Part shown: one piece after another, positions 1 through 32,345 of the stretch
Layout of the letters: every line of letters begins with the position of its first letter
Position numbering within the stretch: position 1 is the first letter of the stretch
DNA from: Candidatus Bathyarchaeota archaeon
GTDB taxonomy: Archaea > Thermoproteota > Bathyarchaeia > Bathyarchaeales > Bathycorpusculaceae
DNA: 32,345 nt
NCBI GenBank assembly: GCA_023488905.1
Contig: JAMDCQ010000022.1
Location: 1 to 32,345, forward strand
Reading direction: 5' to 3'
Notes under the pieces: model-generated
What the model saw: only the letters and a program-made list of their open reading frames with translations
What the model was told of the DNA's origin: nothing
Databases searched by the model: none
Made by a program: the position numbers and the translations under genes

Positions 1-2
1 AA

Positions 3-335
3 TTGCAAAGGCAAACCAACTTTAAATTCAGCAAATACTTCAAAAAACCATGGGACAACGTAAAAACCGACCTAATTGAGTGGGAACATAATGGCTGGGG
101 AACCGAGTGGCAGCTTAAGATAACACCAACTGTCAGATTCAAGAAGCTAATTAAAAGTAAGAAATTCCAACAAGAATATGCTGTTGTAATAACTCTTGAA
201 GACCCGAGTAAAGACCACAATCTCTACGATGCGATTATTGAGGAGCAATTACAATACGTTAAACCAAAAGAATCTACAAAGCCAAAGCATAAACAAACTC
301 AAATAATACCAAAAGTTCAGATCCTGAACACTTAA
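3..335 (+). CDS. Hypothetical protein, probably 5'-truncated by the window edge
   Basis: An open frame runs from the window edge to a TAA at 333-335. The first possible start is a TTG at base 3, so the real gene very likely begins outside the window. The visible 110 residues are rich in Lys, Trp and Gln (for example IEWEHNGWGTEWQLK near the start) and end in a Lys/Gln-rich hydrophilic tail. There is no membrane segment and no motif I recognise. It is followed by two more unrecognised small genes on the same strand. I do not recognise the family. Confidence 0.45.
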   Translation: MQRQTNFKFSKYFKKPWDNVKTDLIEWEHNGWGTEWQLKITPTVRFKKLIKSKKFQQEYAVVITLEDPSKDHNLYDAIIEEQLQYVKPKESTKPKHKQTQIIPKVQILNT

Positions 336-392
336 TAACGACAGACATTGCCTTAAAAATCCAAAATACTAAATAAACTAAATTGCCCCAAT

Positions 393-797
393 ATGAGAGT
401 GCGCTTGCCGATGTCAGTATTTGATAAAATAATAAGAGAGGTTAAGCCAGGATTAAAATTTAAAACTCCTGCCTTAGGTAAACAATTTACCGTTAAATCC
501 GTGGAAAGTGATAAGATTGTATTTTTTATTAGAACTATGGAAATTGAAGTTTCAAAGGAAAGTTTGAATGGAATTCCAGACTTTTTAAAAGAGAAAAAAT
601 GGGTGAAGATTGGAGCAAAGCACGAAGCCACTTGGAATGTTGACGATTTTACCCTCGAAAAATATTTGCGCAAAACTACAAAATCTAAAAGTAAACATTC
701 ACAAGCATCCTACGTTGCCCCTTTGCTTGAATACCTGAAAATCGTTGAAGTGGACCACACAAGACCGACGCAAATCAGGCTTCTGCCAAAATATTGA
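393..797 (+). CDS. Hypothetical small soluble protein
   Basis: Encodes 134 residues with no membrane segment. The second ATG at 411 (giving MSVFDKIIREVKPG) is an equally likely start, because the first six residues look like translated leader. The N-terminal half alternates short beta-type stretches (FKTPALGKQFTV, DKIVFFIRTMEIEV), which suggests a small beta-barrel-like fold. The middle is basic (KSKSKHS) and the C-terminus again looks structured. No catalytic motif is visible. It lies 57 bp after the partial gene and 48 bp before the next, all on one strand, so co-transcription is possible. Family not recognised. Confidence 0.5.
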   Translation: MRVRLPMSVFDKIIREVKPGLKFKTPALGKQFTVKSVESDKIVFFIRTMEIEVSKESLNGIPDFLKEKKWVKIGAKHEATWNVDDFTLEKYLRKTTKSKSKHSQASYVAPLLEYLKIVEVDHTRPTQIRLLPKY

Positions 798-845
798 ATG
801 TTAGAATCCATAAAAAGTTTAAAGTATGTAGTAGCTAAACTCTAA

Positions 846-1295
846 ATGGTGGGTTTAATGTCAGAAGAACTGCAATACCGCGTTTTTTCACTTTCATCTG
901 AGGATCATTTTCCAGAAGGCGACTTACAATTTGCAATGAACTGGCTACGCAACAAAGGAGATCGACAATATTATTTCCAAAAATTAAAACCCCGCAACTT
1001 GCCTATTGGCTCGTTCATTCTGTTTTCCTTTGAGAGTCAAGTTTTCGGTCGTGCAAGGACTGGAACATTAGTTAGCAGGTTTTCGGAAGCGGAGCAACGA
1101 CAAGTCGAAGCTGAAACAGGTTTTCACTATACAGGCATTGTAAGGTTTGTCCGAGAAAGTATTGAAGTTTTTGAGGAGCAACCTTTGAAAAAGCATATTT
1201 CCGATAGATTGGGTATAATTTTTAATCGTAATTTTACAAAATTGACAAGAGCTCAATATGAAGCGATTGTTCGAATGGCTGGAGCCACTCCTTAA
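846..1295 (+). CDS. Hypothetical protein, possibly PUA/EVE-like fold
   Basis: Encodes 149 residues; the ATG at 858 (MSEELQYRVFSLSS) is an alternative start. The segment LPIGSFILFSFESQVFGRAR (residues 52-71), followed by a second glycine-containing strand ending in TGIVRF, resembles the way PUA-like, EVE or ASCH domains present a barrel with a hydrophobic 'I/V-L-F' strand. That is a resemblance judged by eye, not an established family match. There is no zinc site or membrane segment. It is the last gene of the unrecognised trio before the ribosomal cluster. PUA-like proteins often bind modified nucleic acid, but no partner here supports that role. Confidence 0.5.
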   Translation: MVGLMSEELQYRVFSLSSEDHFPEGDLQFAMNWLRNKGDRQYYFQKLKPRNLPIGSFILFSFESQVFGRARTGTLVSRFSEAEQRQVEAETGFHYTGIVRFVRESIEVFEEQPLKKHISDRLGIIFNRNFTKLTRAQYEAIVRMAGATP

Positions 1296-1381
1296 TAGAA
1301 CTGTTTGTGGTGGCTTGCACAACCAGACAGCAATGCATAGCAACTGCTGATTACCAAACAAACTAAACCAGACGGTCTGTT

Positions 1382-1425
1382 GGTTGTTGTTGTGTATAGG
1401 GGGTTTTCTGCAACAACTACTATAG
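1382..1425 (+). repeat. 44-nt intergenic repeat, left copy (inverted partner at 4917-4960)
   Basis: The reverse complement of this 44-nt stretch matches 4917-4960 at 41 of 44 positions. Each copy is itself an imperfect palindrome: GTTGTTG near one end pairs with CAACAAC near the other, around a core GTGTATAGGG. The two copies lie in opposite orientations on the two sides of the ribosomal genes. Function unknown; possibilities are a bidirectional terminator or protein-binding site, or a small mobile or recombination remnant. Confidence 0.8.
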
Positions 1426-1505
1426 TAAAAACTGCTGTCCTACATAGTGTTGCAAACGATAGCTAGCCACTATAACAACTTAGTCATGCTAGGAATGCCC
1501 AGAAG

Positions 1506-1551
1506 ACGCTAATTTGATTTTCAATCAGCTTCAGCGTGCTTTTGCGTTTTT
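1506..1551 (+). terminator. Hairpin followed by T-rich tract upstream of uL3
   Basis: ACGCT (1506-1510) pairs with AGCGT (1533-1537), with an inner TTGA/TCAA pairing, and is followed by a T-rich run ending near 1551. It lies just before the uL3 TATA box, so it could end transcription from the left or belong to the leader of an unseen RNA. Archaeal termination relies mainly on the T-tract, so the hairpin may be incidental. Confidence 0.35.
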
Positions 1552-1561
1552 GATGGCAACA

Positions 1562-1567
1562 TTTATA
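1562..1567 (+). promoter_or_regulatory. TATA box of the uL3 ribosomal cluster
   Basis: TTTATA in an A/T-rich context lies about 45 bp before the ATG at 1609. Archaeal transcription starts about 25 bp downstream of TATA, that is near 1590. This falls after the upstream ATG at 1573 and supports 1609 as the true uL3 start. Confidence 0.55.
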
Positions 1568-1608
1568 ACTCAATGTACTATTTGCTAAAGGCGCGAAGCG
1601 GATACTCA

Positions 1609-2622
1609 ATGGGACATCGTAAAACTCATGCTCCAAAACATGGTTCATTAGCTTATTTACCTAGGCACCGCGCTAAGAAACCGACAGCGCGTATCAGATA
1701 CTGGCCTAAGATAAAGTCAGATTCACCTAGGCTTTTAGGATTCACCTCCTACAAAGCAGGCATGACCTACGTCTTTACAATCGAAGACAGAAAACGTTCA
1801 CCAAACTTCGGTAAAGAAGTCATGCGAGCAGCAACCATACTAGAAACGCCACCAATCCTTGTATGTGGCATAAGAACTTACCAGAAAACACCATACGGAC
1901 TCCACAACATAACTGAAGCCTGGATGAAAGAAGCACCAGCAACACTGGACCGCCTTATGGTATTACCCGACAACTTTGACACAGACGCCATGCTACAAAA
2001 AATCCAAGACAACATCCAACAAACAGACATAGTCCGCGTCATCACCGCTACACAACCCACACAAACCAGCCTCTCCAAAAAGAAACCCGAAGCATCCGAA
2101 ATCCAAATCGGCGGCGGAACAATACAGCAACAAATCGACTACGCCAAACAACTCCTCGGCAAAACCGTCACACCCGAGGAAGTCTTCAAAGAAGGCCAAT
2201 ATATCGACATCGCAGGCATAACAGTCGGAAAAGGCTTCCAAGGCCCAGTTAAACGCTGGGGCGTCACCAAACTCCAACACAAAGGCCGAAAAACCAAACG
2301 CGGCATCGCCACCCTCGGCCCATGGAACCCCCACCACCTCATGTACAGCATCCCACGAGCAGGCCAAACAGGCTACCACCAACGCATCGAATTCAACAAA
2401 CGCATCCTCAAAATCGGAAAAGACGGCAAAGAAGTCACCGTAAAAGGCGGCTTCATACGCTACGGCGAAGTCACAGGCCCATACATCATAATCTCAGGAA
2501 GCATCCCCGGTGTCGAGAAACGCCAAATACGCCTCCGAGTACCAGCACGTCCACCCACAGAAGTACCGGATGTACCACCGCAAGTGACATATATCTCAGT
2601 GGAGTCTCCACAAGGAAAATAG
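1609..2622 (+). CDS. rpl3: 50S ribosomal protein uL3 (L3)
   Basis: uL3 is a primary 23S rRNA-binding protein whose extended loop reaches the peptidyl-transferase centre. The ATG at 1609 gives the typical archaeal N-terminus MGHRKTHAPKHGSLAYLPRH and 337 residues, a normal archaeal length. The upstream ATG at 1573 would add 12 atypical residues and lies before the expected transcription start. Family signatures include GFTSYKAGMTYVF, VGKGFQGPVKRWG and the loop region GPWNPHHLMYSIPRAGQTGY. It is the first gene of a five-gene ribosomal cluster, with uL4 starting 11 bp after its stop. In many archaea a SPOUT-type methyltransferase gene precedes uL3. Here the upstream genes are unrecognised small proteins instead. 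Confidence 0.97.
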   Translation: MGHRKTHAPKHGSLAYLPRHRAKKPTARIRYWPKIKSDSPRLLGFTSYKAGMTYVFTIEDRKRSPNFGKEVMRAATILETPPILVCGIRTYQKTPYGLHNITEAWMKEAPATLDRLMVLPDNFDTDAMLQKIQDNIQQTDIVRVITATQPTQTSLSKKKPEASEIQIGGGTIQQQIDYAKQLLGKTVTPEEVFKEGQYIDIAGITVGKGFQGPVKRWGVTKLQHKGRKTKRGIATLGPWNPHHLMYSIPRAGQTGYHQRIEFNKRILKIGKDGKEVTVKGGFIRYGEVTGPYIIISGSIPGVEKRQIRLRVPARPPTEVPDVPPQVTYISVESPQGK

Positions 2623-2633
2623 GTTGAATACTT

Positions 2634-3416
2634 ATGGCACAGAAAACCGCAGAAATCTTTGACTTACAGGGCAAAGCCACAGGCAAAATCACACTGCCCC
2701 AAGTTTTCTCCACACCGCTTAGACCAGACGTCATTAAACGTGCAGTCTTAGCCATCCAAAGCAACAGGCTACAGCCACAAGGCAGAGACCACATGGCTGG
2801 AAAGAAAACCACCGCCGAGTCACGCGGAACCGGCAGCGCAACAGCAAGAGTTCCCCGCACAAAAGGCAGCGGCAGAGCAGCGTTTGCTCCAAGCACCGTG
2901 AAAGGCAGACAACCTCACCCGCCCAAAGCCGAGAAAATCATAGTTAAGAACATCCCTAAAAAGGAAGCTAAACTCGCCTTAACATCCGCTATCGCAGCAA
3001 CAGCAGAGAAAGAGGTTGTTGCAGCACGCGGACACAAAGTCGAAGGCGTCGTAGGTTTACCATTAGTGGTTGACAACGCTTTTGAAGGCTTAACTAAAGC
3101 CAAGGAAGTTGAAGAAGCATTTAGCAGCCTCGGTTTCAGCGCCGAATTTACACGCGTCAAAGAAAGCCGCAACGTCCGCGCAGGCAAAGGCAAACACCGA
3201 GGACGCAAAATGAAGCAAGCCGTCGGCCCACTCATCGTAGTCGTCGATGGAAAAAGCCTCATCGCTGCAGCAAGCAACCTTCCAGGTGTAGAAGTAACAA
3301 CCGTAACCAACCTTAACACTGAACTGCTTGCACCAGGCACACACCCAGGCAGATTGACGGTTTGGACTAACGGTGCAATCGAGAAACTATCAACTCTCTA
3401 TGGAGAAAAGGCATAA
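2634..3416 (+). CDS. rpl4: 50S ribosomal protein uL4 (L4)
   Basis: uL4 binds domain I of 23S rRNA, and its long loop lines the exit tunnel. The 260 residues match archaeal/eukaryotic uL4: N-terminal VFDLQGK-like start (EIFDLQGKATGKITLP), the basic tunnel loop around residues 45-95 (GRDHMAGKKTTAESRGTGSA then RVPRTKGSGRAAFAP), and the C-terminal GKHRGRKMKQAVGPLIVV segment. It is the second gene of the cluster. Its stop overlaps the uL23 start by one base (TAATG), indicating translational coupling. Confidence 0.97.
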   Translation: MAQKTAEIFDLQGKATGKITLPQVFSTPLRPDVIKRAVLAIQSNRLQPQGRDHMAGKKTTAESRGTGSATARVPRTKGSGRAAFAPSTVKGRQPHPPKAEKIIVKNIPKKEAKLALTSAIAATAEKEVVAARGHKVEGVVGLPLVVDNAFEGLTKAKEVEEAFSSLGFSAEFTRVKESRNVRAGKGKHRGRKMKQAVGPLIVVVDGKSLIAAASNLPGVEVTTVTNLNTELLAPGTHPGRLTVWTNGAIEKLSTLYGEKA

Positions 3417-3676
3417 TGAAACCAGACGAAATAATCCACTATCCACTCATGACGGAATCCGCCAGCGTGATGGTTGAAAAAGACAACAAACTGCTCTTCG
3501 TCGTTAATTTGAAAGCTGGCAAGGCAGACATTAAACGCGCGGTCGAAGTCATGTATGAAGTTAAAGTCAAAGACGTAAACGTGCTCATTACTCCACAGGG
3601 CGTAAAGAAAGCATTCGTGAAGCTAACCCCAGAATACCGCGCTTCCGACGTCGCAATAAAACTAGGAATCCTCTAA
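3416..3676 (+). CDS. rpl23: 50S ribosomal protein uL23 (L23)
   Basis: uL23 sits at the polypeptide exit and helps dock the signal recognition particle and other nascent-chain factors. The 86-residue product has the archaeal short form: IIHYPLMTESASVMVEKDNKL, then the conserved basic helix KADIKRAVEVMYEVKVKDVN and the C-terminal strand KAFVKLTPEYRASDVAIKLG. The ATG overlaps the uL4 stop by one base. The gene is followed 19 bp later by uL2, in the usual archaeal order. Confidence 0.97.
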   Translation: MKPDEIIHYPLMTESASVMVEKDNKLLFVVNLKAGKADIKRAVEVMYEVKVKDVNVLITPQGVKKAFVKLTPEYRASDVAIKLGIL

Positions 3677-3695
3677 CACAAAGAAGGCTTGACTT

Positions 3696-4439
3696 ATGGG
3701 AAAACGTATTCGTGTTCAAAGAAGAGGGCGTGGCGGTCAAAACTTCCGCGCCTCAACTCACAAGCGTGTTGCTCCAGCAAAGTATCCAGCTATTGCTCCA
3801 AAAGAATCCTTTGAAACTGAACTCGTGGGCGTCATCGTTGATTTACTTCACGACCCCGGCAGAGGTTCACCGCTTTCACTGATTGAATTTGACAATGGCT
3901 TATCAGTTTACAGTATAACTCCTGAAGGCGTTTTCACTGGACAAGAAATCGTCTACGGCGGTAAAGCTCCAGCTGAAATCGGCAACATCCTGCCATTAGG
4001 CAAGGTGCCTGAAGGAACCTTAGTCTGTAACCTAGAACTTCGCCCCGGAGACGGCGGCAAAATGGCTCGCAGTTCAGGCGCTTACGCCACTGTGGTCGGT
4101 CATACTCCACAAGGCACCATGATCCGTTTGCCTTCTGGCAGAACTCGCTATGTTAACGATTTCTGTTTAGCAACTGTCGGTATAATTTCAGCTTCTGGAC
4201 GCATCGAGAAACCGTTCCTTAAAGCCGGCGAGATGTTCCACTGGATGAAAGCTAAAGGTCACAAGTATCCGCGTACCAGCGGCCGCAAAATGGTTCCTGC
4301 TGTTCACCCATACGGTAGCAGCAAACGTAGCGCACGTAGAACAACCACAACTTCGCATGGCGCACCTCCAGGACAGAAAGTCGGCTTAATCGCTGCTCGT
4401 GGTCCAGGCCAGAAGAAGAAACGCGCGATTAGAGGATAA
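3696..4439 (+). CDS. rpl2: 50S ribosomal protein uL2 (L2)
   Basis: uL2 is an essential 23S rRNA-binding protein needed for subunit association and the peptidyl-transferase centre. The 247 residues start MGKRIRVQRRGRGGQNFRAS, the archaeal form, followed by the OB-like part (VDLLHDPGRGSPLSLIEFDN), the SH3-like part (GAYATVVGHTPQGTMIRLPSG) and the conserved C-terminal histidine-containing loop (VPAVHPYGSSKRSARR). The tail is strongly basic. It lies between uL23 and uS19 with short gaps, as in other archaea. Confidence 0.97.
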   Translation: MGKRIRVQRRGRGGQNFRASTHKRVAPAKYPAIAPKESFETELVGVIVDLLHDPGRGSPLSLIEFDNGLSVYSITPEGVFTGQEIVYGGKAPAEIGNILPLGKVPEGTLVCNLELRPGDGGKMARSSGAYATVVGHTPQGTMIRLPSGRTRYVNDFCLATVGIISASGRIEKPFLKAGEMFHWMKAKGHKYPRTSGRKMVPAVHPYGSSKRSARRTTTTSHGAPPGQKVGLIAARGPGQKKKRAIRG

Positions 4440-4459
4440 ATTAACCGGAGAAATGTTGT

Positions 4460-4855
4460 ATGCCAAAAGAATTTAGCTACCGTGGACACAGTCTCGAAAG
4501 CCTTTCAGGTATGTCTATGGATGAATTCATCAACCTGCTTCCGTCACGCCAACGCAGAAGTCTACAACGCGGACTCACAGCCGAGCAACGTGTACTGCTA
4601 GAAAAACTGCGCACTGCTAAAGAAGCCCAAGACGGCAACGGAATCAAAACCCACGTGCGCGACTTAATTATTCTGCCAGAGATGGTGGGCGCAAAAATCA
4701 GCGTGCATAACGGTAAAGAATTCGTAGCCATCGACATAAAGCCCGAAATGATCGGCCACTACCTCGGTGAATTCGCCATAACTAACAAACCAGTTAGGCA
4801 TGGTACGCCCGGTATCGGTGCATCTCGGTCTTCGATGTATGTGCCTCTGAAGTAA
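4460..4855 (+). CDS. rps19: 30S ribosomal protein uS19 (S19)
   Basis: uS19 contacts 16S rRNA in the head of the small subunit. The 131 residues begin [20 protein letters not shown] and contain the family core [26 protein letters not shown] split over residues 56-81, ending [20 protein letters not shown], the typical archaeal C-terminus. A GGAG ribosome-binding site stands about 10 bp before the ATG. uL22 and uS3 normally follow this gene in archaea; here the cluster stops and about 630 bp of non-coding DNA follows. Confidence 0.97.
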
Positions 4856-4859
4856 ACCG

Positions 4860-4896
4860 TTTTTTCTTCTCTTTTCTATTTGTTGTTGATGTTTTC
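4860..4896 (+). terminator. T-rich terminator after uS19
   Basis: A long pyrimidine tract with several T-runs begins five bases after the uS19 stop codon. Tracts of this kind terminate transcription in archaea. It supports the view that the ribosomal transcript really ends here rather than continuing into uL22. Confidence 0.6.
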
Positions 4897-4916
4897 GTAT
4901 ATGGAACATTCTTTTT

Positions 4917-4960
4917 CTATAGTTGTTGTTGCAGAAAAAGCCCTATACACAACAACAACC
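4917..4960 (-). repeat. 44-nt intergenic repeat, right copy (inverted partner at 1382-1425)
   Basis: This is the reverse-complement partner of 1382-1425, with 41 of 44 bases matching. It lies about 60 bp after the uS19 stop. Together the two copies bracket the whole uL3-uS19 cluster as inverted repeats about 3.5 kb apart. Confidence 0.8.
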
Positions 4961-5484
4961 TGACAACCTGTGGCTTGTAGTTTGGCGTCGGTTTCTGGTT
5001 TGGGTTGGTGTGGGTGGTTGCGGGTTGGTTGTGGCGGATTGTGCAAGCAATCCAGAAAGGGTTTGGTGAGGTCAGTTGCTCTTGGCTGACTAGACCCCCT
5101 TATTTAAAGGCTGAAACACAAGTCAACTTACAGTTAAAAGAACAAAAGGCAACATACAAACCACGCGACCTCTCAGCCGCCACCTCCCCTCCCTTATATA
5201 AGCCGACCAAAACAGTTACCTACACTGTAGGGATTTACTCAGGATTGCCCCTCTAACCAAATTGACTGCAAAACAAAGCAACACCCTAAAAAAGATATAT
5301 CGTGACGATCGTGGTCGTCTTTTGCATTTTCTTTTCTCCTTAAAGAAATAAATGAACCCATAAACCTCGGCAAACCCAGCTTTTTTTAAAGCTTGAAATT
5401 ATTGCGTCCGTGACAATGCTGCCTTAAGAAGAAAACTTTACGAATCTACAGAATAAAGAGAATAAAAAGAAAAGTATCGTTAAC
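4961..5484. other. Gene-free region with TATA-like sites and short palindromes
   Basis: No convincing protein gene is seen. The region holds a G/T-rich stretch (about 4985-5040), a GTCAG/CTGAC hairpin near 5079-5098, TATA-like sites TATTTAAAGG (5101-5110), the palindrome CTTATATAAG (about 5192-5201) and AGATATATCG (about 5293). It also has a GACGA/TCGTC hairpin followed by a T-rich tract near 5310-5340, and a C-rich repeat also found near 10953. One or more small RNAs could be encoded on either strand. I cannot assign any to a known family. Confidence 0.4.
5161..5193 (+). repeat. C-rich 33-nt dispersed intergenic repeat, copy 1
   Basis: Matches 10953-10985 at 28 of 33 positions in the same orientation, sharing CACGCGAC, TCTCAG and CCTCCCCTCCC blocks. 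In both places a GCCCCTCT motif follows about 45-55 bp later, suggesting a longer element of roughly 90 bp with conserved ends. Both copies are in gene-free DNA. Confidence 0.6.
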
Positions 5485-5877
5485 TTATTTTGCTCTTACG
5501 ATTTTGACTTTGCCAAGAATTTTCCAGTACTCGATTTCTGTACCGGCAACGAGTTTGGCTTTAAGGTCATCCTCATCTGGGAACGGCGCGTCAATATACT
5601 CGTAGGTTTCAAGGTCCATGATTTGGACGCCTGTTGGGTTAACCGCGAACACTTGGCCTGGTCGTTTGTCGATGATTGGGATTTCTGCGCCTGCATCGAC
5701 TGGTTTGACGAATTGTCTTTTTTGGTTGTCGAATATGCCGATAGCTACGATTCTAGCTTTGGCTGAGCCGTGTTTGCCTGGCTTCGATTTAGCTATGTCT
5801 ACGATGCGGCAGGGTTCTCCATCAATCATCATGTAGCCACCAACGCGTAATTCTCCGACATCTACTGGTCTGCTCAT
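5485..5877 (-). CDS. eif5a: Translation initiation factor aIF5A
   Basis: aIF5A is the archaeal counterpart of eIF5A and bacterial EF-P. It binds the ribosomal E site and relieves stalling on difficult peptide sequences. The 130-residue product has the N-terminal SH3-like domain with the hypusination loop SKPGKHGSAKARIVAIGIF; the modified lysine is Lys35. The C-terminal OB-fold domain starts near residue 70. Length and start (MSRPVDVGELRVGGYMM) are typical. It is divergent from NAD kinase, with both promoters in the roughly 90-bp gap; TATTTAA-type sequence on the minus strand near 5900 may serve it. Confidence 0.97.
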   Translation of the reverse strand: MSRPVDVGELRVGGYMMIDGEPCRIVDIAKSKPGKHGSAKARIVAIGIFDNQKRQFVKPVDAGAEIPIIDKRPGQVFAVNPTGVQIMDLETYEYIDAPFPDEDDLKAKLVAGTEIEYWKILGKVKIVRAK

Positions 5878-5970
5878 ACACTCACCACAGTAATACTTCT
5901 ATTTAATGCAATTTCGGACAACACCAATATATAGATTAAGGTAGCTCCCTAGTAACACAGCGGTGGAAAA

Positions 5971-6810
5971 GTGTATAAAAGCGTGGGGTTAGTCGCCCGC
6001 TTCGATCAGCAAGCGGCGATAAAGCTGGCTGAACAGCTATCGGAGTACCTCTCAGGTAAAGGTTTGAAGGTCTGCATCGAAGACTCCCTCGCTGGCAAAG
6101 TCACCACAAAAAACCGTTTCGTCCTCCTAACAGAAATGAAAACCGATTTCATAATCGCCATCGGCGGCGACGGCACCATACTGCGAACCTCCATATCGGT
6201 ACCTAAACCTGAACCCCCCATCTTAGCCGTGAACATGGGTGTCCGCGGCTTTCTAACCGAAGTTGAGCCTAAAGATGCCTGCGCCGCCGTAGACCGCATC
6301 CTCAAAGGCGACTATAAAATAGAGAAATCAACAAAGATGGCTGTTTGGGCAGGCAAAGAACCCCTCCCCGACGCCCTAAACGACGTCGTCATCTCAACAG
6401 GCGAACCCTCCAAGATTCTATACGCAGAAATATGCAAAAACGGCAAGCCGATTCTCAGATGCCAAGCCGACGGCTTAATCATAAGCACCCAAACAGGCTC
6501 CACAGGCTACTCGCTCTCAGCAGGCGGACCCGTGCTCGACCAAGAGGTAGACGCGTTTGTGTTGACCCCGATTTGTTCATTAACCGTTTTTCACTCGCTT
6601 GTTTTCCCCACTGATGCGGTCTTGACGTTTAATGTGCTTCGTCCAGAGAAGATGCTGGTTATGATTGACGGCAACTTCCGCAGGTTCGTAAACACCGAAG
6701 ACCTCATGGTTAAAGTCACCCGATCAGAGAACGCTACTTCTTTTATTCGGTTCGAAACCAACTTCTATGACCGCCTTCGCAACAGGCTGCTCTTTAAGGG
6801 AACCGAATGA
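5971..6810 (+). CDS. nadK: NAD kinase (ATP/polyphosphate-NAD kinase)
   Basis: Phosphorylates NAD to NADP in the cytoplasm. The 279 residues contain the diagnostic GGDGTILR motif (65-72), NMGVRGFLTEV (88-98), the NAD-binding LNDVVIS (136-142) and the glycine-rich TQTGSTGYSLSAGGP loop (173-187). The start is GTG at 5971, chosen because a GGTGG ribosome-binding site lies a few bases upstream and a TATA box (CAATATATAG, about 5927) is correctly placed before it. Its stop overlaps the next start (ATGA at 6807-6810), so it is translationally coupled to Nob1. Confidence 0.96.
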   Translation: MYKSVGLVARFDQQAAIKLAEQLSEYLSGKGLKVCIEDSLAGKVTTKNRFVLLTEMKTDFIIAIGGDGTILRTSISVPKPEPPILAVNMGVRGFLTEVEPKDACAAVDRILKGDYKIEKSTKMAVWAGKEPLPDALNDVVISTGEPSKILYAEICKNGKPILRCQADGLIISTQTGSTGYSLSAGGPVLDQEVDAFVLTPICSLTVFHSLVFPTDAVLTFNVLRPEKMLVMIDGNFRRFVNTEDLMVKVTRSENATSFIRFETNFYDRLRNRLLFKGTE

Positions 6811-7337
6811 GCACCAACAGCGAACAGGGCAGGCGTGTGGTTGTTTTGGATACCTCTGCGTTTGTGGCTGGGTATGATGCTTTCTCGGTGAACGCTGAGC
6901 AGGTTACTGTGCCCAAGGTTGAGGAGGAGCTTTTAAGGAATTCTATGGTTAAGTTGCGGTTCCAGACGGCCTTGGAAAGCGGCAAAGTAAAAGTCAGAGC
7001 ACCCACAAAAGAACATGAACAGGCCGCTAAAGCGTCAGCCAACAAAGTGGGTGATGCACATAAACTCTCAGAAACCGACATGCAACTGTTATCGCTGGCG
7101 CTGGAGCTAAAAAGTCAAGGATGCACGCCCCAAATCGTGACCGACGATTACTCTATCCAGAACGTGGCTACGCAGCTTGGGGTGGAGTTTGTGGCGCTTG
7201 CCACCTTGGGAATTAAGCGGTTGTTGGAGTGGATACGGTATTGCCCTGCCTGCCATAAGCAGTACCCCGCCGACAGCAAGTTCAAAGAGTGCCAAATCTG
7301 CGGGACAGAGCTGAAAAGGAAACCCCGTAGAAATTAG
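6807..7337 (+). CDS. nob1: Nob1-type rRNA maturation endonuclease (PIN + zinc ribbon)
   Basis: Nob1 cleaves the 3' end of pre-16S/18S rRNA. The 176-residue product has an N-terminal PIN domain with acidic residues Asp15 (VVLDTSAFV), Glu39/Glu40, Asp91 (LSETDMQLL) and Asp113/Asp114 (VTDDYSIQNVA). A C-terminal zinc ribbon follows, with Cys146, Cys149, Cys162 and Cys165 (CPACH and CQICG), and a basic tail. This domain order and length are characteristic of archaeal Nob1 and separate it from VapC toxins. It overlaps the NAD kinase gene by 4 bp. Confidence 0.93.
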   Translation: MSTNSEQGRRVVVLDTSAFVAGYDAFSVNAEQVTVPKVEEELLRNSMVKLRFQTALESGKVKVRAPTKEHEQAAKASANKVGDAHKLSETDMQLLSLALELKSQGCTPQIVTDDYSIQNVATQLGVEFVALATLGIKRLLEWIRYCPACHKQYPADSKFKECQICGTELKRKPRRN

Positions 7338-7338
7338 C

Positions 7339-9147
7339 CTAAAACAGAAGCAAAAGCAAGATAAACAGCAAGCCTTCCGCTCCGAAGATTGGGGGCACTG
7401 TCTTTTTCGCTTTGAGAAAAGCTTTATCGACAAGGATTGAAATGGAGTTTAGTCGCTCTTCGCCGATTACTCTGACTTTGGGGGCAATGAATTGTTTGGA
7501 GCCTGCTTTTGCGTCTTCTAGGTTTGCGTCTGCTTTCTTTGCGACTTCGTTGATGTAGTTTATGAGTGCGTCGTGGTTGATGGCTTCTCCGACGGGGTGA
7601 TATCCGCGTCTGCCTGTTACTAAGGCGCTGACTGCATGAGTGTCTGTGGTAAAAACTTCAGCCTCCAAAAAACCCTGCGCAGTTAAGGAACTAAGCACTT
7701 TTTCTCTGAGATGCGGTACCATGTTGTTGCCGTCGATGACTACGTATGCGGTTTTCTTCATCTCTACTTCAACAATGATGGCTGTTATGCCACCTGTGCC
7801 CATTCCCTGTTTTTGGGTGAAATCTTGCGGGAAAACCGCGGCAGAACCCACTTTGAACGGTTTTTTAGGCAACGCCGAGGCTTTTTTTAGGCAGGCGATG
7901 GCTGCCCGTTTTAGTTCTTCTACGTGTAATTCGGTGTCGTTTAAGTCGTCGAGGCTGTTGTGAGCATTAACCACAATGGCGTGCTTCAGCCCGTATTTTT
8001 TTGCTTCCTCGGCGACTAAGCGACCCAACTCTTGAGGCAAATCCTCGGTGGTTTTAGGCGCAAGCGAAAAAGACATGAACACGGTTTCGCCGAAGATTTG
8101 GCAGGATACAATAGCGGTGCCATCGGTTGCTCTGACGAATGGCGAAGCCAAAGATGCCTCAGACTCAAACTTGGCGGAGGAGAGCACTTCTGTGATTATT
8201 TTGTGGTTTTGTGCTTGAGAGGCTAAATCGAGTTCATGCCCCAGAATACCCAGTGGAGTGCAGGCGTCGCAGCCATATTCCTTTTCGTAGTTTTGTTTTA
8301 GTAGCGAGGGTAAGAGGCTACTGCCGATGTTCTTGAAGGGTCCCGGATGAACCAGCGGCACTATGATGGCGGCTTTAGGTTTGGATGCGTCAAACTTAAG
8401 CAGGTTAACTTCGATATCCGCGTCTTCTCCTATCTCTTCCAGATGCTTCTCCAGCGGCGCATTTATGTCCGTTACCCAGTTAAGCAGAAATGCCCTAAAC
8501 AGCGGCATCGCAGCCAAACCGTAGCCTTTTCTTCCCAACTGGTCAATAGACCTCAAGAGGAGGAACACTGCGGTGTAGCTGATTATTGGGGCTAAAACGA
8601 CGAAGGGCAAAACTTGCAGAAGGATTGCATTTGAGATGCTTGACCAATAAACGAGGAGTGCCGCTATGCAGAGCACGGGTTGGAGGAATGCGGAAAGGGC
8701 TTGGCGCCATCTTGGCGTTTCTGAGGTTGCAGTTATCACGATGACGCGTAAGGTTAAGACTGTCCCGAACCCAAGCAATGTCAGCTTTACCCATAGGAGA
8801 CCGCCGAAAAAGTAACCTAAACCTGTGCCTAGTGCCATGAAAGCCAGCCAGAGAAGCCACCCGTAAAACGACATCGCAATGGTTCGTCGAATGATGAAGA
8901 GGGGGTCACTTTGCAAGATGCCTTTGCAGGTTACTAAATCGGAGATGACTGTGGCTGCGAAGAGGCTGATGCCCAGCAGAACCACGTTCAATGTTGGGGT
9001 GACTGCATAGGCGGTTAAGGTTACGCCTGCTATGCAGATGGCGGCAACTGAGAGGAGGGATCTTTCGTAACTGGGCAAGGCGAACAGGGATGAGTAGTGC
9101 TTCTTTGCGTTGTCCATTGAGTTGTTTAGAGAAGGCTGGGCGCTCAT
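7339..9147 (-). CDS. DUF2070 family archaeal membrane protein
   Basis: Encodes 602 residues. The first 200 form about six membrane segments (near 30-50, 55-72, 88-115, 120-140, 150-168 and 174-198). A large soluble region follows, containing the conserved VHPGPF (266-271), ILGHELDL and NAHNS motifs of the archaeal DUF2070 family, and the protein ends in a hydrophobic tail of Leu/Ile/Phe. Histidines and acidic residues in these motifs suggest a metal or hydrolase site, but no activity is established for the family to my knowledge. It is convergent with Nob1, with a one-base gap. Confidence 0.85.
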   Translation of the reverse strand: MSAQPSLNNSMDNAKKHYSSLFALPSYERSLLSVAAICIAGVTLTAYAVTPTLNVVLLGISLFAATVISDLVTCKGILQSDPLFIIRRTIAMSFYGWLLWLAFMALGTGLGYFFGGLLWVKLTLLGFGTVLTLRVIVITATSETPRWRQALSAFLQPVLCIAALLVYWSSISNAILLQVLPFVVLAPIISYTAVFLLLRSIDQLGRKGYGLAAMPLFRAFLLNWVTDINAPLEKHLEEIGEDADIEVNLLKFDASKPKAAIIVPLVHPGPFKNIGSSLLPSLLKQNYEKEYGCDACTPLGILGHELDLASQAQNHKIITEVLSSAKFESEASLASPFVRATDGTAIVSCQIFGETVFMSFSLAPKTTEDLPQELGRLVAEEAKKYGLKHAIVVNAHNSLDDLNDTELHVEELKRAAIACLKKASALPKKPFKVGSAAVFPQDFTQKQGMGTGGITAIIVEVEMKKTAYVVIDGNNMVPHLREKVLSSLTAQGFLEAEVFTTDTHAVSALVTGRRGYHPVGEAINHDALINYINEVAKKADANLEDAKAGSKQFIAPKVRVIGEERLNSISILVDKAFLKAKKTVPPIFGAEGLLFILLLLLF

Positions 9148-9253
9148 TTTGTGTCTCTGGTAAGGAAGAGGATAGCCCTATTAAAATTTAGCTAACTTGC
9201 CGCTGTCATAACCTGCCACTAGTTACATAATCTTCTATAACGTAAGACCTGAA

Positions 9254-9394
9254 ATGGATGGTTTTAGCAGAAAAACATCAAAGCACAAGCCGCAAAACGG
9301 CGCTGTTGCCTCTTTAAACGCAGAATTCAACATGCCCAAGAGGGGATACTGTTTTATCCCAAGATGCCTAACTATAGTACCCCGCGAAGTCTAA
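9254..9394 (+). CDS. Possible 46-residue small protein upstream of the Sm-like gene
   Basis: An ATG-started frame of 46 codons ends four bases before the ATG of the Sm-like gene, so it could be the first gene of a two-gene transcript. The peptide is basic (MDGFSRKTSKHKPQN) with one CFIPRC pair. No family is recognised, and no well-placed ribosome-binding site is obvious. It may equally be untranslated leader. Confidence 0.25.
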   Translation: MDGFSRKTSKHKPQNGAVASLNAEFNMPKRGYCFIPRCLTIVPREV

Positions 9395-9397
9395 AAT

Positions 9398-9691
9398 ATG
9401 CCCGAACAAGACTTGCCCCCCTCAATCTTCCATATGTTGGAGCGTAATGTGGGCAAAAAAATCAGAGTTGTCCTGGATCCAGCTTACGGTTTTGAAGGCA
9501 CCTTAGCTGCAGTTACACAGGAACCCTCAGGCATCTGGCTATCCGACGCTGAAGCCATCGTCTTACGTTCAACCATGGCGCAGCCTATTCCGCAAGTGGC
9601 CAGCCGCGAAGAAAGAAGTGAACTGTTTCTGCACTTAAACAGTGTTCAAAGAATAGAAGTACTGCACTCTGCCCAGCCGAGAGGCAGATAA
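9398..9691 (+). CDS. Sm-like (LSm/Hfq-fold) RNA-binding protein, divergent
   Basis: Sm-fold proteins form rings that bind U-rich RNA. The 97 residues fit an Sm1-Sm2 pattern: VGKKIRVVLDPAYGFEGTLA (19-38, Sm1 with the central Gly), GIWLSDAEAIVL (second part of Sm1), and LFLHLNSVQRIEVL (about 77-90, in place of the usual I-R-G Sm2). The Sm2 motif is divergent, so this is an atypical member rather than a canonical archaeal SmAP1. It is convergent with the Sec61-beta gene, with only five bases between the stops. Confidence 0.65.
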   Translation: MPEQDLPPSIFHMLERNVGKKIRVVLDPAYGFEGTLAAVTQEPSGIWLSDAEAIVLRSTMAQPIPQVASREERSELFLHLNSVQRIEVLHSAQPRGR

Positions 9692-9696
9692 AAAAC

Positions 9697-9867
9697 TTAG
9701 AAGAAAGCGCTTGCTATAACGGAAACAACAATCAAAGCAACAGCCATTGCTACGAGGAGTTCAGGGCGAACTTTGATTCCCTCGGTTTCTTCTTCAAAGA
9801 ACCTCAATAGACCTGCGCTTGCTGCTGGCATTGGTCCGCTGTCGCGTTTCTTTTTTCTCATACCCAT
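9697..9867 (-). CDS. secG: Preprotein translocase subunit Sec61-beta (archaeal SecG)
   Basis: Sec61-beta is the small tail-anchored subunit of the archaeal SecYEbeta channel. The 56-residue product has the family pattern: a short basic start MGMRKKKR, the conserved GPMPAASAGLLRFFEEE segment (11-27), EGIKVRPELLV (29-39) and one C-terminal membrane helix (about 37-54, AVALIVVSVIA). The two in-frame ATGs at 9867 and 9861 (first base on the minus strand) differ by two residues. The gene is short and easy to miss. Its 3' end faces the Sm-like gene. Confidence 0.93.
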   Translation of the reverse strand: MGMRKKKRDSGPMPAASAGLLRFFEEETEGIKVRPELLVAMAVALIVVSVIASAFF

Positions 9868-10129
9868 AGTTTGTCAGTCCACTTGTACTGTGATATCATG
9901 GCTAGTGCCATCTGGGCTAATTAATCTTGCGCCGTGCTGCGTAAACGTGGTTTGGTATTGAAGCGGTGATTAGGGCGTTTTTTGGAGCCTGTGAGTTGCC
10001 GTTTCCTTTTTAATGAACTCTACTATTGAGGGTTTAAAATTGAAAGTGTTACTGTAGAGGTACAGTCACTAGTTTTCATAAATCAAGCGCAAGAATATAG
10101 CAAACAAGACATCAAAGAAGAAATAAAAG

Positions 10130-10905
10130 GTGGAAAGAACTAAATTTTATGCATTAAGTTTAGTATTCGTTTTAGTTTTAGTCGCAACCCTCAACTGTGC
10201 CTTAGTAGGTGCGCAAGGAACTGCAACTGTAACCGTAAACAGCTCACCGGGAGGAACCACAGACATCACAGGCACCACAACCTATGCAGATGGAGACACA
10301 GTGACCATAACCGCCACGCCAGACGCCGACTTTGTCTTTTCAACTGGGTCGTTTCACCCAGCGATGGATCGGGCGATATGGTCACGGCGAACAACCCATT
10401 GACTTTCACTGTCGCAGGCGAAGTAACATACACCGTTACACCCGTATTCATAGTCCCCTCAAGTATTCCAGGACGATCATTACCAACTGACTTAAGCAAT
10501 GCGGCAATCGTTCGTTGTTTTGTCCTCCGCTGGCGGGATCACGATTCCACCACCAGGAACATACGCTCTGGCAAATGCAGAAGCTTTTGATCTAACAGCG
10601 ATGCCAAACGATGGCTGGCAATTTTCACATTGGACAATATACGGAACAGACACAGGACACGGAGCGGCACCGGCTAATTGGAACCCAACAGACAACCCCT
10701 ACAACGTTAACCATGGATACACAGCTATACCTTCTTTTATCAGGCAGTATTTGTTCCAGTAGGCACCACTGAACCGACACCGACACCAACTCTAGGCGCT
10801 GCGATGGGCGGCTTAAGCACCGAAATGTGGATCATCATAGTCTTAGTCGTCGTAATTGTTGTGATGCTCCTCGGCTTCGGCGTCTACCTCGCAAAACGGA
10901 AGTAA
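10130..10905 (+). pseudogene. Secreted, C-terminally anchored repeat-domain protein, broken by three frameshifts
   Basis: Starts with GTG and a clear signal peptide (residues 1-29, FYALSLVFVLVLVATLNCAL then VGAQG). A repeat of the 'T-V-T-V-N-S-S-P-G-G-T' type follows, as in bacterial/archaeal extracellular beta-repeat domains. Coding sense jumps frame three times: near 10350 (should continue as NWVVSPSDGSGDM), near 10510-10520 (resuming FVVLSSAGGITIPPPGTY) and near 10715-10730 (resuming YTFFYQAVFVPVGT). It ends with a Thr/Pro linker and a membrane anchor (MWIIIVLVVVIVVMLLGFGV) plus YLAKRK, stop at 10903-10905. The preserved sense after each shift points to recent decay or to assembly errors. 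The family resembles surface proteins with the same architecture as the gene at 11340. Confidence 0.75.
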
Positions 10906-11339
10906 ACTAAACCTTCCATTCTCTTTTTATTTTATCTAAAACTTTAGGGCTATCACGCGACGTCTCAGCGCCTACCTCCCCTCCCCCTTTCAGCAGTTCA
11001 AAGAATCAATCTTGGTAGTTGCTGTGGGCCCCTCTTATTTCAACAACAACCAGCGGACTTGGCAGAAACGCCTCTTTTGGTGTCCGCGTCTATTGTATAT
11101 TGTAGCTGGTTGCATATTGATTCTGCAAGTAGAACAGACTTTTGACCTACTGCTTGTATAAGGAAGAAATTCTGCTTGCCTATCACTCTATAGGTTCTGC
11201 AATGAATTTCTATTTGGCGGCTAATAGGAAGGCAAAAAACCTCAAGCGATGTGCATGTCTGTTGGTTTAATCTATCAAAATACATATTTGTATTTTAAAA
11301 ATAAAAAAGAAAGGGATATGGTTCCTTTATTTTTGGGTT
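10906..11339. other. Intergenic region with repeat and nested hairpins
   Basis: No convincing gene. The region contains the second copy of a C-rich repeat (10953-10985). It also has a two-part hairpin: CAACCAGC (11047-11054) with GCTGGTTG (11105-11112), enclosing GCGGAC (11053-11058) with GTCCGC (11082-11087). A further nested hairpin pairs GAAATTC (11166-11172) with GAATTTC (11204-11210), and CCTAT with ATAGG inside it (11179-11194). This density of pairing in a gap between convergent genes suggests a structured RNA. The family is not recognised. Confidence 0.4.
10953..10985 (+). repeat. C-rich 33-nt dispersed intergenic repeat, copy 2
   Basis: Partner of 5161-5193 with 28 of 33 matching bases in the same orientation, and a following GCCCCTCT motif at about 11029-11037. 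It lies about 50 bp after the end of the frameshifted secreted-protein gene. Confidence 0.6.
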
Positions 11340-13913
11340 TTATGGTCTTTTTCTGAGCAGTAATAGTGCGAGGACTGCGCCTACAGCGATGATTGCAACG
11401 ATGACGCCAATTATGCTGGGTATGAAGTATAGGTCAGCCATGGAGGGTGGTTGGGTTGGTTGGGGTGTTGGGGTCGCTGGTGCGGGGTCGACTGCGAATG
11501 CGGTTACTGCGTGTGATGGCCAGTATGATTCACTTCCAGCGAATGAGGCGTAGACTGTGTATTTTCCTTCGATGTCGGGTTTCCAGTTGAGACTGTAGAA
11601 GCCGTCTGAGTTGCTTGTAACAGTGCCGATAGTCCTGTAATTGCCATTTGCGTCTTCTACGCTTATAACAACGGGTACGCCTGTAGCATTGGTTGGGCGT
11701 GGCTTTTGCATGTAGACGTATTCCATCCATATGCTTTGGCTTTCGTCAGAGACTGCTGCTACACCGCTGGGGAAGCGTGCTGTTTGCTCGGTTTGTGTTG
11801 TGCCTGCGGCTATGTCTGTAACGGTTCCTCTGATTACAAGGCTTTGGCCAAGTGTGGTTGAAGTCATGGGTGCTTCTACTGTTGTTGCGCTGGTGCCTTT
11901 GCCGATGCAGTATAGTTGTCCATCGTACATGTTATGGTATACAATAAAGCCGTCTGCAACAGGATACCATTGACGCGGAGGATAGCCCATTGATCCGAGT
12001 AGAGTCCATAGTTCCTCGCCAGTAGTAGCGTTAACAGCCCTTACCCGTAAGCCTTTGTATAGCGGAGTGTTGGGAGAGTGTTCACCACTAAACAAAAAGA
12101 CTTTGTCGTCGGCAGTGTTAGATATGAATTGTGGATAGTTTCCCCAAGGTGTTTGCAATCCACTGAAGGTTTCGCCGTTGTCGCCGTAAGTCCATAGTAG
12201 TTTACCGTCTTTCGTGTCATAGGCGTATAGTACTCCGCCAAAACCGCTATTATAGAGAGTTCCATTGTCGACAGTGCAAAATACTGAGCCATGAGTCGAA
12301 TCAAAGTATGCGAAGTCAGAAATGTTTTCCGGCCGAGTTGTTGTCCACATATGATTTCCGTTGTCCATGTTGTAGCCTAAAAATTGAAAAGTCTCTTTAT
12401 CCAACATAATGATAACGCGATTAACTGGATCAATTGCTCGTAACATTCGGGTGACATTGTTTTGCGGTGCATCGTATTGTTTTATCCACATCAGTTGTCC
12501 TCGTGATTCTGGCTTCAGACTGATAGCCCACATTGTATATGGGTTTGGAGTTCCGATGCCTGAAAATCCTGTAAATGAGGTAGAGCCAAGCATTATATCG
12601 TCACATATTGCTTCAAATGGAGCGGTGTTTGTGGGTATAGTTGTGGGTATAGATATGTTCCAGTCATAACGTGCACTTGTGCTCGCGTTTATCCAGCCGT
12701 TTGTTTGGTTCCAGTCGGGTTGCCAGCCACTTGAAGCTGTAGACCATAGTCTTGATGAGTTCCATTGAGCCAGCCACCTGTTTGCTATGCTTATCTGGTA
12801 GCGTAGAATTTCGCCTTGTGGTCCAACTGCAGCTGTGCCTGAAGGTACATTAGTTACATTGAATAGACGTTGTCCTGTCCACGGTTCATATGCCACGGCA
12901 AAGTTGCTTGAGAACAAGATGCCATTAGGGATTGCGCCATGTTGGTTCTCGGTGTGAGCGGTATAGAGGTATCCAAAGGATGGAACAGGCCAAGCCGTGT
13001 CAGCGCCTATTTTCTCGTTGAACCAGACCTCTTCGCCAGTGTGTAGATCAACGCACATATATCCGCCTCCTGACATAGAGTTCTGGTTTGGTACCGCGTA
13101 GAAGAGCAGGCTATTCATTATTATTGGATTGTAAAATCTTGGTTGGTATGCTGAACCGCTGTAGTACATTTCTCCTTCGACACCAGCAAAGCTGCCTCCG
13201 ACAACGCCTCCTTCATCAATACGTTTAGTCCACATTACATGTGCGCTGTTAGGAGCCTTGCCGTCTGGCTGGTACATCGCGTCTGCCGCCACTAAATTAT
13301 AATGTAAGGGGTGGTCACTGCCAAGCCAGTGTGACGAAATAGCCCACCAGTCAGTGTTCTGTCCTTCTATTGGGCGCGTCCAGTATTCTGTTGGAAGTGG
13401 ATAACTGCTTATTGGCGCAGGGAGTTGTTCTTCCTGTACTGTAAGGGTGACAGTTTTGCTTGCTCCGAGAAAGACATGGTTTGTCCATTGTCTCATGGCA
13501 GCTGTGGCATTCCAAGTATACGTTTGATCAGGATAGCTGAAATTTAACGTGTATGTACCAACTTGATCAGGTGTGTACTTTGTGTATTGGGTTGATGTCG
13601 TGTCTTCAATGATAGCCCATTTCATTGTTTCTGTTTTTCCGTCGGGCTTTGTGATAGTGAGACTGTAATCGTGGAAGCGTATGTCGTTAGTCACAGATGC
13701 TGATGGTAAGAGCAGACCAGCCCACATCACAATGAGCGCGGGTTGACCGACGCCCACAGGGTTAGGGTTCACAGTGAGCATGGCATGAGTAGTTGACTTC
13801 CCAGCAGATGTTTGACAATCAGTAGGCGGTATAGCAAAAAGTGGGATAGTAATAGTCAGCATTAGAATCAAAGCTATAGAGACTTTTGTTTTCAGATTCG
13901 TTTTGATTTTCAT
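11340..13913 (-). CDS. Secreted PQQ-type beta-propeller protein with C-terminal membrane anchor
   Basis: Encodes 857 residues. An N-terminal signal peptide (about 12-34, VSIALILMLTITIPLFAIPP) leads into an Ig-like domain (about 40-165). A beta-propeller follows (about 215-690) built of PQQ-like repeats such as GGYMCVDLHTGEEVW, GVLYAYDTKDGKLLWTYGD and VRAVNATTGEELWTLLGSMG. Then come a second Ig-like domain (about 705-810), a Pro/Thr linker (PAPATPTPQPTQPPS) and a C-terminal helix with a basic stop (LLLLRKRP). This is the architecture of archaeal cell-surface proteins. No catalytic residues for a quinoprotein dehydrogenase can be claimed, so binding or structural roles are as likely. A GGAAAGTGA ribosome-binding site precedes the ATG. 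Confidence 0.88.
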   Translation of the reverse strand: MKIKTNLKTKVSIALILMLTITIPLFAIPPTDCQTSAGKSTTHAMLTVNPNPVGVGQPALIVMWAGLLLPSASVTNDIRFHDYSLTITKPDGKTETMKWAIIEDTTSTQYTKYTPDQVGTYTLNFSYPDQTYTWNATAAMRQWTNHVFLGASKTVTLTVQEEQLPAPISSYPLPTEYWTRPIEGQNTDWWAISSHWLGSDHPLHYNLVAADAMYQPDGKAPNSAHVMWTKRIDEGGVVGGSFAGVEGEMYYSGSAYQPRFYNPIIMNSLLFYAVPNQNSMSGGGYMCVDLHTGEEVWFNEKIGADTAWPVPSFGYLYTAHTENQHGAIPNGILFSSNFAVAYEPWTGQRLFNVTNVPSGTAAVGPQGEILRYQISIANRWLAQWNSSRLWSTASSGWQPDWNQTNGWINASTSARYDWNISIPTTIPTNTAPFEAICDDIMLGSTSFTGFSGIGTPNPYTMWAISLKPESRGQLMWIKQYDAPQNNVTRMLRAIDPVNRVIIMLDKETFQFLGYNMDNGNHMWTTTRPENISDFAYFDSTHGSVFCTVDNGTLYNSGFGGVLYAYDTKDGKLLWTYGDNGETFSGLQTPWGNYPQFISNTADDKVFLFSGEHSPNTPLYKGLRVRAVNATTGEELWTLLGSMGYPPRQWYPVADGFIVYHNMYDGQLYCIGKGTSATTVEAPMTSTTLGQSLVIRGTVTDIAAGTTQTEQTARFPSGVAAVSDESQSIWMEYVYMQKPRPTNATGVPVVISVEDANGNYRTIGTVTSNSDGFYSLNWKPDIEGKYTVYASFAGSESYWPSHAVTAFAVDPAPATPTPQPTQPPSMADLYFIPSIIGVIVAIIAVGAVLALLLLRKRP

Positions 13914-14068
13914 TTAAAGTTCACTTTCCTTTATTTTTTTATAATGTCTTGTTGAGAAAATGAATTAATTAGAATGCCTCCCTGCGAGAGAGTTTGTTTT
14001 ATATTCGCCTTAAAGTAACTTTTATCTACTTGTTGAGCCGAGTTTCATCAAGCCTACGTTGGGATGCT

Positions 14069-14752
14069 ATGTCTGAAAAGAGCGTAAGCTCAATGTCAGA
14101 AGAGAACGTTGTCAAGAAAGTAGCCGAGCTAATGGAAACACTTGACGAAATCAAGAAATACAACGTTCTCGACAGATACCTGAAAAAGTTTACCATAATC
14201 GTTATCGGCTCCATCGCGATTTGCATTTTGGTCAACCTCTCAATTTCGTTCTTTGGACTATTAAGCGCATTTAATGAATTTGAGCGGTTCTTTCTGAATT
14301 TTCCTATAGTACTTATTCCAACAGTGGGAGTTGTAGTAGGTATTCTCTTTGTTAAGAGGAAGATAAATGAGGTCAAGACTGGTGAGTGGAAAAAGGAGCT
14401 TTCTAAGGGGTTTCCTTCAGCACTAAAACTTTTGTCAGAGATAGATTGGGATACGTCTTTTGATGTCGTTTCTTCGGGCAGATTGGGTTATGCCATGTAC
14501 AGCCTTGTTAAGGGAGCGGCTTATGGGTTCATATTCTTCTTTATAATAGGTTTTGTCTTAAACCTCATCACCTATTTAGTTCTTCATCGAATAGGTGCAC
14601 TTGGCTACGCCTCATTTCACTTTTCTTTTCTAGCTATTATCATCTATTTGAAGCATGACCTTTCAAAACGGTTTAATGAAATTCGAGAAATAGAGAAACT
14701 CCAGTTGGAGCTTCGGAGGTTGAGCGATGAACTCAGAAGCTCCGAACTCTAA
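14069..14752 (+). CDS. Membrane protein of unknown function, coupled to a winged-helix gene
   Basis: From ATG 14069 the product is 227 residues. The in-frame ATG at 13994 is unlikely, because a TATA-like TTTTATATTC lies at that point and would start transcription downstream of it. There is a cytoplasmic N-terminal coiled stretch (VVKKVAELMETLDEIKKYN), two membrane helices, a soluble middle region, two more membrane helices (for example GFIFFFIIGFVLNLITYLVL) and a charged C-terminal coiled coil (EIREIEKLQLELRRLSDEL). The last 26 bp overlap the next gene, so the pair is probably translated together. No family is recognised; a membrane partner or sensor for the adjacent regulator is a reasonable inference. 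Confidence 0.75.
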   Translation: MSEKSVSSMSEENVVKKVAELMETLDEIKKYNVLDRYLKKFTIIVIGSIAICILVNLSISFFGLLSAFNEFERFFLNFPIVLIPTVGVVVGILFVKRKINEVKTGEWKKELSKGFPSALKLLSEIDWDTSFDVVSSGRLGYAMYSLVKGAAYGFIFFFIIGFVLNLITYLVLHRIGALGYASFHFSFLAIIIYLKHDLSKRFNEIREIEKLQLELRRLSDELRSSEL

Positions 14753-15023
14753 ACCTGACCTCTACGTCGTTGCCCGAATCATAAAATCATTGAAGAAAAA
14801 GAATAGGGTAAACAAAACTGCGCTGGCCACGTGCACTGAACTGTCATATGATAAGTTGGTTAAATATTTGGATTGGATGTCAAAGAAAGGGTTTGTTTTA
14901 GTTGACGAAAACGGTTTGGTATCTTTAACGAAGGAAGGATTAGAAGTATACGATGAACTTGTGCAATGGATATTGAAGCATGTAGGGCAACTTAAATTTC
15001 CACGCCTTCGTGCATCAACATAG
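14727..15023 (+). CDS. Winged helix-turn-helix regulator
   Basis: A 98-residue DNA-binding protein. Residues about 10-80 form an archaeal winged helix: VVARIIKSLKKKNRVNKTAL (helix 1-2), TCTELSYDKLVKYLDWMSKK (recognition helix), then GFVLVDENGLVSLTKEGLEV (wing and last helix). It resembles the small winged-helix domain of archaellum-type ArnR regulators and related proteins. The gene overlaps the membrane protein upstream by 26 bp, suggesting that the pair works as a membrane-linked regulatory unit. It has no membrane segment of its own. The target is unknown. Confidence 0.8.
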   Translation: MNSEAPNSKPDLYVVARIIKSLKKKNRVNKTALATCTELSYDKLVKYLDWMSKKGFVLVDENGLVSLTKEGLEVYDELVQWILKHVGQLKFPRLRAST

Positions 15024-15060
15024 CCTTAAAAGGAAAGGAAAACCTTTTCCGAGATTTATT

Positions 15061-15492
15061 TTAGCGGCTGTAGTCTCTGCCTTCAGGTTTGGCGCTTGGC
15101 GGTTTAGTTCCTGTATCTGGAATCTGTGGTAGCGGAATTGGCGGGGGAATGTTTAGTGTCCGCGATATGAGGACGGATTCGATGAAAACGACGTTAGATA
15201 TGGATTGGATGATTATCTGGGCTGGCGGCTTCTTCTGCTCGTAATCCTTAAGCACACGGTCGACTTCCTCTTTCTCTCCCATGACGAATGCGTTACCTTT
15301 TATGCTCATCTGCGCAATCGACGGATTGTAAGCGATAGATAAGACGAAAGGCACCTCTAAGGATTCATCTGGCTTCTTCTCCATCCCCACCACGTTAATG
15401 TTGGTGTTTATCTGGATGGGTGGAACGGGTTTGCGGATGTCCCAGAATCGCTCTGCAGAGATGCTAGATACAACTACGTTTACTCTTAGCAT
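15061..15492 (-). CDS. Conserved archaeal-type small protein, possibly SecB-like fold
   Basis: Encodes 143 residues, with alternating beta strands (INTNINVVGMEKK, FVLSIAYNPSIAQMSIKGNA), a helix (EKEEVDRVLKDYEQ), a second helix-rich part (IIQSISNVVFIESVLISRTL) and a Pro-rich tail (NIPPPIPLPQIPDTG). This layout and the PxPxP tail recall SecB-like chaperone folds, but I base that only on pattern. It is the last gene of the minus-strand eS6-to-eS31 block, 45 bp after eS31, which suggests a translation- or protein-handling-related role. Function not assigned. Confidence 0.6.
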   Translation of the reverse strand: MLRVNVVVSSISAERFWDIRKPVPPIQINTNINVVGMEKKPDESLEVPFVLSIAYNPSIAQMSIKGNAFVMGEKEEVDRVLKDYEQKKPPAQIIIQSISNVVFIESVLISRTLNIPPPIPLPQIPDTGTKPPSAKPEGRDYSR

Positions 15493-15537
15493 GATAGGTC
15501 AAAAAAGAAATAGTGCGGTTGGAGGATTTAAAACTGC

Positions 15538-15822
15538 TTATTTCTGCTTAAAGCGAGTTAAACCGCAGTGACCGCAAGTATAGCGGCTGTGGTGGTCTGC
15601 CATGAAGTAGCCGGGGCCACAGCGTTCGCAGGTTGGACGTGCACGGGAAAGTTTGTCGCCTTCAACTTTGTACATGGCTTTGACGCCTTTTTCTTCTTTG
15701 TGTTTTTTGGGGTGTTTGCCTTTTTCTGCTTTCTTTGCAACTGGCGCAGCCGCTGCTTCTGTTGCTGCAGGTGCCGCTGCTGGTTCTTCTTTCTTTGGTG
15801 CTGCTTTAGGTGCTGGTGCCAT
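15538..15822 (-). CDS. rps27ae: 30S ribosomal protein eS31 (S27ae) with long Ala/Lys-rich N-terminal extension
   Basis: A zinc-binding small-subunit protein. The conserved core is residues 50-94: MYKVEGDKLSRARPTCERCG then PGYFMADHHSRYTCGHCGLT, with zinc ligands Cys65, Cys68, Cys83 and Cys86. Archaeal eS31 is usually only about 50-70 residues. Here about 48 residues of Ala, Pro, Glu and Lys precede the core. The start at 15822 overlaps the eS24 stop (TAATG), which supports the long form over an internal start at Met50. In eukaryotes this protein carries N-terminal ubiquitin; no ubiquitin-like fold is visible here. Confidence 0.93.
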   Translation of the reverse strand: MAPAPKAAPKKEEPAAAPAATEAAAAPVAKKAEKGKHPKKHKEEKGVKAMYKVEGDKLSRARPTCERCGPGYFMADHHSRYTCGHCGLTRFKQK

Positions 15823-16130
15823 TATGCGGTCGCCTCTTCCTTAGGTTTAGCTGGGCTATTCCGTTTCTGGATGTGTTCTGGTTCAACCTTTTTAGCTTGA
15901 GCCACGGTTTGATAAACGTTGGCAGCTCCCTGTGTGATGCTGGTTCCGGTTTTGGTGCGCATGCGCTTAACGTAAACGACTTCGTCGCCGACTTTCATCT
16001 CTACTGCGACGGCTTTCTTGACTTCTAAGCGCTGGGGAGTTTTCTCTTTTGGACCTTGAACGATGGTGAAACCTACTTCTGTCCGTTTCAGTAGCGGGTT
16101 TTCCTTGGTTGTTTCTATTTTGATTTGCAT
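15822..16130 (-). CDS. rps24e: 30S ribosomal protein eS24 (S24e)
   Basis: A small-subunit protein found in archaea and eukaryotes. The 102 residues match the family: MQIKIETTKENPLLKRTEVG at the start and TKTGTSITQGAANVYQTVAQ near 60-79, ending in a basic, Ala-rich tail. The stop overlaps the eS31 start by one base. It lies 43 bp downstream of the dephospho-CoA kinase gene, in the order commonly seen in archaea. Confidence 0.95.
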   Translation of the reverse strand: MQIKIETTKENPLLKRTEVGFTIVQGPKEKTPQRLEVKKAVAVEMKVGDEVVYVKRMRTKTGTSITQGAANVYQTVAQAKKVEPEHIQKRNSPAKPKEEATA

Positions 16131-16173
16131 TAATGTTCACTTAGGGCGTAAATTCAAACAACTATCTTCTTAT

Positions 16174-16701
16174 TTAGCTTTTCGAAGCTTTCATCTCGTT
16201 TAGGAACACTTTTACCTCTGCTTTCTTCTCTGAGGTGGCTTTTACCACGACTATTCCCATATATGGCTGCCCATAGATGACAAAGGAGTTTTCGGGAGCA
16301 TACAAAACCGCTATGAGCGTAAGCAGGTCCTCTTCACCCTCGATCACGACGTGGGTGTGGATGTTGGCTTCCAATGCGGTTTTGATAGCGGAGATGGCTT
16401 CCTCGGTTATGGTTCCCTGCGGGTTCTTTACGCAGACTGTTCTTTCTACAGGCGCTTGCTTTGGAATGACTTGGTCGCGCAGAGAAATGTAGTCGATAAC
16501 CGTCAATTGGGGGTGGATGCCGCTTACATGCATGTTCATGGAGACAACGTCGCCGACGGAAACCACACGGGGCGGCTTCTCTTGGGCTATGCGCTCTTTG
16601 AGTTTTCTGATTGTTTCTTTAGGTGTGCCCTCAATTAGGGTGCCGAAGGGTTCTTTCAAGAAGACGCGCAACCTCGGCGTTAGAGTATACTCTACCTTCA
16701 T
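16174..16701 (-). CDS. GTP-dependent dephospho-CoA kinase (DUF359 family)
   Basis: Catalyses the last step of coenzyme A synthesis in archaea, phosphorylating dephospho-CoA with GTP. The activity is known from the Thermococcus member of this family. The 175 residues carry the family motifs: RVVSVGDVVSMNMHVSGIHP (44-63), QLTVIDYISLRD, NPQGTITEEA, then VVIEGEEDLLTLIAVLYAPE and VIYGQPYMGIVVV. It is unrelated to bacterial CoaE and has no P-loop. Position next to Spt4 and eS24 is the usual archaeal context. Confidence 0.92.
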   Translation of the reverse strand: MKVEYTLTPRLRVFLKEPFGTLIEGTPKETIRKLKERIAQEKPPRVVSVGDVVSMNMHVSGIHPQLTVIDYISLRDQVIPKQAPVERTVCVKNPQGTITEEAISAIKTALEANIHTHVVIEGEEDLLTLIAVLYAPENSFVIYGQPYMGIVVVKATSEKKAEVKVFLNEMKASKS

Positions 16702-16753
16702 CAGTTGAAACCTGTCAAAATAGAAAGTTGATGGTAGTTAAGAAGCTACCGTG

Positions 16754-16939
16754 TTAACGCACTTTAAGCGCGTATCTGCCTTTCTCTTTTATGTTCATGG
16801 ATTTAGCGATGGCGCTATGAGCGGGGTCAAACATGACCACTAAGCCGCTGTAGTCCTCGCTGAAACTGGAGGATTTGCATTTTGGGCAAACATTTTCTTT
16901 AGTTATAAAATGGCAGTTAGTGCATGCTTTCTCGCTCAT
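16754..16939 (-). CDS. spt4: Transcription elongation factor Spt4 (RpoE'')
   Basis: Spt4 pairs with Spt5 and keeps RNA polymerase clamped during elongation. The 61-residue product is the standard archaeal length, with a four-cysteine zinc site (CTNCHF and CPKCKS: Cys6, Cys9, Cys18, Cys21) and the C-terminal strand region YSGLVVMFDPAHSAIAKSMN followed by KGRYALKV. It follows Rpo7 by two bases. Confidence 0.94.
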   Translation of the reverse strand: MSEKACTNCHFITKENVCPKCKSSSFSEDYSGLVVMFDPAHSAIAKSMNIKEKGRYALKVR

Positions 16940-16941
16940 GA

Positions 16942-17535
16942 CTATTTCTCCTTATGCTCCTTGGCGGGGGCTTCTGGCTTCTTTTCTGCACCTTTGCTTT
17001 GGTCTTCTTTGAGCCAGTCCAATTTGCCTAGGAAGGGTTGTCTTCCGGTTACGCCGATTTTGCCGCTGCTGCCTGCACGGCCCAGTGAGACGGCGGTTAT
17101 GCGGACGCGGACTTGGTCGCCTGAGCTGAGTTTACGCTTCGATTCTTTGCCCAGTAGGACGCCTTGTTTTTCGTCATAGCTGATGTAGTCATCCATCAAT
17201 TGCGATACGTGGAGCAGTGCGTCTACGGGTCCGATGCGGACGAATGCGCCGAAGTCAGCGATTTCCACTACGTCGCCTTCAACGACTTCCTGTATGATGG
17301 GGTAGAATGTGAGGAGGGAAAAATTTACTTTGTGGTAGGTTGCGCCGTCGCCTGGAATGATTTTGCCGATGGGGCTAACTTGTATGCCGGTTACGGCTAT
17401 GACGTAGCCTAATTCCTCATCCACAACGCCCTCGTATTTCTGTTTGACTTGTTCGCGGCCCACTTTCTCCAGTGGGTTACCGAAGGTCTCGGGCGGGATG
17501 CGAATAGTATCTTGAAGAGTAATCAGTTTGAACAT
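16942..17535 (-). CDS. rpo7: DNA-directed RNA polymerase subunit Rpo7 (RpoE', Rpb7-like)
   Basis: Rpo7 forms the polymerase stalk with Rpo4 and binds emerging RNA. The 197 residues show the N-terminal RNP-like domain (MFKLITLQDTIRIPPETFGN; YHKVNFSLLTFYPIIQEVVE) and a C-terminal S1 domain from about residue 82 (GDVVEIADFGAFVRIGPVDA, then LLHVSQLMDDYI). A Lys/Glu/Ala-rich tail of about 20 residues extends the usual length. The start codon lies directly after the stop of the PIN gene and two bases separate it from Spt4, so the genes are tightly packed. Confidence 0.95.
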   Translation of the reverse strand: MFKLITLQDTIRIPPETFGNPLEKVGREQVKQKYEGVVDEELGYVIAVTGIQVSPIGKIIPGDGATYHKVNFSLLTFYPIIQEVVEGDVVEIADFGAFVRIGPVDALLHVSQLMDDYISYDEKQGVLLGKESKRKLSSGDQVRVRITAVSLGRAGSSGKIGVTGRQPFLGKLDWLKEDQSKGAEKKPEAPAKEHKEK

Positions 17536-17955
17536 CTACGATATCAACCCGTCAATGTCTAGACGTGATTTTTGTCTCAGATAAATCACTGGCACACTTA
17601 TATCTCTTAGCCTCTGCTTTAGAATTCTGTCATTCGTAAACACAGGCGCCCCCCAGCTTCCAGCAACCCGAACTATAGCGTCGTCAGTTGCTTCACCGCG
17701 CTCCTCCACAGCCACCAACCTGCATTTCTCGGCTAGCCGCAGCGCAAAACTGGCCTGCCGACGCAGCTTCGGCTCATCCCCAGCCGCCAAAGTTTCCAAT
17801 TCCCGCTTCACAGGCGAGAGCAGAATAAACTCAAGGTTCCTTCCCAGCAGCGTTTTTAATTCTTCGAATATGTCCATTTTGAACTCTAAGGGCACAAAAA
17901 ACGCATTGGAGTCCAAGATGACTTTGAGGGGTTGGGTTTTGGGTGAAGCCGTCAC
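17536..17955 (-). CDS. Fcf1-like PIN-domain protein (rRNA processing)
   Basis: A 139-residue PIN nuclease-fold protein with acidic residues at Asp15 (VILDSNAFFVP), Glu52 (VKRELETL), Asp91/Asp92 (EATDDAIVRVA) and Asp109 (VFTNDRILKQRL). The pattern and the position between aIF2-gamma and Rpo7 match the archaeal Fcf1/Utp23-like group, linked to pre-rRNA processing, rather than VapC toxins. No antitoxin gene is adjacent. The stop directly abuts the Rpo7 start. In this window its usual upstream neighbour aIF2-gamma is separated from it by an oppositely oriented Nudix gene. Confidence 0.87.
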   Translation of the reverse strand: MTASPKTQPLKVILDSNAFFVPLEFKMDIFEELKTLLGRNLEFILLSPVKRELETLAAGDEPKLRRQASFALRLAEKCRLVAVEERGEATDDAIVRVAGSWGAPVFTNDRILKQRLRDISVPVIYLRQKSRLDIDGLIS

Positions 17956-18056
17956 ATTATGTGGCTCCTAAAGGGGGTTATGGTTGTTTGGGGGCTTAAA
18001 GGTTTTCTGCGGCTAAGTTAGCGGCTTTTTGCTATTAATTTAAATATTAAGAGTCC

Positions 18057-18518
18057 ATGAATTGGAGCAGGCTAGGTGAAAAACAAGTGCTCCGCGAAAA
18101 ATCCTGTGGCGCAGTCATATTCATAAACAATCAAGAAAAAACCCGCTACCTCATGCTAAACTACACTGCGGGGCACTGGGACTTCGTCAAAGGCAACCAA
18201 GAAGCCAACGAAACTGAAAAACAAACCGTTACACGGGAAATGATGGAAGAAACAGGCATAACCGATGCCCACTTCATCGACGGTTTTCGGGAATCCATCA
18301 ACTACTTCTACCGCCGACAAGGCCAAACTATAAACAAAGAAGTCGTATTCTACATAATCGAATCTAACGTCGAGGCAGTCCAAATCTCCTTCGAGCACAT
18401 CGGCTACATCTGGCTTGACTACAAGCATACCATGGAAAAGTTAACCTTCAAAAACGCCAAAGACGTCATGCTTAAAGCGCATGATTTTCTGCGGAAGAAA
18501 GGGTTAGTGCGAGACTAA
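18057..18518 (+). CDS. Nudix hydrolase, Ap4A hydrolase-like
   Basis: Nudix enzymes hydrolyse nucleoside diphosphates linked to another group. The Nudix box is complete from residue 45 on: GNQEANETEKQTVTREMMEE followed by TGI, matching G-x5-E-x7-R-E-U-x-E-E-x-G-U. The N-terminal CGAVIF and YLMLNYTAGHWDFVKG segments and the 153-residue length resemble bis(5'-nucleosyl)-tetraphosphatases. It is on the plus strand, inserted between two minus-strand genes (aIF2-gamma and the PIN gene) that are normally neighbours. It is convergent with aIF2-gamma, with a 12-bp gap. Confidence 0.9.
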   Translation: MNWSRLGEKQVLREKSCGAVIFINNQEKTRYLMLNYTAGHWDFVKGNQEANETEKQTVTREMMEETGITDAHFIDGFRESINYFYRRQGQTINKEVVFYIIESNVEAVQISFEHIGYIWLDYKHTMEKLTFKNAKDVMLKAHDFLRKKGLVRD

Positions 18519-18530
18519 CCGCTTAAGTTC

Positions 18531-19781
18531 TTATTTTACGAGTCCGTATCCGATGAGTCTCCATCGGGAAGTGATTTTTCTGCTAATGGCAACTCGTGAA
18601 CCCGGCAATGCACAGATGGGTCTTGTCAACTTGACTTTTATGGTGTTCTGCTTTATGTTGACGACTTTACCCACGTTAACTGCCGCGCCGATGTGAAGCA
18701 GCAGGGCTTCGTCTGGATTGATTTTCTCTACTTTGAGGAGTTCTTTGGTTCCAACGGCGCGTTCCAGTACAAAGGTTTCCATGGTGATTTCTGTTACGGT
18801 TGGGGGTAGTTGACCTGTTTTGCCTGCGATGCTGCCTGTTAAGCCGTCTGCTTTGGAGTAGGAGGGGTCCAGTAGGGTGCCGACTCCGATGAGTCCGCCG
18901 CATGTGGCTTCTTTGACTTGTTGGTCGCCTGAATGTAAGGTTACGATTTCGGTGATGAGGGGGTCATAGATGGTTTTGCCTTCCCGTTCTGCCATGATGC
19001 CTGGTCGGATTTCGATTTCGTCGCCTACCGCGAATTTGCCTTGCACTATGGTGCCGCCTATGATGCCGCCTTCTAAGCCGTCGATGGTGGTTCCGGGTTT
19101 GTTGATGTCGAATGATCGGATAATGTACATCATCGGTGGCAGGTTGGGGTCGCGGTGAGGCGTTGGGATGATGGTTTGTATGGCTTCGAGGAGCACGTCG
19201 ATGTTTATTCCTCGTTGCGCTGAGATGGGGATGATGGGTGCGTTTTCAGCGACCGAGCCTTTAACGAAAGCTTTGATTTCTTTATAGCTTTCTAAGGCGC
19301 GTTTGTTGTCGACTATGTCGATTTTGTTTTGAACTATAATCATGTTTTTGATGCCGCTGACTTCTGCCGCTGCGAGGTGCTCCCGGGTTTGGGGTTGAGG
19401 GCAGGGTTCGTCTGCGGCGATGACAAGGATGGCGCCGTCCATGATGGCTGCGCCAGAGAGCATGGTTGCCATTAAGGCTTCGTGTCCAGGTGCGTCAACA
19501 AAGCTGATACCTCTTACGAATTCAGCTGGGCCTTTACAGGCTTCACAGACTGGTTTTATAGAGAAGTTTTTAGGCGGCGGACATTTGGGGCACTTGTAAA
19601 TGGGCATGTCTGCGTAGCCGAGTTTTATAGTGATGCCGCGTTTGAGTTCTTCGCTGTGGCGTGAAGCCCAGGTGCCGGTTAATGCTTGGACAAGGGTGGT
19701 TTTGCCGTGGTCAACGTGACCTATGGTGCCGATGTTGACTTCTGGCTGTTTGGGTAGTGAAGCCTTAGGTGGGTTACTCAT
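18531..19781 (-). CDS. eif2g: Translation initiation factor aIF2 subunit gamma
   Basis: The GTPase subunit of aIF2, which brings initiator Met-tRNA to the small subunit. The 416 residues show the G1 loop GHVDHGKT (21-28), RGITIKLGYAD (switch 1), the archaeal/eukaryotic zinc knuckle Cys64, Cys67, Cys79 and Cys82, DAPGHE (96-101), NKID (152-155) and SAQ (187-189). Two beta-barrel domains follow from about residue 205. A TATA-like site (TTTATAAG on the plus strand near 19838) lies in the gap before eS6, so it may have its own promoter. Confidence 0.97.
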   Translation of the reverse strand: MSNPPKASLPKQPEVNIGTIGHVDHGKTTLVQALTGTWASRHSEELKRGITIKLGYADMPIYKCPKCPPPKNFSIKPVCEACKGPAEFVRGISFVDAPGHEALMATMLSGAAIMDGAILVIAADEPCPQPQTREHLAAAEVSGIKNMIIVQNKIDIVDNKRALESYKEIKAFVKGSVAENAPIIPISAQRGINIDVLLEAIQTIIPTPHRDPNLPPMMYIIRSFDINKPGTTIDGLEGGIIGGTIVQGKFAVGDEIEIRPGIMAEREGKTIYDPLITEIVTLHSGDQQVKEATCGGLIGVGTLLDPSYSKADGLTGSIAGKTGQLPPTVTEITMETFVLERAVGTKELLKVEKINPDEALLLHIGAAVNVGKVVNIKQNTIKVKLTRPICALPGSRVAISRKITSRWRLIGYGLVK

Positions 19782-19874
19782 AGTTTTCTTCTTCTTTTTA
19801 GATAAGTGCTGGAATCGTAAAAGGATTAATTAATGAAGTTTATAAGTTTTGAGCATGCACTAAGCTAAAAAAAG

Positions 19875-20285
19875 TTAGGCTTGTGGTGCAGCTTGCTCAG
19901 TTTTAGGTGCAGGTTTCGGTATGGGGGCTGCGCCGGCTGGTCTCTCAACAATTTTGAGGTTGATTTGGACGATTTCGTCGGTTATGATGTCTCCGCGGAC
20001 GGTTTTGCGTTTGCGGCCACCTTTTCTTGTGGATTTGAAGCCTGCTCCTCCGCTGAGAACTATTGCTCTGCGGACACCGCCATGGACGTTTGATCTCATG
20101 GGGACGCCGTCTTTATCTGAGCCGCCCATTAATTGGATTTTGTGAGCTGGTAAATCGACTACTGCGCCGTCTAAGGTTTCGCCCAGTTTTCTGCCGATAA
20201 AGGGGCTTGCGCGTGCTTCTTCGAGCTCTACTACTTTGGATGCTCCCGATTGTGGGTCGGAAACTATGACTTTGAACTTTGCCAT
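19875..20285 (-). CDS. rps6e: 30S ribosomal protein eS6 (S6e)
   Basis: A small-subunit protein shared with eukaryotes. The 136 residues contain the family core: FIGRKLGETLDGAVVDLPAH (29-48), GGSDKDGVPMRSNVHGGVRR and the basic STRKGGRKRKTVRGD stretch, followed by a Pro/Ala-rich tail. It heads the conserved archaeal block with aIF2-gamma downstream. The start MAKFKVIVSDPQSG is typical. Confidence 0.95.
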   Translation of the reverse strand: MAKFKVIVSDPQSGASKVVELEEARASPFIGRKLGETLDGAVVDLPAHKIQLMGGSDKDGVPMRSNVHGGVRRAIVLSGGAGFKSTRKGGRKRKTVRGDIITDEIVQINLKIVERPAGAAPIPKPAPKTEQAAPQA

Positions 20286-20365
20286 TGGATCTGTCTCCAG
20301 CGCAGTAAGAAGTTGAATATCTCTCTATTAAGGATTTAGCCCAAAACAGATTCTAATCATATTCC

Positions 20366-21727
20366 ATGGAGTTTTATGCGTTTAAAGCTAAAAGAGCCTC
20401 ACGCTGCTTCGACAGCATCCCGTCTTTTGGGGGAGAAGGTTTTAATTTTACCTCGAAGTCGTCTGTTCGCATGTGGCGGCTTGGATTCTTCTTTCACGAG
20501 ATAGCGTTCGGTTTACTTAGCGTCTTCATACCGCTATACCTAGTTGCCTTCAACGATACCAGCATCCTAGGTGGGCCACTCGTTGCCTTGGGTGTCATGA
20601 CTTCCATAGCGGTTTTCGCTTCCATACCCGCTTCGTTTCTGTGGGGGTACCTCTGTGATGCAACCCGCCACTACAAAGCTTTCATTCTGCTCTCTTTTGC
20701 TTCTTCAGTAATTATCCTCTTCCTCATGACGTTACCAGTCGCCCAAAACATACTCGTCTTCGTTGCCCTCTACGTCGTCATGCAAGTGCTCCATGTCTCA
20801 CATGAAGCGCCCAAAAACGTGCTCGTCGCAGAACATTATAGCCGTGATGACTGGGAAAAATCCTATGGTTTATATGAAGGGTTGACTGAAATCGGTTTCA
20901 TCGGCGGATTAGTCATTGGGTTAGCTTTAACTGCTGGATGGTTCTCGTTTGCTGCCACTCTAAGCCCAGCTATCCTGGCAACTTACACACTATACCTCTG
21001 TAGTGCGTTGAGTTTAGTCGCGTTTATCCTCTCTGTTGCGTTGATTGCTGACCCATTGATGATCTTTGAGCGGCGACTAGTCGGAATTGAGAGAAAGATT
21101 GATTTCGCCTGCAGAGGCGCCCAAGCATATGGGTTACGATGGAATGGTCCTCTTAAACAGGAAAGCTTTGGCGGTTTTGCCTTAGCTATTGTGGTGTTTT
21201 CTTTGGCGACAAGCATCTTCTTCACGCCCTTGCCGGTCTTTTTGAATGACGTTTTGGGGCAATATCAAATTTTAGGCTTATCCTCAACAGGACTTGTCTA
21301 CTTTGCATACATTCTTAATTCGATAGGCGCTATGACAGGGTACTTCTTGATTCGTAACCGTGCTCGTTCAATGGATTTGAGAACACAGCTGCCTCGTTTT
21401 GTGCTCGTCCGAAGTTTACTGATTTTCGGTCTAATCGGTGTTGTCAATTTTGTTATCTCTCCAACAATTCTGACGGGAGTAATCCTTGTTTGCCTAGGTT
21501 TCGCTTACGGTATGTACTACATTATGATGCTTTCTCTATCCATGGAGCTCATACCTGAGGGAAAAGCAGGTTTATTCGACGGACTTGTCGGTTTAGGTGC
21601 TGGAGTAGGCTCCTTCCTTGGGCCCTTCCTAGCTTACAATTGGAATTACCTTCCAACTTTCTTCATTGCTGCTATAGCTTTCTTTGCAGCTTTCTTAATC
21701 CTAAAATTCGTAGCGATCAAAAAGTAA
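20366..21727 (+). CDS. Major facilitator superfamily transporter
   Basis: Encodes up to 453 residues. The hydrophobic core from about residue 38 holds roughly 11-12 membrane helices in two halves, separated by a charged loop (about 225-260, ERRLVGIERKIDFACRGAQ). The first helix pair ends in FLWGYLCDATRHYK, the MFS motif A position (G-x-L-x-D-x-x-R-x-K-like). Met36 (20471) is an alternative start, since the first 35 residues are not hydrophobic. The substrate cannot be told from sequence. It is convergent with the Fae-Hps gene, and a hairpin sits in the gap. Confidence 0.88.
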   Translation: MEFYAFKAKRASRCFDSIPSFGGEGFNFTSKSSVRMWRLGFFFHEIAFGLLSVFIPLYLVAFNDTSILGGPLVALGVMTSIAVFASIPASFLWGYLCDATRHYKAFILLSFASSVIILFLMTLPVAQNILVFVALYVVMQVLHVSHEAPKNVLVAEHYSRDDWEKSYGLYEGLTEIGFIGGLVIGLALTAGWFSFAATLSPAILATYTLYLCSALSLVAFILSVALIADPLMIFERRLVGIERKIDFACRGAQAYGLRWNGPLKQESFGGFALAIVVFSLATSIFFTPLPVFLNDVLGQYQILGLSSTGLVYFAYILNSIGAMTGYFLIRNRARSMDLRTQLPRFVLVRSLLIFGLIGVVNFVISPTILTGVILVCLGFAYGMYYIMMLSLSMELIPEGKAGLFDGLVGLGAGVGSFLGPFLAYNWNYLPTFFIAAIAFFAAFLILKFVAIKK

Positions 21728-21746
21728 AAAAATAAAAAGAATTCGG

Positions 21747-21761
21747 CGAGCATTTAGCTCG
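21747..21761. terminator. Hairpin between convergent MFS and Fae-Hps genes
   Basis: CGAGC (21747-21751) and GCTCG (21757-21761) form a perfect five-base stem around ATTTA, with A-rich sequence on the left and T-rich sequence on the right. It is suited to end both convergent transcripts. Confidence 0.45.
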
Positions 21762-21772
21762 TCTGGTTTGGT

Positions 21773-23212
21773 TTATTCTGTGTGGACTCTGTAGAGGTCG
21801 ATGTCTTCGCGCATGGCAGGGGTCAATTCGAGGAAGTCTCGGACTGCACGCTCGATATCTCTGCTTTGGGTCACGTATCTGCCGACGATAAGTATGTCTG
21901 CGCCTAATGCCAGTGCTTCTTTAGCTGTTTCAGGGACGATGCCGCCTGCGACTGCGATTAAGAGTTTCTTGTTGGGGAATGCTTTGCGGATCATCTGTAT
22001 GCGTTCTAAGCCGCAGCTTCTGCCGCTTTCTTGGTCGATGCCTCTGTGTAAGATGACGATGTCTGGGAACTCTTTGAGCGCCTTTAGTTTAGCCAAAACA
22101 TCTTCTACGTTTAGCATGTCGATGACTGCGTACATTCCTAGGCGTTTGGCTTCTTGAACGGTTGCGTCAAGGGTTTCTGGAGGAGCTAAACCTGCTGCCA
22201 CCACTGCATCTGCGGTGTCCTCGTAGGCGATGTCAGCTTCAACTTTGCCCACATCAAGGGTTTTGAGGTCTGCAATGATGAATTTGTCTTTGGCTGCTTG
22301 GCGAAGTTCGCCGATGACGCGTGTGCCGTAGCGTTTGATGAGGGGTGTGCCGACTTCAAGGATGATTCTGTCGCTGCCTGGCAATGCCTCGATGACTTTC
22401 TTGGCGCCTTCAAGTGAGGGTGCATCAAGCGCAATTTGGAGATAGGGTGGTCTCCACAGTCTTGGAACTTTGAAGCCCATAATTGGGTGCTTGGCGCGGT
22501 CTTTGTCGTAGTTTATCTTGTCCAGTGATGGGTACTTCTTGAGCGCACGTCGTAGAGCCATCTTGGTTGCGCCGTAGTTGTACTGGTAGATTTTGCGGTA
22601 ATCAGTTGCCTGTGGGTGAATAAAGACGCTGCAGACGATGACCCATTCGTCGAGTTTGCTGAGTGGGATTACGCCTTCTTCAGCTGAGTCCGCGATGGCT
22701 TTGGCGACTGCTGCCTGTGCGGGGCCGAAGATTTTGCCTGTGTCCTCCATGTCTTTGACGGTGACTTTGGGGACGATGAGTGTGTGGGGTTTAGGTGGCA
22801 AGTTGGGACGGATGACTGCCAATAGGGGTGTGTGCCCGGCGGATAGGGTTGTTAAGCCGTTGGCGAATGCTTGGCCGACTGGGCCTGTTTTGTCGCCTAT
22901 CATGAGGTCAACGTGTGCAACTTCGTTTCCTTCTCCGACAAGGGATTCGCCGATGAGGTAGGTTATGCCGCTGTATTCGTCTGTGTCGTCACTAGCTGTC
23001 GGCACTCGGTCAACTATTTCTTTGAAATCGACATTAAACTCCTTTAACCATGAGTAAAGGGTGTCTCTGTGAATGTCCATTTCTTTTGCTGTTCCGACGA
23101 TTGTCGGTTTTGTCGGCTTACCTTTCACGCCGACTTCTTTTTTTGCTGCTTCGGTAACAATTTTTATTAGTTCGTTGCGGTTTTCTGGCTTTTTAACGTC
23201 TACTCCCGACAT
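21773..23212 (-). CDS. fae-hps: HTH-Fae-Hps fusion: formaldehyde-activating enzyme / 3-hexulose-6-phosphate synthase
   Basis: Fae condenses formaldehyde with tetrahydromethanopterin. Hps interconverts ribulose-5-phosphate plus formaldehyde and hexulose-6-phosphate, and in archaea the pair supplies pentoses. The 479 residues divide into three parts. An N-terminal region (1-75) has a helix-turn-helix (AKEMDIHRDTLYSWLKEFNV, 42-61) of the Fis/HTH_8 look. Fae (about 81-245) includes EGNEVAHVDLMIG; His100 corresponds to the known catalytic histidine. Hps (about 255-479) includes ADLKTLDVGK (314-323), the D-x-K-x-x-D motif, and HRGIDQ. Two-domain Fae-Hps is about 390-400 residues, so the N-terminal part is extra. 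It is in frame and has no better start before the Fae domain. The gene stands alone on its strand. Confidence 0.95.
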   Translation of the reverse strand: MSGVDVKKPENRNELIKIVTEAAKKEVGVKGKPTKPTIVGTAKEMDIHRDTLYSWLKEFNVDFKEIVDRVPTASDDTDEYSGITYLIGESLVGEGNEVAHVDLMIGDKTGPVGQAFANGLTTLSAGHTPLLAVIRPNLPPKPHTLIVPKVTVKDMEDTGKIFGPAQAAVAKAIADSAEEGVIPLSKLDEWVIVCSVFIHPQATDYRKIYQYNYGATKMALRRALKKYPSLDKINYDKDRAKHPIMGFKVPRLWRPPYLQIALDAPSLEGAKKVIEALPGSDRIILEVGTPLIKRYGTRVIGELRQAAKDKFIIADLKTLDVGKVEADIAYEDTADAVVAAGLAPPETLDATVQEAKRLGMYAVIDMLNVEDVLAKLKALKEFPDIVILHRGIDQESGRSCGLERIQMIRKAFPNKKLLIAVAGGIVPETAKEALALGADILIVGRYVTQSRDIERAVRDFLELTPAMREDIDLYRVHTE

Positions 23213-23404
23213 TTAGTTATCCTCGCTCGGTGTCTTTCTCTGCTGATGTATATAAGAATGTCGGATGAACTGCGTTCGATTGTGGTTGGATGATGGTTTT
23301 TTAGCCCTAACTTGCCGATTTAGCCCGATGTGGGTGTGGCGGGTGCCCTGTAAATCTTTATATCCCAAGTTCAGCATTGAATGCTCCAAACCAAACGGGG
23401 AAAA

Positions 23405-23629
23405 ATGATGTCTTGGACTGACTGGTCGCTACTGAGTGCCTTCATTTTGGGATTCGTGCTTTTCCTAATCGGCGCCAACACCTACAACGCCCTCGTCGGC
23501 TACGCTGGCATCTACCTCTTCATAGGATCCATCGCAGTCTACCTCGTCCTCTACATCTACAAAGAATTCAAAAAGAAACCCGCCAATGAAACCCCACCAG
23601 CCCCCATAGAAGCACCTCAGAATCCATAG
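23405..23629 (+). CDS. Small two-helix membrane protein
   Basis: From ATG 23405 the product is about 74 residues with two membrane helices (WSLLSAFILGFVLFLIGANT; YAGIYLFIGSIAVYLVLYIY) and a Lys/Pro-rich cytoplasmic tail. I prefer 23405 or 23408 over the ATG at 23381. A TATA-like CTTTATATCC near 23353-23362 would start transcription close to 23385, and a GGGG ribosome-binding site lies just before 23405. The last 13 bp overlap the convergent carboxypeptidase gene. No family recognised. Confidence 0.65.
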   Translation: MMSWTDWSLLSAFILGFVLFLIGANTYNALVGYAGIYLFIGSIAVYLVLYIYKEFKKKPANETPPAPIEAPQNP

Positions 23630-25176
23630 AGACCGCCGTATTTTTCGTTGAGGTAAGCGATGAATGCTTTGGCGTTGAGCGCGGTTCCTGTTGCCCGTTT
23701 GATTAGTTCTTCGGGGTTGTGGAGGTCGCCTCTGCTGTGGATGTTGTCTTTGAGCCATGCGTTTATGTTTTGGAGGTTTCCCCTTGATAGTTGGCTGCGC
23801 CAGTCAGGCAGCGCCTTATTTATTGCCGCAACGATTTGGCCGTCGTAGATGTTGCCTAAAGCGTAGCTGGGGAAGTACCCGTAGAGGCCGCTTGCCCAAT
23901 GCGTATCCTGCATAACCCCCTCCGCATCGTCTTTCACTTCAACTCCGAGGTAGCCGGCGTACTTCTGGTTCCAAACAGAAGGCAACTCGTCGATGCCAAT
24001 TTTGCCCTCGAAGAGGTCCCGCTCCAACTCAAAGCGGATGATGATGTGGATGCTGTAGGTTACCTCGTCGGCTTCGATGCGTATTTTGGAGCGTTCCACC
24101 CTGTTGACGGCTCTAACAAACTCATCCAACCCCACCCCCGCCAGCACGGGCGCGGCAACCTTTACCTGGGGCAGAAAACCCATCCAAAACTCTCGGGAGC
24201 GCCCCACTATGTTCTCGTAGAAGCGGGATTGGGATTCGTGTATGCCATAGGAGCAGGGGGCCCCGACGGGCTGATACTTCCATTCAGGGCTAATGTTGTG
24301 TTCGTAGATGGCGTGTCCTGTTTCGTGAAGGACGGAGAAGATTGAGCTGGTGTAGTTGTTTAGGTGGTAGTGGGTGGTTATGCGTACGTCGTCATAGCAT
24401 CCTGAGGTGAAGGGGTGCTCGGTTTCGTCTACTCTGCCGCATGCCATGGTTGAGGCGGTGTCGTAGCCGAGCGTTTGAGTTATGAGTTGCGCGATAACCC
24501 GTTGCGACTCAATCGGCACAGGCTGCGTGGTGACTTGGGGGGAGGGCTTTGTCTGGCAAGCCTCAATCTTGGCGATCAGCGGCTTCAAGCCCCCCAAAAG
24601 CTCATCGAAAGTTCTGCTGATAGCTTCAGCGGACATTTTTGGCTCAAAATTATCAATCAACGCCTCATAAGGCGTCTTGGTCTCCTTAACTTTCATGAGG
24701 ATTTCCGCGGATTGCTTGCTTAGCTCAAAGAGTTTTTTGAGGTCCGCTTTGTAGAGAGCGAAGTCTTTTTTGGCTTTAGCCCTCTTCCAGGCATTCACGG
24801 TTATGGCTTCCTGCATGGCGAGTTCCCCAACCAGCTTCTCAGGCAGAGCAGCCTGCTCACGGTAACTTTTGCCGATGAGGTATAGGTTGCGCTTCTCCAC
24901 TTCCCCCATCGACTGGATTTGTGGGCTGGTTTGTATGGAGGTTAGGAAGGTTTGGATTTGGGGGTCGGTGCTTAGTTTGTGGTGGAGGCGGCTCATCAGG
25001 GCGAGTTGTTCGCTGCGTTGCTCAACCGCTTTGGGCGGCATCATGGTTTCCATGTCCCAGTGAAGGACGCCTTGAGCGGTGGAGAGTACCATGGCGTCTT
25101 TGTATTTGCCTAAAAGTTCCCTGTAAGCTGACTCAGTGTTACCTGTCATTTTGATTGTGCTCCTTTGAAGGTTCAA
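23617..25176 (-). CDS. M32 family metallocarboxypeptidase (carboxypeptidase Taq)
   Basis: A zinc carboxypeptidase that trims C-terminal residues from peptides, acting in the cytoplasm. The 519 residues show the family motifs in order: DDVRITTHY (262-270, the D-x-R-x-T motif), HPF (254-256), HETGHAIYEHN (284-294, zinc-binding HExxH) and GIHESQSRFYEN (311-322, with the third zinc ligand Glu). Met10 (25149) is a second possible start: MTGNTESAYRELLGKYK is the more typical N-terminus. The length is normal. Its 3' end overlaps the small membrane protein gene by 13 bp. Confidence 0.94.
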   Translation of the reverse strand: MNLQRSTIKMTGNTESAYRELLGKYKDAMVLSTAQGVLHWDMETMMPPKAVEQRSEQLALMSRLHHKLSTDPQIQTFLTSIQTSPQIQSMGEVEKRNLYLIGKSYREQAALPEKLVGELAMQEAITVNAWKRAKAKKDFALYKADLKKLFELSKQSAEILMKVKETKTPYEALIDNFEPKMSAEAISRTFDELLGGLKPLIAKIEACQTKPSPQVTTQPVPIESQRVIAQLITQTLGYDTASTMACGRVDETEHPFTSGCYDDVRITTHYHLNNYTSSIFSVLHETGHAIYEHNISPEWKYQPVGAPCSYGIHESQSRFYENIVGRSREFWMGFLPQVKVAAPVLAGVGLDEFVRAVNRVERSKIRIEADEVTYSIHIIIRFELERDLFEGKIGIDELPSVWNQKYAGYLGVEVKDDAEGVMQDTHWASGLYGYFPSYALGNIYDGQIVAAINKALPDWRSQLSRGNLQNINAWLKDNIHSRGDLHNPEELIKRATGTALNAKAFIAYLNEKYGGLYGF

Positions 25177-25297
25177 TGTTGGGCATCTATTTTACTGTTG
25201 GGCAAGGCGTCAATACCTAATTTAAGATGTTTAGCGGTATCTCGCTTGCAAAAGCTTTTATTTTTGAAAACACAGCCAACAGTTGAGGATTCTAAAA

Positions 25298-25960
25298 TTG
25301 AGCAACGTTGATTCAAGCAAAACCATAGCTGCAATCGGTGCCCTACTCCTATTCCTAAGCTTCATTCCAGCTCTAGGCATCATAGGCATAATTCTCCTCT
25401 TAATCGGCATGAAAGGCTTATCCGACTACTACCGCGACGAAAGCATCTACAAAAGCGCACTCAAAGGCTTAATCTTCGGCATCATCGGCATAATCGCTGT
25501 CTCAGCATTTTCCATGCTAAGCTTCCTAGGCGGACTAATTACCACTCCAGTGTTGGGTCCCTTGGCAATAATCGGCGGCATAATCGGCATCATAGTGTTA
25601 CTGGTCGTCGCATTCATATTCTACCTGCTTATGGCTATGAACTTCAGAAAAGCATTTAACGTATTAGCTGAACGTTCAGGCGAAAACAACTTCCGAACCG
25701 CAGGAACCCTGCTGTTCTGGGGTGCAATTCTGACAATAATCGTCGTTGGTTTGTTACTGATCTGGATTGCATGGATAATAGCTGCACTCGCATTCTTCTC
25801 AATGAAATTAGCACCTACACAACCTCAGCAACAGTACGGTTACGCGCCACCTCCACCCAACTCCAGCACAGCCTCACGCTACTGTCCCAGCTGCGGCGCA
25901 CCAGTCGACCAAACCTCAACCTTCTGCCCCCACTGCGGAAAACAGCTACCCCCAGCCTAA
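25298..25960 (+). CDS. DUF996 membrane protein with C-terminal zinc ribbon
   Basis: From TTG 25298 the product is 220 residues. It has several hydrophobic segments of the archaeal/bacterial DUF996 type (AAIGALLLFLSFIPALGIIG; FGIIGIIAVSAFSMLSFLGG; two further pairs), then a Gln/Tyr/Pro linker and a four-cysteine zinc ribbon at the end (YCPSCGAP and FCPHCGKQ). I chose 25298 because GAGG lies nine bases upstream. The earlier TTG at 25283 overlaps that site. The same start arrangement is seen in the next gene. Zinc-ribbon tails often mediate assembly; function unknown. Confidence 0.78.
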   Translation: MSNVDSSKTIAAIGALLLFLSFIPALGIIGIILLLIGMKGLSDYYRDESIYKSALKGLIFGIIGIIAVSAFSMLSFLGGLITTPVLGPLAIIGGIIGIIVLLVVAFIFYLLMAMNFRKAFNVLAERSGENNFRTAGTLLFWGAILTIIVVGLLLIWIAWIIAALAFFSMKLAPTQPQQQYGYAPPPPNSSTASRYCPSCGAPVDQTSTFCPHCGKQLPPA

Positions 25961-26049
25961 CCCCTTCCTTTTTTCATCTTGTTGCTGCCAGCGTGCAACC
26001 ACACAACTTTAAGAACAAAGTACACTCGCTATTTCTTGAGGATCCAAAT

Positions 26050-26238
26050 TTGAGTTCTACTGTTTCTTCCAGCGAGGAATCCTTCCGCCCAAATTACAAA
26101 CCGCCTCTCAGCCAAGAAATCTATGACCGCCTACCACGCGAACTGGTGTGCGAAGTATGCGGCAAAATCTTTAGAAGCCCAACCCAGCTGAACATGCACC
26201 AATTCACGGTACATGCTCCTGTGGAAGATTTGGTTTAA
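26050..26238 (+). CDS. Single C2H2 zinc-finger small protein
   Basis: A 62-residue product from TTG 26050, with GAGG at 26038-26041 as ribosome-binding site. The C-terminal half is a classical finger: Cys34-x2-Cys37-x12-His50-x4-His55 (CEVCGKIFRSPTQLNMHQFT then VH). The N-terminal half is a Ser/Pro-rich linker. Small one-finger proteins of this kind are recurrent in archaea and are presumed nucleic-acid or protein binders. The upstream in-frame extension to 25771 runs through the DUF996 gene and is not real. Confidence 0.75.
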   Translation: MSSTVSSSEESFRPNYKPPLSQEIYDRLPRELVCEVCGKIFRSPTQLNMHQFTVHAPVEDLV

Positions 26239-26244
26239 GTTTAG

Positions 26245-26315
26245 TGCTTCAGCTTGGGTTTGGACTGGGGGCACCGACTTGAAATGCCGGTATACTTGAC
26301 CAGACTACCCGGAGC
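26245..26315 (-). pseudogene. Decayed tRNA-Glu copy
   Basis: A 71-nt relic of the tRNA-Glu at 27142-27216 in the same orientation, including the shared bases TTTAG beyond the 3' end. It keeps the acceptor 5' strand GCTCCGG and an anticodon loop ATTTCAA (anticodon UUC). It has lost about four bases from the D arm, has a C-A mismatch in the acceptor stem, and the T stem (CCCAG against CCAAG) can no longer pair. Many changes are C-to-T or G-to-A transitions. Confidence 0.82.
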
Positions 26316-26414
26316 ACCTTACTGAGCGGTGCTGAACCTGCCAGAGTTACAAACTGAGCCGATACCACTAATAGCGAAACAATCTGGCTGGTTATTAACC
26401 GCAAACTGTATATT

Positions 26415-26427
26415 TCCCACCGTGGGA
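26415..26427. promoter_or_regulatory. Operator-like palindrome at the VapB promoter
   Basis: TCCCAC-C-GTGGGA is a perfect inverted repeat overlapping the end of the TATA-like CTGTATATTT (26406-26415). A further half-site GTGGGA lies at 26437-26442, directly before the ATG at 26447. AbrB-type antitoxins usually repress their own promoter, so this is a good candidate binding site. Confidence 0.55.
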
Positions 26428-26446
26428 TTAATTTCTGTGGGAAAAA

Positions 26447-26701
26447 ATGGAGCAAGAGGTCATCGTTGACGAAAAAGGCAGAATCCTGATACCCAAAGAA
26501 ACCCGTGAAAAGCTAGGGCTGCAAGCAGGCGGCAAAGCAAGACTAAGAATAGAAAACGAAAAACTAATCATAACCCCTCCAGTTTCACCGCAAGAATTCA
26601 TTAAAGAATTGGAGGGCTGTATCAAGGAAGGCACGCCTGCTATTGACCCGTTGGACCTCAAGAAAATGTGGGAACCAAAAACAAAGCAGGCGAAAAATTG
26701 A
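26447..26701 (+). CDS. vapB: AbrB/SpoVT-type antitoxin (VapB-like)
   Basis: An 84-residue protein with the swapped-hairpin AbrB domain at residues 3-44: VIVDEKGRILIPKETREKLG then KARLRIENEKLII. The C-terminal tail (LEGCIKEGTPAIDPLDLKKM) probably wraps and blocks the toxin. It overlaps the PIN gene by four bases (TTGA), the usual arrangement in VapBC operons. It would neutralise the toxin and repress the shared promoter through the upstream palindrome; that is inferred from the family. Confidence 0.88.
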   Translation: MEQEVIVDEKGRILIPKETREKLGLQAGGKARLRIENEKLIITPPVSPQEFIKELEGCIKEGTPAIDPLDLKKMWEPKTKQAKN

Positions 26702-27132
26702 TTTTTATCGACTCCAACATTTGGTGCTACTATTTTGATAAGCGCCTGCCTGAACATCAATTGGTACGTGAACCAATTCGACAAATACTTCTGTCCCCTC
26801 AGCAGATCATCTGTAACACGATTGTAGTAATGGAAATTGCTCATTATCTTGTTAGACACTTTGGGAAAGATGAAGCGAGGAGCAAAATTGAGCACTTCAT
26901 CAAGCTGGGTAACCTGAACATCTTAGATTTTGACGCTAAAACAATGGCTGAGAGTATAGATAACCTTCTGAATTACAATTACAGCCACGGGTTAGGCGGC
27001 AGAGACTCAACTATACTGGCATCCATGAACTTACATAACGTCAAAACGCTAATTACACATGACGATGCATTCAAGCGGCTGTCTAACAAAACACATTACA
27101 ACATAATCGATTCTGTAGCAGAAAATCAGTAG
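26698..27132 (+). CDS. vapC: PIN-domain toxin (VapC-like ribonuclease)
   Basis: A 144-residue PIN protein, starting at TTG 26698, which overlaps the VapB stop. An earlier ATG at 26668 would add ten residues that are out of character for a PIN N-terminus. Acidic residues are in place: Asp5 (IFIDSNIWCYY), Glu46 (VVMEIAHYL), Asp103 (GLGGRDSTILASM) and Asp122/Asp123 (LITHDDAFKRL). VapC toxins cut specific RNAs, often tRNA or rRNA; the target here is unknown. The gene ends nine bases before the tRNA-Glu 3' end, on the opposite strand. Confidence 0.88.
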   Translation: MIFIDSNIWCYYFDKRLPEHQLVREPIRQILLSPQQIICNTIVVMEIAHYLVRHFGKDEARSKIEHFIKLGNLNILDFDAKTMAESIDNLLNYNYSHGLGGRDSTILASMNLHNVKTLITHDDAFKRLSNKTHYNIIDSVAENQ

Positions 27133-27141
27133 GAATTTTAG

Positions 27142-27216
27142 TGCTCCGGCCGGGATTCGGACCCGGGTCGCCGACTCGAAAGGCCGGCATACTTGACCGG
27201 ACTATACTACCGGAGC
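27142..27216 (-). tRNA. tRNA-Glu (anticodon UUC)
   Basis: A 75-nt complete cloverleaf without intron. The acceptor stem GCTCCGG/CCGGAGC pairs perfectly, the anticodon stem CCGGC/GTCGG encloses loop CTTTCGA (anticodon TTC), the T stem CCGGG/CCCGG encloses TCCGAAT, and the discriminator base is A. The D stem GTAT/GTAT relies on two G-U pairs. No CCA is encoded, as is common in archaea. The T loop TCCGAAT differs from the usual TTCGAAT. It faces the VapC gene. Confidence 0.96.
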
Positions 27217-27286
27217 GCAAATGCATAAAGCATCAAGCAGAATACAATTTCCCTCGAATAAACCTTACCCTTCCAGACTCAACGTT

Positions 27287-27805
27287 TTAGCTGTCAAGCT
27301 TCTTCTGTTTGCCTTTCTTGGGCGTAAACAGGAAACCGGTGATTTGGTCAACGAGTTTAGCCTGGTTTTTGGCTGTTTCTTCGAGTTTCTCGAGTCTTTT
27401 TTCGAGGTCGTTGGAGAGGATTTTGCCTTCGATGCGGTTGGCGCTACGGAACATAAGCAGCATCTTGAAAACTTCTTCGATGGCTTTCTCCTGCTCAGTC
27501 GTCGATGCAGGTTTAATTCCTGCGACAACTGACAGCAAATCTACATAGTGCTCCTTAATTTTCAACTCCGCGCTGACGGACGGGTCATTTGGGAAAGCAA
27601 TACTAAGCGGCGTCTTTTTAGCCAACTCCGCCGCGGTTGGGAAGCGGATGATGAGGTCGCCCCTTATCCATGAAGAAACAAACTCAGACACAAACCTGCG
27701 AATCTCCTGCTTAGAGTAGAGCAGCACAGGCTCCGCTGGTGGATCGGACTTACGCTTAATTTTAACGCTAATTACCTTCCTATAGTCACTGGGCTGGTTG
27801 GACAT
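27287..27805 (-). CDS. Hypothetical coiled-coil protein
   Basis: From ATG 27805 the product is 172 residues. A GGAGGG ribosome-binding site lies just upstream, so the earlier ATG at 27853 (16 more residues) is unlikely. The middle is globular with mixed strands and helices (LLYSKQEIRRFVSEFVSSWI; LKIKEHYVDLLSVVAGIKPA). The end is a coiled coil (LSNDLEKRLEKLEETAKNQA) and a basic tail (KKGKQKKLDS). No family is recognised. It lies 79 bp downstream of the HD phosphohydrolase gene on the same strand. Confidence 0.65.
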   Translation of the reverse strand: MSNQPSDYRKVISVKIKRKSDPPAEPVLLYSKQEIRRFVSEFVSSWIRGDLIIRFPTAAELAKKTPLSIAFPNDPSVSAELKIKEHYVDLLSVVAGIKPASTTEQEKAIEEVFKMLLMFRSANRIEGKILSNDLEKRLEKLEETAKNQAKLVDQITGFLFTPKKGKQKKLDS

Positions 27806-27883
27806 CGATTTTCCCTCCGCAACACGAATGCATATTCTTATTGTCCTAAGCAAGGACTAGTATTTAAGAAACAGCATATCTGG

Positions 27884-29164
27884 CTAGAAAGAGATTTTTG
27901 CCGAAGAAGGAATCTTGCCCAAAACCTTCAATGTTGCCTTCTCGACTTTGGCGCGGTTAGCTTGGTCAGTGTAGACGCGCAGGATATTCATGAAGCCTTT
28001 GAGAGTTTCGAAAATCTTTGAGCTTTCGCTTAGGCGTTGGAGTTTCTTTTCGCCTGCGGCGCTTCGGGTGAAAACTGGAATCTCGGTTGACTCCATCAGG
28101 ACTGCGTGGTGATATGGCACCGAGGGCACGGTGGGCACGTCTATGATGACTGAGTCGAACTCTACGCCTGCTGCCTTGGCGATTTCGCCCCGCACCTGAT
28201 TTCGGTATGACTCTTGCCCGAAGAGGTTTGATATCATGGCGTCTTTTTCGTAGAAGGTTCGCTCGTAGGCGCATTTGAGCATCCGCCTGTTTTCTAGGTC
28301 GCTGATTATTTTGTTGGATGCCTTGCATTTTTTGAGCGCAGACCATACCGTGTAGTCATCCAGCACAAGGTACTCTTCGGGGGTTCTGAAGGCGGTTAAG
28401 CCAAGTTCCTCGTTGGCTTTCGCCATGGCTGTTGCTAGCATGATTTGGGCTGCTCTGCCGACTCGGTGGAAGTAGATGCTTTTGAAGGATTCAATTCGGG
28501 CGATGACGAACGCTTCAAGTGCGGATAGGGCGCCTAATTCGACTGCCAAGTTTTCTCCTAGCAAGTCAAGGGCATGGATGAGGCGGTAGACATCTATGAA
28601 GCCGTATTCGGCGCCTGTGTGGTAGGTGTCTCGGACGATGAAGTCCTGTTTGTCTACGTCTACGGCGCTGCTGATGATTTGGTCGAGGAATGCTCTGTTC
28701 TTTTTATGCAGTTTCCCAACCGCCAGCCCGCCGACTTCTTTGGGGTTGTAGCCCATTTTGGAGAGGTGATCGGAGACTTCACTTTTTTCGATAATCCACG
28801 ACGTGATGTCTTCGTGGGTCTTCTCTAAATCCTTGATCAAGAGGTGCTCAAAGACGTGTGAGAAGGGGCCGTGTCCGCAGTCATGGAGCAGCGCGGAGAT
28901 GCGGCACATGTCCACTTCATCGTCGCTGACCACCTTTGAAATGTGGGGGTTCACCAGAACTTGACCTGAGAGAAACATTACACCTAAGCTGTGTTCGAAG
29001 CGGGTGTGGTTGGCGCCGGGGTAAACGTATTCGGAACCTGCAAGTTGGCGAAGCCTGCGCAGGCGCTGCATGGGGTAGGTGTCTATGATTTTCTTTTCTT
29101 GTTCTGTTATGTATACGTAGCCGTGGACGGGATCTTTGATTTCTCCCCAGTAAGCTTTTGGCAC
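27884..29164 (-). CDS. HD-domain phosphohydrolase (dNTPase/SAMHD1-like)
   Basis: The 426 residues follow the SAMHD1/dGTPase-type HD layout. The start is KDPVHGYVYIT, then QRLRRLRQLAGSEYVYPGAN, H58 in RFEHSLG, H94-D95 in ALLHDCGHGPFSH and a later acidic site SAVDVDKQDFIVRD (Asp168/Asp170). These form the metal site of the family. Such enzymes cleave dNTPs to nucleosides and triphosphate, but relatives also act on other nucleotides, so the substrate is not certain. It is divergent from thymidylate kinase across a 73-bp shared promoter gap, which fits a nucleotide-pool role. Confidence 0.88.
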   Translation of the reverse strand: MPKAYWGEIKDPVHGYVYITEQEKKIIDTYPMQRLRRLRQLAGSEYVYPGANHTRFEHSLGVMFLSGQVLVNPHISKVVSDDEVDMCRISALLHDCGHGPFSHVFEHLLIKDLEKTHEDITSWIIEKSEVSDHLSKMGYNPKEVGGLAVGKLHKKNRAFLDQIISSAVDVDKQDFIVRDTYHTGAEYGFIDVYRLIHALDLLGENLAVELGALSALEAFVIARIESFKSIYFHRVGRAAQIMLATAMAKANEELGLTAFRTPEEYLVLDDYTVWSALKKCKASNKIISDLENRRMLKCAYERTFYEKDAMISNLFGQESYRNQVRGEIAKAAGVEFDSVIIDVPTVPSVPYHHAVLMESTEIPVFTRSAAGEKKLQRLSESSKIFETLKGFMNILRVYTDQANRAKVEKATLKVLGKIPSSAKISF

Positions 29165-29237
29165 AAGTGTCGCCTCAGTTGATAGAGTTATTATTTATGT
29201 AGCTCCCTATAATGTGTAACGCTGAAACGCAGGGTCG

Positions 29238-29855
29238 ATGTGTATGGTTAAGAAGGGCATTTTCATAGTCATCGAAGGCTTAGATGGAAGCGGAAAAACC
29301 ACCCAAGCCACACTCCTAGCCGAAAAGCTCTCCAAAAGCTACAGTGTTCTGCTTACTGCTGAGCCCAGCAAGGGTAAAATCGGCACGTTTATCCGCGAAT
29401 GCTGCCTCTACGAACAAGCCCGCGTCCCAACCGAAGCCGAAGCCCTCCTATTCGCAGCAGACCGCATCGAACACATGCAAACCGAACTCAAACCCGCCCT
29501 CGACGAAGGCAAAGTGGTCATCTGCGACCGCTACGTCTACTCCTCACTTGCCTATCAGGGCAGTGCAGGTTTGAGTTTGGATTGGATAAAAACCATAAAC
29601 GCCCGAGCGTTGCAACCTGACTTTTGCATCTTTATAGACGTGCCCCCCGAAAAGGTTATTGAGCGGCTGCAGCGCAAGAAGTCGGTGATGGAGACCCTTG
29701 AGACGCAGCAGAAAGTCCGAGAAGTCTACCTCAAATACGTCGAAAATGGCGGGCTCGTTCGGATCGACGGCGACAGAGACAGGGAAGCCGTGGCTGAGGA
29801 CTTGTACGCTAAGGTGGCAGAACTGTTAAAGACAGCCAAAAGTTTCGTGCCATAA
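29238..29855 (+). CDS. tmk: Thymidylate kinase (dTMP kinase)
   Basis: Phosphorylates dTMP to dTDP with ATP. The 205 residues have the P-loop EGLDGSGKTTQA (13-24), the DRY motif (97-99, ICDRYVYSSLAYQG) with YQG (106-108), and a LID region RLQRKKSVMET. Start ATG 29238, or ATG 29244 two codons later; an AGGG site lies close upstream. Divergent from the HD phosphohydrolase and convergent with the TrmB-type regulator. Confidence 0.95.
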   Translation: MCMVKKGIFIVIEGLDGSGKTTQATLLAEKLSKSYSVLLTAEPSKGKIGTFIRECCLYEQARVPTEAEALLFAADRIEHMQTELKPALDEGKVVICDRYVYSSLAYQGSAGLSLDWIKTINARALQPDFCIFIDVPPEKVIERLQRKKSVMETLETQQKVREVYLKYVENGGLVRIDGDRDREAVAEDLYAKVAELLKTAKSFVP

Positions 29856-29882
29856 CAAAGCTGATTTTTGTTCTTTATATAA

Positions 29883-29896
29883 AGGCAAAAACGCCT
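29883..29896. terminator. Small hairpin in the gap between tmk and the TrmB-type gene
   Basis: AGGC and GCCT form a short stem around AAAAAC, in an A/T-rich gap between convergent genes. A second short pairing, GGT with ACC, stands nearer the TrmB-type stop. This is weak evidence of termination; it is noted because the gap holds nothing else. Confidence 0.25.
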
Positions 29897-29937
29897 AGAC
29901 CTACCCAAATATGATGTGGTAAAACCCACCGCTCCCC

Positions 29938-30801
29938 TCACCCCAAAGCAGCCCAGAGCCGCTCAAAATAACCACAGCACACCGCCACCACGCCGTGATG
30001 TCTACTCCACAAATCAGGTCCACTGGTCAAGCGTGTTGTGGGTTCGAACGCCACCGCCACCTCTACGCCGTCGAAGATGGAGAGGGCAACCGCAGGCACA
30101 CTCAGCAGTTCTCGCAACTCAAAACCAGAATAATCGGTAATCCATTTTGGGTAACGGTGGCGAGGCGGCTTCTCAACCGCAACACGCACCCGAACGCCCC
30201 GCTTAAGCGCAGCCTTCAACTCAGCTTCAAAATGAAAGCACAGTTGCCTAAACCTCACCCAGCTGGTAACGAACTCGATGCATCCCTGCGCCCCCTCTAT
30301 GGCGTTTTTGTACTGTTTGCCGCGTTCGCCTTCGAAGACCTCGCCAAAACAGGGCCTAGACTCAACCACAACAGGAGCGGAGAGAGCAAGCCTCTGTGCT
30401 AGCTGAGTGGCCTTTGCAGTCAGGATGGTTGTTTCCTCTGCTTTTCGCTCAAGCAACAAACGCGTCCCCTCCGCAATAGGCGTCGGACTAAAACTCACAG
30501 GAACCGTCAAATTCTGCCTCACCAACCCCAACCGATGTAACTCCCCAAACAGGCGATAGATGTCTTGGCGACTGATGCCTGTGAGTTTGGAAACCACCCG
30601 CGCCCTCCCCCCACCAGCCCTAAGCAGCGCCAGATAGACCCGCGCCTGCCTATCCGAAAGACCCAACCCCACCAAAACCTCCACCCCCACCAAACCAACT
30701 TTGCCCAGCATGTTATAATTGAGAACCTGGGGAGAGCCCTGTGCTTTTTGCATGGGTATGTTGTTGCTTGGTTGGGTGGTGTTGAGGGTTGTCATAGCCA
30801 C
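29938..30801 (-). CDS. TrmB-type helix-turn-helix transcriptional regulator
   Basis: Encodes 287 residues from GTG 30801, or 285 from ATG 30795. The first 30 residues are Thr/Asn/Gln-rich and look unstructured. The DNA-binding domain is at about 42-100: VLVGLGLSDRQARVYLALLR, VSKLTGISRQDIYRLFGELH, RLGLVRQ, the pattern of TrmB-family winged helices. The C-terminal part (about 135-287) fits the ligand-binding TrmB regulatory domain (FVTSWVRFRQLCFHFEAELK; ALKRGVRVRVAVEK). TrmB relatives sense sugars or other metabolites; the effector is not visible. Divergent from a small RHH gene, with tandem TATA-like sites between them. Confidence 0.85.
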   Translation of the reverse strand: MAMTTLNTTQPSNNIPMQKAQGSPQVLNYNMLGKVGLVGVEVLVGLGLSDRQARVYLALLRAGGGRARVVSKLTGISRQDIYRLFGELHRLGLVRQNLTVPVSFSPTPIAEGTRLLLERKAEETTILTAKATQLAQRLALSAPVVVESRPCFGEVFEGERGKQYKNAIEGAQGCIEFVTSWVRFRQLCFHFEAELKAALKRGVRVRVAVEKPPRHRYPKWITDYSGFELRELLSVPAVALSIFDGVEVAVAFEPTTRLTSGPDLWSRHHGVVAVCCGYFERLWAALG

Positions 30802-30810
30802 TATCTATTG

Positions 30811-30830
30811 GTATATATCCTGTATATATG
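30811..30830. promoter_or_regulatory. Paired TATA-like sites between divergent TrmB-type and RHH genes
   Basis: GTATATATCC and TGTATATATG lie side by side in a 78-bp divergent gap. The left one is placed for the minus-strand regulator and the right one for the plus-strand RHH gene at 30880. The TrmB-type protein or the RHH protein could bind here to control both genes; this is inference. Confidence 0.4.
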
Positions 30831-30879
30831 CTTGATTACACTATTATCTATCAGAGATATTTACTCCTTTTGTGCAGCC

Positions 30880-31035
30880 ATGCCCCAAAAATACAAAAAC
30901 GTAAGTCTACCCCAAGAACTATACGACAAACTCGAAAAACTAGTAGACTCAAAACAAGCAGGCTACGTAAGCGTCTCAGACGCCGTAAAAGACGCAGTCA
31001 GAGAACTCCTAAGAAAACACAAACTACTACCATAA
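30880..31035 (+). CDS. Ribbon-helix-helix (CopG-like) small DNA-binding protein
   Basis: A 51-residue product from ATG 30880: MPQKYKNVSLPQELYDKLEK, then SVSDAVKDAVRELLRKHK. A beta strand (YKNVSLP), helix, G-Y-x-S turn and second helix match the RHH fold. Antitoxins and plasmid regulators of this size are common, but no toxin gene is adjacent. A longer in-frame reading back to 30565 would run through the TrmB-type gene and is not real. A paralogue with a frameshift lies at 31969, with a shared leader (GTGCAG then YCATGCCCCAA). Confidence 0.82.
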   Translation: MPQKYKNVSLPQELYDKLEKLVDSKQAGYVSVSDAVKDAVRELLRKHKLLP

Positions 31036-31064
31036 AACCTGTTTCCCCCTCTCGAAGTCTGCAC

Positions 31065-31226
31065 CTACTGGGTTTCTTTAGGGTCCACGAATTGCGCCAC
31101 AAGTTTCCCGCACTTGGGACAGTGCACATGAAAACCCTGCTTGTATGATGCATCACCAGACACCGCAGCGCCCTTCTTTGGGACCTCGCAACCGCAACGA
31201 CATATCCATACCGAGTGTTTAGCCAT
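31065..31226 (-). CDS. Small zinc-ribbon protein
   Basis: A 53-residue product from ATG 31226 with cysteines arranged as a zinc ribbon: CRCGC near residue 9-13 and CPKCGK near 36-41, starting MAKHSVWICRCGCEVPKKGA. It contains no other domain. It shares a short divergent gap with an AbrB-type gene; a palindromic TATA lies between them, and its predicted transcription start falls on or near its own ATG, so it may be leaderless. No family name can be given. Confidence 0.68.
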   Translation of the reverse strand: MAKHSVWICRCGCEVPKKGAAVSGDASYKQGFHVHCPKCGKLVAQFVDPKETQ

Positions 31227-31245
31227 AATCTCACTTTATGTGTTG

Positions 31246-31259
31246 CCTATATTTATAGG
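31246..31259. promoter_or_regulatory. Palindromic TATA box between divergent zinc-ribbon and AbrB genes
   Basis: CCTATA-TT-TATAGG is a perfect palindrome. Counted about 26 bp to each side, the starts fall near 31226 (the zinc-ribbon ATG, minus strand) and near 31279 (12 bp before the AbrB ATG). One symmetric site may therefore serve both genes. Confidence 0.5.
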
Positions 31260-31290
31260 TTTTATTTTAATCATAGTATTTATAGAAGCT

Positions 31291-31479
31291 ATGCTTAAAT
31301 CCAAAAATATTGCTTTTATAGGATTTATGGGAGTTATAGCTCTGGCAAGGTTTACAAACGGAACCATGAACCTGCCAAAAGAAGTCAAAGAAGTCCTCAA
31401 CATCACAGAGACCAAAGGCAAAATAGCATTCATCAAAGACCCCAACGGCAAAATCTACATAGAAAAAGCCTCCACATAA
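31291..31479 (+). CDS. AbrB-type small DNA-binding protein (orphan)
   Basis: A 62-residue product from ATG 31291. ATG 31327 (MGVIALARFTNGTMNLPKEV) is an alternative start that removes a short leader. The AbrB core is ARFTNGTMNLPKEVKEVLNI, then GKIAFIKDPNGKIYIEKA. No toxin follows: the next 290 bp are without a gene. It could be an orphan antitoxin or a stand-alone repressor. A longer reading back to 31141 crosses the palindromic promoter and is not used. Confidence 0.75.
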   Translation: MLKSKNIAFIGFMGVIALARFTNGTMNLPKEVKEVLNITETKGKIAFIKDPNGKIYIEKAST

Positions 31480-31772
31480 CCGCCTTTCTTTTCCAGGCTA
31501 CATCGCTAGTCATATAGAGACTTTTAAAGCACCAAGAATAGCGCCGCCAAAATCTTCACAAACCAACTCCACACACTCGATAAGACTAGACCTTTTTGGG
31601 GAACCTTGCGGAGGTGGCGTTAGTTGCATCCATACTCTTCTGCATTGGTTATTGTCTGTATTTTACATATAAATTTTACCATTTTGCTTGTTTTGGTTTT
31701 TTTGGTATAATAGTGTTTTTTACCACTTAGAATTATTTGGCAGAAATGTAACATTATACTTGGGTAACATAA
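31480..31772. other. Gene-free A/T-rich stretch upstream of the second AbrB gene
   Basis: No gene seen. TATA-like sites ACATATAAATTTTA (about 31661) and GGTATAATAG (about 31702), several T-runs and an A/T-rich end precede the AbrB start at 31773. One of these is probably its promoter, but I cannot choose between them. Confidence 0.35.
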
Positions 31773-31940
31773 TTGGAAGAAAAGATCTTAGGCGTCAGCA
31801 AAGTACAACCAAACAACAGAATAACAATCATTCGTAAAGTACAAAAAAAGTTAAACGTCAACGTAGGCGACGTTCTAATGTACATAGAAGATGACAAAGG
31901 AAACATCACAATAAAGAAAGTCCAACTAAAACCAACCTAA
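31773..31940 (+). CDS. AbrB-type small DNA-binding protein, source of the terminal inverted repeat
   Basis: A 55-residue product from TTG 31773: MEEKILGVSKVQPNNRITII, then KLNVNVGDVLMYIEDDKGNI and TIKKV. This is a typical AbrB domain with the G-D-V-L turn. It lies 28 bp before a frameshifted RHH gene, so the two form an antitoxin-like pair without a toxin. Bases 31846-31923 of this gene are repeated perfectly, inverted, at the end of the window. Confidence 0.75.
   Translation: MEEKILGVSKVQPNNRITIIRKVQKKLNVNVGDVLMYIEDDKGNITIKKVQLKPT
31846..31923 (+). repeat. 78-nt perfect inverted repeat, left arm
   Basis: Identical to the reverse complement of 32268-32345 over all 78 bases, with 344 bp between the arms. 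The right arm runs into the window end, so the repeat may be longer. The match covers the AbrB coding sequence from KLNVNVGD to KKV. Confidence 0.95.
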
Positions 31941-31968
31941 TCAAGGAAATTGACAGATAGGTGCAGTC

Positions 31969-32123
31969 ATGCCCCAACAATACGTCAACATAAAAATACC
32001 CATCGAATTAGCGGATGAAATAGATAAAGTTCTTGAAAAAAAGGTACTGGGCTATACCGTAGCCGAGCGGAATTCGTAGCGGAATCAGTCAGGGAAAAAC
32101 TAATCCATGTCAAAAAATTATAG
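31969..32123 (+). pseudogene. Frameshifted ribbon-helix-helix protein
   Basis: Reads MPQQYVNIKIPIELADEIDK then VLEKKVLGYT in the first frame and continues as AEFVAESVREKLIHVKKL in another. A single missing base in ACCGTAGC (about 32061-32068) would restore the usual G-Y-x-R-S-R-A-E-F RHH motif. It is a paralogue of the intact RHH gene at 30880, with a nearly identical leader and start. Either the gene is inactivated or the base is an assembly error. Confidence 0.75.
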
Positions 32124-32262
32124 ATTATCCCCTTTTGGTGCGTAAAAAGCTTAGTGATTATTCAATAGCAACTGCACCCCATCTCACCTCAAAAGCCCTC
32201 CGTACGCCGATTCCTTTTCTTTTTCTGTTAGTTTTGTGCGTTTGCTTGTATATCCACTTGTT

Positions 32263-32345
32263 TTAGGGGACTTTCTTTATTGTGATGTTTCCTTTGTCAT
32301 CTTCTATGTACATTAGAACGTCGCCTACGTTGACGTTTAACTTTT
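32263..32345 (-). CDS. Third AbrB-type gene, 3' part only (cut by window end)
   Basis: The minus-strand reading KLNVNVGDVLMYIEDDKGNI then TIKKVP ends at a stop (TAA) at 32263-32265. It duplicates the AbrB gene at 31773 except for the last codons, where the copies diverge (KKVP here, KKVQLKPT there). The 5' part lies outside the window. Confidence 0.7.
   Translation of the reverse strand, partial: KLNVNVGDVLMYIEDDKGNITIKKVP
32268..32345 (-). repeat. 78-nt perfect inverted repeat, right arm (reaches window end)
   Basis: Exact reverse complement of 31846-31923. The identity stops at 32267 towards the inside and is cut by the window end on the outside. Confidence 0.95.

Follow-up and report, generated by a model that had tools for sequence, protein, structure and literature searches.

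The window (the whole 32,345-nucleotide stretch of DNA analyzed here) comes from a genome of the Bathyarchaeia, largely uncultured archaea that are common in sediments. Its reverse strand carries a gene for a bifunctional Fae-Hps enzyme with an N-terminal extension, together with candidate control elements around the start of the gene:

21773–23212, reverse strand: HTH-Fae-Hps gene, an open reading frame of 479 aa with an ATG start
21836–22447, reverse strand: Hps domain (OMPdecase/HUMPS), residues 256–459 (Pfam PF00215, E = 1e−35)
22478–22954, reverse strand: Fae domain, residues 87–245 (Pfam PF08714, E = 4.5e−69)
22961–23212, reverse strand: N-terminal extension, residues 1–84, lying beyond the Fae and Hps models (55-sequence alignment)
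23039–23101, reverse strand: predicted helix-turn-helix (HTH), residues 38–58 (AlphaFold2 helices 38–44 and 49–58; residues conserved in 55 sequences)
23206–23211, reverse strand: candidate inverted half-site TGTCGG across the start codon (ATGTCGGG)
23249–23255, reverse strand: TATA box TTATATA, matching the consensus of 75 aligned promoters
23259–23265, reverse strand: candidate operator half-site TCCGACA abutting the TATA box
23313–23318, reverse strand: possible degenerate third site TCGGCA, with two mismatches, at a position (about −104 to −107) occupied by CCGACA in several relatives

The enzymatic part is matched by the NCBIfam model for bifunctional Fae-Hps (NF009833; 573.5 bits against a cutoff of 274), and the gene is the single fae-hps match within its own genome (G000; 1.79 Mb in 23 contigs). 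Members of this family, such as Mhun1628 of Methanospirillum hungatei, share both catalytic domains and their order, whereas the family model covers only residues 85–478 of the window protein and thus begins after the extension. His100, aligned with the histidine of EVAHIDL in the solved Fae structure 1y5y, is invariant among 37 sequences, as are A314, D315, K317, T318, L319, and D320 of the Hps motif ADLKTLD; we take His100, D315, K317, and D320 to be the positions corresponding to known Fae and Hps catalytic residues. A sequence-only reading of this DNA had described both catalytic regions as intact, and this conservation agrees with it: the catalytic residues look intact, and both activities are predicted. 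For the M. hungatei fusion, Hps activity has been described and a role in a reverse RuMP pathway proposed, with Fae capturing formaldehyde (PMC5241800). By analogy with that account (PMC5241800), the enzyme studied here would probably also act in a reverse RuMP pathway, making pentose phosphates and capturing the released formaldehyde. No PHI was found in the window's own genome above the TIGR03127 cutoff; the best candidate, below that cutoff, is a protein of 384 aa that contains two SIS-like stretches (G000:C13, L186:1360–2514, reverse strand).

The same reading had claimed about 75 extra N-terminal residues with an HTH ahead of complete Fae and Hps domains, and had proposed structure prediction and a phylogenetic survey of the extension as checks. 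The claim is borne out, with an extension of 84 residues. In the 55-sequence alignment of the extension, P9, T37, A42, D50, T51, W55, V61, and F63 are invariant, and H48, R49, L52, and Y53 occur in at least 90% of sequences. AlphaFold2, run on residues 1–84 with these 55 sequences, recovered helices at 12–29, 38–44, 49–58, and 63–69 with a mean pLDDT of 74, rising to 88 and 90 in the blocks 41–50 and 51–60; a full-length model agrees (helices 12–30, 38–44, 49–58, and 63–67). HTH_28 and GP3_package each match 54 of the 55 aligned N-terminal domains (E ≤ 0.1). For the window protein itself, HTH-type families match within residues 34–76, all below curated cutoffs, the best score being 20.1 bits against the 28.1-bit cutoff of HTH_29. 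A Foldseek search of the HTH model against the PDB returned no match at E ≤ 0.001; the 50 weak matches listed include many TetR-family regulators (probability up to 0.82), as well as unrelated methyltransferases and an acetyltransferase. Taken together, these models predict that the extension folds as an HTH.

Confirmed relatives in named genomes numbered 215, and the best 80 of them were retained; the majority of these 80 are Bathyarchaeota, with a few Altiarchaeota, Thaumarchaeota, and Euryarchaeota, and the nearest among them is Candidatus Bathycorpusculum termitum (90%). Several relatives are presumably MAGs of Bathycorpusculum from termite guts. Within the Bathyarchaeia, the whole protein matches 207 of 256 genomes at E ≤ 0.001 (the weak matches partially) and the extension profile matches 122, one of them a borderline hit that does not lie on Fae-Hps (G217, E = 9.7e−4), in a genome with no fae-hps match in the whole-protein search. 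Most places matched by the extension profile sit in open frames of 477–548 aa and hence on fae-hps; shorter frames, which represent contig cuts or broken frames, were checked in part. The HTH was not found with confidence on any other protein in the 256 genomes. Beyond the class, the 29-genome phylum of G257 (the genome of L104, named Altiarchaeota) holds 14 full-length fae-hps genes, whose frames of 394–413 aa give no sign of a DNA-binding head, and four further broken ones, two of which have frames measuring 432 and 459 aa; at least ten bifunctional fae-hps genes lie outside the class among 398 genomes from the window's phylum. No DNA-binding head was recognizable in nine fetched fae-hps genes from outside the class, which have at most 43 residues before Fae (a Pfam scan was made on L189). 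Close relatives in many separate assemblies carry the extension, and the TATA box sits 5′ of the ATG, so the expected transcript would include the HTH codons; misassembly, or a transcription start downstream of the HTH, both raised as ways in which the initial claim might fail, do not account for the extension. A wrongly assigned start codon is likewise ruled out by these assemblies and by the operator at the ATG.

Upstream sequences of relatives carry TCCGACA directly 5′ of the TATA box, with the core CCGACA in that position in 74 of 77 HTH-type genes and in four further genes. The inverted copy over the start codon (ATG TCG G..) emerged from a map of CCGACA and TGTCGG across 78 non-redundant HTH-type genes. 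Codon 2 is TCG in 73 of these 78, as compared with 126 of 1245 serine codons in the remainder of the proteins; the first three residues, MS[GED], seem to be dictated by the operator. Half-sites were counted as CCGACA 45–63 bp upstream and TGTCGG at the start, allowing any in-frame start 66–99 codons before the enzymatic core. By this count, 68 of the 77 parsed genes (non-redundant, with the degenerate copy L080 set aside) have both half-sites, six the upstream one only, three the start one only, and none neither. Both are also present in all four of the HTH-type genes beyond the 77 (L060, L076, L085, and L092), giving 72 of 81 with both and 0 of 81 with neither. L008, L108, and L150 keep the HTH and have no clean TATA-side site. 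Among the other ORFs in L031–L103 and the window, 0 of 356 have both half-sites, while one has TGTCGG alone and one CCGACA alone. From the underlying set (L001–L150), 32 near-copies with identical first 120 core residues were dropped; L078 and L139 are cut off at the 5′ end, and L099 and L141 are masked by N.

The number of sites varies among promoters, with three or four in 45 of the 78 HTH-type genes, two in 27, one in five, and none in L080; the window's own promoter has only the two clean half-sites. The TATA-side and start-codon half-sites are about 53 bp (five helical turns) apart, and in over half of the relatives additional sites lie farther upstream (−80 to −158), mostly about three, four, five, or six turns from the next site. 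Distances between adjacent sites peak at 31–32, 42–43, 51–55, and 63–64 bp and fall preferentially near multiples of 10.5 bp (30 distinct distances, R = 0.61; nominal Rayleigh p of about 2e−5, for the best of seven periods tried and with clustered distances treated as independent). Because the distances are clustered and some are off phase (19, 45, 46, 99, and 137 bp), helical phasing of the half-sites is only suggestive. The 168-bp intergenic region upstream of fae-hps is shared with a divergent 82-aa membrane-protein-like ORF (window positions 23381–23629, forward strand), which lies upstream of fae-hps in nine of the relatives compared and is possibly a bystander of the operator.

In several genes the head is lost or decayed, and the half-sites have gone with it. 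L072 (isolate Coa324_bin13) and L073 (B. acetigenerans) share the same in-frame HTH deletion in two assemblies, keeping N-terminal MTGTEVNKPENR / MSGTEVKKPENR and several neighbor genes. Both half-sites are mutated in these genes (TCCGGCA on the TATA side; starts ATGACAGG and ATGTCAGG), and the TATA box is kept. Two second copies, L098, in which the HTH is gone, and L080, in which HRD within the HTH has become QLD, have no half-sites. The half-sites are thus gone in four of four genes with a deleted or decayed HTH; as all four fall in one clade (support 98/86), there may have been fewer than four loss events. L080 and L098, additional fae-hps copies of Bathycorpusculum genomes that share a long branch, are possibly subfunctionalized paralogs.

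A different head occurs on Fae-Hps in families f25–f27 of the same class, with the consensus MSEDKGLVRAPGRITQEQYRFLExLVEQGRFxSVSEAVRAAI. ParD_antitoxin matches 14 of 14 such heads and RHH_1 10 of 14 (E ≤ 0.1), the RHH_1 score of L123 (26.1 bits) lying above the cutoff of 20.5; the head also resembles solved ParD antitoxins (a PDB ParD chain, E = 9.4e−5). These matches identify the head of this sister clade as a ribbon-helix-helix domain (RHH; CopG/ParD-like), unrelated to the HTH. The RHH-type genes have a candidate operator of their own, TGTGAC...GTCACA, in which TGTGACAC..GAGGTCACA or a variant stands before the TATA box and a further TGTGACAC-like site lies upstream, at a spacing of 51–52 bp in 10 of 14 genes, 62–63 bp in two, and 40 and 42 bp in L112 and L116. 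The stricter pattern GTGWCACNNNRAGGNCAC occurs at 18 places in the 256 genomes (control, four), 13 of which are at RHH-type fae-hps; of the other five, four were checked (all but G210:C8), and none is at fae-hps. A widened regular expression, made after the sequences were viewed, matches 14 of 14 RHH rows and one of 15 headless rows. Among 90 tree rows with readable promoters, no row without the HTH, the RHH clade included, has CCGACA with a TATA box, and a start-like TGTCGG appears in one of the 15 headless rows (L129).

A tree of the enzymatic part alone (91 rows; 19 close HTH-type rows and two short rows left out) places the HTH-type genes and their losses in one clade (98/98) and the 14 RHH-type rows in another (100/95). 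Outgroup rows are headless; L128, a long-branch gene that also lacks a head, falls with the RHH clade (87/68). Given that HTH and RHH are unrelated folds, a head must have been acquired at least twice, and probably three times with L111, although one head may have replaced another. L111 (G210:C4; start near base 1399, reverse strand) bears a third, different HTH-like head on Fae-Hps in a single genome and is placed among headless genes (97/91); its TATA box is bracketed by an inverted TGCCGCA/TGCGGCA, one of several 7–8-mer repeats at chance level in the same stretch. A tree-aware sign test of domain against operator had two independent pairs for HTH and one for RHH, and with so few contrasts cannot reach significance. 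Its operator expression was narrow, without TTATA, and found sites in 35 of the 56 HTH rows and in 13 of the 14 RHH rows; wider expressions matched 55 of 56 and 14 of 14, in a search window that included coding sequence.

The type of domain, the type of operator, and their joint losses make binding of the enzyme to its own promoter the best explanation of these data. We consider it likely that this Fae-Hps is a self-regulating trigger enzyme whose N-terminal HTH binds TCCGACA/TGTCGG at its own promoter, and that it is probably an autorepressor. Repression is favored because the sites abut the TATA box and cross the start codon. Under this model, one half-site would be contacted beside the TATA box, where TFB and TBP bind, and the inverted one across the start codon; through several HTH arms, an enzyme oligomer would hold sites along a single face of the double helix, occlude the promoter, and so repress its own transcription, holding constant the level of an enzyme that releases or captures formaldehyde. 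Since Fae forms pentamers and Hps dimers, a many-headed oligomer bound to phased half-sites is plausible. From sequence comparison, then, we infer physical binding, repression in preference to activation, and an oligomer on the DNA; formaldehyde, H4MPT, or sugar phosphates might in addition tune the binding.

The same binding might instead activate the promoter, or do both depending on ligand, a reading that we regard as unlikely. Archaeal activators can recruit TFB/TBP from upstream positions, and in many species further sites do lie upstream of the TATA-side one (−80 to −158); however, the most constant sites occupy positions that normally block transcription. L072 and L073, moreover, lost both half-sites yet kept the TATA box, which suggests that activation is at least not indispensable in these genes.

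It is less probable still that a separate regulator binds TCCGACA while the HTH on Fae-Hps does something else. Motif and domain could share the history of one clade, given the few independent contrasts, but the motif vanishes from genes with a deleted or decayed domain, among them L072 and L073, whose neighbor genes are kept, and the RHH clade has a different operator on the same gene. In the 256 genomes the HTH profile is nearly confined to fae-hps, with the single borderline exception in G217, so the search turned up no other protein with a closely related domain that could fill that role.

The sequence-only reading had further suggested that the enzyme might regulate formaldehyde or pentose genes according to substrate load. 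Its idea of a DNA-binding-type domain on the enzyme gains from the operator sites, whose type follows that of the domain and which disappear along with it; the regulon does not. The TATA-side site pattern TCCGACANNNTTAWAT occurs once in the window's own genome, at the fae-hps promoter, which also rules out TCCGACA as a general promoter element. Paired half-sites (CCGACAN{25,55}TGTCGG) occur there at two places, the fae-hps promoter and the inside of an 815-aa open frame. No second target was found in that genome with these two patterns, and a search allowing two mismatches gave 12 places as compared with 17 control places. Across the 256 genomes, TCCGACANNNTTAWAT occurs at 99 places, 91 of them at HTH-type fae-hps (84 just upstream of listed genes and seven upstream of cut or broken ones); the eight elsewhere are fewer than the 23 places of a reversed-pattern control. 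The exact pattern is present in 84 of 110 HTH-type genes compared; many of the remaining 26 belong to family f4, and in the members of f4 that were fetched the spacer to the TATA box is longer. While the genome-wide searches covered two site arrangements, so that lone half-sites away from a TATA box would escape them, these counts make control of formaldehyde or pentose genes in general, on top of autoregulation, a distinctly improbable addition.

A purely oligomeric or protein-interaction role for the extension, the alternative that the same reading had kept in view, is now very unlikely: small helical extensions can serve in this way, and Fae and Hps are oligomeric, but such a role leaves unexplained the DNA sites coupled to the domain, the TCG codon constraint, and the fact that the sister clade carries RHH, a classical DNA-binding fold.

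Beyond autorepression as such, we put forward tentatively a broader possibility, in which a ligand-gated trigger enzyme was built repeatedly from unrelated heads (HTH, RHH, and perhaps the third HTH of L111), each with its own operator, and in which the oligomer would read phased half-sites and release the DNA when its active sites are occupied. If so, head and operator would be exchangeable parts around a constant sensor-enzyme body, and ligand control would turn the pathway's own enzyme into a sensor of formaldehyde or pentose.

Regulators of related kinds are known. HxlR, the formaldehyde-responsive activator of hxlAB in Bacillus, likewise controls the hexulose-phosphate synthase step; unlike the head described here, it is a separate winged-helix protein, unfused to the enzyme. 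The archaeal regulators ThiR/ThiN and GfcR similarly join an HTH to a domain resembling a metabolic enzyme; there the enzyme-like part is thought to be mainly a ligand sensor, whereas both catalytic domains of the window protein look intact. PutA carries an RHH domain and BirA an HTH. Both are enzymes that also act as direct transcriptional repressors of their own pathway (PMC6978683), and the dual role predicted here is of the same kind. PutA and BirA involve other enzymes and bacterial operons, whereas the present system is archaeal, has apparently one target (its own gene), places half-sites around the TATA box and start codon, and shows heads of unrelated fold on one enzyme. A literature search found no description of an HTH- or RHH-Fae-Hps, including in the available portions of PMC5241800, PMC7772410, PMC6978683, and PMC7495880. 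Enzyme-repressors such as PutA and BirA are already known (PMC6978683); what appears new is the enzyme, the archaeal setting, the geometry of promoter and start codon, and the way each type of head goes with an operator of its own. The locus offers a testable case, from archaea that are largely uncultured, of an enzyme equipped with its own control circuit. The pairing of HTH with TCCGACA and of RHH with TGTGAC...GTCACA, in which domain and operator differ and vanish together on one enzyme, constitutes a natural experiment in the evolution of autoregulation.

Other Fae-containing proteins and neighboring ORFs were observed in the course of this analysis. A second Fae protein of the Bathyarchaeia (L198–L203; e.g., L198:1576–3000, reverse strand) has about 300 residues before Fae; Pfam assigns L198 a dihydrodipicolinate-synthase-type aldolase (DHDPS, 4–271) followed by Fae (314–471), and L199–L203 resemble it by sequence. 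The aldolase of this protein type could release or use formaldehyde. Chain B of PDB 8ub7, named Avd, has a Fae-like domain at 124–286 and is probably a fusion construct. Within the window, a 155-aa ORF at 25771–26238 (forward strand) contains a C2H2 zinc finger at the Pfam cutoff (25.2 bits) and overlaps a DUF996 zinc-ribbon ORF.
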